From contig NZ_JAENHL010000008.1 in the NCBI RefSeq assembly GCF_016595235.1, forward strand, positions 135,246-199,245: 64,000 nt of DNA, written 5' to 3'. The stretch is from Taklimakanibacter albus. Lineage in GTDB: Bacteria > Pseudomonadota > Alphaproteobacteria > Rhizobiales > Aestuariivirgaceae. Under the pieces are notes generated by a model. The model was not told where the DNA came from. It was given only the letters and a program-made list of their open reading frames with translations, and searched no databases. The translations under genes and the position numbers were made by a program. Within the stretch, counting starts at the first letter, position 1. Every line of letters starts with the position of its first letter. This document shows positions 1-64,000 of the stretch, one piece after another.

Positions 1-2
1 CC

Positions 3-974
3 TCACTTCAGATCGGCAGGGATGAATTTCGCCGCCTCGACGGTAATGTCGGGCTTGGGGAACGTATCCGGATAGAGATAATGCGCGGCTTCGCGCAGCA
101 CCATCTCGCGGGCGATGGGGCCGTGGGCCTCGACCCAGTGATCGCCGACATAATAGACGCGCTTGTTCTTCACCGCCGACAGCATCTGCCAGATCGGGTT
201 GTTCTCATGCGGCCGGTCCGGGCCGTAGTCATAGACGAAGATGACCTCCGGATCCTTCTCCAGCATCGTCTCGAGACTCATCTCGAGCCCGAAATTGTCC
301 GGGATATGCGGCGTCGGATTGTGGCCGGCGATGTTGTCGCCGCCAAGCGCGGTCAGGATCGCGGCGGTCATGTTCTCGGAATAGAAGGTCCAGGGCGCAT
401 CACCCGCCCACATGACCTGGAAACGCGGATGCACGTCCTTCGGCGCCTTGGCGGCGAAGTCGGCAATGTCCTTCTTGAATTGGGCGTTGAGCTCCTGGGC
501 GCGCTCAGGCTTGCCGAGGATCGTGCCGAGCTGCGTGATGGTGCGGTCGCTGTCGCTGTAGAGCTCGAGATTGTAAGCGAGATAGGGCGCGATCTTCTGA
601 TACTGGGTGGCGTTGCCCTCGGTGTAGCGGCGGATCGCGATCGTCACATCGGGCTTCGCTTCAGCAAGGAGCTCCAGATTGGGCTGGGCGCGCTGGCCGA
701 TCTGCTTCATGTCCTTGGTGTGGCCGGCGAGGAAATCGGGCTCGCGGCCCTGGACCATGTAGGTTGTCGCCACCGGCTTCACCCCCAGCGCCAGAGCGGC
801 ATCGGTAGCGAAATAAGACACCGAGGCGATCCGTTGCGGTTTGGCCGGCACTTCGACCGCCACTCCGCGGTCGTCGACGACGCCGAGCTTCTTCGCCTCT
901 TGCCCCAGTGCAGAACCGGCAAGGACCAAGCCCATGATTGCCGCTACGCCATAAATCCCCAAAGATTTCAGCAT
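3..974 (-). CDS. Periplasmic substrate-binding protein, FecB/BtuF-like (iron-siderophore or metal ABC type)
   Basis: A 323-residue exported binding protein. The methionine at 974 was chosen because it opens a clean Sec signal (about residues 1-24, hydrophobic core then ALGQ); an in-frame extension to 1034 adds a non-signal-like leader. The mature part has the two-lobed FecB/TroA layout: a DDRG start, PQRIAS near residue 47, and late VKNKRVYYVGDHWVEAHGP and FVYDYGP stretches resembling ferric-siderophore binding proteins. No permease or ATPase lies inside the window; because the gene reads leftward, partners may lie beyond base 1. The family is known to deliver ligands to FecCD-type permeases; iron-siderophore specificity is inferred. 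Confidence 0.8.
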   Translation of the reverse strand: MLKSLGIYGVAAIMGLVLAGSALGQEAKKLGVVDDRGVAVEVPAKPQRIASVSYFATDAALALGVKPVATTYMVQGREPDFLAGHTKDMKQIGQRAQPNLELLAEAKPDVTIAIRRYTEGNATQYQKIAPYLAYNLELYSDSDRTITQLGTILGKPERAQELNAQFKKDIADFAAKAPKDVHPRFQVMWAGDAPWTFYSENMTAAILTALGGDNIAGHNPTPHIPDNFGLEMSLETMLEKDPEVIFVYDYGPDRPHENNPIWQMLSAVKNKRVYYVGDHWVEAHGPIAREMVLREAAHYLYPDTFPKPDITVEAAKFIPADLK

Positions 975-1098
975 GATCGAGCCCCCCAAATTGATAGGCG
1001 GCTCACCCCTACAAAACCCGAGTAATTTAATCAAGTATTATGCGGAAAGAAGCCTGGAAAGCTTCTGCTGAATAGGTCCGGCGCAGAGACAGGATCTG

Positions 1099-2730
1099 TC
1101 AGGAGGTTGGACGGCCGAACAGCGCATTATAAAGCTTGCGGTCGCGGCCATAGACGTCGGGCCGGAACTCGATCATGCCGGCATCACCCTTGAAGGCAGT
1201 GCCATAGATCAGATGCACCGGAATATGGTCGACGATCATCGCCCGCGTGGTCTTGCCGCCGGCCCAGGTCGTGTTCATCCGTTCCTTCGACCAGTCCTTG
1301 AGATCGGGCACCAGCGCATAAGCGAGATCGACGGGCCGCGACAGGCGGATGCAGCCATGGCTGAAGGCCCGCGCCGTCTGCAGGAACTTGTCCTTCGACG
1401 GCGTGTCGTGAAGATAGATATTGTGCTTGTTGGGCATCATGAACTTCACCTTGCCCAGGGCATTCTTCGGTCCGGGCTTCTGGCGGAAGGTGAAGGGGAA
1501 ATTGCCCGGCCCATAGGAATACCAGTCGATGCTGCCCCAGGAGGCGAGCTTGCCGCCGATGAAGACCTCGAAATCCCCTGCATAGGCATAAGGATTGGCG
1601 CGCAGGCGCGGCAACATCTCCTTGGTGGCGATGCTGTAGGGCACCGTCCAGGTCGGGTTGAACTCTATGTATTCGAGCTCGTCGGAGAATTCCGGCGTCT
1701 GCGTCGCGGGCGCGCCCACCACCGTGTTCATGCGGTCGATGATGGTGTTGGATTTGATACGCTGCAATTCGAAGGACGCGATATTGACGAGGAAATGATA
1801 CTCGCCCAGATCCTCCGGCATCCAGCGCCAGCGCTCCATATTGAGCATGATCTGACGCACCCGTTCCTCGACCGGCACATTCATGGCGATGATGGTCTGC
1901 TTGCCGATGAGGCCCTTGGCCTCGAGACCGTGGCGCGACTGGAAGCGTTTGACCGCAATGGCGAGCTGCTCGTCATAGAGATCGGGCTCCCCCGATGCCT
2001 GCCACTCATAATCCCCCGTGGCGGCGAGCAATTTGCGTACTGAGCCGACGCGTGCATCACGCATACCGGGCTTCAGGCTGACGCCCGGATCGACCGTGCC
2101 CCAGCCGCCCTGCGCCACACGCTCGCGATACTGCACCAGCAGCTTCTTGAGCGCCTGATATTGCGGGTTCTTCGGCTCGAAGACATCGAGGTAGCGGGTC
2201 GGCTCGCGATTCTTGCTCATGTCGGTCAGGATGCGCAGCACATCGACCGTCTTGCGGTTGCGGAACAGCCGCGGATCGACCTTCTGCGGAATGACACGGC
2301 CGGTCTTGAGATCCGCCGCATAGGCGACGAAGAAGGCCGAGAAATAGAGCTCGGCCCTGGCCGCGCTCATCGGATCATTGGCATCGATCCCATCGCGCAG
2401 ATCGATCAGCGTGTCGATCGGATAGTCGTCCGGATTGAGGCCGTCATCCTCGGCATCGACAAGTCGCTGGATGAAAGGCGTCATGCGGCCGCTGCCGACC
2501 CAATAGATAGTGCCGCCATTATCGACATAATGCGCCTTGAGCGCCGGCCGGATGCGCTCGAGCGGCAGCTCGAGACGGCCGGGACTGTCGAGGAACAGCG
2601 CGATCGACGACGTCATGTCGCCGAAGGACGGGCCGGACGCGCGGTCGCCCTTACCAGCGAAGGCTGGAGCCGACCCGAACAGCAGCAGAAGCACGGCCAG
2701 AAAGCCGAGATGGCGACGCAACAAGATCAT
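1099..2730 (-). CDS. L,D-transpeptidase, YcbB/LdtD-like, with peptidoglycan-binding domain
   Basis: A 543-residue exported cell-wall enzyme expected to make 3-3 peptide cross-links (meso-DAP to meso-DAP) in the periplasm. The start at 2730 is preceded by GGAGG seven bases upstream and opens a signal peptide ending SAPAFA; 2751 is an alternative. Order: N-terminal scaffold (residues about 50-220), a PG_binding_1 repeat (DEQLAIAVKRFQSRHG.EAKGLIGKQT), then a YkuD catalytic domain with the hallmark SHGCIRLSRP, nucleophile Cys near residue 460. The length and the long N-terminal region match the YcbB group rather than the short ErfK/YbiS enzymes. It stands alone between two unrelated genes on the same strand. 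Confidence 0.9.
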   Translation of the reverse strand: MILLRRHLGFLAVLLLLFGSAPAFAGKGDRASGPSFGDMTSSIALFLDSPGRLELPLERIRPALKAHYVDNGGTIYWVGSGRMTPFIQRLVDAEDDGLNPDDYPIDTLIDLRDGIDANDPMSAARAELYFSAFFVAYAADLKTGRVIPQKVDPRLFRNRKTVDVLRILTDMSKNREPTRYLDVFEPKNPQYQALKKLLVQYRERVAQGGWGTVDPGVSLKPGMRDARVGSVRKLLAATGDYEWQASGEPDLYDEQLAIAVKRFQSRHGLEAKGLIGKQTIIAMNVPVEERVRQIMLNMERWRWMPEDLGEYHFLVNIASFELQRIKSNTIIDRMNTVVGAPATQTPEFSDELEYIEFNPTWTVPYSIATKEMLPRLRANPYAYAGDFEVFIGGKLASWGSIDWYSYGPGNFPFTFRQKPGPKNALGKVKFMMPNKHNIYLHDTPSKDKFLQTARAFSHGCIRLSRPVDLAYALVPDLKDWSKERMNTTWAGGKTTRAMIVDHIPVHLIYGTAFKGDAGMIEFRPDVYGRDRKLYNALFGRPTS

Positions 2731-2786
2731 AGGCAGGCCTCCGAACCGCATCGCATCATCTTCGGCAATCCGACTGATTCAAGCAA

Positions 2787-4136
2787 TCACACATTCAAAA
2801 GCAGGTATTCCCGCTCCCATGAGCTGATGACGCGGCGATAATGCTGCATCTCCTCATGTTTCACATCCTGGAACGCCTCGACGAACTTGTCGCCCAGCAC
2901 CTGCTTGAACGACTTGGTGTAGTTCAGCTTGTCGAGCGCCTCATCGAGGCTGATCGGCAGCGTGTGGGCGTAGCGATAGGCCGAGCCCTCGACCGGATCG
3001 GTGGGCTTCAGACGCTCGATCATGCCGAGATAGCCGCAAGCGAGCGAGGCCGCGAAAGCAAGATAAGGATTGGCGTCCGCCCCCGGCACGCGGTTCTCGA
3101 CCCGCAGATTTGCCGGATCGGAGGACGGCACACGCAACGAGACGGTGCGGTTGTCGATGGCCCAGTGGACATTGGTCGGCGCATCCGATTCAGGCACAAG
3201 CCGCCGGTAGGAATTGACATTGGGGGCGGCGAGCGGAAGGGCTGCCGCCAGATAACGCTGCAGGCCGGCAATGTGGCTGAGGAACAATTTCGACGGCTTG
3301 CCGTCCTTGCCGGCGAAGACATTCCTGCCGGTCTTCACATCCAACACCGATTGATGGATATGCATCGACGAGCCCGGCTCGTTCTCATGCGGCTTCGCCA
3401 TAAAGGTCGCATACATGTCGTGCTTGAGGGCCGCCTGGCGCACCGTGCGCTTGAACAGGAAGACCTGGTCGGCGAGCTCGAGCGGATCGCCGTGGTTGAA
3501 GTTGATCTCGAGCTGCGCCGGGCCGCTTTCGTGGCTCAGCGTGTCGACATCGAGCTCCTGCGCCTCGCAGAAATCATAGATGTCCTCGACGATCGGATCG
3601 AAGTCGTTGGCGGCGTCGATGCCATAGGCCTGGCCACCGGCTTCCTTGCGGCCCGACCGGCCCACCGCCGCCTCGAGCGGATAATCGGGATCGATATTAC
3701 GTTTGACGAGATAGAATTCGAGCTCCGGCGCAATGATCGGCCGCCAGCCCTTCTCCTTATAGAGTGCCAGCACGCGCTTCAGCACATGGCGCGGCGAGAT
3801 ATCGACCGGATCATCATTGAGATGGAAGGCGTCGCAGATGACCTGAGCGGTCGGCTCGCTGTACCAGGGCACCAGTCGAATGGTGTTGAAGTCGGGCTGC
3901 AGATAGATGTCGATCGCGGCGTCGCTGACCGCCGAGGTTTCCCACACATAACGGCCATTGATGGTGAGGGTGAAAACTTCCTCCGGTATGCGGAGGCCAC
4001 GCGATTTGTTGCCCTTCAAAAATTTCGAGGGAGGCAGGATCTTCCCCCGGGCCGTTCCGGACATATCGGCCACCAAACATTCAACTTCACTGATCCGGCG
4101 TTCGGTAATCCATTCCTCAAATTTCGCTTGCGACAT
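2787..4136 (-). CDS. puuA: Glutamine synthetase family, gamma-glutamylputrescine synthetase-like
   Basis: A 449-residue cytoplasmic GS-fold ligase. Members next to a PuuB-type oxidase join glutamate to putrescine or a related amine using ATP, the first step of the gamma-glutamylated polyamine route. Seen here: beta-Grasp N-terminus with VECLVADMSGTARGK, the metal site APELEFYL, GPAQLEINF, GSSMHIHQS and the late PGADANPYLAFAA. It is divergent from the FAD oxidase at 4220, with 83 bases between starts. Polyamine transport and agmatinase genes 13 kb away support a polyamine role, but GS-like ligases for other amines look alike, so the substrate is inferred. Confidence 0.8.
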   Translation of the reverse strand: MSQAKFEEWITERRISEVECLVADMSGTARGKILPPSKFLKGNKSRGLRIPEEVFTLTINGRYVWETSAVSDAAIDIYLQPDFNTIRLVPWYSEPTAQVICDAFHLNDDPVDISPRHVLKRVLALYKEKGWRPIIAPELEFYLVKRNIDPDYPLEAAVGRSGRKEAGGQAYGIDAANDFDPIVEDIYDFCEAQELDVDTLSHESGPAQLEINFNHGDPLELADQVFLFKRTVRQAALKHDMYATFMAKPHENEPGSSMHIHQSVLDVKTGRNVFAGKDGKPSKLFLSHIAGLQRYLAAALPLAAPNVNSYRRLVPESDAPTNVHWAIDNRTVSLRVPSSDPANLRVENRVPGADANPYLAFAASLACGYLGMIERLKPTDPVEGSAYRYAHTLPISLDEALDKLNYTKSFKQVLGDKFVEAFQDVKHEEMQHYRRVISSWEREYLLLNV

Positions 4137-4219
4137 GATACCCTGTGAAATCGTTACGACGGCTCACCTTACCCGGCCTTCTTGACGGAGGAAACAGGGC
4201 TTGGCATTGGTCATGGATC

Positions 4220-5497
4220 ATGCCGGCTTCCATCGACGCGCAATCTTATTACCAGGCTTCCGCCCACCCCTTCCCCCCACAATCCCAGCTGAACGGTGAC
4301 GTTACGGCCGATATCTGCGTGGTCGGGGCTGGATTTACCGGCCTTTCCGCTGCTTTGGAGCTGGCCCAGGCCGGTTTCAAGGTCGTGGTCCTGGAGGCCC
4401 GCCAGGTGGGTTATGGGGCCTCAGGGCGCAATGGCGGACAGATCTGCACCGGCTTTTCCCCCGGACAGCAGCGCATCGAGGCGCAGCTCGGCAAGGACGA
4501 TGCCCGCAAATGCTTCGATATCGCCGAGGAAGCCAAGCGGCTGATCGTCGATCGCATCGCCAAATACAAGATCGATTGCGACCTCAAATGGGGCTATCTG
4601 CACGCCATTCCGAAGCCCACGCAATTCGACTCTCTCAAAGAGTGGAAAGAGGAATGGGACGCACTCGGCTATACCGACACAAAAGTCCTGGACAAGGCCG
4701 AGCTCGAGGACCGGCTCGGCACCAGGATCTATCATGGCGCCCTGCGGGAAGGCGGCGCCGGCCATTTCCATCCGCTCAATTATTGCTTAGGGCTGGCCAA
4801 GGCCGCGATGGCAGCCGGCGCGCAGATCTTCGAGAATTCGGCTGTCGTCAATGTCGAGCCTGGCGCCACCGCGACGGTGCGCACAGACAAAGGCAACGTG
4901 CGCGCCAAATTCGTGATCCTCGGCTGCAACGCCTATATCGGCCGCATGATGCCCGAGCTCTATGGCCGCATCATGCCGGTGACGAGCTACATCATCGCCA
5001 CCGAGCCATTGGGCGAGAACCGCGCCCGCTCACTCATCCGTGACAATGATGCGGTGGCGAACACCAACTTCATCGTCGACTATTTCCGTCTCACCAAAGA
5101 CACGCGCCTCCTCTTCGGCGGACGCGCCAGCTATTCGACACTCGAGCCGCCTAATCTCGGCGCCTATATGCGCCCGCGCATGCTGTCGGTCTTCCCCGAG
5201 CTCAAGGACGTTAAGGTCGATCATGCCTGGGGCGGCTATATAGCCATCACCTCCAACCGCATTCCCGATTGTGGCCGCATCGGCTCGAACATCTATTATG
5301 CGCATGGCTATTCCGGCCAGGGCGTGGCGCTCGCCGGTATGTATGGCAAGCTGATGGCGGAAGCGATCCAGGGTCAGGCGTCGCGCTTCGATCTCCTGGG
5401 GCGCATAAAGCACCTGCCCTTCCCTGGCGGACCGATCCGCACGCCGCTTCTCGTCGCGGCGATGCTGTTCTACCGGATCCGCGACGCCTTGAGCTGA
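4220..5497 (+). CDS. puuB: FAD-dependent amine oxidase, gamma-glutamylputrescine oxidoreductase-like
   Basis: A 425-residue DAO-family flavoenzyme that would oxidise the gamma-glutamylated amine made by the divergent ligase, giving aldehyde, ammonia and hydrogen peroxide. The FAD-binding Rossmann motif VVGAGFTGLSAALELA and the downstream GASGRNGGQ are typical of PuuB and OrdL proteins. The start at 4220 aligns with the usual PuuB N-terminus; a GTG at 4145 would add 25 atypical residues. A GGAGG lies about 30 bases upstream, farther than ideal. The last 28 bases overlap the convergent racemase-like gene. Family assignment is firm, substrate inferred from the neighbour. Confidence 0.82.
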   Translation: MPASIDAQSYYQASAHPFPPQSQLNGDVTADICVVGAGFTGLSAALELAQAGFKVVVLEARQVGYGASGRNGGQICTGFSPGQQRIEAQLGKDDARKCFDIAEEAKRLIVDRIAKYKIDCDLKWGYLHAIPKPTQFDSLKEWKEEWDALGYTDTKVLDKAELEDRLGTRIYHGALREGGAGHFHPLNYCLGLAKAAMAAGAQIFENSAVVNVEPGATATVRTDKGNVRAKFVILGCNAYIGRMMPELYGRIMPVTSYIIATEPLGENRARSLIRDNDAVANTNFIVDYFRLTKDTRLLFGGRASYSTLEPPNLGAYMRPRMLSVFPELKDVKVDHAWGGYIAITSNRIPDCGRIGSNIYYAHGYSGQGVALAGMYGKLMAEAIQGQASRFDLLGRIKHLPFPGGPIRTPLLVAAMLFYRIRDALS

Positions 5498-6228
5498 GGC
5501 TCCTCCGGCGCGTAATCGGCGGTAAGCCCGCGATAGACCTTGGGCAGCGGAAAAGCGAGATCGCCGCGTTTGCTCGTCTTCAATCCAAGCCCCACCAGCG
5601 CCTCGGCGAATTTCACCGCGGCGGCGACGCCATCGATGACCGGAATCTGCAGGCGATCCTGGATATATCTGGTGAGATCGGCCATGCCGGCGCACCCCAG
5701 CACGATCGCGCCCGAACTGTCCTCGGCGATGGCCGCTTCACATTCGGCGAGGATGCGGGCGCGTGCCATCGATGAAGGATCCTCGAGGGCGAGAACCGGG
5801 ATGTCCACCGCGCGTACACGGCGGCAATGCTGCGTCATGCCGTAATTGCGAACCAGATGCTCGGCGATGATACGTGTGCGCTCGAGCGTGGTGACGACCG
5901 AGAAGCCGGTGGCAACGAAGCTCGCCGCATGCATCGCAGCTTCGGCGATGCCGAGCACGGGCGCGGCGGTGAACTCCCGCGCCGCGAGCAAGCCCGGATC
6001 ACCGAAGCAGGCAATCACATAAGCATCGGCATCGGGATCGTCCCTGATCGCCTCGATCAGGCCGATGATGCTCATCGCCTCGTCATAATGACCTTCGATC
6101 GACGCGGCGCCCGATTTCGAGGTCGACGCCTCGATGCGGGTCGTCGGCGCCGCGACGAGGCGCGCCGCGTCGGCGATCGTCTCGGTCATGGTTTCGGTCG
6201 TGTTCGGATTGATCAGGCGTATGCGCAT
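5470..6228 (-). CDS. Asp/Glu/hydantoin racemase family protein (HyuE-like)
   Basis: A 252-residue cofactor-independent racemase-fold protein. The opening MRIRLINPNTT is the standard start of hydantoin racemases, and the two catalytic cysteines of the family are visible in VIACFGDPG and VLGCAGM. It is the last gene of the transporter/amidohydrolase operon (13060 down to 5470), 22 bases after an ATPase gene. Hydantoin racemases invert 5-substituted hydantoins so a stereoselective hydrolase can use both isomers; related proteins include allantoin racemase and maleate isomerase. With a cyclic-amidohydrolase-like gene in the same operon, a role with a cyclic amide is the natural inference. Confidence 0.85.
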   Translation of the reverse strand: MRIRLINPNTTETMTETIADAARLVAAPTTRIEASTSKSGAASIEGHYDEAMSIIGLIEAIRDDPDADAYVIACFGDPGLLAAREFTAAPVLGIAEAAMHAASFVATGFSVVTTLERTRIIAEHLVRNYGMTQHCRRVRAVDIPVLALEDPSSMARARILAECEAAIAEDSSGAIVLGCAGMADLTRYIQDRLQIPVIDGVAAAVKFAEALVGLGLKTSKRGDLAFPLPKVYRGLTADYAPEEPQLKASRIR

Positions 6229-6250
6229 TTGTGAGGCTGTTCTTGTGAAA

Positions 6251-7231
6251 TCAGGAAAGGCGGGCTTCGGCGGCGCGATGGCAACGAATGGTCATGGCGC
6301 CTAGATGCGAAGAGTCCGGCGCCGTCGTCCTGCACAGATCGGACGCCAATGGACAACGCGGATTGTAGGGGCAGCCGGGCGGCGGGCTGATCGGGCTCGG
6401 CAGATCGACGGCGACGGGAACACGATCGCGATCGGGATGCAGGAGATTAGGCACCGAGCTCAAGAGGAATTTCGTATAGGGATGTCGCGGACGATCGAAG
6501 ATCTCCTCGACCGGCGCCTCCTCGACGATGCGGCCCAGATACATCACCGCCACGCGATCGGACACATGGCGCACCGCCGACAGATTGTGGCTGATGAACA
6601 GATAGGTGAGACCGAGTTCGCCCTGCAGATCGGCGAGCAGATTGAGGATCTGCGCCTGCACCGATACGTCGAGTGCCGAGGTCGGCTCGTCGCAGACGAG
6701 GAATTCGGGCTCGGCCGCCAAGGCGCGGGCAATCGAGATGCGCTGGCGCTGACCGCCCGAAAATTCATGCGGATAACGACCGGCATCGCGGCTGCCGAGC
6801 CCGACCGTGTCGAGCAGCCCATGCATGCGGCGCTCGGTTTCCTTGGCGCCGTCGCAGAGGCCCAGCTCACGGATCGGCTCAGCGATGATGTCGCCGACCC
6901 GCCAGCGCGGATTGAGGCTGGCAAATGGATCCTGGAAGATCATCTGCGTGCGCAGGCGGCCCTTGCGGCCGCGTCCGGCTGCGAAATTGAAAGTGCCGCC
7001 TGTCGGGGCCTGGAGGCCGACCACCATACGCGCGACCGTCGATTTGCCGCAGCCGGACTCGCCGACGATGGAGAAGGTCGTGCCGCGCGGGATCTGGAAG
7101 GAAATCCCGTCGACCGCCTTGACCATGCGCGACGGCTTGCCGAGCACTGTCCGGTCAAGCCAGGATTGTGGCAGGTGAAACCAGCAGGAGATGTCGGAGG
7201 CCGTGAGTGCCGGCTGTTCCTTAAGCGACAT
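6251..7231 (-). CDS. Dipeptide/oligopeptide-type ABC transporter ATPase, DppF-like
   Basis: A 326-residue cytoplasmic ATPase powering the transporter encoded upstream in the same operon. Visible motifs: Walker A GESGCGKST, signature FSGGQRQR, Walker B LVCDEPTSALD and H-loop FISHNLSAV. The C-terminal oligopeptide/dipeptide extension has the cysteine-rich GCPYNPRCPLASDLC characteristic of OppF/DppF. It overlaps the preceding ATPase gene by 11 bases, implying coupled translation. The family imports peptides, but also opines, nickel chelates and other small polar molecules; the amidohydrolase and racemase in this operon suggest a non-peptide substrate. Confidence 0.92.
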   Translation of the reverse strand: MSLKEQPALTASDISCWFHLPQSWLDRTVLGKPSRMVKAVDGISFQIPRGTTFSIVGESGCGKSTVARMVVGLQAPTGGTFNFAAGRGRKGRLRTQMIFQDPFASLNPRWRVGDIIAEPIRELGLCDGAKETERRMHGLLDTVGLGSRDAGRYPHEFSGGQRQRISIARALAAEPEFLVCDEPTSALDVSVQAQILNLLADLQGELGLTYLFISHNLSAVRHVSDRVAVMYLGRIVEEAPVEEIFDRPRHPYTKFLLSSVPNLLHPDRDRVPVAVDLPSPISPPPGCPYNPRCPLASDLCRTTAPDSSHLGAMTIRCHRAAEARLS

Positions 7232-8252
7232 GGCTCACCTCCTCCCGATCGAGATGCCAGCAGGCGGCTTCACTCGTGCCGGCCGGCAGCAAAGGCGGCC
7301 GGTCACTGCGGCATTGCTCGTTCGCGTAGCGGCAGCGCGGATGAAAGGCGCAGCCCGATGGCATGGCGTTGAGGCGCGGCATGGCGCCGTCGATCTGCAC
7401 CAGCCGCTCGCGGCGGTCGGTGAGGCTCGGGATCGAGCCGATGAGACCTTTGGTATAAGGATGGCGTGGCGCACGGATGATCGAAGCGACCGGCCCGATC
7501 TCGACGATGCGCCCGGCATACATCACGGCGACACGATCGGCGGTCTCGGCGATGACGCCCATATCGTGGGTGATCAGCATCATCGCGGTGCCGCGGTCGC
7601 GGCAGACGCGCTTCAGAAGTGCGGTGATCTGCGCCTGGATCGAGACGTCGAGGGCCGTGGTCGGCTCATCGGCGATGACAAGCTCCGGCTCGGCGCATAG
7701 CGCCAGAGCGATGACGACGCGCTGGCGCATGCCGCCTGAAAACTGATGCGGATATTGGGTGATACGCAGTTCCGGAGAGGGAATGCCGACTTCCTGCAGC
7801 AACTTGATCGCACGGTCGGCGGCTTCGGCACGCGACAAAGGCAGATGCACCCGCATGGTCTCGGTGAGTTGGTCGCCCACCGTCAGCAGCGGATTGAGCG
7901 AGGTCAACGGATCCTGGAAGATCGCGCCAATGGTGCGGCCGCGCAATTTCTGCATCTCGCGCCGAGGCAGATTGTCGATGCGCCGGCCGCAGACATGGAT
8001 CTCACCCTCAGCGACGCGGCCGGAGGATTCGAGGAGACCGATGACCGCCGCCCCGGTGAGCGACTTGCCGGCGCCCGATTCACCGACGACGCCCAATATC
8101 TCACCGCGCCCGATGGTCAGATCGATGCCGCGGATTGCGGTCAGGACGCCGCGCCGCGTCGGGAACTCCACGACGAGCTTACGGATGTCGAGAACCGCGC
8201 CGGGTGCCTGGGCCGGCGCATGCGGTGAGATATGGACGGGGGCTATGGTCAC
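7221..8252 (-). CDS. Dipeptide/oligopeptide-type ABC transporter ATPase, DppD-like
   Basis: A 343-residue ATPase, partner of the DppF-like protein. The GTG start at 8252 was chosen because the stop codon of the amidohydrolase gene ends at 8255, and the frame farther upstream (to 8621) is an arginine/proline-rich shadow of that gene. Motifs: Walker A GESGAGKS, Q-loop IFQDPLTSLNP, signature FSGGMRQR, Walker [12 protein letters not shown], and a cysteine-bearing C-terminus (GCAFHPRCRYANEQC). There is no strong Shine-Dalgarno; two bases separate stop and start, so translation is probably coupled to the amidohydrolase. Confidence 0.9.
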   Translation of the reverse strand: MTIAPVHISPHAPAQAPGAVLDIRKLVVEFPTRRGVLTAIRGIDLTIGRGEILGVVGESGAGKSLTGAAVIGLLESSGRVAEGEIHVCGRRIDNLPRREMQKLRGRTIGAIFQDPLTSLNPLLTVGDQLTETMRVHLPLSRAEAADRAIKLLQEVGIPSPELRITQYPHQFSGGMRQRVVIALALCAEPELVIADEPTTALDVSIQAQITALLKRVCRDRGTAMMLITHDMGVIAETADRVAVMYAGRIVEIGPVASIIRAPRHPYTKGLIGSIPSLTDRRERLVQIDGAMPRLNAMPSGCAFHPRCRYANEQCRSDRPPLLPAGTSEAACWHLDREEVSHVA

Positions 8253-8254
8253 GT

Positions 8255-9451
8255 TCAAGCGACTTCGAAAGGAGCGGCGCCGTCGCGGGAGACGACGCGG
8301 CCACGTTTCATCACTAGGCGGCGCGGACGGCAGGAGGCGACCGCCTCGGCCAGCGCCTCGCCATCGACGAGCATGAGATCGGCGATGTTGCCGGGCTTGA
8401 GGCCATAATCCTTGATGTCCATCACCTTGGCGCCGAGGGTCGTGACGACATCGAAGATGCGCCGGATATCGCGGTCGCGGCTCAGATAATTGCGCTCGCC
8501 CAGATACATCACGCGCTCCAGCATGTCGCCGGTGCCCCAGGGATGCCAACAGTCGCGGATTCCATCCGAACCCGAGCACACGGTGATCCCGGCATCGAGG
8601 GTACGGATCAAGGGCGGGCATGGCCAGCCTGAGGGTCCGGTCGTCATCACGGCGATGTCGTTCCTGGCGAGATCCTCCAGCATGCGGCCGACCACCAGGT
8701 AATCATTGTGGCCGAGGCAAAAAGCATGACTGATCGTGACCTTGCCGGTGAGGCCATGCGCCTTGGTGCGCTCGACGATCATGCCCATGGTGAAGAGACC
8801 GAGCTCGCCTGGCTCATGCAGATGGATGTCGAGCGGCTTGCCGTGCTTGACGGCGAGCGCGAAGATCGCATCGAGCTGCCCCTTGGGATCCTTGTCCATC
8901 GAGGACGGATCGAGGCCGCCCACCACTTCGGCACCCATCGCCAAAGCCTCGTCCATGAGCTTCGCCGTGCCCGGCCGGATCATCATGCCGGATTGCGGGA
9001 AGGCGACGATCTCGATGTCGATAAACTCCTTGTATTTCTCGCGCGTCGCCATGACGCCTTCGACACCCTTGAGGCCATGGACCGTGTCGATATCGACATG
9101 GCTGCGGATATGGGTGGTGCCGCGGGCGACCGAGATCGCCACCTGGCGGGCCGACTGGCGGGCCGGATCGAGGCCGAGCTTGGTCTTCATCTCGCGCTCA
9201 TTGGTGATCTTGTCGATGAGCGTGTAGCCGACATCATTGACGTTCCACTTCATGCCGAAGAGTGTCTTGTCGAGATGGGTATGGGCTTCGATGAGACCCG
9301 GCAGCAGGATGGCGCCGGCGCCGTCGATCACCTCCGCCCCTGCGCCACCAGCCGCCGCGCCGATCGCCGAGATGCGGTCGCCGCTGATGGTGATGTCGGT
9401 CTGGGCCTCCGCCCAGGGACGGACATTCTTGATGATGGTGGTCTTGGTCAC
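8255..9451 (-). CDS. Metal-dependent amidohydrolase, cytosine deaminase (CodA)-like
   Basis: A 398-residue TIM-barrel hydrolase. The start is a GTG with AAAGGTG upstream. It keeps the full metal and catalytic set of the CodA/AtzC branch: HTHLDK after PGLIEA, DIHLHEPGE, SHAFCLG, and the late SGSDGIRDCWHPWG with the catalytic aspartate. Characterised relatives deaminate cytosine, creatinine-like rings or N-isopropylammelide, so a ring amine or amide substrate is likely. Its place inside an ABC-transporter operon, between permease and ATPase genes and with a hydantoin-racemase-like gene at the end, suggests that the imported compound is hydrolysed directly. Exact substrate unknown. Confidence 0.88.
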   Translation of the reverse strand: MTKTTIIKNVRPWAEAQTDITISGDRISAIGAAAGGAGAEVIDGAGAILLPGLIEAHTHLDKTLFGMKWNVNDVGYTLIDKITNEREMKTKLGLDPARQSARQVAISVARGTTHIRSHVDIDTVHGLKGVEGVMATREKYKEFIDIEIVAFPQSGMMIRPGTAKLMDEALAMGAEVVGGLDPSSMDKDPKGQLDAIFALAVKHGKPLDIHLHEPGELGLFTMGMIVERTKAHGLTGKVTISHAFCLGHNDYLVVGRMLEDLARNDIAVMTTGPSGWPCPPLIRTLDAGITVCSGSDGIRDCWHPWGTGDMLERVMYLGERNYLSRDRDIRRIFDVVTTLGAKVMDIKDYGLKPGNIADLMLVDGEALAEAVASCRPRRLVMKRGRVVSRDGAAPFEVA

Positions 9452-9470
9452 GGAAGCACCTTTCGCGAGA

Positions 9471-10427
9471 TCATTGAAGCTTGGGGTTGAGAGCGTCGCG
9501 CAGCCAGTCGCCGAGAAGATTGACCGCGAGGATGATGAGACCGAGCTGGAAGGCCGGGAACAGCACCACCCACCAGCTGCCGGAGAAGAAATACTGATTG
9601 CCGATGCGGATCAGCGTGCCGAGCGAAGGCTGGGTGACCGGCATGCCGACGCCCAGGAAAGACAAGGTCGCCTCGGCCAGGATGGCGAGGCCGAGATTGA
9701 GCGTCGCCGTCACCAGGACCGGTGTCATCACATTGGGCAATATATGGGTGAGTAGGATACGCGTGGTGCGCACTTCGAGAATCTTGGCGGCCAGCACATA
9801 TTCCTTGCGCGCCTCGACCATGGCGGACGCCCTGACGATACGCGCATATTGCACCCAGGAAGTGATGGCGATCGACGCCATCAGGATCAAGGGCGCGAAG
9901 CTGTCGCGCAAGTTCACCGGCAGCAGCTCGCGGAATAACGCGCTGACCAGGATCGCCACCAGCAAGGTCGGGATCGACAGGACGAAATCGCCGACCCGCA
10001 TCAGGATATTGTCGACATGGCCGCCGGCGAAGCCGCAGATGAGGCCGACACTGATGCCGATAGCCATCGAGGCCATGACACTGGCAAAACCGATCAGCAG
10101 CGAGATGCGTGAGCCATAGAGGATCGCCGAGAGGACGTCCCTGCCCTGCACGTCGGTGCCGAGCAAATAGGGCGCCTCGCCGCCTTCCACCCAGATCGGC
10201 GGCAATTCCGCCTTGTCGAGGAAAAGCTGGGTCAGGTCATAGGGATTCTGCACCGCGATCACCGGCGCCAGAATGGCGGTCAGCGCGACGATGAGGAGGA
10301 TCAAAGCGGATATCATCGCCATCGGCGAGCCGCGGAAGCTGTAAGCGAGATCGCTGTCCCAGGCCTCGCTCAGGCGCTGGCGCCACTGTGTCATCCGGCC
10401 CACTGGGGCGGCTTCGTCAATGTGCAT
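9471..10427 (-). CDS. ABC transporter permease, DppC-like
   Basis: A 318-residue inner-membrane permease with about six transmembrane segments, the first near residues 38-60 after a short cytoplasmic N-terminus. The periplasmic stretch contains LLGTDVQGRDVLS, a signature of DppC/OppC proteins, and the ATPase-coupling EAA-like loop reads VEARKEYVLAAKILEV. It overlaps the DppB-like gene by 11 bases and sits 19 bases before the amidohydrolase gene. It forms the channel with the DppB-like subunit. Confidence 0.92.
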   Translation of the reverse strand: MHIDEAAPVGRMTQWRQRLSEAWDSDLAYSFRGSPMAMISALILLIVALTAILAPVIAVQNPYDLTQLFLDKAELPPIWVEGGEAPYLLGTDVQGRDVLSAILYGSRISLLIGFASVMASMAIGISVGLICGFAGGHVDNILMRVGDFVLSIPTLLVAILVSALFRELLPVNLRDSFAPLILMASIAITSWVQYARIVRASAMVEARKEYVLAAKILEVRTTRILLTHILPNVMTPVLVTATLNLGLAILAEATLSFLGVGMPVTQPSLGTLIRIGNQYFFSGSWWVVLFPAFQLGLIILAVNLLGDWLRDALNPKLQ

Positions 10428-11409
10428 GATACCCTCGCGCGACGCCGGCCTGCCGCAATCTCGGATCGACCCACAGATAGATCAGATCGACGATGGTGTT
10501 GATGGTGACGAAGATCGCCGACACGATCATCAGATAGGCGGCCATCACCGGCATATCGATGAACATCACCGCCTGCACGAAGAGCTGGCCCATACCCGGC
10601 CACTGGAACACCGTCTCGGTGACGAGCGCGAAAGCGATGAGGTCGCCGATCATCATGCCGGTCATGGTGACGACTGGCATCAGGCAGTTCCTGAGCGCAT
10701 GACGGAAATGCACGAGCCGGTTGGGCAGGCCGCGGGCGCGCGCGAATTTGATGTAGTCGGCGCGCAGAACCTCGAGCATCTCGGCCGTCACCAGGCGCAT
10801 GATGAAGGAGATCTGGAACAGCGCCAGCGACATCGCCGGCATGATCAAGGCCTGGCGGCCGGATGGCGTCAAGAGCCCGGTCGTCCAGCTGCCGAATTGC
10901 ACAACCTCACCGCGTCCGAAAGCCGGCAGCCAGTTGAGTTGGACGGCGAACACCAGGATGAGAAGGATGCCGATGACGAAGGACGGGATGGATACGCCGA
11001 TCATCGAAAACATGGTGAGAAGGCGCGCCACCGGGCTGCCCTTGCGGATCGCCGCATAGACGCCGAGCGGGATGCCGATGCTCAAGGCGACGATGGTGGA
11101 GACGAGGACCAGCTCGAGCGTGGCCGGGAAACGCTCGGCGATCAGCGACATCACTTCCTGTTGATTTCGATAGGAGATGCCGAAATCGCCCTGCACCACA
11201 CGCGTGATGAAGGTCACGAACTGCATGACGAAGTTCTGATCGAGGCCGAGACGGATGCGCAGCGCGTCACGCTCGGCCTGGCTCGCCTGCTCGTTGAGCA
11301 TCAGCTGGACGGGGTCGCCCAGGAACTGGAAGATCATGAAGGCGACGAAGGCCACGGCGATCATCACCGCCACCGCATTGCCGACACGCTTGATCACCAT
11401 CGAGATCAT
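10417..11409 (-). CDS. ABC transporter permease, DppB-like
   Basis: A 330-residue permease with an N-terminal transmembrane segment at residues about 8-30 and the DppB family features GLDQNFVMQFVTF, GDFGISYRNQ and the EAA loop LRADYIKFARARGL. AAAGGACC lies eight bases before the ATG at 11409. It is second in the operon, 58 bases after the binding-protein gene. This gap is larger than the other junctions, as is common where the binding protein is made in excess. Confidence 0.92.
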   Translation of the reverse strand: MISMVIKRVGNAVAVMIAVAFVAFMIFQFLGDPVQLMLNEQASQAERDALRIRLGLDQNFVMQFVTFITRVVQGDFGISYRNQQEVMSLIAERFPATLELVLVSTIVALSIGIPLGVYAAIRKGSPVARLLTMFSMIGVSIPSFVIGILLILVFAVQLNWLPAFGRGEVVQFGSWTTGLLTPSGRQALIMPAMSLALFQISFIMRLVTAEMLEVLRADYIKFARARGLPNRLVHFRHALRNCLMPVVTMTGMMIGDLIAFALVTETVFQWPGMGQLFVQAVMFIDMPVMAAYLMIVSAIFVTINTIVDLIYLWVDPRLRQAGVARGYHAH

Positions 11410-11467
11410 GGTCGCGGTCCTTTGCGAGCGCCGGGAATCGCGGTTAACGATTCCCGGCAGACTGACA

Positions 11468-13060
11468 TCACTTGTTGAGGACGGTCAGCCAGTGGCGCGA
11501 TTTGTTGTCGGAAAGTTGTACCACGCTCTTCACCTTGGGACCCAAGGCCCAGGCCATGGGCTGCTGGTGAAGCGGCAGGAAGTCGACATTCTGCTTGAGT
11601 TTCAGCAGCGCCTTCGATTGCAGCCCGAGACGCTTCTCGCGGTCGAGTTCCTTGCCGGCGGCGTCGATCAGCGCATCGACTTCGGCGTCTTTCCAGCCGC
11701 CCCAGTTGAACACACCCGAAGTGCCGGTCTTGGAATGGGCAACCTGGACCAGGATCGAATAGCTGTCGATCATCGGCTCATTGGCCCAGCCGAGAATGCC
11801 GACATCGAACTTGCCGCTCTCGAACTTGACGGTCTGGATGCTGGTCGGCGCCGTGTCGAGATTGGGCTTGAGCCCGATGCGCGACCACATGGCGGACACC
11901 GCCTGGCAGATCTCCTCCTCGTTCACATAGACATTGTTGTCGCAAACGAAGGTGAAGCTGAAGCCGTCCTTGTAGCCGGCCTCGGCGAGCAACGCCTTGG
12001 CCTTTTCGGGATCATAGCTCTGGCGCTCGTCGAGCTCGGGCACATAGCCCGGGATCGCCGGGGCGACCATCGAGCCCGTATTGCGCGACAGGCCACGCAT
12101 AACCTTCTTCTGCAGCACGTCGATGTCGATGGCCCGATAGAGGGCTTCACGCACCTTCGCATCGTTGAACGGGTTCTTGTCGCCCGTATCCGACGCCATC
12201 AGCTTATTCGCGCGGTTGAACAGGAAGAACACGGTGCGCAATTCATTGCCGGCCAGCACCTGGATGCCGGGCGACTGCTTCAGGCGCGGAATGTCCTGCA
12301 GGGGCGCCTTTTCCACATAGTCGATCTGGCCCGACAGGAGGGCGGCGACAGCGGTCGCCGGCGAGGAGATCGGGGTGAAGACGATACGGTCGATATTGTG
12401 ACGCGGTTTGTCCCACCAGTCCTTATTGACATCGAAGACCGTCTCGGAGTCGGGCTTACGCGAGACGACTTTGAACGGACCTGTGCCATTGGCATGGGTG
12501 GTCGCATAACCCTCGATGCCGGCGCCGACATCGGTCGGGGCCGTGGCATTGTTGGCGACCAGCCATTCCTTGTCGAAGATCAGGATATTGGTGAGGTCGT
12601 TGAGGATCAGCGGGTAGTTCTCGGTGACCTTGATGTCGACGGTGTAGTCGTCGATCTTCTCGGCGCCCTGATAGGCCGGCAGGTTGCCGCGCAGCGGCGA
12701 CTTCGGATCGCTGACGCGGGTGAGCGAGGCCAGAACGTCATCGGCGTTGAAGGCCGAGCCGTCATGGAACTTCACGCCCTGGCGCAAATGGAAACGGCGC
12801 ACCGTCGGGGAGATATCCTCCCAGGACGTGGCGAGCGCCGGCTCGATCTTGAGCTGGTCGTCATAACGCACCAGCCCCTCATAGACATGGTTCAGCGTCG
12901 AGATGGTGAAGGTGCTGCCATAGGAATAGGGGTCGAGCGAGTCGATATCGCGCGATGCGCCCCAGCGCAGCTCCGCCGCCGTCGCCGCGGCCGCCAAGGG
13001 CAGCATCAGCGCCGCCGCGAGGCCAATGCCAGGCAAAGACAGCTTGGTGAGTGATTTCAT
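11468..13060 (-). CDS. ABC transporter substrate-binding protein, family 5 (DppA-like)
   Basis: A 530-residue periplasmic binding protein. The start at 13060 follows GAGGAGGAGCTCA and opens a signal peptide (MKSLTKLSLPG to ATAAEL); the frame upstream to 13201 lacks signal character. Family-5 landmarks are LRWGASRDIDSLDPY at the mature start, LRQGVKFHDGSAFNADDV and AEAGYKDGFSFTF. Lead gene of a seven-gene leftward operon (binding protein, two permeases, amidohydrolase, two ATPases, racemase-like). The promoter must lie in the 222-base divergent gap shared with the GntR regulator, where inverted repeats occur. Confidence 0.93.
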   Translation of the reverse strand: MKSLTKLSLPGIGLAAALMLPLAAAATAAELRWGASRDIDSLDPYSYGSTFTISTLNHVYEGLVRYDDQLKIEPALATSWEDISPTVRRFHLRQGVKFHDGSAFNADDVLASLTRVSDPKSPLRGNLPAYQGAEKIDDYTVDIKVTENYPLILNDLTNILIFDKEWLVANNATAPTDVGAGIEGYATTHANGTGPFKVVSRKPDSETVFDVNKDWWDKPRHNIDRIVFTPISSPATAVAALLSGQIDYVEKAPLQDIPRLKQSPGIQVLAGNELRTVFFLFNRANKLMASDTGDKNPFNDAKVREALYRAIDIDVLQKKVMRGLSRNTGSMVAPAIPGYVPELDERQSYDPEKAKALLAEAGYKDGFSFTFVCDNNVYVNEEEICQAVSAMWSRIGLKPNLDTAPTSIQTVKFESGKFDVGILGWANEPMIDSYSILVQVAHSKTGTSGVFNWGGWKDAEVDALIDAAGKELDREKRLGLQSKALLKLKQNVDFLPLHQQPMAWALGPKVKSVVQLSDNKSRHWLTVLNK

Positions 13061-13200
13061 TGAGCTCCTCCTCTTCGGATCGTTTCCATCCGGCAGCAGC
13101 CCGTGACTGGCCGACACATCAGCGGCCATGCCTGCCCTGCCCGTCGCGGCGTTCTGTGCGCCGCTTGATCCGCCTCCTGAGGAGGTCGGAGATATTCGCA

Positions 13201-13246
13201 TACACTATCAGATCAAAACTGTATACATTAATTTTAAGATAGTGTA
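13201..13246. promoter_or_regulatory. Candidate GntR operator: paired inverted repeats in divergent promoter region
   Basis: Seen directly: TACACTATC at 13201-13209 and its exact reverse complement GATAGTGTA at 13238-13246, with the perfect palindrome TGTATACA at 13220-13227 between them. The surroundings are much more AT-rich than the flanking genes. The gap is shared by the DppA-like gene (leftward from 13060) and the GntR gene (rightward from 13283). GntR/FCD dimers bind short inverted repeats near their own promoters, so autoregulation and operon control are inferred. Confidence 0.55.
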
Positions 13247-13282
13247 GACAATAGCTATCGACAGGGTGAGGCAGTATCGTGA

Positions 13283-14050
13283 TTGGCAGACATGATTCGC
13301 CGAAAGACAGATCACACCGACATCGCCGAGGGACCGGGGCCGAAGAGGAAACGGGCCAGCCGCGCGGGCAATCTCGCCGAGCATGTCTACACATCCCTCA
13401 GACGCGCGATCATCGAGCAGGCGCTGGCGCCCGGCACCAAATTGCCGGAGGATTCGGTGGGGACGAGTTTCGGCGTCAGCCGAACGGTGGTGCGCAGCGC
13501 CATCGTCCGGCTGGTGGCCGAGGGCCTGGTGGTCCAGCAGCCGAATATGCGCGCCACCGTGGCCTCGCCCAGCCTCGAGGAAGCGCGGGCCATCTTCCGG
13601 GTCCGGCGCGGTCTCGAGCGTATGGTGCTGGAAGAGCTCATGTCCAGGCTCGAGCCTTCGCATTTCGCCAAATTGCGCGCCCATGTGACGAGCGAAGAAA
13701 AAGCCAAGCGGCATGCCGAGCCCGAATCGATCCGGCTGTCGGGCGAGTTCCATCTGCTTCTGGCGCAGTTCACCGGCAACGAGTTGCTGATCCGCTTCGT
13801 CAGCGAAGTGGTTTCCCGCGGCTCGCTGATCCTCGCCCTTTATGGCCGGCCGCATTCGTCGGAATGCGCGGTGAACGAGCATCTGGCACTGATCGAGGCG
13901 CTCGAGCACGGCGATCTCACGGAAGCGGCGCGCCTGATGGACGAGCATCTGGTCGCGGTGGCGACGCGCGGCCTGCTCGATACCGACATCAAGCGCGAGC
14001 GCAGCCTGCAGGACATTCTTTCCGCTTATCGTCCGGCTGGCGAGGCTTGA
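13283..14050 (+). CDS. GntR family transcriptional regulator, FadR/FCD subfamily
   Basis: A 255-residue DNA-binding repressor or activator. Residues about 30-95 form the winged helix-turn-helix (LAEHVYTSLRRAIIEQ, then PEDSVGTSFGVSRTVVRSAIVRLVAEGLV); residues about 105-235 form an all-helical FCD ligand domain with the metal-site pattern F.L.A...GN....R and the late NEHLALIEALEHGD. The reading frame begins with TTG at 13283, 12 bases after GGTGAGG; ATG at 13292 is an alternative. It is divergent from the transporter/amidohydrolase operon and followed after 60 bases by a flavin reductase-like gene, so it probably controls both arms. The effector is unknown, likely the imported compound or a product. 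Confidence 0.9.
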   Translation: MADMIRRKTDHTDIAEGPGPKRKRASRAGNLAEHVYTSLRRAIIEQALAPGTKLPEDSVGTSFGVSRTVVRSAIVRLVAEGLVVQQPNMRATVASPSLEEARAIFRVRRGLERMVLEELMSRLEPSHFAKLRAHVTSEEKAKRHAEPESIRLSGEFHLLLAQFTGNELLIRFVSEVVSRGSLILALYGRPHSSECAVNEHLALIEALEHGDLTEAARLMDEHLVAVATRGLLDTDIKRERSLQDILSAYRPAGEA

Positions 14051-14110
14051 TCTTCTGGGCCATCGGCTGGCCCTTCCTCGCCCTCTCATCAGATCCGGGA
14101 TGCATCAGCC

Positions 14111-14788
14111 ATGAGCGGTAATACCAGCTTCGATTTCGGCACTTTGTCGGAACGGGAGAAATACAAGCTGCTGATCGGCGCCGTGGTGCCGCGTCCGATC
14201 GCTCTGGTGACGACGGTCGACACGCAAGGACGGGCCAATGCCGCTCCCTTCAGCTTCTTCAACTGCCTCTCCGCCGAGCCCGCAATATTGGCGCTCGGCG
14301 TCGAGAACCGGCACCAGGATCTCGCCTTCAAGGACACGTCGCGCAATATCCGCACCACCGGCGTGTTCACCGTCAATATCGTCTCCGACAGCATTCTCGA
14401 AGCGATGAACGTCTGCGCCGTGCCCTTCGAGCCCGGCATCGATGAATTGCGCGAAGCCGGCCTCACCGCGGTCGCCGGCGACAAGGTCGCGAGCCCGCGC
14501 ATCGCCGAATCGCCCGTCGCCTTCGAATGCCGGCAGCATGTGACGCTCGAGATCGGCGCCTCGCGCCAGATCGTGCTCGGCGAGGTGCTGGCGGCCCATA
14601 TCCATTCGCCCCTCGTCAATGACCGCCTCCATATCGACCCTTATGGGCTCGACGCGATCGGGCGCATGGGTGGACATGGCTATGCGCGCACCCGCGACTA
14701 TTTCGACCTTCCCACCATGACCGTTTCCGAATGGGAAGACGTCAAGCGCGCCGCCGCGGGCGGCGTGCGGAAAACCTCATCGAACTGA
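14111..14788 (+). CDS. Flavin reductase-like, FMN-binding split-barrel protein
   Basis: A 225-residue soluble protein of the DIM6/NTAB flavin reductase-like group. The N-terminal half carries the FMN split-barrel pattern VVPRPIALVTTVDTQGRANAAPFSFFN followed by RNIRTTGVFTVNIV; the C-terminal YGLDAIGRMGGHGYARTRD is usual for this longer subgroup. Relatives supply reduced flavin to monooxygenases or act as flavoproteins of unknown reaction; no partner monooxygenase is in the window. It stands 60 bases after the GntR gene and 20 bases before the second amidohydrolase, so it belongs to the rightward arm of the catabolic island. Confidence 0.85.
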   Translation: MSGNTSFDFGTLSEREKYKLLIGAVVPRPIALVTTVDTQGRANAAPFSFFNCLSAEPAILALGVENRHQDLAFKDTSRNIRTTGVFTVNIVSDSILEAMNVCAVPFEPGIDELREAGLTAVAGDKVASPRIAESPVAFECRQHVTLEIGASRQIVLGEVLAAHIHSPLVNDRLHIDPYGLDAIGRMGGHGYARTRDYFDLPTMTVSEWEDVKRAAAGGVRKTSSN

Positions 14789-14808
14789 ACAAGCCCAGGA
14801 ATAACGAT

Positions 14809-16290
14809 ATGCGCAATCAGGGAAGAACCCTTTTGACCGCCGATTGGGTCGTCGGACATGCCGACGGCCATCATGTGCTCTATCGCAAGGGCGAAGTGGT
14901 CTTCGAGAACGGCGCGATCGTCTTTGTGGGCCATGGTTTTTCCGGCGAAGTCGCCCAGAGGCGTGATTATGGCCGCGCATTGCTCGCCCCGGGCTTCATC
15001 GATCTCGACGCCCTCTCCGATCTCGACACGACCATTCTCGCTTTCGACAATCACCCGTCCTGGCGCAAGGGTCGGACCTGGCCCAAATCCTATATGGAGG
15101 CCGGTCCCTATGAAATGTATTCGCCGGAAGAGCTCGTCTTCCAGAAGCGGCATGCCTTCGCGCGTCTGATCCGCAACGGCATCACCACCGCTTTGCCGAT
15201 CGCTTCGCTCTATTATCGTGAATGGGGCGAGACCACGCATGAATTTGCCGGCGCCGCCCAGGCGGCGGAGGAACTGGGCCTCAGGGTCTATCTCGGGCCG
15301 GCCTACCGAACCGGCAATCCCTATGTCGTGGCGCCGGAGCATTTCGAGCTCCATTTCGATGAAGAGCGCGGGCTCAAAGGGCTCGATGAGGCGATCCAAT
15401 TCTGCAAGACCTTCGAAGGCAAGGCTGACGGCCTTGTCCGCACCATGCTGGCGCCCGACCGGATCGAGACCTGCACGGCGCGCCTGCTCGAGCGCACCGC
15501 CGCCGCGGGCGATGACCTCGACGTGCCGGTCCGCCTTCATTGCGCACAAGGCGAGTTCGAGCGCGACACCGTGCGCCGCCTCCATGACAAGACGTCGATC
15601 GAATGGCTGGCGAGCCTCGGCTTCATGTCGGAACGCACCTTGCTGCCGCACGGCATCTTCGTCAGCCCGTCACGGCATATTCCGGGACCTGGCCGCGATC
15701 TCGATCTGGTGCGCGAGGCGGGCGCCGCCCTCGTCCATTGTCCGCTGGTCTCGGCGCGCTTCGGCGACGGCCTGGAAAGTTTCACCCGCTATCGGGCGCT
15801 GGGCCTGCGCATGGGGCTCGGAACCGACACGTCGCCGCCCGACATGCTGCTCAATCTGCAGGTCGGCCTGCTCGTCTCAAGGCTCATGGACCGGAACGTC
15901 ACGACCTGCCGGGCCGAGCATTATTTCGATGCGGCGACGCTCGGCGGCGCCGACGCGCTGGGGCGGCCCGATCTCGGGCGGCTGGCGCCTGGCTGCCGCG
16001 CCGACATCGTCGTCTGGGATCTGGCGAGCCCCGATATCGGCCAGGTGATCGACCCGATCCAGACGCTGCTGATCAGCGCCACCGGCCGCGATGTGCGCAG
16101 CGTCGTCATCGACGGCCGTTTCGTCATGGAAGATCGCGACATCCCCGGCATGGATTTCGCCGCCGACGCGGAGCGGGCGCAGAAGCAGTTCGAAGGCCTG
16201 ATCGGGCGTTATCCCGAACGCACCTACGGCCATCCGCGGGTGTCGGAGATCTTTTCAAGCGCCTATCCCGTCATCTCAGGCTCAACTTAA
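14809..16290 (+). CDS. Amidohydrolase superfamily protein, chlorohydrolase-like, lacking the HxH motif
   Basis: A 493-residue protein of the AtzA/TrzN/SsnA-like branch. The start at 14809 follows AGGA by a few bases; the longer frame to 14731 is the neighbour's shadow. The barrel keeps RLHCAQGEFE (strand 5 His), LLPHGIFVS (strand 6 His) and GLGTDTSPPDMLLNL (strand 8 Asp), and the C-terminal composite domain GCRADIVVWDL. Where the family normally has PGxxxxHxH it reads PGFIDLDALSDLD, so both strand-1 histidines are replaced. Either a conserved subfamily binds its metal differently or the protein does different chemistry. Clustered with a flavin reductase-like and a GlcG/HbpS gene under the GntR regulator. 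Confidence 0.82.
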   Translation: MRNQGRTLLTADWVVGHADGHHVLYRKGEVVFENGAIVFVGHGFSGEVAQRRDYGRALLAPGFIDLDALSDLDTTILAFDNHPSWRKGRTWPKSYMEAGPYEMYSPEELVFQKRHAFARLIRNGITTALPIASLYYREWGETTHEFAGAAQAAEELGLRVYLGPAYRTGNPYVVAPEHFELHFDEERGLKGLDEAIQFCKTFEGKADGLVRTMLAPDRIETCTARLLERTAAAGDDLDVPVRLHCAQGEFERDTVRRLHDKTSIEWLASLGFMSERTLLPHGIFVSPSRHIPGPGRDLDLVREAGAALVHCPLVSARFGDGLESFTRYRALGLRMGLGTDTSPPDMLLNLQVGLLVSRLMDRNVTTCRAEHYFDAATLGGADALGRPDLGRLAPGCRADIVVWDLASPDIGQVIDPIQTLLISATGRDVRSVVIDGRFVMEDRDIPGMDFAADAERAQKQFEGLIGRYPERTYGHPRVSEIFSSAYPVISGST

Positions 16291-16306
16291 CAGAAGGAGA
16301 CTATCC

Positions 16307-16801
16307 ATGCTGACCAGACCGATCCTCGCATTCGCGCTGCTCACTCTTATGCCGCTCAAGGCGAGCGCTGCCGAACTGCCGACGGCCCCCTATCTTCCGC
16401 TCGACATGGCGCTGAAAGCGGCCACCGCCGCCCTCGAAAAGTGCCAGGCCGATGGCCAGAAGGTAAGTGTCGCGGTCGTCGAGCGCAGCGGCGCCACCAA
16501 GATCCTGCTCAAGGCCGATGGCTCCGGCCCGCACACCGTCGCCAGCGCAACCGGGAAGGCGTTCACCTCGGCCAGCATGGGACGCGACACGTCGGGCCTG
16601 TCGGACTTCATCAAGGCGAATGGCGACGTCGAAGGCCTGCGCGACATGGATTCCCGCATGGTGATCCTCGCCGGTGGCCTGCCTATCCGCATCGGCGATG
16701 CGCTGGTGGGCGGTATCGGCGTCGGCGGCGCACCCTCCGGCAAAATCGACGAAGTCTGCGCCAAGGCGGGTGTAGAGGCCATAGGCGGCGCGCTGAAATA
16801 G
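16307..16801 (+). CDS. Exported GlcG/HbpS (DUF336) family protein
   Basis: A 164-residue protein with a signal peptide (residues 1-21, cleavage after KASA) and a full GlcG/HbpS domain: LDMALKAATAALEKCQADGQ, VAVVERSGATKILLKADG, TGKAFTSASMGRDT and the glycine-rich GGLPIRIGDALVGGIGVGGAPSGKIDE. Family members bind haem or accompany glycolate and corrinoid catabolic genes; no enzymatic role is established. AGAAGGAGA sits well placed before the ATG. It follows the amidohydrolase by 16 bases, so it is co-transcribed and may bind the substrate or a cofactor in the periplasm. Confidence 0.85.
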   Translation: MLTRPILAFALLTLMPLKASAAELPTAPYLPLDMALKAATAALEKCQADGQKVSVAVVERSGATKILLKADGSGPHTVASATGKAFTSASMGRDTSGLSDFIKANGDVEGLRDMDSRMVILAGGLPIRIGDALVGGIGVGGAPSGKIDEVCAKAGVEAIGGALK

Positions 16802-16819
16802 CACGCCACGCCGAGCTGC

Positions 16820-17005
16820 CTATGAGTGTTTATGCTCGGGCAGGCCTTTGCGCTTCGTTTCGGCGAATTCCTCGAGCTGCGTCTCGCTCATCGAGTCATA
16901 CATCTCGCGGGACGCACCCTTGAGCTCGCTCTTCTTGGTCTCGCCGCGCTTGGCGGCGAGCGCCGCGCCGGCGGCCTTCTGCTGAGCTTTCGATTTGGCA
17001 GGCAT
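16820..17005 (-). CDS. Small DUF3008-type protein
   Basis: A 61-residue, highly charged, lysine- and alanine-rich protein (MPAKSKAQQKAAGAALAAKRG then KSELKGASREMYDSMSETQLEEFAETKRKGLPEHK). The pattern matches the small DUF3008 proteins common in proteobacteria; function unknown. No signal or membrane segment. It lies 58 bases after the agmatinase gene on the same strand and faces the GlcG/HbpS gene. Its start region is unusual: GAGGA seven bases before the ATG is wholly inside the 3' arm of a 16-bp hairpin. Confidence 0.8.
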   Translation of the reverse strand: MPAKSKAQQKAAGAALAAKRGETKKSELKGASREMYDSMSETQLEEFAETKRKGLPEHKHS

Positions 17006-17045
17006 GATCGTTCCTCACAGAATTACAGTCTGTGAGGAAACGATC
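17006..17045 (-). promoter_or_regulatory. Long hairpin covering the ribosome-binding site of the DUF3008 gene
   Basis: On the minus strand the 17 bases immediately before the ATG at 17005 pair with a segment seven bases farther upstream: arm 17029-17045 (TCTGTGAGGAAACGATC on the plus strand), loop 17022-17028, arm 17006-17021 (GATCGTTCCTCACAGA), with one bulged base. The Shine-Dalgarno GAGGA is buried in the stem. No run of T follows on either strand, so it is not an obvious terminator. It could be an RNA switch or thermometer limiting translation, or a DNA operator. Confidence 0.55.
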
Positions 17046-17063
17046 GGAAAGGCCGTGGGTTCC

Positions 17064-18059
17064 TTACTCCGGCAACGGTTCGCCGCGAGCGCCCTTCTGC
17101 CAAGCCCTGAGGCAGAGATAATCGAGCACGATCGTGGCGCCGGCCAGCGCCGTGATCTCGGCGTGGTCATAAGGCGGTGACACCTCGACCAGATCCATGC
17201 CGACAAAATTCACATCCTTGAGCTTGCGGATGATCGACAGTGCCTGATGCGAGGACAGCCCGCCCGGAACCGGCGTGCCGGTGCCCGGTGCAAAGGCGGG
17301 ATCAAGGCAGTCGATATCGAAGGTGAGATAGGCCTTCTGCTTGCCGACCGTCTTGGCGACCTCGGCCGCGACCTCGGCCGGGCTCATCTCATGCACCTGG
17401 TCGGAATAGAGGATCTTGAAGCCGAAGGTCTGCTCACCGTGGAAGGTGGTGCGGATGCCGATCTGGATCGACTTCTTCGGATCGATGATACCTTCCTTGA
17501 CCGCGTAGTTGAACATCGTGCCGTGATCGATGCGGTCGCCGTCATCGGGCTCGACATCGCGATGGGCGTCGAAATGGACGAGCGCCAGGGGTCCGTGCAC
17601 CTTGGCGTGGGCTTTCAGCAGCGGATAGGTGACGAAGTGATCGCCGCCGAGGGAGACGAGCTCGGTCCCCTGCTCGATCACCGACAGCGCATGCTGCATG
17701 ATCACGTCCGGCGCCAGGTCCTTGCGGCCCCAGTCGTAGAAGCAGTCGCCATAATCGACCGCGGCAAGCGTGTCGAAGGGATCGAACATCCACGGCCAAT
17801 AAGGCCCCCAGGCATGCTCGACGGAGGCCTTGCGGATCGCCTCGGGCCCGAAGCGCGTGCCCGGCCGGTTGCTCACCGCCTGATCGAAGGGGATGCCGGT
17901 GATGGCGATATCGACCCCTTTGAGGTCGCGCGAATATTTGCGCCGCATATAGGAAAGCGCACCGGCATAGGTCGCCTCGAGCTCGGTGCCTTTGAGGTTC
18001 TTACGGCGAAAGGCGCTGTCCCCCGGGATCGAGGTCAGCTTCGAGATTTCCAATGTCAC
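17064..18059 (-). CDS. speB: Agmatinase / ureohydrolase family
   Basis: A 331-residue cytoplasmic arginase-fold hydrolase, expected to cut agmatine (or a similar guanidine) into putrescine and urea at a dinuclear manganese site. Metal ligands are visible: GGDH (His141), HFDAHRD (Asp164, His166, Asp168) and FDIDCLDPAFAPGTGTP (Asp248, Asp250). Length is usual for proteobacterial agmatinases. It starts four bases after the PotA-like ATPase gene, so it belongs to the polyamine transporter operon. Guanidinobutyrase and guanidinopropionase have the same motifs; the polyamine genes favour agmatine. Confidence 0.87.
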   Translation of the reverse strand: MTLEISKLTSIPGDSAFRRKNLKGTELEATYAGALSYMRRKYSRDLKGVDIAITGIPFDQAVSNRPGTRFGPEAIRKASVEHAWGPYWPWMFDPFDTLAAVDYGDCFYDWGRKDLAPDVIMQHALSVIEQGTELVSLGGDHFVTYPLLKAHAKVHGPLALVHFDAHRDVEPDDGDRIDHGTMFNYAVKEGIIDPKKSIQIGIRTTFHGEQTFGFKILYSDQVHEMSPAEVAAEVAKTVGKQKAYLTFDIDCLDPAFAPGTGTPVPGGLSSHQALSIIRKLKDVNFVGMDLVEVSPPYDHAEITALAGATIVLDYLCLRAWQKGARGEPLPE

Positions 18060-18063
18060 AAAA

Positions 18064-19152
18064 CTACTCCGTCAATACGAGCGTGTCTTCGGGCGCCCAA
18101 TGGATCCAGACCTGCTGGCCGCGCTCGACGCCGGCGCCGCCGGCGCGTTTGTCATTCTGCACATTGACGGCAAGCTCAAGGTCGTCCTTGCAGCGCACCA
18201 CTACATGGCTGGTATCGCCGAAATATGCAACATCGCGCACCTTCCCTTCGGTCGCGATGGCCGATGCTCCCTTGGGCTGGGCCTCGGAGATCTTCAGCTT
18301 CTCGGGGCGCACCGCAATGGCGATATCGCCCTGGGCCTGGCCCACATGCGGCAGCTCGATCCGCCCCAGTCCCTTCGCGTCGCACACCACCTTGCTGGCC
18401 GAGGACGACACCACCTTGGCGTTGATGAGATTCACCTTGCCGATGAAGTCGGCAATGAAGCGGCTGGTCGGCTGCTCATAAAGCTCGGACGGCGTGGCGA
18501 TCTGCTGGACGGCGCCCTTGTCCATCACCGCGATGCGGCTCGCCATGGAGAGCGCCTCGTCCTGGTCATGCGTCACGATGATGAAGGTGATGCCGACATT
18601 CTCCTGGAGCCGCGTCAGCTCGAGGCGCATTTCGTCGCGCAATTTGGCGTCGAGCGCCGAGAGCGGCTCGTCGAGCAGGAGCACCTTGGGCCGCTTTACC
18701 AGCGCGCGGGCAAGCGCCACGCGCTGACGCTGGCCGCCCGACATCTGATCGGGCTTGCGCTGGGCCAGATGGGTGAGCTTTACCATCTCCAGCGCCTCAG
18801 CCACTCGCCGTTTCGTCTCGTCGGCCGGAACGCCGGTCACCTTCAGGCCATAGGCGACATTCTCGGCCACCGTCATATGCGGAAAGACGGCATAAGACTG
18901 GAACACCATGTTGGTCGGGCGTTTGTTGGGCGGCGTCAGCGCCATGTCCTCGCCGCCGATGATGATCTGGCCCGAGGTCGGCGTCTCGAGACCGGAGATC
19001 ATGCGCAGCAGCGTGGTCTTGCCGCAGCCCGAGGGGCCGAGCAGCGCGAAGAACTCGTTCTGAGCGATGTCGAAGGAGACATTGTCGACGGCCTTGACGC
19101 CGCCGGGGAATGTCTTGGTCACATTGCGTAGCGATACGATTGCGTCTGCCAT
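18064..19152 (-). CDS. potA: Spermidine/putrescine-type ABC transporter ATPase
   Basis: A 362-residue ATPase: Walker A GPSGCGKTT, Q-loop VFQSYAVFPHMTVAENV, signature MSGGQRQR, Walker B LLLDEPLSALD, H-loop IVTHDQDEA, then a TOBE domain from about residue 280 (IAVRPEKLKI...VRDVAYFGDTSHVVV). The TOBE domain and best-fitting context (PotB, PotC, PotD upstream; agmatinase downstream) indicate a polyamine importer. Four-base gaps on both sides imply tight operon structure. Confidence 0.93.
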   Translation of the reverse strand: MADAIVSLRNVTKTFPGGVKAVDNVSFDIAQNEFFALLGPSGCGKTTLLRMISGLETPTSGQIIIGGEDMALTPPNKRPTNMVFQSYAVFPHMTVAENVAYGLKVTGVPADETKRRVAEALEMVKLTHLAQRKPDQMSGGQRQRVALARALVKRPKVLLLDEPLSALDAKLRDEMRLELTRLQENVGITFIIVTHDQDEALSMASRIAVMDKGAVQQIATPSELYEQPTSRFIADFIGKVNLINAKVVSSSASKVVCDAKGLGRIELPHVGQAQGDIAIAVRPEKLKISEAQPKGASAIATEGKVRDVAYFGDTSHVVVRCKDDLELAVNVQNDKRAGGAGVERGQQVWIHWAPEDTLVLTE

Positions 19153-19156
19153 GGTC

Positions 19157-20005
19157 CTAACCCTTGCCCGATTTGTCGGGCGCTTGCAGCTTCATTGCGA
19201 TGATGGTGGCGACGACCGTAATGACGATGAGCGCGGTCGAAGCGGCGTTGATTTCCGGCGATACGCCGCGGCGCACCAGCGAATAGACCTTGACGGGAAA
19301 AGTCACGGTCTCGGGGCCCGAGGTGAAATAGGTAATGACGAAGTCGTCGAGCGACAGCGTGAAGGCGAGCAGCGCACCGGCGATGAGACCCGGCATCATG
19401 AACGGCACGATCACGTTCCAGAAGGTCTGCCACTCGCTGGCGCCCAGATCCTTGGAGGCCTCCTCGAGCTGGCGATTGAAGCCGACAAGGCGCGAGCGCA
19501 CCACGATCGCCACGAAGGGGAAGCAGAAGGCGACATGGGCGATGATGATGTTGATCAGGTTGAACGGCCAGACGAAATTCACCGACCAGGCCATCATGCC
19601 GGCATTGGTGAAGAAGAGCAGCAGCGACACGCCCATGCAGATCTCGGGGATCACGATGGGAAGCGACATCACGCCTTCATAGGCGGCCTTCATGGGAAAG
19701 CGGAAGCGCCACAGCACCAATGCCACCATGGAGCCGAGAATGGTCGCGATGATGGTCGAAATGAAGGCGATGCTGAGGGAGTTGAGCATCGCCTCCTGGA
19801 GATCGGCGTTGTTCCAGGCCTTGACGTAATTGTCGAAAGTGAAGCCGCGCCAGACGACGCCACGCTTGTCGGTATTGAAGGAGAAGGCGATGAGCGTGAA
19901 GATCGGCGCGTAGAGGGCAAAAAAGATCGCCGCGAACAGAATCTTCAGCCATGTCCGGTTGCCGTAATCGAGGGGTCCCGAGCCCGGTTTGAGCGTTTGC
20001 GCCAT
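19157..20005 (-). CDS. potC: Polyamine-type ABC transporter permease, PotC/PotI-like
   Basis: A 282-residue inner-membrane permease, six predicted segments, with the EAA loop EEASKDLGASEWQTFWNVIVP and the PotC-like PIVIPEICMGVSLLLFF stretch. It shares one base with the end of the PotB-like gene (20005), so translation is coupled. With PotB it forms the channel energised by PotA. Confidence 0.92.
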   Translation of the reverse strand: MAQTLKPGSGPLDYGNRTWLKILFAAIFFALYAPIFTLIAFSFNTDKRGVVWRGFTFDNYVKAWNNADLQEAMLNSLSIAFISTIIATILGSMVALVLWRFRFPMKAAYEGVMSLPIVIPEICMGVSLLLFFTNAGMMAWSVNFVWPFNLINIIIAHVAFCFPFVAIVVRSRLVGFNRQLEEASKDLGASEWQTFWNVIVPFMMPGLIAGALLAFTLSLDDFVITYFTSGPETVTFPVKVYSLVRRGVSPEINAASTALIVITVVATIIAMKLQAPDKSGKG

Positions 20006-20859
20006 CAGACGTCCACCCCCTTGCTGCGCGACGCGAGGAAGGCGCGCAGAGCCAGCGCGCCGAAGGTCACATACATCAGGAGGAAGGACAGCGCCGAGCC
20101 GAAGGGCCAGTCATTGGCGGCCTTGAACTGGTCCTCGATGACATTGCCGATCATGATGGCATTGGCGCCGCCGAGCATCGCCGGTGTGAGGAACGAGCCG
20201 AGGCAGGGAATGAAGACCAGGATGATGCCGGTGACGATGCCGGGCATGGTCAGCGGCAAGGTCACCTTGAAGAAGGTCTGGACCTGCGAACCGCCGAGAT
20301 CGAGGCTCGCCTCGAGGAAGGAGCGGTCGAGCCGCTCGATCGTGGCATAGAGCGGCAGGACCATGAAGGGCATGTAGACATAGACGAGACCGATGATCAC
20401 GGCCCCGTCATTGTAGAGCATGTCGTAAGGCCCGAGCCCGACCCAGCCGAGCACCAGATTGAGATAACCCTGGGTACGGAAAACGGCGATGAGCGCATAG
20501 GTGCGGATAAGGAGGTTGATCCAGAAGGGCAGGATCACCAGAAGCAGCAGCAAGGGCTTCCATTTGGCGGGCGCGAAACAGATGCCGAAGGCGATCGGAT
20601 AAGCGGTCAGAAGGCAGAGCGCGGTCGCCACCGCGCTGATCCACACCGACTTCCAGATGATGGTCAGATAGACCGCGTCGAAAGCGCGGATATAGTTGGC
20701 GAGCGTGCCGGTAAATTGGGTCTCGGTGATCGAGATCTTGTCGCTGAAGGAATCGTGGAACAGCCAGCCGAGCGGGATCAGGAAGAACAGCAAGAGCCAG
20801 AAGGTGCCGGGTGTGAAAAGCGTCCAGAAAACCCGGGGGTTGACCTTCCAACTGTCCAC
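20005..20859 (-). CDS. potB: Polyamine-type ABC transporter permease, PotB/PotH-like
   Basis: A 284-residue permease with an N-terminal segment at residues about 15-35 (TPGTFWLLLFFLIPLGWLF), FWINLLIRTYALIAVFRTQG typical of PotB/PotH, and the EAA loop LEASLDLGGSQVQTFFKVTLP. It is separated by 100 bases from the binding-protein gene upstream; that gap holds a strong hairpin that probably sets the transporter-to-binding-protein ratio. Confidence 0.92.
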   Translation of the reverse strand: MDSWKVNPRVFWTLFTPGTFWLLLFFLIPLGWLFHDSFSDKISITETQFTGTLANYIRAFDAVYLTIIWKSVWISAVATALCLLTAYPIAFGICFAPAKWKPLLLLLVILPFWINLLIRTYALIAVFRTQGYLNLVLGWVGLGPYDMLYNDGAVIIGLVYVYMPFMVLPLYATIERLDRSFLEASLDLGGSQVQTFFKVTLPLTMPGIVTGIILVFIPCLGSFLTPAMLGGANAIMIGNVIEDQFKAANDWPFGSALSFLLMYVTFGALALRAFLASRSKGVDV

Positions 20860-20911
20860 GATATAGCGCCTCCCGCCCCTGGTCTGTGCCGCTGATGCTA
20901 GATCAAAACGA

Positions 20912-20938
20912 CCGGAGACGGCAACATGCCATCTCCGG
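20912..20938 (-). terminator. Attenuator/terminator-like hairpin after the PotD/F gene
   Basis: Plus-strand arms CCGGAGACGGCA (20912-20923) and TGCCATCTCCGG (20927-20938) pair with a single C-A mismatch (a G-T wobble on the transcribed strand) around a 3-base loop. On the minus strand the stem is followed by TCGTTTTGAT, a short T-rich run. Located between the binding-protein stop (20960) and the PotB start (20859), it suits partial termination or mRNA stabilisation. Confidence 0.6.
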
Positions 20939-20959
20939 CCGGCCTTGATAAAATGAGCC

Positions 20960-22039
20960 TCAAGCGGCCTGGACCCGGGTCCAGATATCGCTCCGCAGCT
21001 TGGTCGCGTCCTCGCCCAGATAGAGGGCGGGTTCGCATTTGGCGATGACTTCCGGCGGCGGGAAGATCGCCGGATTGTCGGTATATTCCTTGCTCATCAG
21101 CTTCTTGGCCGCGGCATTGGGCGTGCCGTACTGGACGAAGTCGGCAATCGCCGCCTCGACCTGCGGGTCCATGATATAATTGAGGAAGGCATGGGCATTT
21201 TCCGGCCGCGGCGCACCCGTCGGAATGGCGAGGCAGTCCTGCCACATCTCACCACCCTGGGTCGGCACCGCATAGGAAATGTCGTCGTCTTCCTTCATCA
21301 CCTGCAGGATGTCACCATTATATTCCATGGTGAGATCGACATCGCCCGAGGCGAGCAGATCCTGGCCGTTGTCGTCGGCATAGACCTTGACGTTCTTCTT
21401 GCCGGCGATGAGCAGATCTTCCACCTGCTTCAGGATGGCCGGATCGGTCGTATTGAGCGAATGGCCGAGATATTTGAGCGCCGAGCCGATCACCAGCTTG
21501 GCGTCGCCGAGAAGAGCGATGCGGCCGGCATATTTCGGCTCCTCGAACAGAACTTTCCAGCTGTCGACCGTGCCCTCGACCTTGCTCTTGCGATAGCCGA
21601 CACCGACCGTGCCCCACAGATAGGTGATCGAGTATTTGCGGCCCGGATCGAACGCGGCTTCCTGGAAGACCGGATCCATGTTGGAGAAGTTCGGCAGCTT
21701 CGCATGGTCGAGCGGGGTGACCATGTTGGCCTTGATCATGCGCTCGAGATTGTCGTTGGTCGGGCAGATCACGTCATAGCCGGGATTGCCGGCTTTCAGC
21801 TTGGCAAACAACTCGTCATTGTCGGCGAAGAGATCCATCTTCACCTCGATGCCGGTCGCTTTCTCGAAATCGGCGAGCGTCGTCTCGCCGATATAGGTAT
21901 CCCAGTTATAGAAATTCAGCTTCTTCTCTTCTTCCGACAGCGAATTGCGCGGCAGGAAGGTGAGGCCGAGACCGAGCGCGCCCAGCCCTTTGAGGACCGA
22001 GCGGCGCTTGGCGGAAAAGCGCGGTCTGTGAGTGGTCAT
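20960..22039 (-). CDS. Polyamine-type substrate-binding protein, PotD/PotF-like
   Basis: A 359-residue binding protein. The start at 22039 follows AGGGAGTACTC and opens a twin-arginine-like leader (KRRSVLKGLGALGLG, then a hydrophobic run), so export may go through Tat. The mature part begins KLNFYNWDTYIGETTLADFEKATG, the classic PotD/PotF opening, with LKAGNPGYDVICPTND and YLWGTVGVGYR later. It lies after the aminotransferase gene, before the permeases. PotF-like proteins prefer putrescine, PotD spermidine; which applies is not decided from sequence. Confidence 0.92.
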   Translation of the reverse strand: MTTHRPRFSAKRRSVLKGLGALGLGLTFLPRNSLSEEEKKLNFYNWDTYIGETTLADFEKATGIEVKMDLFADNDELFAKLKAGNPGYDVICPTNDNLERMIKANMVTPLDHAKLPNFSNMDPVFQEAAFDPGRKYSITYLWGTVGVGYRKSKVEGTVDSWKVLFEEPKYAGRIALLGDAKLVIGSALKYLGHSLNTTDPAILKQVEDLLIAGKKNVKVYADDNGQDLLASGDVDLTMEYNGDILQVMKEDDDISYAVPTQGGEMWQDCLAIPTGAPRPENAHAFLNYIMDPQVEAAIADFVQYGTPNAAAKKLMSKEYTDNPAIFPPPEVIAKCEPALYLGEDATKLRSDIWTRVQAA

Positions 22040-22099
22040 GAGTACTCCCTTGCGGTTATGGCAACCAGCCTCTCCATGGTGCCGGTTTGCTAATCCAGT

Positions 22100-22125
22100 C
22101 TGTCCCGAGCCTATGCCCGGGACAG
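22100..22125 (-). other. Intercistronic hairpin between aminotransferase and PotD/F genes
   Basis: CTGTCCCG at 22100-22107 pairs perfectly with CGGGACAG at 22118-22125 around a 10-base loop. No T-run follows on the minus strand, so it is more likely an mRNA-stabilising or processing element than a terminator. It lies in the 117-base gap after the aminotransferase stop. Confidence 0.4.
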
Positions 22126-22156
22126 GCCCCATTCAATATTAATTCGCATCAAGGCG

Positions 22157-23542
22157 TCAGGCCATTTCGGCCTTTACGTCCTGGTAGGTCTTGTCGAGAG
22201 CGATACGCGCGAGGCGCACCATCTCATCGATCTCCTTCTTGCTGATGACGAAGGGCGGCGCCAGCACCATCGTGTCCCAGCAGGCCCGCATGATGAGCCC
22301 ATTATTGAAGCAGTGGTCGCGGCAGAGCGTGCCGACCCGGCCAGGCTTGTCGAAGCGGGCGCGCGTCTTCTTGTCCTTGGCAAGCTCGATGGCGCCGATC
22401 AGGCCGACGGAGCGGGTCTCGCCGACGATCGGGTGGTCGTTGAGGGACTTGAGGCCCTCGGCAAAATAGCTGCCATAATCCTTGACGCGCTCGACCAGCT
22501 TCTCGTCCTCGATGATTTCGAGGTTCTTCAGCGCAACGGCGGCGGCCACCGGATGACCGGCATAGGTCATGCCGTGATAGAATTCCTCGCCCTTGTCGAA
22601 GAAGTCCTTGATCAGCCGGTCGGAAAAGGCGACGGCGCCGATCGGCTGATAGCCGGAGGACAGGCCCTTGGCCATGGCGACGATATCAGGCTCGAAGCCC
22701 AGCGTCTGGAAGCCCCACCAGTTGCCGGTGCGGCCGAAGCCGCAAATGACCTCGTCGGCGATGAGGAGAACGCCATATTTGCGGCAGATCTTCTGCACTT
22801 CCGGCCAATAGGTTTTGGGCGGGATCAGGACGCCCGCCGCCCCCTGGATCGGCTCGCCGATGAAGGCCGCGACATTTTCAGGCCCGAGCTCCAGAATCTT
22901 CTTCTCGAGATCGGCGGCGGCTTCGAGGCCGAATTGATCCGGCGTCAAGTCGCGGCCGAAGTCATACCAGTAAGGATGTTGGACATGGTGGAAGCCAGGC
23001 AGCGGCAGACCGCCCTGCCCGTGCATGCCCTCCATGCCGCCCATGCTGGCGGCGATCATGGTCGAGCCGTGATAGCCGCGGCGGCGCCCGATGATCTGGC
23101 TGCGATAGGGCTTGCCCATCAGCTTCCAGTAATGGCGTACGAACCGCACGATCGTGTCATTGGCTTCCGAGCCCGAATTCACGAAGAAGATGTGCTTGAA
23201 GCGCTCCGGCATATTGGCCGAGATCTTCGCCGCGAGCTCGGTGGTCGGCACCGTCGTCGTCTTGAAGAAGGTGTTGTAATAGGGAAGGTCGAGCATCTGC
23301 CGGTAAGCGACCTCGGCCAGCTCCTTGCGGCCATAGCCGACATTCACGCACCACAGGCCGGCCATGCCGTCGAGCAGCTTGTTGCCCTTGGCGTCCCAGA
23401 TCCAAACGCCGTCGGCCTGGGTGATGACCCGGGCGCCGCCTTCGGCATGGAAGGCATTATGGTCGGTAAAGGGATGGAAGTGATGCGCGGTGTCGCGCGC
23501 GACGAGTTCGGCGATATTCAGGTTCTTGGCAAGGACGGTCAT
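22157..23542 (-). CDS. spuC: Class III aminotransferase, putrescine/omega-amine:pyruvate type
   Basis: A 461-residue PLP enzyme of the omega-aminotransferase group that includes SpuC, which moves the amino group of putrescine to pyruvate. Landmarks: HHFHPFTDHNAFHAEGGARV near the N-terminus, FFVNSGSEANDT (cofactor phosphate site), LIADEVICGFGRTG (aspartate contacting the PLP ring) and AMAKGLSSGYQPIGAV with the Schiff-base lysine. It is the first gene of the leftward polyamine operon. This direct route to 4-aminobutanal would run in parallel with the PuuA/PuuB route at 2787-5497. Specificity is inferred from context. Confidence 0.87.
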   Translation of the reverse strand: MTVLAKNLNIAELVARDTAHHFHPFTDHNAFHAEGGARVITQADGVWIWDAKGNKLLDGMAGLWCVNVGYGRKELAEVAYRQMLDLPYYNTFFKTTTVPTTELAAKISANMPERFKHIFFVNSGSEANDTIVRFVRHYWKLMGKPYRSQIIGRRRGYHGSTMIAASMGGMEGMHGQGGLPLPGFHHVQHPYWYDFGRDLTPDQFGLEAAADLEKKILELGPENVAAFIGEPIQGAAGVLIPPKTYWPEVQKICRKYGVLLIADEVICGFGRTGNWWGFQTLGFEPDIVAMAKGLSSGYQPIGAVAFSDRLIKDFFDKGEEFYHGMTYAGHPVAAAVALKNLEIIEDEKLVERVKDYGSYFAEGLKSLNDHPIVGETRSVGLIGAIELAKDKKTRARFDKPGRVGTLCRDHCFNNGLIMRACWDTMVLAPPFVISKKEIDEMVRLARIALDKTYQDVKAEMA

Positions 23543-23835
23543 AAGTCATCTCCGGAATTGCATAAGGGCGGCGCGAGGCCGTTGTTCAAGGCGGGAAATG
23601 ACGTGTTCTTACGGCTTATAACCGATGCGGGCACAGTGCAGCAGAACCTCCTGCTTCTGGGTCCAAAACCCCGAAGGCAGGCATTCGCCCGTGGCTGTGA
23701 TGCGGAAGCACATGGCCTGACTATGCCACAAAGCCTGAGGAATAAGCAAATCCGTCATGAAACAGTTGCATGACGCCGAATTTCATCCCACTATTGCAGT
23801 GCAGCAAATAGAGAGCCGCCGCTCTGAGGAGGCCG

Positions 23836-25251
23836 ATGGGGAGTATCTTCAACGAAATGTTGAATCCGGACGGTTCCGTCCGTGGCCCCTATGCGCAGAT
23901 CCACGACTGGGTCGGCTCACTCGGAACGGCGCATGTCGAGCGCGCCCTCAAGGAAGCCGAAGGCATCTTCCGCCGTCTCGGCATCACCTTCGCCGTCTAT
24001 GGTGCAGAAGAGGCCTCGGAACGCCTCATCCCCTTCGACATCATTCCGCGCGTCTTCTCCGCCATGGAATGGCGCCGGCTCACCATCGGCATCGAGCAGC
24101 GCGTCAGGGCGCTCAACGCGTTTCTGCATGATCTCTATCATCGCCAGGAGATCCTGCGCGCCGGGCGCATCCCGCAGGATATCATTCTGCAGAATGCCGC
24201 CTTCGTCCCGCAAATGGTGGGCCTGACGCCGCCGCGCGGAGTCTATGCCCACATCATCGGCGTCGATATCGTGAGGGTGAGCGAGACCGAGTTCTACGTG
24301 CTCGAAGACAATTGCCGCACGCCCTCTGGTGTTTCCTACATGCTGGAAGACCGGGAAGCGATGATGTTCCTGTTTCCCGACCTGTTCAAACGCCATCGGG
24401 TGGCGCCGGTCGAAAACTATCCGGCGATGCTGCGCAGCACGCTCGAAAGCGTCGCACCTTCCGGCTGCAAGGGCGAGCCGACCGTCGTCCTGCTGACCCC
24501 CGGCATCCACAACTCGGCCTTCTTCGAACATGCGTTTCTCGCCGACGAGATGGGGGTCGAGCTCTGCGAGGGCTCCGATCTCTTCGTCGAAGGCGGCCAT
24601 CTCTATATGCGCACCACGCAGGAGCCGAAACGCGTCGATGTCGTCTATCGCCGGATCGACGATGCGTTTCTCGATCCCCTCACCTTCCGTCCCGACTCAG
24701 CGCTCGGCGTGCCGGGCCTGTTCGATCTCTACCGGGCGGGACGCGTCACGCTGGTCAACGCGCCGGGCACCGGCATCGCCGACGACAAGTCGATCTATAC
24801 CTATATTCCCGATGTCATCGAATTCTATACCGGCGAAAAACCGCTCTTGAAGAATGTGCCGACCTGGCGCTGCGGCGAGCCACAAGCTCTCAAATATGTG
24901 CTCGATCACCTGGCCGAGCTGGTGGTCAAGGAAGTGCATGGCTCGGGCGGCTACGGCATGCTGGTCGGGCCGACATCGTCCTCCCGCGAGATCGAGGAAT
25001 TCCGCGCCCGGCTGAAGGCAAATCCAAAAAACTACATTGCCCAGCCGACGCTGGCGCTGTCCGCCTCGCCGACTTTTACCGGATCCGGCGTGGCATCGCG
25101 CCATATCGATCTGCGTCCCTTCGTGCTCACCGGCGATCGCATCCGCATCACGCCCGGCGGGCTCACGCGCGTCGCCCTGAAAGACGGCTCGCTCGTCGTG
25201 AATTCGAGCCAGGGCGGGGGCACGAAAGACACCTGGGTGTTGGAGGACTGA
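23836..25251 (+). CDS. Circularly permuted ATP-grasp protein (type 2), Anbu operon
   Basis: A 471-residue ATP-grasp ligase-like protein of the DUF404/DUF407 kind. GAGGAGG precedes the ATG. Conserved stretches: RVFSAMEWRRLTIGIEQRVRALNAFLHDLYH, VLEDNCRTPSGVSYMLEDRE, VVLLTPGIHNSAFFEHAFLADEMGVELCEGSDL, and KEVHGSGGYGMLVGP, likely the nucleotide-contacting loop. ATP-grasp enzymes form amide or peptide bonds through acyl-phosphates. It is the first of four tightly linked genes (ATP-grasp, alpha-E, transglutaminase, Anbu). The combination has been predicted to make or process a peptide tag, but no product is known. The 293-base gap upstream shows no gene or clear structure. Confidence 0.88.
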   Translation: MGSIFNEMLNPDGSVRGPYAQIHDWVGSLGTAHVERALKEAEGIFRRLGITFAVYGAEEASERLIPFDIIPRVFSAMEWRRLTIGIEQRVRALNAFLHDLYHRQEILRAGRIPQDIILQNAAFVPQMVGLTPPRGVYAHIIGVDIVRVSETEFYVLEDNCRTPSGVSYMLEDREAMMFLFPDLFKRHRVAPVENYPAMLRSTLESVAPSGCKGEPTVVLLTPGIHNSAFFEHAFLADEMGVELCEGSDLFVEGGHLYMRTTQEPKRVDVVYRRIDDAFLDPLTFRPDSALGVPGLFDLYRAGRVTLVNAPGTGIADDKSIYTYIPDVIEFYTGEKPLLKNVPTWRCGEPQALKYVLDHLAELVVKEVHGSGGYGMLVGPTSSSREIEEFRARLKANPKNYIAQPTLALSASPTFTGSGVASRHIDLRPFVLTGDRIRITPGGLTRVALKDGSLVVNSSQGGGTKDTWVLED

Positions 25252-26198
25252 TGCTCGGCCGCACCGCCGCCTCGCTGTTCTGGTTGTCGCGCTATGTCGA
25301 GCGGGCCGAGAACATGGCGCGGCTTCTCGAGGTGGGCTACCGCATCTCGCTGATGCCGCGCGCCATCGAGGGCCATCGCGACGACTGGCGCTCGACGCTC
25401 ACCAGTGCCGCCTGCGAGGCGAGCTACTTCGCCAAGCACAAGGACATCACCACGCCCGAAATCATCCATCATCTGCTGTTCGACGACGACAATCCCTCGA
25501 GCGTGCGTACCTGTCTGAGAACGGCGCGCAACAATGGCCGCGCCGTGCGCACCGCGCTCACCCGCGATGTGTGGGAGAGTCTCAACGGCACGTGGAACGA
25601 ATATTCCCAGATCACGCCGGGCTCGATCGGGCCTGACCGGCTGCCCGGCTTTCTCGACTGGATCAAGCAGCGCGCCATGCTGTTCCGCGGCGCTCTGCTC
25701 GGCACCATGCTCCGGCATGACACCTATTACTTCAGCCAGCTCGGCACCTTCATCGAACGCGCCGACAACACCGCGCGCATTCTCGATGTGAAATATTACA
25801 TCCTGCTGCCGAAACCCAGCGATGTCGGCTCCGATGTCGACATCCAGCAATGGTCGACCGTGCTGCGCTCGGTTTCGGCGCATCGCGCCTATCGCTGGTT
25901 CTATCGCGACAGCACTTATCGGCCGTGGCTGGTGGCGGAGTTCCTGATCCTTCGCGAGGAAATGCCGCGCTCGCTCATCTTCTGCTATCAGTGGCTCACC
26001 CGTTCGCTCAACGGCCTGGGTGAGCTCTATGGCCAGCGTTATGAGTGCCAAACCGAGGCGACCGAGCTTTATGCCCGCCTGAAAGCCGGCAATATGGACG
26101 ACATCTTCCAGAGCGGGCTGCACGAATTCCTGCAGGACTTCGTCAACGCCAACAACCGGATCGCCGCTCAGATCGCTCAGACCTATAACTTCCCATGA
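25251..26198 (+). CDS. Alpha-E domain protein (DUF403), Anbu operon
   Basis: A 315-residue, all-helical protein. The ATG at 25251 overlaps the stop of the ATP-grasp gene by one base, and GGAGG lies just upstream; earlier in-frame sequence is a shadow. The family signature is the N-terminal MLGRTAASLFWLSRYVERAENMARLLEVG, repeated in weaker form at YYFSQLGTFIERADNTARILDVK. No catalytic motif is obvious. DUF403 proteins almost always accompany the permuted ATP-grasp protein, sometimes fused to it, so they probably act as one complex. Confidence 0.88.
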   Translation: MLGRTAASLFWLSRYVERAENMARLLEVGYRISLMPRAIEGHRDDWRSTLTSAACEASYFAKHKDITTPEIIHHLLFDDDNPSSVRTCLRTARNNGRAVRTALTRDVWESLNGTWNEYSQITPGSIGPDRLPGFLDWIKQRAMLFRGALLGTMLRHDTYYFSQLGTFIERADNTARILDVKYYILLPKPSDVGSDVDIQQWSTVLRSVSAHRAYRWFYRDSTYRPWLVAEFLILREEMPRSLIFCYQWLTRSLNGLGELYGQRYECQTEATELYARLKAGNMDDIFQSGLHEFLQDFVNANNRIAAQIAQTYNFP

Positions 26199-27004
26199 AG
26201 CTGCATATCCGCCACGAGACGAAATATGATTATGAGACGAGTGTCCGCTCGTCGATACAGCGGCTGCATCTGACGCCCGCCTCTTTCGCGGCCCAGAAGG
26301 TACAGTCGTGGAAGATCGAGGCGCCCGGCATTGATAACGCGCTGACCTATCGCGACGGCTTCGGAAACCAGGTGCATGTCGTCACCTCGCAAGGCGCCCA
26401 TGATCATGTGACGGTGGTCGCCGAGGGCGTCGTCGAGGTCGAGGATTCGGCGGGCGTGGTGCGTGGGCTCATTTGTCCGTCGCCCGACAATGTCTTTCTG
26501 CGCCAGACCGACGCCACCGAGCCGAGCCCGGAGCTCGCCGAAATCGCGCAGGCGGCGCAGGCCCGGCAGCATAAGCCGCTCGATCTTATCCATGCGATCA
26601 TGGGCGAGATCCATGGCCGCATCGCCTATGAAATCGGCGCGACGCATTACCATACGACAGCCGCCCAGGCCTTGGCCGACGGCAAGGGCGTCTGCCAGGA
26701 TCATGCCCATGCGATGCTCTCGATTCTGAGGCTCATCGGTATTCCCGGGCGCTATGTCACCGGCTATCTCGTCACCGACGGCGCCCTTCCCGCAACGGCA
26801 AGCCATGCCTGGGCCGAGGCACTCGTCCCGCAACTCGGCTGGGTCGGGTTCGATGCGGCAAACTGCAAATGCCCCACCGCCGATTATGTGCGCGTGGCGA
26901 CAGGTCTTGACGCGCAAGGTGTAGTGCCTGTACGCGGCAGCCGGCGTGGCGGTGAGACCGAAAATATGACGGTCTCGGTTCTGGTCCAGCCCGCTGAGCA
27001 GTAA
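26195..27004 (+). CDS. Transglutaminase-like cysteine protease-fold protein, Anbu operon
   Basis: A 269-residue protein with an N-terminal beta domain (MKLHIRHETKYDYETSVRSS, typical of bacterial transglutaminase-like proteins) and a catalytic core with an intact triad: Cys167 in GVCQDHAHAM, His204 in SHAWAE, Asp220 in GFDAANCKCPTADYV. No signal peptide, so cytoplasmic. It overlaps the alpha-E gene by four bases (ATGA). Bacterial members are usually peptidases or amidases; with the ATP-grasp and Anbu partners, removal or transfer of a peptide modification is plausible. Confidence 0.88.
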   Translation: MKLHIRHETKYDYETSVRSSIQRLHLTPASFAAQKVQSWKIEAPGIDNALTYRDGFGNQVHVVTSQGAHDHVTVVAEGVVEVEDSAGVVRGLICPSPDNVFLRQTDATEPSPELAEIAQAAQARQHKPLDLIHAIMGEIHGRIAYEIGATHYHTTAAQALADGKGVCQDHAHAMLSILRLIGIPGRYVTGYLVTDGALPATASHAWAEALVPQLGWVGFDAANCKCPTADYVRVATGLDAQGVVPVRGSRRGGETENMTVSVLVQPAEQ

Positions 27005-27023
27005 GAATATCCAGGAGTGCCCA

Positions 27024-27761
27024 ATGACCTATTGCGTGGGATTGCTGATGAAGGACGGTTTCGTCCTGGCGGCCGATACGCGCACCAATGCCGGTCTCGA
27101 CAATATCGCGACCTTCAGGAAGCTGCATAACTGGTCGCAACCGGGCAAGCGGGTCTTCGCCCTCGCCACATCCGGCAATCTCGCCACCACGCAAGCCGTC
27201 GTCAGCCTTCTCACGGAAGGAACGCTGTCCTTGCGCAAGCGCGGCGCCGTCGACAATCTGTTCAACGCCAAGACGATGTTCCAGGCCGCCCAGATCGTTG
27301 GCCGCGCGGTGCGCGACGTGCAGAAGAGCGATGATAGCCAGCTGTTCCAGTCGGAAGACACATTCTCGGCGAGCTTCCTGTTCGCCGGTCAGATCGGCGC
27401 CGAACCGCCCCGGATGTTCCAGATCTATTCGGCCGGCAATTTCATCGAGGCCACCGCCGATACGCCGTTCCTGCAGATCGGCGAGCATAAATATGGCAAG
27501 CCTATTCTCGACCGGGTGAGCGACCAGAATATGCGTCTCGGCGAGGCGGCGAAGCTCGTGCTGCTGTCCTTCGATTCCACCATCCGTTCAAATCTGAGCG
27601 TCGGCATGCCGATCGACCTCCTCGTCTATGAGAAGGATATGCTCAAGCTCGAACGCATAAGGCGCATCGAACGCGACGATCCCTATTTCCGCAAGCTGTC
27701 TACCGACTGGGGCAAGGCCCTACGCCAGGCCTTCGGCGCCATCGACGAATTCGATATCTGA
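27024..27761 (+). CDS. Anbu-type proteasome-related peptidase
   Basis: A 245-residue Ntn-hydrolase-fold protein related to HslV and 20S beta subunits. It begins MTYCVGLLMKDGFVLAADTRTNAG; removal of Met1 would expose Thr2 as the nucleophile, as expected for Anbu. The GLDNIATFRKLH and FALATSGNLATTQAVVS stretches are diagnostic of Anbu rather than HslV, and no HslU gene is nearby. It starts 19 bases after the transglutaminase-like gene, with CAGGAG upstream, closing the four-gene operon. Anbu forms open ring or helical assemblies; natural substrates are unknown. Confidence 0.92.
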   Translation: MTYCVGLLMKDGFVLAADTRTNAGLDNIATFRKLHNWSQPGKRVFALATSGNLATTQAVVSLLTEGTLSLRKRGAVDNLFNAKTMFQAAQIVGRAVRDVQKSDDSQLFQSEDTFSASFLFAGQIGAEPPRMFQIYSAGNFIEATADTPFLQIGEHKYGKPILDRVSDQNMRLGEAAKLVLLSFDSTIRSNLSVGMPIDLLVYEKDMLKLERIRRIERDDPYFRKLSTDWGKALRQAFGAIDEFDI

Positions 27762-27778
27762 TCATTACGGTTTCCTAA

Positions 27779-27818
27779 TTTGCGGCCCGGCGCCAGATCG
27801 CTATGTCTAGGCCGCAAA
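27779..27818 (+). terminator. Hairpin between the Anbu operon and opgD
   Basis: TTTGCGGCC (27779-27787) pairs exactly with GGCCGCAAA (27810-27818). The loop is 22 bases and no T-run follows, so intrinsic termination is uncertain, but it separates two transcription units and starts 17 bases after the Anbu stop. Confidence 0.35.
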
Positions 27819-27843
27819 ACGGCAAGAGGGATATCCTTCAGTC

Positions 27844-29433
27844 ATGATGAACCGTCGTGACTTCCTGGCGGCAGGCGCGGCCGCGGTCGCTTTCGGCCTT
27901 CCGGTCAGCGCCCATGCTGCGAACGGCTTGAAATTCGGCATCGAGACCAGCTTCTCCTTCGCCACGCTCATCGATGAGGCGAGGCGTCTGGCCGGCACGC
28001 CCTATGTCGCGCCACCCGTGCCGCCGCGCGACATTCTCAACCGCATCGACTATCAGGCGCATGGCCAGATCAGGTTCGATACGGGCCGCGCCCTCTTTGC
28101 CGAGGGGCCGGGCCCCTTCCCCGTCACCTTCTTCCATCTCGGCAAATATTTCCAGGTGCCGGCGCGCATGCATCTCGTTACGGGCACGAGCGCGCGCGAG
28201 ATCATCTACGATCCCGCTTATTTCGAGATGCCGATCGACAGCCCGGCCCGCGCGCTTCCACGCGACAGCGGCTTCGCCGGCTTCCGCTTCCAGGAAAGCC
28301 GGCGCGGCGATCAGGCCAAGCTCGGCTGGCGCCGGAACGACTGGGTCGCCTTTCTCGGCGCGTCCTATTTCCGCGCCATCGGTGAGCTCTATCAATATGG
28401 TCTGTCCGCCCGTGGCATCGCCGTCAATATCGCGCTCCCCGACCGCGTCGAGGAATTTCCCTGCTTCACCCATTTCTATTTCGAGACGCCCGCAGGCGAC
28501 GACGGCACGGTCGTTGTCTATGCATTGCTCGATGGACCCAGCCTTGCCGGCGCCTATCGTTTCGCCATGACGCGCGACAAGGGCGTCGTCATGGAGGTCG
28601 AGAAGGCGCTCTTCCTCAGGACCGATATCGCCCGTCTCGGCATCGCGCCGATGACCTCGATGTATTGGTTCTCCGAGACGCGCAAGCCGGAGCTCGTCGA
28701 CTGGCGCCCGGAAGTGCATGATTCCGACGGCCTCGCTTTGTGGAGCGGAAAGGGCGAGCGCATCTGGCGACCGCTCAATAATCCACCGCGCATCATCGAC
28801 TCGTCTTTCGAGGACATGAATCCGCGCGGCTTCGGTCTTTCGCAGCGTGACCGCAACTTCGACCACTATCAGGACGGCGTCCTGTATGACCGCCGGCCAA
28901 GCCTGTGGGTGGAGCCCCTCGATGCTTGGGGCCAGGGTGCGGTGCAGCTTTTCGAGCTGCCGACCGATGACGAGATCCATGACAATATCGTCGCCGCCTG
29001 GGTGCCGGCGGAACCCGCCAAGGCCGGGGCGAGCTATCGCTTCCGCTATCGCCTGCACTGGCGCGCCGATGAGCCCTATCCCACCAGCATGGCGCGCTGC
29101 GTCGCCACCCGCCTCGGCAATGGCGGCCAGCCCGGCCAGCCACGGCCCAGGGGCGTGCGTAAATTCATGGTCGAATTTCTAGGCGGGCCGCTGGTGAACA
29201 TCCCTTACGGCGTCAAGCCGGAAGTGGTTCTATGGGCATCGCGCGGCTCTTTCTCCTATGTCTTCAGCGAAGCGGTGCCGAACGGCGTTCCCGGCCATTG
29301 GCGCGCCCAGTTCGACCTCGCCGTCACCGGCACGACTCCGGTCGAGCTCAGGCTTTTCCTGAGGAACGGCGGCCAGGATCTGACCGAGACCTGGATCTAC
29401 CAGTATCATCCGACGCCCGACGAGCAGAGCTGA
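27844..29433 (+). CDS. opgD: Periplasmic glucan biosynthesis protein, OpgD/MdoD-like
   Basis: A 529-residue exported protein with a twin-arginine leader (MMNRRDFLAAGAAAVAFG, cleavage after SAHA), matching OpgD rather than the Sec-exported OpgG. Family stretches are RFDTGRALFAEGPGPFPVTFFHLGKYF, FLGASYFRAIGELYQYGLSARG and NRNF-like SQRDRNFDHYQDG. It shapes or branches osmoregulated periplasmic or cyclic glucans. ATGs at 27844 and 27847 are both possible. No opgH-type synthase is nearby. It is convergent with the Opp operon, five bases between stops. Confidence 0.9.
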   Translation: MMNRRDFLAAGAAAVAFGLPVSAHAANGLKFGIETSFSFATLIDEARRLAGTPYVAPPVPPRDILNRIDYQAHGQIRFDTGRALFAEGPGPFPVTFFHLGKYFQVPARMHLVTGTSAREIIYDPAYFEMPIDSPARALPRDSGFAGFRFQESRRGDQAKLGWRRNDWVAFLGASYFRAIGELYQYGLSARGIAVNIALPDRVEEFPCFTHFYFETPAGDDGTVVVYALLDGPSLAGAYRFAMTRDKGVVMEVEKALFLRTDIARLGIAPMTSMYWFSETRKPELVDWRPEVHDSDGLALWSGKGERIWRPLNNPPRIIDSSFEDMNPRGFGLSQRDRNFDHYQDGVLYDRRPSLWVEPLDAWGQGAVQLFELPTDDEIHDNIVAAWVPAEPAKAGASYRFRYRLHWRADEPYPTSMARCVATRLGNGGQPGQPRPRGVRKFMVEFLGGPLVNIPYGVKPEVVLWASRGSFSYVFSEAVPNGVPGHWRAQFDLAVTGTTPVELRLFLRNGGQDLTETWIYQYHPTPDEQS

Positions 29434-29438
29434 GTCCC

Positions 29439-31049
<1,611 letters not shown>

Positions 31050-31053
31050 GGCG

Positions 31054-32175
31054 TCACCGATCCTTCGGGTCGAGCGCGTCGCGCAGACCATCGCCAATGA
31101 AATTGAGGGCGAAGAGTGTCGAGACCAGGAAGAAGGCCGGGTACAGCAAGAGCCAGTTTGCCGAGCCGATATTCTTCGCCCCCTGCGAGATGAGCACACC
31201 CCAGCTCGTCATCGGCTCCTGCACGCCCAATCCCAGGAAGGACAGGAAGCTCTCGAGGATGATGACCTGCGGCACCAGCAAGGTCATGTAGATGACCACC
31301 GGCCCCAGGAGATTGGGCACGATATGGCGCAGCAATATGCCGCCGCTGCTCACGCCCAGGGCTTCGGCGGCCTGGACATATTCCTGCCGCCTGATCGACA
31401 GGGCCTGGCCACGCACGATACGCGCCATGTCGAGCCATAGAACGGCGCCGACGGCCAGGAACATGAGCACGAAATTGCGGCCGAAGAACACCACCAGCAT
31501 GATCACGAAGAAGATGAAGGGCAGCGAATAGAGAATGTCGACGATACGCATCATGATCTCGTCGGTCTTGCCGCCCAGGAAGCCGGCGGTCGCGCCATAG
31601 AGGACGCCGATGCAGACAGCGACGCAGCCGGCGAGCAATCCGATGGCGAGTGAAATGCGTCCACCCATCAGCACCCGGGAGAGCAGGTCGCGGCCGGTAT
31701 TGTCGGTACCGAAATAGAAATATTCCTTCTCGACGGTGGCGCTCAAGGTGAGCTTGAGCCCGTCCGCTGACTTGCTCTCGATGCGGGAGTTGTCGAACGT
31801 GTCGGAGCGGTCGAGATAGCGGGTGACGCGCTCGTCGATCGGCTTGGGCGAGGAAACGGTCACGAAGATGCGCTCGTCCTGCTCATGCCATTCCTCGAGA
31901 TCGACCCGCATGCGGCGCACCGCGTCCTTGAGGGCCGTATCGATCATCTCGGCCTGCGGATAGGCCGAAAGGCTCGGCGGCGTGCGGACATAATCGGGAT
32001 AGATCGTCGTATAGGGATGCGGCACGAAATAAGGGCCGAAGACGCAGGCGATGGCCATCAGCGCCAGATAGATCAGGCTGAACATCGCCGCCTTGTTGGC
32101 CTTGAGCCTGGCCAGCGCATCCGCCCAGAGCGAGCGTCCAACGAAAGGAGCTTGCGTCGTGGTGATGTCAGTCAT
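31054..32175 (-). CDS. Oligopeptide ABC permease, OppC/YejE-like, with a periplasmic insertion
   Basis: A 373-residue permease. The first membrane segment (about residues 30-52) is followed by roughly 110 residues of soluble sequence (SAYPQAEMIDTALKDAVRR and on to STVEKEYFYFGTDNTGRDLLSRV-like text) before the five-segment core. The family landmarks FGTDNTGRDLLSRV and EAA loop RRQEYVQAAEALGVSS are clear. The insertion makes it about 75 residues longer than DppC. It overlaps the OppB-like gene by eight bases. Confidence 0.9.
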   Translation of the reverse strand: MTDITTTQAPFVGRSLWADALARLKANKAAMFSLIYLALMAIACVFGPYFVPHPYTTIYPDYVRTPPSLSAYPQAEMIDTALKDAVRRMRVDLEEWHEQDERIFVTVSSPKPIDERVTRYLDRSDTFDNSRIESKSADGLKLTLSATVEKEYFYFGTDNTGRDLLSRVLMGGRISLAIGLLAGCVAVCIGVLYGATAGFLGGKTDEIMMRIVDILYSLPFIFFVIMLVVFFGRNFVLMFLAVGAVLWLDMARIVRGQALSIRRQEYVQAAEALGVSSGGILLRHIVPNLLGPVVIYMTLLVPQVIILESFLSFLGLGVQEPMTSWGVLISQGAKNIGSANWLLLYPAFFLVSTLFALNFIGDGLRDALDPKDR

Positions 32176-33091
32176 AACGCACCCTCGGATCGACCGCGGC
32201 ATAGAGGATGTCGACGATGAGATTGAACAGGATGGTGAAAAGCGCGATGACCACCACGGTACCCATGACCAGAGTATAATCGCGGTTGAGCGCCGCCTCG
32301 ACGAAGTAGCGTCCGACCCCCGGAATCTGGAAGATCGTCTCGACGATGATCGAGCCGGTGAGCAAAGCAGCCGCCGCCGGGCCCGAATAGGACACGATCG
32401 GCAGCAATGCGCCACGCAAGGCATGCTTGACGATGATGCTCCAGTCGGAAAGCCCGAGCGCCCTCGCGGTGCGGATATGATGCGAACGCAGCGCCTCGAT
32501 CATCGAGCCGCGCATCAGGCGCGCCACGATGGCGATCTGCGGCAAAGCCAGCGTAATGATCGGGCCGATCTTGTTGACAAGCGCCCCGCCGCCCCAGGTC
32601 GCGACCGGCACCAGCGCCAAGGTCGTGGCGAAGATGAGCTGGTAAATCGGGGCGATCACGAAGGTCGGAACCGTGCTGCCCGCCGTCGCGGTGGCGATGA
32701 CGGCGTAATCCGCGCCCTTGTTCTGCCTGAGCGCGGCGATGACGCCGAGGACGGTGCCGATGATCAGCGCCAGGATGAGCGCCGAGGCGCCGACCTGGAT
32801 CGAGACCGGCAGGCCGACCTTGAACAATTCGGCGACGGTGAAGTCCGGCAGGTTATAGCTCGGGCCGAAATTGCCGTGCAGCAGATTGTTGAGGTAATGC
32901 AGATACTGCATCCACAACGGTTGATCGAGGCCGAACTGGCGCTCGAGATTGGCCTTGATCACAGGATTGAGCCCGCGTTCCTGGTTGAACGGGCCGCCCG
33001 GCGCGACACGGATCAGGAAAAACGAAATCGTGACGATCACGAAGAGCGTCGGAATGGCAGTCAATAACCGCCGGAAGACATAGCGCAGCAT
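32168..33091 (-). CDS. Oligopeptide ABC permease, OppB-like
   Basis: A 307-residue inner-membrane permease: MLRYVFRRLLTAIPTLFVIVTISFF at the N-terminus, RVAPGGPFNQERGLNPVIKANL (the usual OppB pattern), FGLDQPLWMQYLHYL, GNFGPSY and an EAA loop RSHHIRTARALGLSD. It follows the binding-protein gene after 70 bases that contain a strong hairpin. Confidence 0.92.
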   Translation of the reverse strand: MLRYVFRRLLTAIPTLFVIVTISFFLIRVAPGGPFNQERGLNPVIKANLERQFGLDQPLWMQYLHYLNNLLHGNFGPSYNLPDFTVAELFKVGLPVSIQVGASALILALIIGTVLGVIAALRQNKGADYAVIATATAGSTVPTFVIAPIYQLIFATTLALVPVATWGGGALVNKIGPIITLALPQIAIVARLMRGSMIEALRSHHIRTARALGLSDWSIIVKHALRGALLPIVSYSGPAAAALLTGSIIVETIFQIPGVGRYFVEAALNRDYTLVMGTVVVIALFTILFNLIVDILYAAVDPRVRYD

Positions 33092-33117
33092 GGCGCGCCC
33101 CCCTATCTTGGCAAGGC

Positions 33118-33151
33118 GCAGCCGCCGTTTCCCATTGGAAACGACGGCTGC
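33118..33151 (-). other. Hairpin between the OppA-like and OppB-like genes
   Basis: Arms 33118-33132 and 33137-33151 pair over 15 bases with a single C-A mismatch (a wobble G-T pair in the transcript) and a 4-base loop. No T-run follows on the minus strand. This kind of intercistronic stem usually protects the upstream binding-protein mRNA or lowers downstream expression. Confidence 0.55.
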
Positions 33152-33161
33152 TTCACCCCAG

Positions 33162-34742
33162 TTATTCCTTGCTGATAAAGCGCGTCGGATGCACGTCCAT
33201 GACGTTGTCCTCGAAGCCTTTCAGCTTCGGCGACACGAGATTGTGGTAGCTGTAATAGAGCAACGGAATGTTGCCGAGATCATCGACCAACACCCTTTCG
33301 GCTTGCGAGAGCAGCTTCGAGCGCTCGGCGGGATTGCCGCCGGCGGCGGCCGCCTTGTCCATCAGCTCTTCATATTTCGGGCTGTTGTAGTTCGAGTAGT
33401 TGTTGCCGCTCGCCTTGCGGGTGATGCCGAGGAAAGTCTCGGGATCCTTGTAGTCGGCGATCCAGGCAGCGCGGGCCAGATCGTAGTCGCCCTTCTGCTC
33501 CAGGAAGCCGTAATGCGTCTTGGTGTCGGTGTTGACCATCGTCACCTCGATGCCGAGCGGCTTGAGCTGCTCCTGGATGGCGACCGCGGTGTTCTTGTGG
33601 TTTTCCGACGTATTGTAGCGAATCTCGAGCTTCAGCGGCTTGTCGGGGCCGTAGCCGAGCTCGGTGAGGATCTTCTTGGCCTCGTCCTCACGGTCGATCT
33701 GCGACATCTCGGCATAATCGGCGATGGCCGGCTCATAGCCCGCAATGCCCGGAGGCACCATGGAATAGCCGGGGATCATGCTGTTGCCCCAGACCTTCTC
33801 GGCGATGAAGTCGCGGTCGATCGCCATCGAGATGGCGCGGCGCAGCTTCGGATTGGACCACGGCTCCTTGTCAGTCTTCACGGCATAGTAGTAGGTGCCG
33901 AGATACGGACCGATGTGAACCTGGTCGCCAAACTTGGCCTTGAGCTCAGTAAGCTGCTCGAGCGGCATATCGTCGTTCGAATCGAGCTCACCCGCCTCAA
34001 AACGCTTGATGGCGGTCGAACGGTCTTCGGTCGGGAAATAGTTCACGGTGTCGACCTTGACCTGGTCGGCTTCGTAGAATTTCGGATTCTTGACCAGCTT
34101 GATGTGATCGTTCGGCACGAATTCGGCGAGCGTATAGGCGCCGTTGGAGACGAGATTGCCGGGCTTGATCCAGTCGGCGCCGAGCTTCTCGAGCGAGGCC
34201 TTGTGCACCGGGTAGTTCGCCTGATGCGTCAGCATCTCGAGGAAGTAAGGTGTCGGCGACTTGAGCGTGACTTCGAATGTATTGGCGTCGACCGCCTTCA
34301 CAGCCAGCTCGTCCGGCTTCATCTTGCCTTCGTTCACTTCCTGGCCGTTCTTGATGACATACATCATCGAGGCATATTCGGCCGCGGTCGCCGGGTCCTC
34401 GAGGCGACGGAAGGAATAGACAAAATCATCGGCGGTGACAGGGTCGCCATTCGACCAGGTCGCGCCCTTGCGCAGGTTGAACGTGTAAACGGTGCCGTCA
34501 TCGGAGATCTTCCAGCTTTCGGCGGCGCCCGGAATGACGTCGGCCTTGGCGTCTTGCATGACGAGGCCGGAGAACAGATCGCGCAGGATATGCGCTTCAT
34601 AAACAGTCGAGGTCTTATGCGGGTCGAGGGTTTCGGGGTCGGCCGAATTGCCTCTGTTGTAGATCATTTCGGCGAAAGCCGCCGAATAGCTTATCGATAC
34701 GAGTGCCGTCGCCAGAAGCAGCGATCGCAGGCTTTTTTTCAT
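33162..34742 (-). CDS. Oligopeptide-binding protein, family 5 (OppA-like)
   Basis: A 526-residue periplasmic binding protein with a Sec signal (MKKSLRSLLLATALVSISYSAAFA). GGGAGGAAC precedes the ATG. It resembles the OppA branch: NRGNSADPETLDPHKTSTVYE, NLRKGATWSNGDPVTADDFVYSFRRLEDP, NPKLRRAISMAIDRDFI and YLGTYYYAVKT. First gene of a four-gene leftward operon (OppA, B, C, fused ATPase). It is divergent from dxs, with 188 bases between. Confidence 0.92.
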   Translation of the reverse strand: MKKSLRSLLLATALVSISYSAAFAEMIYNRGNSADPETLDPHKTSTVYEAHILRDLFSGLVMQDAKADVIPGAAESWKISDDGTVYTFNLRKGATWSNGDPVTADDFVYSFRRLEDPATAAEYASMMYVIKNGQEVNEGKMKPDELAVKAVDANTFEVTLKSPTPYFLEMLTHQANYPVHKASLEKLGADWIKPGNLVSNGAYTLAEFVPNDHIKLVKNPKFYEADQVKVDTVNYFPTEDRSTAIKRFEAGELDSNDDMPLEQLTELKAKFGDQVHIGPYLGTYYYAVKTDKEPWSNPKLRRAISMAIDRDFIAEKVWGNSMIPGYSMVPPGIAGYEPAIADYAEMSQIDREDEAKKILTELGYGPDKPLKLEIRYNTSENHKNTAVAIQEQLKPLGIEVTMVNTDTKTHYGFLEQKGDYDLARAAWIADYKDPETFLGITRKASGNNYSNYNSPKYEELMDKAAAAGGNPAERSKLLSQAERVLVDDLGNIPLLYYSYHNLVSPKLKGFEDNVMDVHPTRFISKE

Positions 34743-34930
34743 CTAGTTCCTCCCATGTTGACGGCTCCGTTAAGGGCAGAATTGCCAAAAGCCGTCGGTC
34801 CAGACGGGGCGCACTATAGCATCGCCCACGGCTTTGTCCCATGTCCTGTAATGCTGGTCGAAAGTTCAATATCCAGGCGTCAAAGAATTTGAATTGCGTG
34901 GCCGGCACCCCCCGATTATGAAGTCGGCAA

Positions 34931-36859
34931 ATGACCAAAAACGATCATACCCCCCTGCTCGACAGCGTTAACGATCCGGCGGCGCTGCGCAGGTTGAGCC
35001 CTCAGCAACTGCGCCAGGTCGCCGAGGAACTCCGGGCTGAAACGATCGCCGCCGCGGCCAAGACGGGTGGCCATTTCGGCGCCGGCCTCGGTGTCATCGA
35101 GCTCACTGTGGCGTTGCACTATGTGTTCAATACGCCCAAGGACCGGCTGATCTGGGACGTCAGCCACCAGACCTATCCGCACAAGATCCTCACCGGCCGG
35201 CGCGACCGCATCCGCCAGATCCGCCAGCGCGACGGCCTCTATGGCTTCACCAAGCGCAGCGAAAGCGAATACGACCCCTTCGGCGCCGCCCACAGCTCGA
35301 CCTCGATCTCGGCCGGTCTTGGCATGGCCGTGGCGCGCGACATGAAGCAGGAGGACAACCACGTCGTCTGCGTCATCGGCGACGGGGCCATGAGTGCCGG
35401 CATGGCCTATGAGGCGATGAACAATGCGGGCGCCCTCGACACCCGACTCATCGTCGTCCTCAACGACAATGGCATGTCGATCGCCCCCGCCGTCGGGGCA
35501 CTGACCAACTATCTGTCCTGGCTCGTCTCGTCGCGCTCTTTCCTGTCGCTGCGCGACATCGCCAAGCAGCTCGCCATGAAGTTCCCGCGCACCTTGCGGA
35601 CCGCCGCTCAGCGGGCGGATGAATATGCGCGCGGCATGCTGACCGGCGGCACCTTGTTCGAAGAGCTCGGCTTCTATTATGTCGGGCCCATCGACGGGCA
35701 CAATATCGATACGCTGGTGCCCATCCTGCAGAATGTGCGCGACGCCGAGCAGCTTGGCCCGGTGCTCGTCCATGTGGTGACGGAAAAGGGCAAGGGCCAT
35801 CCCTTCGCCAAGCCGGACCGGGAAAAATACCACGCCGTCTCGAAATTCGATCCCGTCACCCGCGAGATGGCGAAAAGCGTCTCCAACGCGCCGACCTATA
35901 CCTCGGTCTTCGCCAAGGCGCTGATCGCCCATGGCGAGAAGGACGACAAGATCGTCGGCATCACCGCCGCCATGCCGTCCGGCACCGGCCTCGACAAATT
36001 CGCCGAGCGCTTCCCAACCCGCATGTTCGATGTCGGCATCGCCGAGCAGCATGCCGTCACTTTCGCCGCCGGGCTCGCGGTCGAGGGCTTCAAGCCCTTC
36101 TGCGCCATCTATTCCACCTTCCTGCAGCGCGCCTATGACCAGGTCGTGCATGACGTGGCGCTGCAACGGCTGCCGGTGCGCTTCGCCATCGACCGCGCCG
36201 GACTCGTCGGCCAGGATGGCGCGACGCATGCCGGCAGCTTCGACATCGGCTATCTCTCCTGCCTGCCCGATTTCGTCGTCATGGCGGCCGCGGACGAGGC
36301 CGAGCTCGTACATATGGTGGCGACCGCCGTCGCGATCGACGACCGGCCTTCGGCCTTCCGCTATCCGCGCGGCGAAGGCGTCGGCGTCGACATGCCCGAA
36401 GAAGGCGTGCCGCTCGAAATCGGGCGCGGCCGCATCCTGCGCGAAGGCGGCAAGATCGCCCTGCTCTCCTTCGGCGCGCGGCTGCAGGAATGTCTCAAGG
36501 CGGCCGACCAGCTGCAGAGCCTGGGCCTGCCGGCAACGGTCGCCGATGCGCGCTTCGCCAAGCCCCTCGATGAGGATCTGGTCCGCCGGCTGGTGCATGG
36601 CCATGAGGTGCTGGTGACGGTCGAGGAAGGCGCCATTGGCGGCTTCGGCACGCAGGTGCTGCACTATCTGGCGCGCGCCAATCTGTTCAACAGCGGCTGC
36701 CATGTCCGCACCATCTATCTGCCCGACCGCTTCGTCTCGCATGCGACGCCCAAGGAGCAGTATGAGGATGCCGGCTTGACCGAGAAGTCGATCGTCGCCG
36801 AAGTGCTGGCGGCGCTGGGCGACCCGACCCGCAGCCTGGACTTCAAGACCCTGGCCTGA
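34931..36859 (+). CDS. dxs: 1-deoxy-D-xylulose-5-phosphate synthase
   Basis: A 642-residue thiamine-diphosphate enzyme that condenses pyruvate with glyceraldehyde 3-phosphate, the first step of the MEP isoprenoid pathway; it also feeds thiamine and pyridoxal synthesis. Motifs: [14 protein letters not shown], the cofactor site [18 protein letters not shown]...[23 protein letters not shown], and the transketolase domain with [18 protein letters not shown]. Length is normal and it looks intact. The Shine-Dalgarno (GAAG) is weak. Because isoprenoid supply also serves hopanoids, the HpnN-like gene 1.5 kb away may be more than coincidence, though no operon links them. Confidence 0.97.
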
Positions 36860-36966
36860 CGCGAAAGCCGTCACGCAGCACGCTGCCAAGCCCATCAGTT
36901 TCTCCGATCGGGCCTCATGCGCAGCCGATACATCATTGCATTTAAATTTACCTAGAGTAGTTCTTT

Positions 36967-37012
36967 GGCGCCCGGGGATCGACCACGTGCCCCCGGTAAG
37001 ATCCCTGGCGCC
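36967..37012 (+). other. First stem-loop in the dxs-dmeR intergenic region
   Basis: GGCGCC at 36967-36972 pairs with GGCGCC at 37007-37012, and the inner GGGATC/GATCCC extends it past one mismatch, enclosing a CG-rich loop. It lies about 110 bases after dxs, directly beside a second perfect stem. The rest of 36860-37156 shows no gene; 36900-36965 is AT-richer with no feature assigned. Confidence 0.4.
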
Positions 37013-37014
37013 TC

Positions 37015-37051
37015 GAGGGCCCTTGCCTGACGCCGTCCTGCAAGGGCCCTC
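37015..37051 (+). terminator. Perfect 12-bp stem-loop, candidate terminator downstream of dxs
   Basis: GAGGGCCCTTGC (37015-37026) and GCAAGGGCCCTC (37040-37051) pair perfectly around a 13-base loop. TTGCATC follows, a poor T-run, so termination would be weak or factor-assisted. It lies about 155 bases after the dxs stop and 106 before dmeR. Together with the stem at 36967-37012 it could also be part of a small structured RNA. Confidence 0.5.
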
Positions 37052-37121
37052 TTGCATCATAAACCTCACTCCTCCTGACGCCCGCCCAAAGGCGGATATT
37101 TGACTCTCTGGCATATATAAG

Positions 37122-37138
37122 ATAACCCCCTACCCTAT
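37122..37138 (-). promoter_or_regulatory. Candidate DmeR (RcnR/CsoR family) operator
   Basis: On the minus strand this reads ATAGGGTAGGGGGTTAT: a G-tract flanked by ATA/TAT, the arrangement recognised by RcnR, FrmR and DmeR repressors. It lies just before the dmeR ribosome site (37144-37153) and overlaps the likely promoter (TTGACT at 37100-37105 with AT-rich TATATAAGATAA after it). Repression relieved by cobalt or nickel is inferred. Confidence 0.55.
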
Positions 37139-37156
37139 ATTCCGAGGTGAGGAACG

Positions 37157-37432
37157 ATGCATACCGTCAAAGACAAGACGCGGCTGATGGCGCGGGTGCG
37201 CCGCATCAAGGGCCAGGCCGAAGCCCTGGAGCGGGCGCTCGAGGCCGAGCTCGGCTGTACCGACGTGCTCATGCTTGCCGCCTCGATGCGCGGCGCCGTC
37301 AACGGGCTCACCGCCGAAATCCTCGAAGACCACATTCGCAACCACATCATCGATCCTGACAAGCAGCCGCAGTCCGAATATGCCAAAGGCGCCGCCGAGC
37401 TCATCGAGGTCGTCCGGACCTATCTCAAATGA
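37157..37432 (+). CDS. dmeR: Metal-sensing repressor, RcnR/FrmR/DmeR family
   Basis: A 91-residue all-helical repressor. The RcnR-type ligand set is present, shifted by one: His2, Cys34, His59, His63 (RcnR uses His3, Cys35, His60, His64), in contexts AELGCTDVLML and LEDHIRNHII. This favours cobalt/nickel sensing over copper (CsoR) or formaldehyde (FrmR). A strong GAGGTGAGGA precedes the ATG. It overlaps the exporter gene by four bases (ATGA). The pair matches DmeR-DmeF of rhizobia and agrobacteria. Confidence 0.87.
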   Translation: MHTVKDKTRLMARVRRIKGQAEALERALEAELGCTDVLMLAASMRGAVNGLTAEILEDHIRNHIIDPDKQPQSEYAKGAAELIEVVRTYLK

Positions 37433-38370
37433 CGATCGCCTCCGAACCCGGCCACGCCCATGTGTTTCTAGGCCATGGTCATGCCCGCAACGAGAAGCGC
37501 ACTTGGCTGGTGATCGCCCTCACCGCGACGATGATGGTGGTGGAGATCACCGCCGGCACGATCTTTGGCTCGATGGCGCTGGTCGCCGATGGCTGGCACA
37601 TGGCTACTCATGCCGCCGCGATGCTGATCACGGCGCTCGCCTATTATTACGCCCGCAAGAATGCCGAGAACCGCCGCTTCACCTTCGGCACCGGCAAGCT
37701 CGGCGAGCTCGCCGGCTTCGCCAGCGCCGTCATCCTGGCGCTCATCGCGCTGATGATCGGCTGGGAAAGCGTCCTGCGTCTCACTTCTCCCGTGCCGATC
37801 GACTTCAACCAGGCGATCGTCGTCGCGGTGGCCGGACTCATCGTCAATCTCGCCAGCGCCTGGCTGCTCAGCGGCGATCATCATCACGGCCACCATCACG
37901 ATCATCATCATGATCACGGCCACGATCACCACGACCATCATGGCGACGACAACAATCTGCGCGCCGCTTACATGCATGTGCTGGCCGACGGGTTCACATC
38001 GGTGCTCGCCATCGCCGCGCTGCTCACCGGCAGCCTCTATGGCTGGCTGTGGCTCGATCCGGCCATGGGCATCGTCGGCGCCCTCGTGATCGCACGCTGG
38101 TCCTGGGGCCTTATCCGCGATACAGGCGGTGTGCTGGTCGATTACCTGCCGGTCGGCGAGGACCTGCCCGACGAGATCCGCGGCACCATCGAGAACGAAC
38201 ACGAAAAGATCACCGACCTGCATGTCTGGCGGCTCGGCCCCGGCCATCACGGCGCCATCGTCGCGATCCTCTCGGCGGAGCCCAAGCCGCCGGCCTTCTA
38301 TCGCGACAAGCTCGCGCATATCCACGATCTGTCGCATGTGACGATCGAGGTGGAGGCCCGGGCGGCATAG
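37429..38370 (+). CDS. dmeF: Cation diffusion facilitator, DmeF-type Co/Ni efflux
   Basis: A 313-residue inner-membrane metal/proton antiporter. The CDF metal sites are visible as ALVADGWHMATH in segment 2 and MHVLADGFTSV in segment 5; the ADGWHM form is typical of DmeF. Between segments 4 and 5 lies a loop of about 30 residues, mostly His and Asp (from residue 145), which binds metal. A C-terminal cytoplasmic domain follows (DLPDEIRGTIENE...TDLHVWRLGPGHHGAIV). Co-transcribed with and controlled by the repressor upstream. Confidence 0.92.
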   Translation: MTIASEPGHAHVFLGHGHARNEKRTWLVIALTATMMVVEITAGTIFGSMALVADGWHMATHAAAMLITALAYYYARKNAENRRFTFGTGKLGELAGFASAVILALIALMIGWESVLRLTSPVPIDFNQAIVVAVAGLIVNLASAWLLSGDHHHGHHHDHHHDHGHDHHDHHGDDNNLRAAYMHVLADGFTSVLAIAALLTGSLYGWLWLDPAMGIVGALVIARWSWGLIRDTGGVLVDYLPVGEDLPDEIRGTIENEHEKITDLHVWRLGPGHHGAIVAILSAEPKPPAFYRDKLAHIHDLSHVTIEVEARAA

Positions 38371-38418
38371 AATCGCGGCGCCGGCCTGAGCTGGCACTTC
38401 TGATCCCGATCCCCGGTA

Positions 38419-41106
38419 TCAGTATTCTTCTTCCTCTTCGTCCTCCTCACGGCGCCGCCGCGGCGCCGTCCACACGCGCAATTGCGGCAGGAGCACGAAG
38501 AGCGCGACGAGGCTCAGCCCCATCGCGATGAGGAGCAGGACGCCGAATTGCTGCACCGCCGGCAAGGGTGAGAGCACCAAAGGCGCGAAGGCGGCGAGCA
38601 CCAGAAAGGCTGCGAGCAATAGCGCACGCGGGCGCGACGACGCCTGCGGCCATTGGCCATTGGGCTGGGCATTGTACCAGGCCTCGGCGAGAGTCGCGGC
38701 GCCGAGCGTGAAGCACAGCAGCAGCACGAAGACGGCGATGCTTTCGGGGTAGAGATGCGATCCCATCATCGCGGTGACGCCGAGCGCCAGGAGCGTCGCG
38801 GTGACCACCGGCAGCAGGATGCGCATCGCCTTGCGCAGACTGAGGAAAAGGAGCGGCGGCAGGAGGAGGATGAGCAGCGTCCACGCCCCGACATAGGAGG
38901 GGATGGCGGCGCGCATGACGGCGAGCCGGTCGGCCTGGACCAGAGCGGCGCCGGCGGCGGCGGGCGTCACACTGCGCAAGGCGGCGGCGAAGGATTCGAT
39001 GTCGTCAGGCCGGCGCGGCTGCACCTCGATGCGCCAGAGGCCGGTGCGCGAGACATATTGGCGGTGGATCGCCGGATCGAGCCGGTCGACGGTGAGCGGA
39101 TCGAGATGCGCCAGGCGGTCGATGCGGTCGAGCAGCACCTGCAGGCGGACAAAAAAGGTGCGCTCAAGCTGGCGCAGCGCCTGCGGATTGGCGATGCCAT
39201 TGCCGTCGAGCAGCAGCAGGCTGCGGCGCAGCTCATTGGCGGCCTGCGCCAGTTCCGGCGTCGCCTTGGGCTCGGCGGCGATGCGCTGCAGGCCGTCCTG
39301 AAGCTTCACGAATTCAGCGCGCAGCAGATCATCGGGGATGTCGGAAACGGCGGTGGTGCTGCGTGGAAAGACGCCTTGGAGTCTCGCCAGTATGGCGCGT
39401 TTCTCGGCCTCGCCCGGCGGCAGGAAAGTTTCGACCCAGCGTATGCTTTCGACCTGCGGCAAGGTCGAGAGCCGGCGCACCAGGATACGCGCCGGATCGC
39501 CGGCCTCCGCCAGGATCTGGGCGGAGGCGAGGAGCGAAGGCTCCTGCGCCGACAAATCGCGGAACAGCCGTTCGGCGGCACTCGTGCCGCTGCGTGTGAC
39601 TTCCGTCGGGCTCTCGAAATGCAAGGCCGGCGCCAGCGAGGCGCAGAGCACGGCGACCGCGATCAGCGTCGCCGCGAGGCCACGGCGCAACGACCACCAG
39701 CCATAGGAGGGAGGCTTCGCCATCACATTGTCGAGCCAGTGGACCCGCTCGTCCTCGTCCGTCTCGTCATGGAAACGCGGCTTGAGCAGCGACAGGAAGG
39801 CCGGCAGCAAGGTCGCCGCCGCAACGAAGATAACGACGCTCATGATGGCGAGAACGATGGCGAGCTTCTGCAACGCGACAAAGGGGCTGCCATAGAGAGC
39901 AAAGCCGGTGGCGGAAATTCCGGCGAGCCAGGCGAGCATCGGCAGGCCCATGGCCTGCGCCGCGAGCATCGCCGCGGCCAGCCTTCCACTGCCACACTGC
40001 TCCGCCTCCTCGGCGCGCAGGATCAGGCAGATCGTGGTGATACTGATCACGCCTGAGAACAGCACCGGATAGGCAAGGCTGACCCGGTCGAAGGCGCCCA
40101 GCACGGCAAGCGCCAAGGCGGTGATGATGACAAAGGTGATCGCCGCCATCAACAGCACGATCATCACCGAGCCGAAGCGCGACAGACCGAAGCCCAGGAT
40201 CACCAGGAGCACGATGCCCGACAGCAGCGCCGGCAGAAGCAGAACACGGATGTCGAGCGGTGGCGCCATGGCGCGCAGCACCGGCCTGCCGGTGAGCTGC
40301 ACCGATATGCGGCCGCCGAATTCGGTTTGGGTGAGATCGGCGAGGCGGCGCGCCTCCTCGACCGCGTGGCGCGCCGGATCGGCGTCGCCATTGGCCATCG
40401 GATAGGAGAGCACATACCAGCGCGGACTCTCGATGGTGACGCCATGCTCGATCAGCGAGGGCCAATCGAGATCGCGGCGCTGACCGGCGACCTGCGCCTG
40501 GACCGTCTTGGCGGCGTCATTGAAGAGAGCCGCAACCACTTCGGGTGACCGGCCTTCCGCGGCGACCCGGGCGACCTGGTCGGCGAGCACCGCGAGACCG
40601 GTGAGATTGGGCGATATCGAGAGTGCCTGGAACAAGGGCCCCGAGCGCGCGATGCGCGCCGCCATGGCGCTCACCCCCTCCTCGTTCAGATAGAGAACGC
40701 CGGTATCGTCGAAGAAGCGGCCGGTGCCGGGCGCGAAGACATTGCGGAACACATTGGTCTGCTCGGCCATGCGGGCCGCCATGCGCTCGGCACCGCTGCG
40801 CGCCAGTTTCGGGTCCTTGCTGTCGATGACGGCGACGATGCTTTCGCTGGGCTCGGGAAACTCCGCGGCGAGCCGGCTCTGTTCCTCGCCGACCGCCGAA
40901 TTATCGGTGACCAGGACCTGATCCTGAATCTGGATCTGCATCGCCGTCACGGCAAAGACGAGGGCCGGAATGGCGAGCGCCATCCAGGCTGCGATGATGA
41001 TCAGCCCATGGCGAAAGCAGAAGCGCGCCATCCGCGCAAAGACATTCGGCCTGAGACGCGGCTTGGGTTTCTCAGCCGGCTCAGGTTTACGGTCTTGCCA
41101 GGACAT
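38419..41106 (-). CDS. hpnN: MMPL/RND superfamily transporter, HpnN-like
   Basis: An 895-residue membrane protein of two MMPL halves: segment 1 (GLIIIAAWMALAIPALVF), a large periplasmic domain, five segments from about residue 300 (LLLPALLSGIVLLVILGF onward), a second segment near residue 490 with a second periplasmic domain, and five C-terminal segments. This is the HpnN layout; HpnN moves hopanoids toward the outer membrane. No other hopanoid gene is in the window, so the substrate is tentative. Starts at 41106 (GGAAAGG upstream) or 41160 are possible. The C-terminus is an unusual tail of basic then acidic residues (RRRREEDEEEEEY). It is convergent with dmeF and divergent from the lyase gene. 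Confidence 0.75.
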   Translation of the reverse strand: MSWQDRKPEPAEKPKPRLRPNVFARMARFCFRHGLIIIAAWMALAIPALVFAVTAMQIQIQDQVLVTDNSAVGEEQSRLAAEFPEPSESIVAVIDSKDPKLARSGAERMAARMAEQTNVFRNVFAPGTGRFFDDTGVLYLNEEGVSAMAARIARSGPLFQALSISPNLTGLAVLADQVARVAAEGRSPEVVAALFNDAAKTVQAQVAGQRRDLDWPSLIEHGVTIESPRWYVLSYPMANGDADPARHAVEEARRLADLTQTEFGGRISVQLTGRPVLRAMAPPLDIRVLLLPALLSGIVLLVILGFGLSRFGSVMIVLLMAAITFVIITALALAVLGAFDRVSLAYPVLFSGVISITTICLILRAEEAEQCGSGRLAAAMLAAQAMGLPMLAWLAGISATGFALYGSPFVALQKLAIVLAIMSVVIFVAAATLLPAFLSLLKPRFHDETDEDERVHWLDNVMAKPPSYGWWSLRRGLAATLIAVAVLCASLAPALHFESPTEVTRSGTSAAERLFRDLSAQEPSLLASAQILAEAGDPARILVRRLSTLPQVESIRWVETFLPPGEAEKRAILARLQGVFPRSTTAVSDIPDDLLRAEFVKLQDGLQRIAAEPKATPELAQAANELRRSLLLLDGNGIANPQALRQLERTFFVRLQVLLDRIDRLAHLDPLTVDRLDPAIHRQYVSRTGLWRIEVQPRRPDDIESFAAALRSVTPAAAGAALVQADRLAVMRAAIPSYVGAWTLLILLLPPLLFLSLRKAMRILLPVVTATLLALGVTAMMGSHLYPESIAVFVLLLCFTLGAATLAEAWYNAQPNGQWPQASSRPRALLLAAFLVLAAFAPLVLSPLPAVQQFGVLLLIAMGLSLVALFVLLPQLRVWTAPRRRREEDEEEEEY

Positions 41107-41207
41107 GGAACGTGGCGCCTTTCCGGGCACGATTGGCCGATCCCCATAAACGAGTCGCATTCCCCCACCGGGTCCTGTTACAGCTTGTACATAGTGAGGG
41201 CAATTCC

Positions 41208-42413
41208 ATGGACAAAATTTCCAACCGGCAAAAGGGGATAAGGACCACCGCCATCCATGCGGGGGAAGCCGTGGACCCGGTCAGCCGAGCCTCCTCGCCC
41301 AATCTCGTAATGTCGTCGACCTTCGCGCCGACCGAAGTTGCAGGCTTCTCCGCCCGCAACCGCGACAGCTACGAAGGCTTCGTCTATGCGCGCGTCTCCA
41401 ATCCGACCGTCAAGCAGCTCGAAGACAAGCTTTCGGCCCTCGAAGGCGCCGAAGCCTGCCAGTGTTATGCTTCCGGCATGGCGGCCTCGAGCGCGCTTCT
41501 CCTCGGGCGGCTGAGCCAGGGTGACCATCTCGTCATTTCCGACACCAATTATGTCGGCACCGCGGAACTCGTGCGCGACAGCCTGCCCCGCTTCGGCATC
41601 GAAGTGACCCCGGTCGACATGTCGGATCTCGACATGGTGGAGCGCTCCATCAGGCCCAATACGCGCATGATGTGGATCGAGACGCCGGCCAATCCGATCA
41701 TGCGGCTCGCCGATATCGCCGCCCTCGCCCGCCTGGCGCGCGCCAAAGGCGTATGTGACGTCGCTGTCGATTCGACCTTCGCGTCACCTATCGGCACGCG
41801 GCCGCTCGAGCTCGGTGCCGATTTCGTGGTGCATTCGCTCACCAAATATATCGGCGGCCATGGCGATGCGATGGGCGGCTGCGTGCTCGGCCGCAAGGCC
41901 GATCTCGAGGCGCTCAATCTCGAGGCCACCGTGCATTATGGCGGCGTGCTGTCACCCTTCAATGCCTGGCTGATCCTGCGGGGGGCCGCGACCCTGCCGA
42001 TCCGCATGCGCGCCCATGAGGAGACGGCACTCGCCGTCGCCCGGTTCCTCGAAGGACACAAAAACGTGACACGGGTCTTCTATCCGGGTCTCGCCTCACA
42101 TCCCCAGCATGAGCTGGCGCGCCGCCAGATGAAGAACTTCTCCGGCATGATGACCTTCCGGGTCGCGGACGGCGCAGCGCTCGCCAAACGCATGGTCGAG
42201 AAGCTCGAGATCATCCACTATGCGGTGTCGCTCGGCCATCACAGGAGCCTCGTCTACTGGATCCCAACCGACGCCCTGATGCGCTCGACCTTCCGCCACG
42301 AGGGCGAGCTTCTCAAGCGCTATCGCGATTTTGCCGGTGACGGTGTCTTCCGCTTCTCGATCGGGCTCGAGGACGCCGAAGATATCTGCGCCGATCTCGA
42401 CGAGGTGCTGTAG
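41208..42413 (+). CDS. Cys/Met metabolism PLP enzyme (cystathionine/methionine gamma-lyase or synthase type)
   Basis: A 401-residue PLP enzyme. The start at 41208 gives the usual N-terminus (RTTAIHAGEAVDPVSRAS). Visible: YARVSNPTVKQLEDKLSALEGAEACQCYASGMAA (PLP phosphate region), WIETPANPIMRLADI, VDSTFASPIGTRPLELGADFVVHSLTKYIGGHGD with the Schiff-base lysine, and SLGHHRSLVYWIPTDALM near the end. The members of this fold catalyse gamma- or beta-elimination or replacement at sulfur amino acids and cannot be separated by eye. First of three genes with a Thr/Ser dehydratase and a D-aminopeptidase, which suggests amino-acid degradation rather than biosynthesis. Confidence 0.88.
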   Translation: MDKISNRQKGIRTTAIHAGEAVDPVSRASSPNLVMSSTFAPTEVAGFSARNRDSYEGFVYARVSNPTVKQLEDKLSALEGAEACQCYASGMAASSALLLGRLSQGDHLVISDTNYVGTAELVRDSLPRFGIEVTPVDMSDLDMVERSIRPNTRMMWIETPANPIMRLADIAALARLARAKGVCDVAVDSTFASPIGTRPLELGADFVVHSLTKYIGGHGDAMGGCVLGRKADLEALNLEATVHYGGVLSPFNAWLILRGAATLPIRMRAHEETALAVARFLEGHKNVTRVFYPGLASHPQHELARRQMKNFSGMMTFRVADGAALAKRMVEKLEIIHYAVSLGHHRSLVYWIPTDALMRSTFRHEGELLKRYRDFAGDGVFRFSIGLEDAEDICADLDEVL

Positions 42414-42449
42414 CGGCTTGATATTGGACAATCGAACCAGGGACAGACC

Positions 42450-43397
42450 ATGAAGGATATCGTGCTTGAGCAGGCGGCGCTGTCGGTGCAGACCCGGCGG
42501 CGCATTCGTGATTATGTCTATGAGACGCCTTTGTTGCCGGCGCGCTCGGATGCATCGCTGTTCTTCAAGGCGGAGAATTTCCAGCATACCGGGTCGTTCA
42601 AGTTTCGCGGCGCCGCGAGCAAGATGACCGCTATCGCCAAGGGACAGGGTCTCATCACCGCCTCGTCCGGCAATCACGGCATCGCCAGCGCCAAGGCGGC
42701 CTCCCTCACCGGCAACAAGCTCACCGTCGTGCTGCCAAAAAACGTCACGAGCATCAAGCTGAACCGCATCCAGGCCTATGGCGTCGAAGTCCTGCTGGAA
42801 GGCGATGAATCGGGCGCCGCCGAAATGCATGCGCAGGCGGCCGCCGGTGCCCGCGGCCTCGTCTATGTCTCCCCCTATAACGATCCCGACATCATCGCCG
42901 GGCAAGGCACCATCGGGCTCGAACTTCTCGAGCAGCATAGGCATATCGACACGGTCTTCATCGCCATGGGTGGCGGCGGGCTGATCTCCGGCATCGCTTC
43001 GGTCATGAAGAGCTACAGTCCCGATACGAAGATCATCGGCGTCGCGGCGGAGAATTCGGCCGCTTTGGCCGCATCTATGAAAGCCGGCCGCATCGTCGAG
43101 GTCGAGCATCATCCAACCCTTGCCGACGGCGTCGCCGGTGGCGTCGATGCGGACAGCATGACCTTGCCGCTCGTAATGGCGGCGATCGATGAGGTCATCC
43201 AGTGCAGCGAGGCAGAGATCACGGCCGCCCTCAAGGCGCTGGTCCTCACGGAAAACATGATCGTCGAGGGCGCGGCGGGCCTCGCCTATGCCGGCTTCCT
43301 CAAGCGCAAGCCCACAAAGAGCGACAGCGTCAATGTCGTCGTCCTGTGCGGCGCCAATGTCGATGCCCACAAGATCCTGGCGCTCGCCGGAAAGTGA
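42450..43397 (+). CDS. PLP-dependent threonine/serine dehydratase-like (fold type II)
   Basis: A 315-residue fold-type-II lyase with HTGSFKFRGA (Schiff-base lysine), SSGNHGIASAKAA, MGGGGLISGIAS (phosphate-binding glycines) and no C-terminal ACT domain. Lacking the regulatory domain, it is more like catabolic threonine dehydratase, hydroxyaspartate ammonia-lyase or serine racemase-type enzymes than biosynthetic IlvA. The gene starts 36 bases after the PLP lyase and ends 19 bases before the D-aminopeptidase gene, so the three are probably one unit. A role with D-serine or hydroxy-amino acids is possible. Confidence 0.87.
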   Translation: MKDIVLEQAALSVQTRRRIRDYVYETPLLPARSDASLFFKAENFQHTGSFKFRGAASKMTAIAKGQGLITASSGNHGIASAKAASLTGNKLTVVLPKNVTSIKLNRIQAYGVEVLLEGDESGAAEMHAQAAAGARGLVYVSPYNDPDIIAGQGTIGLELLEQHRHIDTVFIAMGGGGLISGIASVMKSYSPDTKIIGVAAENSAALAASMKAGRIVEVEHHPTLADGVAGGVDADSMTLPLVMAAIDEVIQCSEAEITAALKALVLTENMIVEGAAGLAYAGFLKRKPTKSDSVNVVVLCGANVDAHKILALAGK

Positions 43398-43416
43398 AGA
43401 GAACGAGACTCCCGCC

Positions 43417-44982
43417 ATGACCAAGCCTGCTCTGACGAATCTCGACCGCGCCATCGCTGACCTCGCCACCCGGTTCAAAGGACCAGGCGGCGCCGTCGCC
43501 GTCCTCAAGGACGGTGCGGTGATCGCGCGGCACGCCTGGGGCTTCGCCGATCTTGAGCAGCGCCTGCCCTTTGCGCCCGAGACTTTGTTTCCGATCTGCT
43601 CGATCACCAAGCAATTCACCTGTGCGCTGCTGCTCGACCGCTTCGCCGATACGAGCCTTCTCGATGCGGCACTCAGGGCCCGCATCCCTGAGCTTCAGGA
43701 CACGCCGCCGCGCGTCATCGATCTCTGCCACAACCAGTCGGGCCTGCGCGACTATTGGGCGCTCACCGTTCTGTGTGGCGCCAGGCCCGAAGGCCAGTTT
43801 CGCCCTGCCGACGCCGCCGAGCTGATCGGCCTGACGCGTTCGCTGCATTTCCCGGCCGGCATGCAATACTCTTACTGCAACAACAATTTCCGCCTGATCT
43901 CCGACCTGATCGAGAATGAGCTGAACCGGGATTTCGCCGAATTGCTGCGCGACAGGATCCTGGCCTCCGCCGGCATGGCGACGGCGCGGCTCAATCCCGA
44001 GACCGGCCGGCTGCCCGGCGGCGTGGTCGGCTATGAAGGCGACGCCGCATTCGGCTTCATTCCGGCGGTGAACAACATCCACTGGACCGGCGATGCCGGC
44101 ATGATCGCCTCGCTCGACGACATGATCGCCTGGGAGCAATTCATCGACCGCACCCGCGACGACGCCAAGGGTCTCTATCGGCGTCTGTCGATGCGGCCGG
44201 ATTTTGCCGATGGCCGGAAGGCGAGCTACGGCTTCGGCCTCGCGCATATGGAGAGCAACGGCGTGGCGCTCACCGGCCATGGCGGCGCATTGCGCGGTTT
44301 CCGGAGCCAGCGGCTCCATGCGGCGGCCGAGCGCCTCTCCGTCGTCGTGCTCTTCAATCACCAGGCGAGTGCCCGCGAGGCCGCCTTCCGGGTGCTGCGC
44401 GCGGCCTTGGGCCAAGCTGAGCCAACCGCAAAGGGCATCGCCTATGATCCGCAATGGACCGGCGCCTATTTCGATCCCGAGACCGGCCTTCTGATCGATA
44501 TCAGCAAGACCGCCAAAGACGGCCAGCTTGCCGCACGCTTCACCACTGATGCCGAGATGCTCGATCTGACCGGCCCCAGCAAAGCCGCTTCACCCGGCAT
44601 GACGCTTGAGCGCGACGGCGATGTGCTCCACATGGCGCGCCCCATCGACAATCTGCGCGGCGTGCTGCGCCGTGTCACCGGTGAGGCCAAGACGAACATT
44701 ACGGGCCGTTACGGCAGCGCCGAGCTCGATGCGGTTTTCGAGATCACCCGGACGGGCAGCGCCTTTTACGGCGCCTTCGAAGGCTTCCTCGGCAAGGGTG
44801 CGATGCAGCCTCTCTACCCCGTGGGCGCCGACATCTGGCGCCTGCCCTGCCAGCGCTCCATGGACGCGCCGGCGCCTGGTGACTGGACGCTCGCTTTCGA
44901 GCGCGATGGCGGCGGCCGGATTACCTCGGTCACGGTCGGCTGCTGGCTGGCGCGCAAAGTGCGGTTCGAGAGGCGGGAGTAG
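43417..44982 (+). CDS. dap: D-aminopeptidase (serine hydrolase, S12, penicillin-binding fold)
   Basis: A 521-residue cytoplasmic hydrolase matching the size and motif spacing of Ochrobactrum D-aminopeptidase: Ser62-Ile-Thr-Lys65 (SITK), Tyr153-Cys-Asn155 and the HGG near residue 288. A beta-lactamase-like domain (1-330) is followed by two antiparallel barrel domains (from TAKGIAYDPQWTGAYFD onward). It removes N-terminal D-residues such as D-Ala from peptides. The start at 43417 is the family start; the earlier frame overlaps the dehydratase gene. It closes the lyase-dehydratase operon and converges with pepT. Confidence 0.92.
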   Translation: MTKPALTNLDRAIADLATRFKGPGGAVAVLKDGAVIARHAWGFADLEQRLPFAPETLFPICSITKQFTCALLLDRFADTSLLDAALRARIPELQDTPPRVIDLCHNQSGLRDYWALTVLCGARPEGQFRPADAAELIGLTRSLHFPAGMQYSYCNNNFRLISDLIENELNRDFAELLRDRILASAGMATARLNPETGRLPGGVVGYEGDAAFGFIPAVNNIHWTGDAGMIASLDDMIAWEQFIDRTRDDAKGLYRRLSMRPDFADGRKASYGFGLAHMESNGVALTGHGGALRGFRSQRLHAAAERLSVVVLFNHQASAREAAFRVLRAALGQAEPTAKGIAYDPQWTGAYFDPETGLLIDISKTAKDGQLAARFTTDAEMLDLTGPSKAASPGMTLERDGDVLHMARPIDNLRGVLRRVTGEAKTNITGRYGSAELDAVFEITRTGSAFYGAFEGFLGKGAMQPLYPVGADIWRLPCQRSMDAPAPGDWTLAFERDGGGRITSVTVGCWLARKVRFERRE

Positions 44983-44999
44983 CCCCTCTCGCAGTGCCC

Positions 45000-46223
45000 T
45001 CACTTGGCCGCCAATTTACAAATGGCCAGAGCTACCTCGAACGACTTTTCAAATGCGGCAACGGGCAGAAACTCAAACCGCGAATGAAAATTATGCGCGC
45101 CGGTGAAGAAGTTCGGCGTCGGCAGACCGCGCGCGGACAATGCCGCTCCGTCTGTGCCTCCGCGCATGGGTATGAGCTTCGGTGTGATCCCGAGCTCCTT
45201 TAGCGCCGCCAGCAGCAGGTCGATCGACCGCCTGTCGCTGCCGAGGCTGTCGCCGATATTGCTGTAGGTATCCGAAATCTCGAATTCGACCTGCCCGCGC
45301 GGATATCGTTGCCGGATCAGTTCCGCCACCTCGCCTATCCGGCGCTTTCGGTGTTCAAACACCGCTTTGTCGAAATCACGGATCATGACGGTGAGACGGG
45401 CATTGCCGTCATTCGCCGCAAGGTCGCTGAACCAGAAATACCCTTCTCTCCCCTCCGTGCATTCAGGCGTTTCGCTGCGATCGAACTGTGCGACAAAATC
45501 GAGCGCCATCAACAGCGGGTTGACCATGACGCCCTTGGCGGACATCGGATGCGCGCTCACCCCGGTAAAGGTGATTTCCACCAATGCCGCGTTGAAGTTC
45601 TCGACAACCACCTCGCCCAGTTCGCAGCAGTCGATCGTATAGGCGAAGTCGCAGGGAAATCGCGACAGATCCAATGCTTTTGCGCCTCTCAGACCGATCT
45701 CCTCGTCAGGCACGAAGGCGACGCAGATATCGCCATGAGCATCGCACGTGCGAAGCTGCGAAAGCAGCGTCATGATGACGGCGATCGCGGCTTTGTTGTC
45801 GGCGCCGAGCACGCTGGTGCCGTCGCTGAAAATGACATCGTGCCCACTCCAAGCCATCGCCTCCGGATGATCGGCGGCGCGAAACCAGATGTCCTTTTCC
45901 CAATTGAGGCAGAGGTCTTCCCCCGCAAATCGCAAGATTTGCGGGCTTATAGACGGGGAAAGGCCGACATCAGCCGTATCCAGATGCGCGATGAATCCGA
46001 TCTTCGGCGCAGAGGATCTGTTGCCCCTCTTCACGGCGGTCACAATGGCATTCTCATCCACCATGACATCATCCAATCCCAGGTCACACATTTCGGCCGC
46101 CAAAAGGGCCGCTAACGCATGCTGACCGGCCGTGGACGGCAATGCCGGCGTCCGCTGGTCGCTCTGGCTTTCGATCGCGACATATCGGAAGAATCTGGTC
46201 AGCAGCTCAGGACGTATATTCAT
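45000..46223 (-). CDS. pepT: Peptidase T-like tripeptide aminopeptidase (M20B)
   Basis: A 407-residue cytosolic zinc aminopeptidase. Metal ligands follow the M20 pattern: IAHLDTAD (His), LGADNKAAIA (bridging Asp), PDEEIGLRGA (catalytic and metal Glu), TIDCCELG and the late GAHNFHSRFEF (His). The dimerisation domain lies between about residues 205 and 310. The ATG overlaps the CapA-like stop by four bases. It is the last gene of the Dpp operon that begins at 52632, so it probably hydrolyses the imported peptide. Confidence 0.9.
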   Translation of the reverse strand: MNIRPELLTRFFRYVAIESQSDQRTPALPSTAGQHALAALLAAEMCDLGLDDVMVDENAIVTAVKRGNRSSAPKIGFIAHLDTADVGLSPSISPQILRFAGEDLCLNWEKDIWFRAADHPEAMAWSGHDVIFSDGTSVLGADNKAAIAVIMTLLSQLRTCDAHGDICVAFVPDEEIGLRGAKALDLSRFPCDFAYTIDCCELGEVVVENFNAALVEITFTGVSAHPMSAKGVMVNPLLMALDFVAQFDRSETPECTEGREGYFWFSDLAANDGNARLTVMIRDFDKAVFEHRKRRIGEVAELIRQRYPRGQVEFEISDTYSNIGDSLGSDRRSIDLLLAALKELGITPKLIPMRGGTDGAALSARGLPTPNFFTGAHNFHSRFEFLPVAAFEKSFEVALAICKLAAK

Positions 46224-47455
46224 GCCAGGCGAAGAACTCCAACATCGTCGACAAGCTCGATAAGGGTGCCAAATCTCTTTGAATGATCAGAGAGCCGCCG
46301 CAAGATTCTCTGCGCGGTGGCGCCGGTCGCCAGATGCGGCACAAGCCGACGCTCAATCCGGTCGTCCTTCAGTCCTTCCTCACCGCCGATGAGCACGGGA
46401 TAGAACTTCAGGCCGGTCAGCTGGCTGTCATCGTCGAACGAGCATATGCCGACCACACTTTCCCAGACTTCCGGGCGCAACCAAAGCGGCGAGTCAGCCA
46501 CGGAATGAAAGATGAAGTTTCCAAGGCTGTAGAAGATGGGACGCCCTTTGTAGATCTGGACCGGCTGAAGCACCGGCGCGCCGTGACTCACAAAGGCGGC
46601 GGCGCCCGCGTCGATGCATTTCCTCGCGATATTGCCGATCCAGTCCGGCGGCTGCAGCCAGTCGCTCGCCCAATGATGGTGATGAAGATAGGCGATGACC
46701 AGGCTGCCGGTATGCGCCGCCGCCGCGATCGACTGGAGATTCCTTTCCAGGTCAGTCGCGTTGACCTTCACACCCCGTCCGCATTTTTGCGACTTGCTGT
46801 AGACAGCTCTCCCCAATGCCAATTCGCCCTCATCGATCGCAGGTTTGTCGTCCGGCTGGCAATCGATGATCATATCGACCGCGGAATATCCGATCTTGTC
46901 CCGGATCACACGAAGCTGCTCGAAGGTCTCCGTATCCACCTCGAGTATCCGGGACAGACGAAGAGGGTTTACCCCCGGCCTTTCAGGCCTCTCTTCCCAA
47001 CCGTCCTCGGCATACATGAAATCAGGCCCCGGCCCTCCATCCATCGCAATGAGAGAGACAGAGCGGGACTTGAACGAGCCGGTCAATGGTGTGGATGCCT
47101 CACGCATGTTGCGGCCGATGCCACCGTGAAGGAAACCCCGCTTCTCGACTTCCTCCAAGGTCGAGAGCACCCCCGATGGCCCGAGGTCGAAGGAGTGGTT
47201 GTTGGACAGGGAAAGCGCCTGAAAGCCCATTCCCTGGAGAGCGTCGAGGACGTGAGGCGGGCTGCTGCCGAAGGCGGATCCTTTCAACGGCCACCCGCCA
47301 TGGCTGCCGGCAATCGTCCCCTCGAAATTCGTAAAAGCGAGGTCCGCTTCCTGAAGCAGGACATTCACTTTCCGAAACTCAGGGCTGCTATCCGACCTGA
47401 CATCGTGATGAATGAGGGACTGTCCCGTAACGGCCAATGTGAAGTTCTCAGGCAT
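46220..47455 (-). CDS. CapA/PgsA-like protein (poly-gamma-glutamate metallophosphatase family)
   Basis: A 411-residue protein with the PGA_cap pattern: LAVTGQSLIHHDV, DLAFTNFEGTIAG, ALSLSNNHSFDLG, VIAYLHHHHWASD, SHGAPVLQPVQIYKGRPIFYSLGNFIF. GGAGAATCT precedes the ATG at 47455. Unlike CapA of capsule loci, it has no signal peptide or membrane anchor, so it should be cytoplasmic. Its place between a peptide transporter and PepT, with no capB or capC, argues against capsule synthesis and for metabolism of an imported (possibly gamma-glutamyl) peptide. This role is inference. Confidence 0.85.
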   Translation of the reverse strand: MPENFTLAVTGQSLIHHDVRSDSSPEFRKVNVLLQEADLAFTNFEGTIAGSHGGWPLKGSAFGSSPPHVLDALQGMGFQALSLSNNHSFDLGPSGVLSTLEEVEKRGFLHGGIGRNMREASTPLTGSFKSRSVSLIAMDGGPGPDFMYAEDGWEERPERPGVNPLRLSRILEVDTETFEQLRVIRDKIGYSAVDMIIDCQPDDKPAIDEGELALGRAVYSKSQKCGRGVKVNATDLERNLQSIAAAAHTGSLVIAYLHHHHWASDWLQPPDWIGNIARKCIDAGAAAFVSHGAPVLQPVQIYKGRPIFYSLGNFIFHSVADSPLWLRPEVWESVVGICSFDDDSQLTGLKFYPVLIGGEEGLKDDRIERRLVPHLATGATAQRILRRLSDHSKRFGTLIELVDDVGVLRLA

Positions 47456-47554
47456 AGATTCTCCTTCTCGGACGCCGCTTGGCCGTCCGTTCACAAGTGA
47501 TGATGATAGGATGCGCGCGACCGGCCTATCGACCGCGGCGGTGTGAGGGCGGCG

Positions 47555-49192
47555 CTATTGCATGAATCTTCGCGGCCGCGCCTCGATCAGGCTGCGCGTA
47601 TATGGATTGTCCGATTGCGCGAATATGAACCGGGACGGCCCATGATCCTCAATTCGGCCGTCTTTCATGATGTACACGAAGCTGCAGACATCCTGCACCA
47701 CCGCGAGGTCGTGGGATATGAACAACATCGACAGATTCTGCTCCATGACGCATTCCCTCAGAAGGGCGATGATTTCCGACTACACCGACACATCGAGCGC
47801 TGAGGTCGGCTCGTCCGCAACTATGATTCCGGGGCCGGCCAGGAGCGCCCTTGCGATGCAGACGCGCTGCTTCTGTCCCCCGGAAAGCTGATGCGGAAAA
47901 CGATCAAGAAGACTTCTGGCGAGACCGGTCCGGTCCATCATCGCCTCGACGCCAGGGTTCTTGTTCTCCGGCTGAACCTTCAACCCGAAGCGGACACTCT
48001 CGACGAGGGTCTCTGCGATCGTCATCCGCGGATTCAGCGAGCTTGCCGGATCCTGAAAGATCATCTGGACGTGTCCGAGCAGACCGTTTTTGCTTCCGCG
48101 AAGTGAGACATCATATTTGGCACGATCGAGCACGATGCTCCCGGCATTCGCCGTTTCCAGCCCGGCTACGATGCGCCCTATCGTCGTTTTTCCGCTTCCA
48201 CTTTCACCGACGATCCCCGCCACCGTGCCACGTGCCAAGCTGAGACTGACATTCTGCAACGCTGATTTTTCCGATCGCTTTCCGAAGAAGCGCATCCGTG
48301 GGTTCGAAAACGCCTTTGACACCCCCTCGACAAGCAGGATCGGCGCGCCCTCTTGTTCTTCGTGATGCTTTGATTGCGGGACGTCGGAGATCTTGAGCCT
48401 GGGCACTGCCGCCAGCAGGCTGCGCGTGTAGCTGTTCTTCGGCGTCTCGAGCACCGACGCTGTCGTATCTTGTTCGACCACCACGCCGTCCTTCATCACC
48501 AGGACCCGATCGGCTATTTCGGAGATGACGCCCATGTCGTGGGTGACGAGGACGATGGAGAGCATCTCCTCATCGACCAGCCGGCGCAGCAGCCGCAGGA
48601 TCTGCATCTGGATCGTCGCGTCCAAGGCCGAGGTCGGCTCATCCGCCACGATGATTTCGGGTGAGCCCGCCAGCGCTATGGCAATCACCACTCGTTGTCT
48701 TTGCCCGCCGGAGAGCTGGTGAGGATAGCTCATGAAGCGGCGTTCCGGATCTTGTATGCCCACACGTCCCATCAGCTCGATCGCAAGGGTCTGCGCTTGC
48801 TTGCGCGATGCCTTGCGGCCGGTTGCAAGAATGGTCTCCGCCAGTTGCGCCCCGACCGTCATCAGAGGATCGAGTGAGGCCGTATGATCCTGAAAGACAC
48901 TGGCGATCTTGCGGCCGCGCAGCGCCTCACGCGCCCGCCCGTTGACGACCGCCTTGCCGTTGAGCCGGATCTCGCCTGTCGGCGGCTCGAAATTGGGGTC
49001 GAGCAGGCCGATGATCGCATTGCCCAATGTGGACTTTCCCGCACCCGACTCACCGATAATGCCCAGAATCTCGCCGCGGCGAAGATCGAAGCTCACATCC
49101 CGGACAATGGTCATCGGTCCGCCCTTGGCGAGATACCGTACCGAGAGATTCCGCACTTCGAGCAAGGGCGGCCTGTCAGCCTCGAGCTTCAT
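47555..49192 (-). pseudogene. Fused peptide-type ABC ATPase interrupted by an in-frame amber codon
   Basis: Read through, this is a 545-codon tandem ATPase starting at 49192 (ATGA overlap with the permease). Domain 1 is intact (GESGAGKST, LSGGQRQR, IVADEPTSALD, LVTHDMGV). Domain 2 has GESGSGKTT, LSGGQKQR and IVADEPTSALDVSV, then TAG at 47780-47782 where relatives have a Gln codon. The same frame continues as SEIIALLREC and then LFISHDLAVVQDV to a natural stop at 47555. One C-to-T change (CAG to TAG) explains it. The truncated 470-residue product keeps Walker B but loses the H-loop histidine of domain 2. No frameshift or other lesion is seen, so it is recent, suppressed, or a sequencing error. 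Confidence 0.85.
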
Positions 49193-50055
49193 AGCGAACT
49201 TCCCCTCGGGTCGAAGCGGCGTCGCACATCCTCGCCGACAAAGTTGATGCTGGCGATGAGTCCGAACAAGGCCAGGCCGGGGAAAAAACTGATCCAATAC
49301 TGACCAGTCAAGAGATACTGAAAGCCGCTCGCCACCATCGAACCGAGGGATGGCTTGTCGATGGGCACGCCGAGCCCCAGAAAGGACAAGGTCGCCTCCA
49401 AGGCGATGGCGTGACCGATCTCCACCGGCAACAATGTGATCGCGGGAGCTATGCTGTTGGGGAGAAGGTGTCGGAAGATGACACGGTAGGAAGGCAGCCT
49501 CAGCAGGCTGGCCGCATCCATGTATGATTTGCCGGTTTCGCTCAGCGCCACGCCACGCGCGATCCGCGCGAAGGCAGCCCATTGCACGATGATGAGGGCG
49601 AGAATGATCCGGTCAATTCCCGGCCCCAATGAAACAATCGCAATGAGGGCGACGAGCATGGTCGGCAGGCTGAGCTGAAGGTCAACCAGCCGCATGATGA
49701 TGATGTCGATCCATTTGCCGAAATAGGCGGCGGCAACGCCGGCAGAAAGGCCGATGACGGCCGCGATGATAGTGCCGCTGAGGGAAACGACGAGACTGAT
49801 GCGCAGTCCGTAAAGAATGCCACTTGCGATATCGCGGCCGAGACCGTCGGTTCCGAGCAGATAACGATATCCGCCGCTTCCCGTCGAACCGGGCGGGGAT
49901 GACGCTTCCCAGCCAAAGATCTGCAGCGGATCGTAGGGATTCTGCGGCGCCAGGAGTGGCGCTGCGACGGCTGCGAGGACGTAGCACGTCAATATGATCC
50001 CTGAGACGGACAGCGCCGGGTGAGGTAAGGCGCGCTTGATTTTCATTCCGATCAT
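49189..50055 (-). CDS. ABC transporter permease, DppC-like (second Dpp operon)
   Basis: A 288-residue permease. The start at 50055 has GAGG eight bases upstream, overlapping the stop of the DppB-like gene region, and begins MIGMKIKRALPHP; ATG at 50046 is an alternative. Family landmarks: NPYDPLQIFGWEA, YLLGTDGLGRDIASGILYG, and an EAA loop TGKSYMDAASLLRLPS. The first transmembrane segment is near residues 20-38. Four-base overlap with the ATPase gene. Confidence 0.9.
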   Translation of the reverse strand: MIGMKIKRALPHPALSVSGIILTCYVLAAVAAPLLAPQNPYDPLQIFGWEASSPPGSTGSGGYRYLLGTDGLGRDIASGILYGLRISLVVSLSGTIIAAVIGLSAGVAAAYFGKWIDIIIMRLVDLQLSLPTMLVALIAIVSLGPGIDRIILALIIVQWAAFARIARGVALSETGKSYMDAASLLRLPSYRVIFRHLLPNSIAPAITLLPVEIGHAIALEATLSFLGLGVPIDKPSLGSMVASGFQYLLTGQYWISFFPGLALFGLIASINFVGEDVRRRFDPRGSSL

Positions 50056-50065
50056 CGTGGCGACC

Positions 50066-51037
50066 TCACGCGGACACACGGACACGTGGGTCAAGGATGG
50101 AGTAAGTGATATCGACCAGGGCATTGAGAAGAACAAACACCGCCGAAACGAAGGTCAATGTCGCCATCACGACCGGTCGGTCGAGGAGTTGAATGGAATC
50201 GATGAGAAGCTTGCCGATGCCCGGCCATGCAAAGATGCTTTCGACCACCACCGCAAAGGCAAGCATGCCTCCGAATTGAAGGCCGACGATCGTGACGATC
50301 GGAATGCTGATATTCGGAAGAGTGTGCCTCAACCGTATGCGGCTTGGAGAAAGCCCTTTCGCTCTGCAGAACCGCGTGAAGTCGAGCCGCTCGACCTCCA
50401 CCGTCCCCGACCTTGCCAACCGCGCGATCAGGGCAATGTTCGGTATGGCGAGTGCGAGAACGGGAAGAGCCAGATGCCTCAGCCCATCGAGCGTCAGAAA
50501 ACTCCAGTTCTGCCCCAGAAGGCTCGATGTTTCTCCACGCCCTCCGGAGGGAAACCACCCCGTGAAGATGGCCCCGACTAGGATGAGCAACATGCTCAAC
50601 CAGAAGGAAGGAATGCTCAGGGCAAATACGCTCGAGCGCAGGATCAGACCATCAAGAACGGAACCCGGATGACGGCCTGCCAGCAGGCCCAATCCGGTTC
50701 CGATGGGTGCGGCCAGCAACATCGCCAGAAAGGCAAGTTCGAACGTGGCGGGAAGCTTGCTGAGAAGCAGTCCGAACGCGGGCAAGTGGTAGATGTAAGA
50801 TGTTCCGAAGTTTCCAGTTCCCACATTTTCGAGGAAGCGGGCATACTGAACCCAGAGAGGCTGATCGAGCCCGAGCGCGATCGTCGCCTCCCTGATATCC
50901 TCGGCGGATGCGGTTTCAACATTGACGATGTTGTAGACCGGGTTTCCGGCACTGTGGATGCCGATGAAGCCGATCAGCGACATCACCAGAAGCAGAAGGA
51001 ACGCCTGCAGAAACCTTCCCAGAATGACATTTGTCAT
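50066..51037 (-). CDS. ABC transporter permease, DppB-like (second Dpp operon)
   Basis: A 323-residue permease. The ATG at 51037 follows GGTGA and opens MTNVILGRFLQAFLLLLVMSLIGF; the frame extends upstream into the binding-protein gene but without homology. Landmarks are HSAGNPVYNIVNVETASAEDIREA, LGLDQPLWVQYARFL, GTGNFGTSYIYHLPAF and LDFTRFCRAKGLSPSRIRLRHTLPN. It starts 11 bases after the binding-protein stop. Confidence 0.9.
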   Translation of the reverse strand: MTNVILGRFLQAFLLLLVMSLIGFIGIHSAGNPVYNIVNVETASAEDIREATIALGLDQPLWVQYARFLENVGTGNFGTSYIYHLPAFGLLLSKLPATFELAFLAMLLAAPIGTGLGLLAGRHPGSVLDGLILRSSVFALSIPSFWLSMLLILVGAIFTGWFPSGGRGETSSLLGQNWSFLTLDGLRHLALPVLALAIPNIALIARLARSGTVEVERLDFTRFCRAKGLSPSRIRLRHTLPNISIPIVTIVGLQFGGMLAFAVVVESIFAWPGIGKLLIDSIQLLDRPVVMATLTFVSAVFVLLNALVDITYSILDPRVRVSA

Positions 51038-51048
51038 CACCGATGCGC

Positions 51049-52632
51049 TCACTTGTCCGAAGGAACGGCCTGCATGGCGGTCGTCCATCCGCGCGGATGC
51101 ATCGTATAGGACGCGACCTTTCCGCCGTAAGCCGAGATATGGTGAAAGTGATAGAGCGGGATGACGGGTTGGTCAGCCATCACGAGTTCGGCCGCCCGCG
51201 CAATTGCCGCATCCCGTTCGGGACCAACCTCGATGGTCCGCGCTTTGGCGAGCGCATCGTCGAAGGCCGGGTTGCGATAATTGCCGTAGTTCAATGCGCC
51301 GGTGCCGCGCTCTTTGTCGGGCGATGCGACCACCGCATTGAGGCAGATATCGACCGCTTCGCCGGAGCACCCGGCGTACCAGACGGCATATTTGCCCCCT
51401 GCCCGGTTCGTTTCGAATACCGAGAACGGCACCGCGACCGGCTTGACGCCGATACCCGCCCGCGCCCAGTTCTGCGCGATCGCTTGCAAGGTTTCGCCAT
51501 CGCCCGGATAGCGGCCCGACGAACCGGCCAGGCTCAGATTGAACCCATTCGGATAACCCGCTTCCGCCAGAAGAGCCTTGGCTTTTTCGTAGTCGGGTGG
51601 TTCCGGAACCAAGTTTGCCGACGTGCCAGGGAGTCCGTTGGGAAAAAACTGCGCCGCTGCGGTCCCATAGCCCAGCAGGATCTTGTCTGCCAGGAACTGG
51701 CGATCGGTCGCCATGGCCAAAGCGCGCCGCACACGGACATCACGGAACGGATTCGGAATAGGGTTGCCATCCTTGTCGGTCACTTCGGGCAGCTCTTCAC
51801 GACCCAGATCGAACTGCAGGAAGTTCGAGCGGGCGGCACTGACGCTTTCGACCTTCAGCCCCCGCTTCTTTACACCTTCGACGTCGCGCGCCGGGATGAA
51901 ATCCGCGAGATCCACGTCCTGGGCGACCAGGGCCGCCACCCGCGCCGCGGGGCTTTCGATGATGCGGAACGTCACTTCGGACCAGGAAGGCTTCCCACCC
52001 CAATAATCCTCGTTTCGCGTGAGCTTGAGCGTCTCACCGGACTGCCAGCTGTCGAATTTGTAGGGACCCGTCCCGTTGGCCAAAGCACCCGAGTTGAGCT
52101 CCTCGGTCGTTCTGAAGCCCGCCGCCTCGTGATGCATGATGAAAATGTTCGACAACTGGAGCGGCAAAGTCGGCACGCTGCCATCCGTCTCGACGACGAC
52201 TGTCAGGGGATCGGAAGCCGTAACCGATTTGATCGACTTCGCATAAGCCTGAAAGCCGCCGCTGGGCGGTTTCAGAAAGCCCTGAATGCGCTTGATGGTG
52301 TAAACCACGTCCTCGGCGCCAAAAGCCGAGCCATCCTGGAAGCGGACATTCTCACGGAGCTTGAACTCCCATTGTGTCTCCGACAGTCGTTTCCACGACG
52401 TCGCCAGACCCGGCTTGAGATTGAGAGCCTCGTCCTGATACAGGAGGCGCTCATATATATGCGACAGCAGCGCGATATTCTCGTTCAGAACCGCATAATG
52501 AGGATCAAGGGTGAGCAACTTGTAGGACGTCGCGACACGCAATTCCTGAGCCGTGGAAGGCAGGACACTCGCCGCACACAATCCGAGCGCCGCCGCGGCC
52601 GCAAGCATCCCCATCCTGAGTTTCTTACCCAT
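51049..52632 (-). CDS. ABC transporter substrate-binding protein, family 5 (second Dpp operon)
   Basis: A 527-residue periplasmic protein with a Sec signal (MGKKLRMGMLAAAAALGLCAASVLPSTAQ, cut before ELRVATSYKLLTLDPHY). Family-5 stretches: KLRENVRFQDGSAFGAEDVVYTIKR, VRRALAMATDRQFLADKIL and LLAEAGYPNGFNLSLAGSSG. Leads the leftward operon binding protein, DppB, DppC, fused ATPase (broken), CapA-like, PepT. The LysR gene is divergent, 141 bases between starts. Confidence 0.92.
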   Translation of the reverse strand: MGKKLRMGMLAAAAALGLCAASVLPSTAQELRVATSYKLLTLDPHYAVLNENIALLSHIYERLLYQDEALNLKPGLATSWKRLSETQWEFKLRENVRFQDGSAFGAEDVVYTIKRIQGFLKPPSGGFQAYAKSIKSVTASDPLTVVVETDGSVPTLPLQLSNIFIMHHEAAGFRTTEELNSGALANGTGPYKFDSWQSGETLKLTRNEDYWGGKPSWSEVTFRIIESPAARVAALVAQDVDLADFIPARDVEGVKKRGLKVESVSAARSNFLQFDLGREELPEVTDKDGNPIPNPFRDVRVRRALAMATDRQFLADKILLGYGTAAAQFFPNGLPGTSANLVPEPPDYEKAKALLAEAGYPNGFNLSLAGSSGRYPGDGETLQAIAQNWARAGIGVKPVAVPFSVFETNRAGGKYAVWYAGCSGEAVDICLNAVVASPDKERGTGALNYGNYRNPAFDDALAKARTIEVGPERDAAIARAAELVMADQPVIPLYHFHHISAYGGKVASYTMHPRGWTTAMQAVPSDK

Positions 52633-52736
52633 TTTTCCTATGGCTCCCTTTATGTCGAAGTGTTCATCATTTCTTGTACGTCGACGATGCGGGGAGCCGC
52701 GAAAACCGTCAATTTATTAAGTTCTTATGACACCTG

Positions 52737-52751
52737 ATTAGTTTTACTAAT
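52737..52751. promoter_or_regulatory. LysR-type T-N11-A box in the divergent promoter region
   Basis: ATTAGTTTTACTAAT is a perfect palindrome with 6-base arms around TTT and contains the T-N11-A core (52738-52750) recognised by LysR proteins. It sits only 22 bases before the LysR start and 105 before the binding-protein start, within an AT-rich patch (52705-52755) unlike the surrounding genes. Autoregulation is inferred. Confidence 0.5.
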
Positions 52752-52773
52752 ATAGGTGATCGAGAGGGATGAA

Positions 52774-53700
52774 ATGACTGAAATTTCGGACGGAAGCAGC
52801 AAGACCGGCATAAGGTCGGCGGAGATTTTCCGGGAGATCATCAGAACAGGATCGACCAGACGGGCCGCGAGAGAGCTTGGCATTACCCAGTCGGCCGTCA
52901 GCCAGCATCTGAAGCAGTTCGAAGAGGCCGTCGGCGAGAAGCTTTTCGAGAGGGATCGCCGCGGCCTCATCCCGACCACGCGCGCGATCGACATCTACAA
53001 CCGCCTGGACCGGTACTTTGAGACGCTCGGGCGTATCGAGAAGGAGATCACCGACGCTTTCCGCATCAAACGCAACAGCCTGACGATCGCAGCACCTGAC
53101 ATCCTCACCTTGACGCTCGTCCCAAAGATCATTCTGGCCCTCGACGAACTCGATCCGTCTCTCGAATTTCATGTGAAGGCACAGCGTTATGATCAGATAA
53201 CACAGAGCATTCTGACCGGAGAGGCCGATATCGGGATTTCCCGGCTGCCGTTGGACGAGCGCTTCTTCGAATGGCAGATCATCGCCGAAAGCAAGAGCGT
53301 CTGCCTGCTGCCGCACGACCATCGCCTCGCGTCCAAAGACGTCATTACAGTGGACGACATCGCGAATGAGCGCCTTATCGTCCTGGAGCGGGAATATGCA
53401 TCCAACAAGCTCGGCTTCCTGACTTTCGGACGCGGCAACTTCTCGCTGTCGCCAAAGATCTATACCGACACGATAGGCCTTTCAGCGGTGTACGTCACAC
53501 ACGGTATAGGAATCTCCCTCGATAACAGCTTCATGGCTCGGCAATATCAAATGTTCGATGTGAAGATCGTGCCCTTTCAACCGGCAACCACCTACGAATA
53601 TGTCGTGTGCTGGCATCGCGGCAATGACAAGTTCTCGAGGGAGTCGACGATTGTGAGCACGTTCATGGAAGTGATAAGACGCGAACAGGATGCCCGCTAA
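52774..53700 (+). CDS. LysR family transcriptional regulator
   Basis: A 308-residue regulator. ATG at 52774 has GAGAGGG five bases before it; the GTG at 52756 adds six residues. The N-terminal winged helix (IFREIIRTGSTRRAARELGITQSAVSQHLKQFEEAVGEKLFERD) is followed by a periplasmic-binding-like effector domain from about residue 90 (NSLTIAAPDILTLTLVPKIILALDEL). Divergent from the second Dpp operon, which it probably controls; the ligand is likely a peptide or amino acid. Confidence 0.92.
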   Translation: MTEISDGSSKTGIRSAEIFREIIRTGSTRRAARELGITQSAVSQHLKQFEEAVGEKLFERDRRGLIPTTRAIDIYNRLDRYFETLGRIEKEITDAFRIKRNSLTIAAPDILTLTLVPKIILALDELDPSLEFHVKAQRYDQITQSILTGEADIGISRLPLDERFFEWQIIAESKSVCLLPHDHRLASKDVITVDDIANERLIVLEREYASNKLGFLTFGRGNFSLSPKIYTDTIGLSAVYVTHGIGISLDNSFMARQYQMFDVKIVPFQPATTYEYVVCWHRGNDKFSRESTIVSTFMEVIRREQDAR

Positions 53701-53722
53701 TGTCTGATCAGGAGACGCGATC

Positions 53723-55459
53723 TCATGTGCTGAAAAGCAGGCGGTCGCGCTCTTTGATATGCCCCGGAATGAAAACCTCCCGGAACCATGGATGCTCGCC
53801 GCCAATGGGCGGCTTGGCCAGTTTGAGCACGCGACGCCGGGTTTCCGCTTCTCGCATGGCGACGCGGAAGTGGAAGTGATCGAATATGCGCAGGGCCTCC
53901 ACCGCATAGCTGGTCGCCGCACGCCCGTCTTCGATCAGGATGAGATGGTCGCCATTCTCCTTTTCACCGCCGGCCGCCATGTTCGACGATCCCGTGAAGA
54001 CCTTGGCATTGGGCGTGTTGAAGTCGGTGACGACGAATTTGTGATGCAATACATTCGAGCGACTGTCACCCCCGGCATAGCTGGACCATTCGGCCGCGAA
54101 AGGCTCGGGCGCATTCTCGGCGAGATAGGCGAAAGAGACGAGGCCACGGCTGCCGTCCGGCTTGAAGACCGAAAGCCCGCCGGTCCGCTGCGCAATGCCA
54201 TAGGAGAAAGTCGACCGCAGGACGAGCTCCTCGAGCGTCTCGCGTACGCGACCGGTGAGCTGATTCAGGAAAACGACAGCATAGAGCACGGAGCTCTCAG
54301 CCTGCTCGATGGCTTGCGCGATCGGATCGAGGGTGAGCGCCGGGTCCGCATGCGGTGAAATGGCCAGGCGGAGAACCGGGCCACCGGCGGTCGTGCAGTC
54401 ATGCCAGACCTGCGACAGCGGATCCTGCCTGAATTTGCCCGCGGCACGCGGCTGGTCGATGATCTCGAAATATCGATCGAAGACCGCGCCAAGAAGCGGC
54501 GTCACTTTCGTATCGGTGAATACGATCGTGTTGTTGTTCTGGACATAGAGGCCGCGCAGCGTGAAGTTCGTGGAGCCGGCGAGCGCCTTATAAGGGCTGC
54601 CGTTGCGGCGCAGGACGAGGACCTTGTTGTGCTGCTGGCGGCCGAACTTGCCGCGTTTGACCGCGGCGCCTGAGGCCCGCAGCCGATCACTCGCGACACT
54701 TTCGTTCGAAGTGGGGTCGGCATGCGCATCATGATTATCGACGATGGCGCGCAGCCGCGGCCCGAGCCGTTCCAGCCTGCGGACGATCTCGGGCTCGCGC
54801 AGCTCGTAGAGCATCGCGTCCACCGTGACCGTGGCGTCGGCCTGCGCCTCGTCAAGCAGGCCATAGATGGTTGCGCGGCTTTCAAAGCCCAACCAGGCAT
54901 ACTCCTTTTCACAGGTCGACATGTCATGCTCGAGATCGGCCGGTGGCGCACTTGCGGGCGGCGGCAGAATGCGCTCCTGGCAGGGAAAGCGCGCGGCGTC
55001 GGCATAGGCTTGCGACGAGGCAAAGCCACGGGTGAAGCCGATATCGAGGATGTCACCGATGGTCGCGTGGCTAAGATCGATGGCCGCCTCGACGGCATCC
55101 CCGCGTCGGAGCGCCCCATCATGCCCCATATACATGGGCGTCGCCCGATAGCGATATTCGCCATTGCGCGGCGCGAAGGGAAAATGGATCCAGCGGAATT
55201 TCTGAATGGGCGCTTCCGTCGAGGGTGCGCCCATCGCCTTTTCACGCTCGCTCAGGCCGTCATAGGAGAAGCGCAGGCGGTTCCCGACCCGTTTCCACTG
55301 TGTCCCGCCCGGTTCGCGAAACTCCAACGCGAAGCCGACGAAGTCATTGGTGGCGTTCGCCGGATCGAGATCAAGACCGACGAGGCATTTTTGCTCCCCC
55401 CGGTGAAGCTTGATCGTCGTGCCGTTGTGCGTTTCCCTCGTCATATGAGCCGAAGTCAT
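53723..55459 (-). CDS. Phospholipase D superfamily protein
   Basis: A 578-residue protein with two HKD halves. The first is degenerate but recognisable (RQQHNKVLVL then LAGSTNFTLRG, about residue 280); the second is complete (LHHKFVVTD then FTGSSNMAAGGEKENGDHL, about residue 500). GGGGAGAAG precedes the ATG at 55459. There is no signal peptide; the first 200 residues form a beta-rich region (GLDLDPANATNDFVGFALEFREPGG) not typical of cardiolipin synthase. Members of this group may act as nucleases or lipid hydrolases; the long N-terminal region suggests a specialised subgroup. It is alone, between a LysR gene and a pssA remnant, and no defence or secretion partner is visible. Confidence 0.78.
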   Translation of the reverse strand: MTSAHMTRETHNGTTIKLHRGEQKCLVGLDLDPANATNDFVGFALEFREPGGTQWKRVGNRLRFSYDGLSEREKAMGAPSTEAPIQKFRWIHFPFAPRNGEYRYRATPMYMGHDGALRRGDAVEAAIDLSHATIGDILDIGFTRGFASSQAYADAARFPCQERILPPPASAPPADLEHDMSTCEKEYAWLGFESRATIYGLLDEAQADATVTVDAMLYELREPEIVRRLERLGPRLRAIVDNHDAHADPTSNESVASDRLRASGAAVKRGKFGRQQHNKVLVLRRNGSPYKALAGSTNFTLRGLYVQNNNTIVFTDTKVTPLLGAVFDRYFEIIDQPRAAGKFRQDPLSQVWHDCTTAGGPVLRLAISPHADPALTLDPIAQAIEQAESSVLYAVVFLNQLTGRVRETLEELVLRSTFSYGIAQRTGGLSVFKPDGSRGLVSFAYLAENAPEPFAAEWSSYAGGDSRSNVLHHKFVVTDFNTPNAKVFTGSSNMAAGGEKENGDHLILIEDGRAATSYAVEALRIFDHFHFRVAMREAETRRRVLKLAKPPIGGEHPWFREVFIPGHIKERDRLLFST

Positions 55460-55560
55460 GGCACTTCTCCCCGACTGGTCGCTTTTAACCTTCCCCCAGA
55501 CTATGCATCACGACCATGACCGATTGGTGATGGAGCCGGCCATCAGGGTGGCTCGAAGCG

Positions 55561-55857
55561 CTACTCCGCAACCGTCTCCGCCTTCCTCTGCTCATACTCC
55601 GCCCTGTGCACTCCGAGCAGCGGCAGAACGAGATCGCGGCTGATGCGCGAGCCCAAGGTCTTGCCCGAAAAATTGGGGACCCGGCTCACCATCAGAAGCG
55701 CCACTGAGGCAGTGTAAGGCAGAACGGCCCAGGCGACCTCATGGCCGTCGGGAATGATGCCGAGGAACCCCATATACATCGGCGCCATGGCGAGGCCGGC
55801 GCCCGCCGGTGCCGGGGCGCCAGTGAAGAAATTCATTATCCAGGCGGGGAGAGGCAA
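55561..55857 (-). pseudogene. Remnant of CDP-diacylglycerol-serine O-phosphatidyltransferase (pssA)
   Basis: About 85 codons resemble the C-terminal half of PssA: PAWIMNFFTGAPAPAGAG, LPYTASVALLMVSRVPNFSGKTLGSRISRDLVLPL. The CDP-alcohol phosphotransferase motif (DGxxAR...GxxxDxxxD) that should precede it is missing: the frame is closed by a TAG about 57 bases upstream of the TTG at 55857. The final membrane segment is also replaced by a short polar tail (HRAEYEQRKAETVAE). It cannot be active. A full pssA is presumably elsewhere. It appears to be a decayed duplicate or a recombination scar; no IS ends are seen nearby. Confidence 0.65.
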
Positions 55858-55938
55858 TTCGTCATTCGGAGCATCGGATGGATCGCCTGACGGCAGCTCT
55901 CTGCGGCGGATACGGCTCTAAACCGACGCCCGAATCAC

Positions 55939-56643
55939 TCAGGCTGCATTCCCGCTCATGTCCGCGAGGATGGCGAAAATCTCGTCATGGGCCTCGACGA
56001 TATCGTGTTCGAGCGCGGCAGCAGCCGCGGCGCCATTGCCTTTGCCGATCTGAGCGAGGATTTCGGCATGGTCGTCGTGCGCCGGCAGCATGATGTCGCC
56101 TGATCGCCTCAAGCTGAGAACCGGCCCGGCCTGGAGCCAGAGAATTTCGATCGTATTCATCAGCGTCCTGTTCTGGCAGAGACCGTAAACGGAAAAATGG
56201 AACGACTGGTTGAGCTTCAGATATTTCCTGATATCCGCTTTTTTGCTCAAATCGAGCTGGTCGAGCTTGCTGTTGATTTCCCCGATGGGCTTCAGATCCT
56301 GACGGGCACCACGCTCGGCGGCCCACATCACGGCCTGCTTTTCGTTCAAGAGGCGGACTTCGAGAAGACTGCGCAGACGGTCGACAGTGATGACGGGCAC
56401 TCGCGTCGTCTTGCGCGGCTCGCTTTCCAGAACCCCGGCGGCACTGAGCCGGTTCAGCGCTTCCCGCACCGGCATGTGGCTGGTGCCGAAGGCTACGGCC
56501 AGTTCCTCGAGCGGCAAGGGTTGGCCGGGAGCGAATTCCCCCGCCATCAGGGCACTCTTCAGCTCGGAATAGACATGGTCGATTGTCGAGACTGGCGTTG
56601 ACTTGAGCTGCGGCATCGCAAATCTGGAAGTGTCTTTGGGCAT
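55939..56643 (-). CDS. GntR family transcriptional regulator, FCD subfamily
   Basis: A 234-residue regulator. ATG at 56643 was chosen because AGGAGAAG lies ten bases upstream; longer in-frame starts (to 56751) add unlikely sequence. Winged helix at residues about 20-80 (HVYSELKSALMAGEFAPGQPLPLEELAVAFGTSHMPVREALNRLSAAGVLE), FCD domain after it (LLEVRLLNEKQAVMWAAERGA...NQSFHFSVYGLCQNRTL...HDDHAEILAQIGKGN). It is divergent from the transporter and SDR/BKACE/AcnX operon and is its likely controller. The operator candidate is the TTGATC-type palindrome at 56820-56836. Confidence 0.9.
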   Translation of the reverse strand: MPKDTSRFAMPQLKSTPVSTIDHVYSELKSALMAGEFAPGQPLPLEELAVAFGTSHMPVREALNRLSAAGVLESEPRKTTRVPVITVDRLRSLLEVRLLNEKQAVMWAAERGARQDLKPIGEINSKLDQLDLSKKADIRKYLKLNQSFHFSVYGLCQNRTLMNTIEILWLQAGPVLSLRRSGDIMLPAHDDHAEILAQIGKGNGAAAAAALEHDIVEAHDEIFAILADMSGNAA

Positions 56644-56776
56644 ACGCGCTTTCTTCTCCTGATGCGCTCCACGATGTCCGGCCATGACGCGCCGATTCGG
56701 GCATCCCCGAGATTCCGCACGCTTCACGATACCTACATGTCTCGCTCGCAACCGATCAAGAATCTTTCGCCGAGCC

Positions 56777-56836
56777 TTGACAATCGTTGATCGTTGATCA
56801 AAGAATAGTTACTCTGATTGTTGATCATTGATCAAC
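56777..56836. promoter_or_regulatory. Promoter and GntR operator region with TTGATCA repeats
   Basis: A perfect 17-base palindrome GTTGATCATTGATCAAC lies at 56820-56836. A tandem copy, TCGTTGATCGTTGATCA (56784-56800), precedes it by 20 bases. TTGACA at 56777-56782 is a good -35 for rightward transcription, with the weak AAGAAT at 56801-56806 as a possible -10, so both repeats would cover the promoter. FadR-like GntR proteins bind related TGATCA sequences. Two sites suggest cooperative repression. Confidence 0.6.
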
Positions 56837-56901
56837 GATTTTAAACCCAAATGAATCATCGTCAAGCCCGACAGGGCCTCGTTCTTCAAGGGAGAAACGT
56901 C

Positions 56902-58014
56902 ATGAAGCGTCGCGATTTCCTCGTCCGGCAAGGGCAGTTCCTGACCGCGCTATTGTTGGCCGGCGCCCTGCCACCTGCAATCGGCAGCCGGCCTGCCGGG
57001 GCTCAGACCGCCAATGTGACGCTTAAGTTCCTGGGCTGGCAGGGCTATGACGATCCCAAGGCGATGGCGCCGCTCGGCGACAAGGGCATCACTCTCGATG
57101 CGCAGTACGTCACCGGCAATGCCGAGATCGTCACCAAGCTGCGCAGCGGCGGACTGGGCGCCATCGACGTCGTGACCCCCGGCATCAGCGCCGTGCGCCC
57201 GCTGATCACCGCCGACCTGATCCAAGCCATCGATTTCACGAAAATGCCGAGCGCCGCGGCATTCTTCCCGCAATTCAGGGGGCTCGATTGGCAGAAAGCG
57301 GATGGCAAGGACTTCGCCGCACCAGTCATGTGGAGCGACTACCCGATCAGCTATCGCGCCGATCTCTTCACCGATCTCCCGAACAAGTGGGCCGATCTCG
57401 GTGATGAGAAATATCGCGGGCGCCTCATCACCCTCGACGATCCCGCCAATCTCTGGGTCTTCGCCAAAACTCTGTTCAACACGTCGGATTTCGCCTCGCT
57501 GACCAAAACCCAGCTCGAAAAGACCGTCGAGGCCTATATGCCCATCAAGAAGAATCTCGTCGCGGTTTCGCCGAGCTTCGGCGACATCGTCGATGTCCTG
57601 GCCCGTGGCGATGCGCATGCGAGCGTGCTTGGCTGGCGCTTCATCGAGGTCCAACTGAAGAAGAAGGGCATGGCGGGCGCATCCCATGTGCCGACGGACG
57701 GTACCTTCCTCTGGTGCGACTCCTATTGCATCGCCAACCAGGCGCCGCATCTTGATGAGACCTATGCCTTCATCAACCAGATGCTGTCGCCGGAAGCCAA
57801 TGCGATCATTGCCGCCGGCACCGGCTCGGGCGTGATCAACTCCGAGGCGGTCAAATTCCTGCCCGAGGATCAGCGCAAGCTCTATCCATACGACCAGCTC
57901 GGCGACTTCCTGGCAAAGAACCCCTTCTACATTTCACCACGGCTGGAAGCCGAGGGTGACATAGCCAGTTTGCGCGACTGGACCGCGGCCTGGGATCAGG
58001 TCAAGCTGTCGTGA
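56902..58014 (+). CDS. ABC transporter substrate-binding protein, PotD-like
   Basis: A 370-residue exported binding protein. AGGGAG precedes the ATG at 56902, and the leader MKRRDFLVRQGQFLTALLLAG looks twin-arginine. The mature protein is of the PotD/extracellular family 1 type: TLKFLGWQGYDDP, VTKLRSGGLGAIDVVTPG, WSDYPISYRADLF, DTYAFIN-like DETYAFINQMLSPEAN. The polyamine-type family also carries other cationic or zwitterionic amines. Because the downstream enzymes are not polyamine enzymes, a different substrate is likely here. First gene of the rightward operon. Confidence 0.88.
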   Translation: MKRRDFLVRQGQFLTALLLAGALPPAIGSRPAGAQTANVTLKFLGWQGYDDPKAMAPLGDKGITLDAQYVTGNAEIVTKLRSGGLGAIDVVTPGISAVRPLITADLIQAIDFTKMPSAAAFFPQFRGLDWQKADGKDFAAPVMWSDYPISYRADLFTDLPNKWADLGDEKYRGRLITLDDPANLWVFAKTLFNTSDFASLTKTQLEKTVEAYMPIKKNLVAVSPSFGDIVDVLARGDAHASVLGWRFIEVQLKKKGMAGASHVPTDGTFLWCDSYCIANQAPHLDETYAFINQMLSPEANAIIAAGTGSGVINSEAVKFLPEDQRKLYPYDQLGDFLAKNPFYISPRLEAEGDIASLRDWTAAWDQVKLS

Positions 58015-59120
58015 CCACGACGACGTCGTCTGGACCGGCTGTCGCTGTCGCAGGCATATCCAAGCGGTATGGGGCGGTGCAGGCGCTGTCCGACGTAACG
58101 CTTGCGGTGGCGCCAGGCCGGTTCGTGTCGCTTCTCGGTCCTTCGGGCTGCGGCAAGACGACGCTTATGCGCATCATCGCCGGCCTCGACCGCCAATCGG
58201 AGGGGCGCGTGCTCATCGATGGCAAGGATATGTCCCGGACGGCGCCGCATCGCCGTCCGGTCGGCCTCGTATTCCAGCGCTATGCGCTTTTTCCGCATAT
58301 GACGGTCGCGGAAAATGTCGGCTTCGCGTTACGTCTGCGCGGCGCCGATCGCAGCGCAACGCAAGCTCGCGTCCAGGAACTGCTCGACCTGTTTCAACTC
58401 GGCCAGTTCGGCGGCCGCTCGATCGATCAGCTGTCGGGCGGGCAAGCCCAGCGCGTCGCCCTGGCGCGCGCCCTTGCCGACAGTCCGCCGGTCCTGCTGC
58501 TCGACGAGCCCATGTCCGCGCTCGATCTCAAATTGCGCCAGGCCATGCAGCTCGAGCTGCGCCGCCTGCAGAAGCAGATCGGCGCGACCTTCCTCTTCGT
58601 GACGCATGATCAGGACGAAGCCATGGTCATGAGCGACGAGATCGTGCTCATGAACAATGGCGAGATCGTGCAACGAGGGACGCCAGAAGAAGTCTATGGC
58701 AGGCCGCGCAGCCTTTTCAGCGCCCGGTTTCTCGGGGAAGCCAATCTATTCTCTGGACCGCTGCGGCGCGAAGCGGGAGCAACTCTGCTCGATGCGGGAA
58801 GTCTCCTGCTGAAGTCACACGCCGCGGCGGACTTCGCGGCAACGAAGGGCTGGGCCTGTATCCGGCCTGAGGCCATAAGAATCGCAGCGAGCTCCGACAA
58901 TAAGGCGGAGCGGCGGCCCAACGCAGCCGCGGGTCGCGTCCGGGAAGCGATTTTTCAAGGCGCCTATCGCCGTTATGTCGTGGAACTCGACGGTCACAGC
59001 CTCCTGGTCCAGCAGCCGGCGGGATCGGATGCGGTACCCACCTTCAGTGAAGCCGATCCCGTCAGCGTCTCGTGGTCCGAGAGTGGGATCACTTATATCG
59101 AAGATGCCGACAATGCTTAG
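58011..59120 (+). CDS. Polyamine-type ABC transporter ATPase (PotA-like)
   Basis: A 369-residue ATPase with GTG start overlapping the preceding stop by four bases. Motifs: Walker A GPSGCGKTT, VFQRYALFPHMTVAENV, signature LSGGQAQR, Walker B LLLDEPMSALD, H-loop FVTHDQDEA and a C-terminal TOBE region (RVREAIFQGAYRRYVVELDG). Works with the two permeases that follow. Confidence 0.92.
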   Translation: MTTTTSSGPAVAVAGISKRYGAVQALSDVTLAVAPGRFVSLLGPSGCGKTTLMRIIAGLDRQSEGRVLIDGKDMSRTAPHRRPVGLVFQRYALFPHMTVAENVGFALRLRGADRSATQARVQELLDLFQLGQFGGRSIDQLSGGQAQRVALARALADSPPVLLLDEPMSALDLKLRQAMQLELRRLQKQIGATFLFVTHDQDEAMVMSDEIVLMNNGEIVQRGTPEEVYGRPRSLFSARFLGEANLFSGPLRREAGATLLDAGSLLLKSHAAADFAATKGWACIRPEAIRIAASSDNKAERRPNAAAGRVREAIFQGAYRRYVVELDGHSLLVQQPAGSDAVPTFSEADPVSVSWSESGITYIEDADNA

Positions 59121-59964
59121 GCAACTTGGCCTCATGGTCGCGCCGGCCGGCCTGTTCATGGCGATCTTCTTCATCGTGCCGCTTGGCGTGCTTTTCGCCT
59201 ATTCATTCGGCGCCACCAACGGCATCGACGTGTCCTTCGGCTTTTCGCTCGACAACTACACGAAGGTCGTCACCTCTCCCCTCTTCCGCGATCTCATCTG
59301 GCGTTCGCTGTGGGTCGGCAGCTGCGTCGGCATCTTCTCCATCGCGCTTGCCTTTCCCCTCGCCTACGCCATCACGCTCGGTCCGCTGCAACGCGCCGGC
59401 ACCTTCGTCTTGTTGATGGTGATCGTATCGCTTTTCACCGCCTATATCGTCCGGATCTATGCCTGGCGGACCTTGCTCGGAAAGCAGGGCGCGATCGGTC
59501 AATTGCTGGCCGCCGCGGGCGTCCCCGGCGCCCCGCTCGAAGCGCTGAGCTACAGCAAGGCAGCGGTCATCATCACACTGGTCAGCATATTGGTGCCGGT
59601 GGCTGTTCTCCCCCTGACGTCGGCCCTGTCCGGCATTCCGCCCGCCTGCATCGCCGCCGCCCGCAGCCTCGGCGCCACCGCCTTCGGCGCCTTCGCCCGA
59701 ATAACCGTTCCGCTGGCGAGCCGCGGTATCATCTCGGCCTTCGCCCTCACCTTCGTCATCGCCGCCGGCGACTTCATTACGCCGCAGCTCCTCGGCGGTC
59801 CTCAAGCGCAGCTTGCCGGCAACGCCGTGGTGAGCCGCTTCGGACTCTCATTCGACTGGCCACTGGGTTCGGCCATCGCCTTCACTCTGATCTTCCTGAT
59901 GGGCGCATTGCTCTGGGCGATGACCCTGGTCCTCCGCCGCCTCGGTATCAAGGACCGACCATGA
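59113..59964 (+). CDS. Polyamine-type ABC transporter permease, PotB-like
   Basis: A 283-residue permease. ATG at 59113 overlaps the ATPase stop by eight bases; ATG at 59104 is an alternative. The N-terminal segment (LMVAPAGLFMAIFFIVPLGVLF) and VRIYAWRTLLGKQGAIGQLL fit PotB, with an EAA loop AAARSLGATAFGAFARITVP. Four-base overlap with the second permease. Confidence 0.9.
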   Translation: MLRQLGLMVAPAGLFMAIFFIVPLGVLFAYSFGATNGIDVSFGFSLDNYTKVVTSPLFRDLIWRSLWVGSCVGIFSIALAFPLAYAITLGPLQRAGTFVLLMVIVSLFTAYIVRIYAWRTLLGKQGAIGQLLAAAGVPGAPLEALSYSKAAVIITLVSILVPVAVLPLTSALSGIPPACIAAARSLGATAFGAFARITVPLASRGIISAFALTFVIAAGDFITPQLLGGPQAQLAGNAVVSRFGLSFDWPLGSAIAFTLIFLMGALLWAMTLVLRRLGIKDRP

Positions 59965-60746
59965 CTTACGGACGCACCTCGATCATCGCCTTCACGGCCT
60001 ATACATGCGTGCTTCTCGCCTTCCTGTTCGCGCCCATTGCGGTCGTCGTCTTGTTCTCCTTCGACTCCAAGGGCATCGCTGCCTTTCCCTTTCAGGGACC
60101 AACTCTGTCCTGGTATCAGGCGGTCATCGCCGATCCCATCATCAGGAAGGCCGCTCTGAACAGCGTCATCGTGGCTGCCGGCACGACACTTGCCTGCATC
60201 CTGATCGGCACGTCGGCCGCCTTTGTCATCGCGCGAACGCGATCCCCATCCACCACCGCCTTCGCCGGGCTGATGGCGCTGCCTTTGCTGTTGCCACATC
60301 TCCTGCTCGGAATAGCGCTCCTGTCTTTCTTCAACAGCATCGGCATCGGACTCAGCCTGTGGACGGCCATCATCGGGCATGTTCTGATCACGCTGCCCTT
60401 TCTCGTGTTCACCCTGAGCGCCCGGATTGCCGGTATCGACCCACAGCTTTCGGAAGCCGCCGCCACGCTCGGCGCCAGTCCGGCGAAAGCCTTCGCCACC
60501 GTCACCTTGCCGCTGATCCGCAGTGCGATGATCGGCGCGGCGCTGCTTGTCGTCGCCTGGTCCCTGGACGAGTTCAGCGTGTCGTTTCTGACGATCGGAT
60601 CGTCCAACACACTGCCGATCATCATCTGGGGACAAATGCGCGCCGGCGTCAGCCCGACCGTCAATGCCATATCGGCCCTCATGGTGCTGGCGACGATTCT
60701 CCTGGTTTGCGTCGTCCATCGGCTGGCCGATCTCAAATTCCGCTGA
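59961..60746 (+). CDS. Polyamine-type ABC transporter permease, PotC-like
   Basis: A 261-residue permease, ATGA overlap with the previous gene. PotC-like features: LFAPIAVVVLFSFDSKGIAAFPFQGPTLSWYQ, LPLLLPHLLLGIALLSFF, the EAA loop SEAAATLGASPAKAFATVTLP and DEFSVSFLTIGSSNTLPIIIWGQMR near the end. It completes a four-component importer. Confidence 0.9.
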   Translation: MTYGRTSIIAFTAYTCVLLAFLFAPIAVVVLFSFDSKGIAAFPFQGPTLSWYQAVIADPIIRKAALNSVIVAAGTTLACILIGTSAAFVIARTRSPSTTAFAGLMALPLLLPHLLLGIALLSFFNSIGIGLSLWTAIIGHVLITLPFLVFTLSARIAGIDPQLSEAAATLGASPAKAFATVTLPLIRSAMIGAALLVVAWSLDEFSVSFLTIGSSNTLPIIIWGQMRAGVSPTVNAISALMVLATILLVCVVHRLADLKFR

Positions 60747-60757
60747 CAAGGAGCGTG

Positions 60758-60793
60758 ATGACTATGACTTCCAACAAGAATGGTGACGAATGA
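60758..60793 (+). CDS. Possible 11-residue leader peptide coupled to the SDR gene
   Basis: ATG at 60758 has AAGGAG four bases before it and encodes MTMTSNKNGDE, stopping at 60793. Its stop overlaps the SDR start (ATGATGA at 60790-60796), while the SDR itself has only a weak GGTGA. The arrangement suits translational coupling or a short upstream reading frame. It is not proven to be translated; alternatively it is just a remnant of the strong ribosome site. Confidence 0.4.
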   Translation: MTMTSNKNGDE

Positions 60794-61578
60794 TGAAGAT
60801 CGATCTCTCCGGCAAGCGCGCATTGATCACGGCGGGCGCCAGCGGTATCGGCTATGCCATCGCGAAAGGCTTGGCTGCGGCAGGTGCGCATGTGCATGTC
60901 TGCGACATCAATTCGGAGCTTCTGGCAAGACTGGCGCAGACCGACCCGGCAATAGGGTCGTCCCGAGCCGATGTGGCCGATGAGGCTTCGGTCGATCGCC
61001 TGTTCGAGGAGGCGCTGGCGAAGCTCGGTGGGCTCGACATCATGGTCAACAATGCCGGCATTGCGGGGCCGACCAAGCTCATCGAGGATATCGAAGATGC
61101 GGAATGGCGTGCGACGGTGGACGTCAATCTCACCGGTCAGTTCTACTGCACGAGGCGCGCGGTGCCGCTGCTGAAGCAGGCGGGCGGCGGATCGATCGTC
61201 AATCTCTCCTCGGCGGCCGGGCTTCTCGGCCTTCCCATGCGGGCGCCCTATGTGGCGGCGAAATGGGCGGTCGTGGGATTGACCAAGACTCTGGCCATGG
61301 AGCTCGGCGCTCATGGCATCAGGGTGAACGCCATATGTCCGGGCTCGGTCGAGGGCGACCGCATGGTGCGCGTCCTGGCGGCAGAATCGCAGGCACTCGG
61401 GATCGACACCGAGACGCTGCGCCACAATTATGTGAAGCACACTTCGTTGCGCAGCTTCGTCACGGCCGATGACATTGCCAATATGGTTGTTTTCGTCTGC
61501 TCCGATCTGGGCGCCCGTATTTCGGGCCAGGCGCTGTCCGTCGACGGCCACACGGAAACGCTCGTCGCCCGCGACTGA
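60790..61578 (+). CDS. Short-chain dehydrogenase/reductase
   Basis: A 262-residue NAD(P)-dependent oxidoreductase: cofactor motif TAGASGIG (14-21), acidic residue in HVCDIN (Asp39, favouring NAD over NADP), NNAG (87-90), catalytic Ser141, Tyr154 and Lys158 (YVAAK), and PGSVEGDRM. It likely oxidises a beta-hydroxy acid to the beta-keto acid used by the BKACE enzyme next in the operon, as carnitine dehydrogenase does in carnitine breakdown. That role is inferred from gene order. ATG at 60793 is an alternative start. Confidence 0.88.
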   Translation: MMKIDLSGKRALITAGASGIGYAIAKGLAAAGAHVHVCDINSELLARLAQTDPAIGSSRADVADEASVDRLFEEALAKLGGLDIMVNNAGIAGPTKLIEDIEDAEWRATVDVNLTGQFYCTRRAVPLLKQAGGGSIVNLSSAAGLLGLPMRAPYVAAKWAVVGLTKTLAMELGAHGIRVNAICPGSVEGDRMVRVLAAESQALGIDTETLRHNYVKHTSLRSFVTADDIANMVVFVCSDLGARISGQALSVDGHTETLVARD

Positions 61579-61625
61579 GCGTGCCCCTCCCATCAGTTCA
61601 AGTCCGACAACAACGGAGTTCTCGC

Positions 61626-62531
61626 ATGAGAAACGAAGTCATCATCACCTGTGCCGTCACCGGAGACGATTCGAAAGTCACCAAGAGTCCCTACTGCGCG
61701 GTAACGCCTACGGAGATCGCGCAATCGGCGATCGAGGCAGCGAAGGCCGGCGCAGCCATCGTCCATATCCATGTCCGCGACCCCGAGACCCGCGCCTACA
61801 GCATGGAGACCAAATATTATCGCGAGACTGTCAAGACGATCCGCGAAAGCGGCGTCGACGTGATCGTCAATCTGACGGCGGGCGTGGGCGGTTATGTCTA
61901 TGTCTCCAATGACGGCGAGCTTCTCGGCCCGGAGCATGGCACCGATTTCGTGAGCCAGGAGACGCGCATGCGTCACGTCATCGAGCTGGTCAATGAAGGC
62001 CGCTATGCGCCGGAAATCTGCACCGTCGATTGCGGCCCCTACAATGTCGGCGATGGCAACCGCACCTATCTCTCCACCCCCGACTATGTCAGGCAGGGTA
62101 CCCGCCTGTGCCGGGAGCTTGGGGTGAAGCCGGAATTCGAGGTGTTCGATACCGGACATCTCTGGCTCTGCCAGAAGATGATCGCCGAGGGGTTGGTCGA
62201 CGACCCGATGATGGTGCAGCTGTGCGCTTCCATTCCCTATGCGATGCCGGCCAATGTCGGGCTGCTCGCCAGCCTGGTCTCGACACTTCCGGCATCGGCG
62301 CAATTTGCTTCCTTCGGCATCGGCCGTCTGCAAATGCCGATGGTGGCGCAATCGGTCATGCTGGGCGGCCATGTGCGCGTTGGCCTCGAAGACAATCTCT
62401 ACCTTTCCAAGGGAGTCTACGGATCGAACGCCCAGCTCGTCAGCAAGGCGCGCACCATCATCGAGGCAATGGGCGCCAAGATCGCATCGCCAGAGCGCGC
62501 GCGCGATCTCTTGAAGATCAAGCGGCGCTGA
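61626..62531 (+). CDS. Beta-keto acid cleavage enzyme (BKACE, DUF849)
   Basis: A 301-residue zinc-dependent TIM-barrel enzyme. BKACE proteins react a beta-keto acid with acetyl-CoA to give acetoacetate and a new acyl-CoA. The ATG at 61626 is preceded by GGAG; the frame from 61581 is non-homologous upstream. Metal histidines 47 and 49 (VHIHVRDPETR) and the late GGHVRVGLEDNLYL with Glu255 are in place. The substrate-defining residues cannot be read reliably by eye. It follows the SDR and precedes a hotdog thioesterase, the same trio logic as in carnitine degradation. Confidence 0.9.
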   Translation: MRNEVIITCAVTGDDSKVTKSPYCAVTPTEIAQSAIEAAKAGAAIVHIHVRDPETRAYSMETKYYRETVKTIRESGVDVIVNLTAGVGGYVYVSNDGELLGPEHGTDFVSQETRMRHVIELVNEGRYAPEICTVDCGPYNVGDGNRTYLSTPDYVRQGTRLCRELGVKPEFEVFDTGHLWLCQKMIAEGLVDDPMMVQLCASIPYAMPANVGLLASLVSTLPASAQFASFGIGRLQMPMVAQSVMLGGHVRVGLEDNLYLSKGVYGSNAQLVSKARTIIEAMGAKIASPERARDLLKIKRR

Positions 62532-62536
62532 TAGCG

Positions 62537-62977
62537 ATGCTGCACGCGCCAGTCGAAACCTTTCGCGGGGTCGTCTATCCGTGGCAGTGCGACGGCATGG
62601 GCCATATGAACACGCAGTTCTATTCGGCCCTCTATGACGGGGCGACCCTGCACTTCCTGGCCCGCCTCTGTCCGCAGGCGGAGCTGAAGAAGCTGAACTA
62701 TGGATGGGCCGACGTGCAGCAGCTCATCCGATACGAGATCGAGCTGGTGGCCGGCGACTTGCCGGTGGTCCGCACGAGCCTCATTCGCATGGGCAACAAA
62801 TCGATCGAATATCGCCATCAGCTGTGCGACGCCGAGACCGGGAGGGTGCATTCGACGAGCGATCAGGTGACCGTGCTCTTCGATCTCGAACGCCGGGCAT
62901 CGGCGCCGCTCAGCGATGCCATCCGTGATGCCGCCCGCCGACTGGCCGCCGCGCATCCCATGAATGGATCGCCGTGA
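62537..62977 (+). CDS. Acyl-CoA thioesterase, 4HBT hotdog family
   Basis: A 146-residue hotdog protein with the 4HBT start pattern VVYPWQCDGMGHMNTQFYSALYDGA (Asp near residue 17, His and Asn following). It would hydrolyse the acyl-CoA released by the BKACE reaction. The start at 62537 lies five bases after the BKACE stop, and GTGA at its end overlaps the next gene. Related proteins act as betainyl-CoA thioesterase in carnitine breakdown, where they may be fused to the dehydrogenase; here the two are separate. Confidence 0.85.
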   Translation: MLHAPVETFRGVVYPWQCDGMGHMNTQFYSALYDGATLHFLARLCPQAELKKLNYGWADVQQLIRYEIELVAGDLPVVRTSLIRMGNKSIEYRHQLCDAETGRVHSTSDQVTVLFDLERRASAPLSDAIRDAARRLAAAHPMNGSP

Positions 62978-64000
62978 CGGACCTCAGGCTGACTTCTGAG
63001 GATCAGGCGACCCTCAATGGTGAAAGGGGAGCGGCCGCCGGCATGGCCATGGCCGTGCTCGTACGTTTCTGCGCAGCGCTCGGGGCTGGTGGACTCCTGG
63101 ATATCGCACGAACGCATATTGATGGATGCCTCTATCACGGCCAGGCGGGCCTCGATTTTGTCGACAGGCTCGTCGCCTTGGGCGGCAAGGTGCAAGTGCC
63201 AACGACGCTGAATGTCGGCTCGGTCGACCTGATCCATCCGGAGCTGATGCGCGTCAAGCGCGAGGATGAAAGTCCCATGCGCCGGCTCATGAGCGCTCAT
63301 CTCGCTTTGGGCTGCGCCCCCACCTTCACCTGCGCGCCCTACCAGACGCGCTTTCGTCCGCGCTTCGGCGAACAGATCGCCTGGGGAGAATCCAATGCGA
63401 TCATCTTCGCCAATTCCGTGATCGGCGCGCGCACGAACCGCTATGGCGACTTCATCGACCTGTGCTGTGCGCTGACCGGGCGCGCTCCGGCCTGGGGACT
63501 GCATCTCGATGCGAACCGGCGCGGCCAGATTTTGTATGAGATCGTCGGACTTTCTGCGTCTCTTGCGGCGAGCGACAGCCTCTATGTAGCGGTCGGATTG
63601 GTTATCGGAGAGAAGAGCGGCGACCATCTCCCCGTCATCAACGGCCTGCCGCCGCCTCGAGACGAGGATCAGTTGAAGGCGCTCGGCGCCGCCGCCGCGT
63701 CCGCCGGCTCGGTCGCGATGTTTCATGCCGTCGGAATTACGCCCGAGGCCGCAACTGTTGGGGAGGCTTTCGGTGGCAGAACGCCCGATCAGACGATCGC
63801 GATCAGCGAAGCCGACCTGGCCCAGGCCCTTGCGCGCCTATCCAAGGTTCCGGACGGTTCTCCGATATCGGCCGTGTCGCTGGGCACACCGCATTTCTCC
63901 CTGGACGAGTGGCGGCGGCTGATACCGTTGCTGCGCCGGTACCGGCCGCAGAGAAACATCCCGATCTATGTCAATACCGGCCGTGACACGCTGAGCGAGC
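62974..64000 (+). CDS. Aconitase X (DUF521) family dehydratase, partial at the right edge
   Basis: At least 342 codons are open from the GTG at 62974 to the end of the window without a stop. The start overlaps the thioesterase stop by four bases. Hallmarks are HIDGCLYHGQAGLDFVDRL, VPTTLNVGSVD, LGCAPTFTCAPYQ, WGESNAIIFANSVIGARTNRYGD and VSLGTPHFSLDEW. Known aconitase X enzymes dehydrate cis-3-hydroxyproline or, in archaea, phosphomevalonate. Two-part (large and small subunit) and fused forms exist; which applies here lies beyond the window. Its place after SDR, BKACE and thioesterase is unusual and points to a hydroxylated amine or imino-acid substrate. Confidence 0.87.
   Translation, partial: MTDLRLTSEDQATLNGERGAAAGMAMAVLVRFCAALGAGGLLDIARTHIDGCLYHGQAGLDFVDRLVALGGKVQVPTTLNVGSVDLIHPELMRVKREDESPMRRLMSAHLALGCAPTFTCAPYQTRFRPRFGEQIAWGESNAIIFANSVIGARTNRYGDFIDLCCALTGRAPAWGLHLDANRRGQILYEIVGLSASLAASDSLYVAVGLVIGEKSGDHLPVINGLPPPRDEDQLKALGAAAASAGSVAMFHAVGITPEAATVGEAFGGRTPDQTIAISEADLAQALARLSKVPDGSPISAVSLGTPHFSLDEWRRLIPLLRRYRPQRNIPIYVNTGRDTLSE

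Follow-up and report, generated by a model that had tools for sequence, protein, structure and literature searches.

The window examined here is a 64,000-nucleotide stretch of the genome of Taklimakanibacter albus, a soil-type bacterium. At its right end lies a gene cluster that is a genuine operon, somewhat longer than first described. A divergent GntR regulator is followed by a PotD/A/B/C-type importer, an SDR, a beta-keto acid cleavage enzyme (BKACE), a 4HBT thioesterase, and the large and small subunits of an aconitase X (AcnX). Genes were called from open reading frames and Pfam models. The contig beyond the window end (L009) was also read, and for BLAST comparison positions 40001-64000 were joined with the adjoining stretch of L009. 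The gene content, order and coupling given in the initial annotation are borne out by the reading frames and Pfam. The sequence after base 64000 completes the large AcnX gene and adds the small subunit (Table 1).

Table 1. Features of the operon and its left border, numbered from the first base of the window
Feature	Position	Strand	Evidence
pssA remnant (second copy), left operon border	55609..55848	-	240 bases, matching an interior segment of the complete pssA on the operon's right side at 94.6% identity
GntR/FCD regulator, divergent; start codon not fixed	55939..56751	-	Pfam GntR 70.5 bits, FCD 62 bits
Solute-binding protein, PotD/PotF-like	56902..58014 (ATG 56902)	+	SBP_bac_8 78 bits; PotD model 55.4, cut-off 582
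ABC ATPase, PotA-like	58011..59120	+	ABC_tran and TOBE_2; potA subfamily 354.3 (cut-off 355.6 bits); PhnT2 model 361.2 (457.7)
ABC permease, PotB-like	59104..59964	+	PotB model 150 bits, below model cut-off 348
ABC permease, PotC-like	59961..60746	+	BPD_transp_1 45.2 bits; PotC model 152 bits, below cut-off
SDR, proposed 3-hydroxy acid (carnitine-type) dehydrogenase	60790..61578	+	adh_short_C2 205 bits
BKACE, beta-keto acid cleavage enzyme	61626..62531 (ATG 61626)	+	PF05853 286 bits
4HBT_2 hotdog thioesterase	62537..62977 (ATG 62537)	+	4HBT_2 59.6 bits
AcnX large subunit	62974..64230 (window part 62974-64000, open at window end)	+	AcnX PF04412 368 bits (window part)
AcnX small subunit/DUF126	64227-64679 (L009:11473-11925), beyond window	+	read on same contig

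The thioesterase gene overlaps the large AcnX gene by four bases, and the two AcnX genes overlap each other by four more. The convergent genes that follow are, by eye, presumably pssA and psd. The PotB-like permease scores 24.6 bits with the Pfam permease model, slightly below the cut-off of 26.4. Alternative starts exist for two genes: another in-frame ATG lies upstream of the solute-binding protein gene at 56851, and the PotB-like permease has ATGs at 59104 and 59113. The GntR protein presumably regulates the operon.

The importer had been called polyamine-class. Spermidine or putrescine does not hold up as the imported solute, and we reject polyamines on the PotD score (Table 1) and the site residues. 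In one alignment, the solute-binding protein differs from the PotD ligand residues by T35Q, S83G, Y85S, E171N and Y293S. It keeps aromatic and Asp positions of that site, so a cation would fit as the ligand.

Conservation and distribution

The near relative Rhizobiales bacterium Y(2018) has all ten operon genes in identical order (locus L010). Between the two loci dN/dS is 0.05-0.30 for every one of the ten, so the arrangement is not chance. The GntR/FCD regulators are 97% identical. At the equivalent operon border L010 has a different pssA remnant of 132 bases. The operon was probably acquired as a unit.

On two rhizobial plasmids, kin of the importer and of the SDR, BKACE and thioesterase lie inside a span of some 20 kb, with no AcnX among them. 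Their importers are 64-75% identical to ours (66-68% for the solute-binding proteins). Plasmid relatives of the thioesterase are 37-41% identical, with a BKACE nearby in all six regions read. The nearest SDR-BKACE pair is in a metagenome-assembled genome (L011). The AcnX query has no match on the L011 stretch, and the one AcnX found in that genome is a 47% homologue sited elsewhere. The possibility that AcnX belongs to a separate unit in relatives is therefore partly borne out. It must be noted that the genome scan used exact peptide patterns, which may miss relatives, and that 10 of the 45 loci are under 12 kb, so neighbors may be hidden.

Placement of the BKACE, SDR and thioesterase

The BKACE tree has 71 rows after removal of L080, which has a long branch. 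Where a tree row derives from a tblastn range, in-frame stops are entered as X. The window BKACE falls among carnitine-cluster BKACEs, in a 9-row group (100/100), an 11-row clade (97/95) and a 26-row clade (94/98, marginally below the 95 bootstrap mark). The carnitine label on these clades comes from gene context and not from assayed enzymes. Outside the 9-row group, a 3HCDH-type gene lies no more than 6 kb away in all 17 rows of the 26-row clade. This gene best matches carnitine dehydrogenase models in the four loci scanned (L079, L021, L016 and L018), above cut-off only in L021. Beyond the window, L010 and L011, the six nearest BKACEs (L012-L017) all adjoin a carnitine-lineage thioesterase, and four of them have a CaiD homologue. 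On its broader side of 60 rows the tree also includes clusters without a 3HCDH gene (L048, L049, L081, L082, L041 and L044). We argue that the substrate class of the BKACE clade is fairly clear.

The metal and catalytic residues of the BKACE are conserved. Its loop reads GDDSKVTKS versus GAGDTVGKH in canonical carnitine BKACEs, which puts Asp where those have Gly. This is the position of Kce Glu14. One can imagine that the Asp reflects a gamma-amino-beta-hydroxy acid that is less methylated or comes from a ring, such as 4-amino-3-hydroxybutanoate or an N-methylated form of it, possibly of lactam origin. The product would then be glycine or sarcosine rather than betaine. Both plasmid clusters have genes of the hydantoinase/oxoprolinase family, whose members open lactam-type rings, and the L011 pair is accompanied by a DMFA2-like protein and what looks by eye like a RidA-like protein, which would suit such a substrate. 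However, L012, L013, L014 and L016 share the Asp and still adjoin carnitine-lineage thioesterases, with CaiD homologues in L012, L014 and L016, so the loop may not signal a different amine. We consider this alternative somewhat unlikely.

The SDR is placed less firmly. The cleaned, careful tree is built from matches above 150 bits in hand-picked loci (33 rows) plus three added rows, and it makes the SDR sister to the carnitine-cluster SDRs at 97/96. In an earlier quick tree of 51 rows it falls with sugar-acid SDRs instead, at 98. Of seven diagnostic columns three are carnitine-type and four are sugar-acid type, and its C-terminal VDGH also occurs in 13 of 14 carnitine-cluster SDRs. An AU test rejects a clade of the window, L010, L011 and 14 carnitine-cluster SDRs (p 4.4e-5). 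The tested group omitted L089, L099 and L121, so the result does not address the placement. The L089 and L099 SDRs fall among the carnitine SDRs, and what the tree supports at 97/96 is a 20-row group.

Another possibility, with the quick tree in its favor, is a 2-deoxyaldonate pathway akin to deoxyribonate oxidation, where the SDR, BKACE and thioesterase would yield glycerate and AcnX would act on a sugar acid. Deoxyribonate catabolism does employ an SDR and a BKACE, according to PMC6365646. L075 has a sugar-acid-type BKACE, an SDR (56%) and an AcnX (46%) side by side. AcnX kin in L060 also sit near sugar-type genes (below). Against this, the window BKACE is only about 32-33% identical to the sugar-acid clade and is separated from it by a 100/100 branch, with the substrate of that clade inferred from context. 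Its Asp is Asn in the four aligned sugar-acid rows, though rows outside the carnitine clusters can have this Asp as well. Nor is the importer, a Pot-type one, of the sugar type. A deoxyribonate-type pathway was set aside on the BKACE clade, and we regard sugar-acid breakdown as quite improbable.

The thioesterase is not within the carnitine betainyl-CoA thioesterase lineage in a tree where its branch is long. It groups with L010 and L048, apart from 44 rows of other clusters, and long branches are involved. With the model of the carnitine 3-dehydrogenase fusion it has a weak match, in the thioesterase half (33.7 versus 592 bits).

The initial annotation drew an analogy with carnitine breakdown in which an SDR replaces carnitine dehydrogenase, and this stands. 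It also called the pathway unassigned, a view to be given up if the BKACE and SDR fell firmly in known carnitine clades. For the BKACE this is largely so, and for the SDR it is supported, though less firmly. The core therefore fits carnitine-type metabolism better than it fits an unassigned pathway.

The aconitase X

AcnX is the odd member of the operon, as had been noticed, and it is an addition to a carnitine-like core. It is the two-subunit form, with an AcnX domain and a separate small subunit. Equivalents of S70, C273, E292, S293, N294, K530 and Y534 are conserved, and one Cys of C508/C510 is retained (position 508 in one alignment, 510 in another). It also retains the AtAcnX residues for carboxylate and 3-OH binding, and it falls in a bacterial subgroup whose members have a GSSSS motif. 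Characterized AcnX relatives remove water from beta-hydroxy acids. In a phylum-wide search at E 1e-95 AcnX was found in 11 of 398 genomes, its own included. The closest kin (68-69%) have no BKACE, and in L060 they are alongside Gfo/Idh/MocA, xylose-isomerase-like and PfkB genes.

The substrate had been proposed to be a hydroxylated cyclic amine, betaine or imino acid. Of these, the cyclic amine and the imino acid find no support. A related alternative has AcnX as a cis-3-hydroxyproline-type dehydratase that is carried along in the operon and does a separate imino-acid reaction. Asp203 and Trp35 are conserved as this would predict, but both are in all 43 rows compared, so they are uninformative. 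For the same reason they were dropped as a possible sign that the substrate is a cation. Three landmarks of the proline enzyme are replaced (C71S, T72S and I206L). The LhpI model gives 400.5 bits for the large subunit and 112.2 for the small against a cut-off of 700, but that cut-off was set for a fused protein, and a split AcnX cannot fairly be judged by it. None of the ten operon proteins matched a hydroxyproline gene when scanned with Pfam and further models. The overlap with the thioesterase gene also speaks against a separate reaction, and the BKACE kin are, by context, in clusters for acyclic quaternary amines. Hydroxyproline or another cyclic imino acid is disfavored as the substrate of the operon, and a bystander dehydratase seems very unlikely to us.

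According to PMC8184944, the bacterial subclasses IIc-IIf of Type II AcnX show landmarks of neither known function and need characterization. The overlap and the selection on these genes tie an AcnX lacking the proline-enzyme landmarks to a BKACE clade of fairly clear substrate class. This gives a short list of candidate beta-hydroxy acids.

Proposed carnitine-family catabolism and known systems

We suggest that the operon imports and degrades a carnitine-family compound, a reading that we give about an even chance. The compound would be a 4-ammonio-3-hydroxybutanoate, either an isomer of carnitine or a relative with fewer methyl groups, and AcnX would act on the same skeleton. The Pot-type importer would take in the cationic substrate. 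The SDR would oxidize its 3-hydroxyl to give a beta-keto acid (3-dehydrocarnitine or an analogue), which the BKACE would convert with acetyl-CoA to acetoacetate and a short amino-acyl-CoA (betainyl-CoA or an analogue). The hotdog thioesterase would then release the amino acid (glycine betaine or an analogue). AcnX would most likely make the hydroxy acid by adding water to a 2-enoate (crotonobetaine), or else interconvert hydroxy isomers via the enoate, in either case without CoA. That SDR and AcnX genes adjoin in three different AcnX lineages (the window, L075 and L121) favors the reading. The genes, their coupling and conservation, the tree placements and the kept catalytic residues are observed, whereas each substrate, the regulation and which way AcnX runs are inferred.

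Several of the points above count against the carnitine-family reading: the SDR columns and quick tree, the placement of the thioesterase, the bootstrap of the 26-row BKACE clade, the clusters without a 3HCDH gene, the BKACE loop and the closest AcnX kin. Elsewhere in the same genome lies another carnitine cluster (L079), with a GbdR-like regulator, a BKACE, a carnitine dehydrogenase-thioesterase fusion, an SDR and a crotonobetainyl-CoA hydratase-like gene, where the labels are best model matches that are all under cut-off. Its BKACE is 51% and its SDR 48% identical to those of the operon, a likeness in favor of the reading. On the other side, two clusters serving one compound would be redundant.

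More specifically, AcnX might be a CoA-independent [Fe-S] crotonobetaine hydratase/carnitine dehydratase, or an isomerase that works via the enoate. We think this is rather unlikely to be right. If it is, AcnX, the SDR, the BKACE and the thioesterase would make glycine betaine from crotonobetaine or from the non-preferred carnitine isomer, with no need of the CoA ligase and CaiD used by known clusters. Acting on the free acid, AcnX would be a CoA-free counterpart of CaiB/C/D chemistry, and a function would be assigned to an uncharacterized bacterial AcnX subgroup. Our literature search, which left most subscription papers outside, returned no paper joining aconitase X with carnitine, or uniting crotonobetaine, carnitine dehydratase and aconitase.

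Compared with known AcnX, the one here likewise has two subunits and the carboxylate/3-OH residues, and it differs from the proline enzyme in its landmarks. Oxidative deoxyribonate catabolism shares an SDR followed by a BKACE and a CoA ester awaiting hydrolysis (PMC6365646). Its BKACE is of a different clade, provided the context-only sugar-acid label holds. In Pseudomonas simiae the pathway has a lactonase and MFS importers. The D-carnitine dehydrogenase route, named in PMC2131755, would be alike in having a dehydrogenase for the other isomer, and SDRs of the operon's family occur in carnitine clusters. Unlike the operon, that route does not have AcnX as a component.

Pseudomonas and Sinorhizobium meliloti degrade carnitine aerobically to glycine betaine. 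This pathway is also treated in PMC12482172. The operon differs from it by the SDR and AcnX, the Pot-type importer and the GntR regulator. It has no 3HCDH-type carnitine dehydrogenase, CoA ligase, CaiD or GbdR-like regulator, and the SDR is its sole dehydrogenase. What the two share is a 4HBT_2 thioesterase, a BKACE that context puts in the same clade and, as proposed here, a first step that oxidizes the 3-hydroxy acid.

Gene layout and the pssA border

ORF calls and Pfam bore out the operon genes named in the initial annotation. The window (G000:C8:135246-199245) comes from a genome of 7.17 Mb with eight PF05853 (BKACE) matches, one with an in-frame stop, and two AcnX genes. Overlaps of 4 bases join the ATPase gene to the SBP gene, the two permease genes to each other, the thioesterase to the large AcnX subunit, and the large subunit to the small. 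Between the BKACE stop and the thioesterase start lie 5 bases. There are gaps of about 43 bases before SDR and about 47 before BKACE. Further BKACE genes of this genome (L077-L082) have differing settings, some named by eye: a carnitine cluster (L079), a sugar-type locus with lactonase-like genes (L077) and a separate locus with hydantoinase-like genes (L082).

A contig scan of genomes with BKACE as the query gave 45 loci, 10 of which are shorter than 12 kb and may hide parts. Among these 45 the whole gene set is found only in L010 (Rhizobiales bacterium Y(2018)), and dN/dS between it and the window is 0.05-0.30 across all ten genes. A pssA remnant lies to the left of GntR, while intact pssA lies to the right of the small AcnX subunit. 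L010 has another remnant at the same operon border. The two remnants of this second pssA copy differ, which looks like independent decay of a once longer duplicate. In a congener genome, G247, the pssA region and about 0.5 kb more are followed by sequence that the window has left of ~44975, so about 20 kb, operon included, is missing there. Its best AcnX match has 44% identity. The pssA remnants and this gap fit a scenario where the operon was gained beside pssA.

Coordinates of operon genes, flanking features and compared stretches
Feature	Coordinates	Remarks
AcnX large subunit	window, end at 64230	read onward in same contig
AcnX small (DUF126) subunit	window, 64227-64679	directly after AcnX large
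pssA, psd (named by eye)		3' of AcnX small subunit, convergent
pssA remnant, window	window, 55609-55848	240 bases
pssA remnant, L010	L010, 3104-3235	132 bases
Stretch missing beside pssA in G247	window, ~44975-64745	Dpp-type peptide importer, M20-type peptidase, phospholipase-D-like gene, this operon (names by eye)
L011 stretch	L011, 4799-9909	nearest SDR-BKACE pair outside the operon; DMFA2-like protein and Dpp-type importer adjoin
L075 set	L075, 6763-10376	genome of same order; sugar-acid-type BKACE, SDR, both AcnX subunits side by side
L121 set	L121, 6312-9697	Pseudomonas sp. MPC6 plasmid; class II aldolase, SDR, AcnX large and small
Phyllobacterium/Rhizobium plasmid sets	L148, 72-19851; L149, 1-19851	BKACE, SDR, thioesterase, importer

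Placement of BKACE and SDR

Aligned to Kce (2y7d), the window BKACE conserves the metal and catalytic sites: both His, Thr106, Glu143, Arg226, Glu230 and Asp231. Clade labels in the BKACE tree (71 rows) come from gene context, no row being an assayed enzyme. The window groups with L010 and the metagenomic L011 (100/100), then with L012-L017 (9 rows, 100/100) and L018/L019 (11 rows, 97/95). A 26-row group encloses these 11 (94/98). Leaving aside the 9, each of its 17 remaining rows has a 3HCDH-type gene at most 6 kb away. Carnitine dehydrogenase models were the best match for each of the four such genes scanned (L079, L021, L016, L018), and L021 alone passed the cut-off (492.7 bits vs 414). In contrast, the 3HCDH gene of the sugar-acid-type L077 matches another model best. 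Crotonobetainyl-CoA hydratase is the top model for the CaiD homologues of L079 and L012, and GbdR for the L079 regulator, each with a score under the cut-off. The 60-row side of the tree holding the window's group also has clusters without 3HCDH.

Where Kce has Asn108, an Asp stands in the window and the carnitine-cluster rows as well as in L041, L049, L081 and L082; the four sugar-acid-type rows aligned have Asn. At Kce Glu14 the canonical carnitine rows (e.g. L079) have Gly; the window, L010-L014 and L016 have Asp. Since this residue is not Gly, the substrate could possibly carry an amine somewhat unlike theirs.

A quick SDR tree (51 rows, many on long branches) put the window SDR with those of sugar-acid BKACE clusters (98). 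A careful one (36 rows, most long branches left out) groups the window with L010, L011 and L121 (94/93). The sister group of this foursome has 16 rows, of which 14 are carnitine-cluster SDRs, and all 20 hold together at 97/96. At three of seven diagnostic columns (145, 183, 223) the window has the carnitine-type residue, and at the other four (115, 128, 241, 244) the sugar-type one. Its C-terminal VDGH recurs in 13 of the 14 carnitine-cluster SDRs; in the sugar-acid SDRs the His is replaced by Asn or Asp. Taken together, these results are considered to support, rather than prove, a carnitine-type placement. A review (PMC2131755) names D-carnitine dehydrogenase as an activity, and we infer that the SDRs discussed here are this enzyme. 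The L011 stretch gave no match to AcnX or thioesterase.

Thioesterase, importer and plasmid relatives

The thioesterases of the window, L010 and L048 are set apart from 44 other rows in a tree. Relatives occur in 18 plasmid records. Six regions were read and all have a BKACE match, although it spans just ~240 residues in L151 and L153, and the one in L152 belongs to the sugar-acid type and is separated by several genes. Phyllobacterium zundukense and Rhizobium sp. BT03 were picked since the SBP search also matched them. Both stretches encode an SDR with 49-50% identity to that of the window and a complete importer of 64-75% identity in the same gene order, as well as hydantoinase/oxoprolinase and CoA-transferase genes. 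Their content means that importer, SDR, BKACE and thioesterase co-occur without AcnX, here as neighbouring gene sets across ~20 kb and not one short operon.

We aligned the SBP with PotD and compared the residues of the binding site. Trp34, Tyr37, Asp168, Trp229, Trp255 and Asp257 are conserved; Thr35, Ser83, Tyr85, Glu171 and Tyr293 are lost. This pattern would suit a cation other than spermidine.

AcnX and the proposed pathway

Relative to AtAcnX, the window protein keeps the base Ser70, Cys273, Glu292, Ser293, Asn294, Lys530, Tyr534 and one of Cys508/Cys510; C71, T72 and I206 become S, S and L. PMC8184944 describes AcnX as dehydratases of beta-hydroxy acids, acyclic mevalonate 5-phosphate among them. 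After a search of the order, 40 AcnX loci were retrieved, just a part of the matches listed and including the genome's own paralogue, and among these 40 only L075 has a BKACE near AcnX. It is a second BKACE-SDR-AcnX set, with its AcnX in another clade. In L057-L060 the AcnX is 68-69% identical and a Pot-type importer is present, with sugar-type genes too in L060. As in the window and L010, an SDR of this family (51-56% identical) adjoins AcnX in L075 and the Pseudomonas plasmid L121; the AcnX genes of the window, L075 and L121 belong to three different clades. This repeated pairing suggests a common beta-hydroxy acid, irrespective of what its tail is. Near the L121 set there are glycine betaine importers and a GlxA-type regulator. 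Within the library searched, no paper has aconitase X together with carnitine.

In the proposed pathway the substrate would be imported and oxidized at C3. Acetyl-CoA-dependent cleavage would give acetoacetate and an amino-acyl-CoA, which would then be hydrolyzed. AcnX would hydrate or dehydrate this same skeleton across C2-C3. The L012 locus includes a Rieske oxygenase, a Pot-type importer and an NDP-forming acyl-CoA ligase. CoA ligase and CaiD homologue there come after BKACE and thioesterase, at the place of AcnX in the window. This gives the idea that AcnX might stand in for those two. Because the genome also has the CaiD-bearing carnitine cluster L079, the window operon is more likely to serve another isomer, enoate or analogue than L-carnitine itself.
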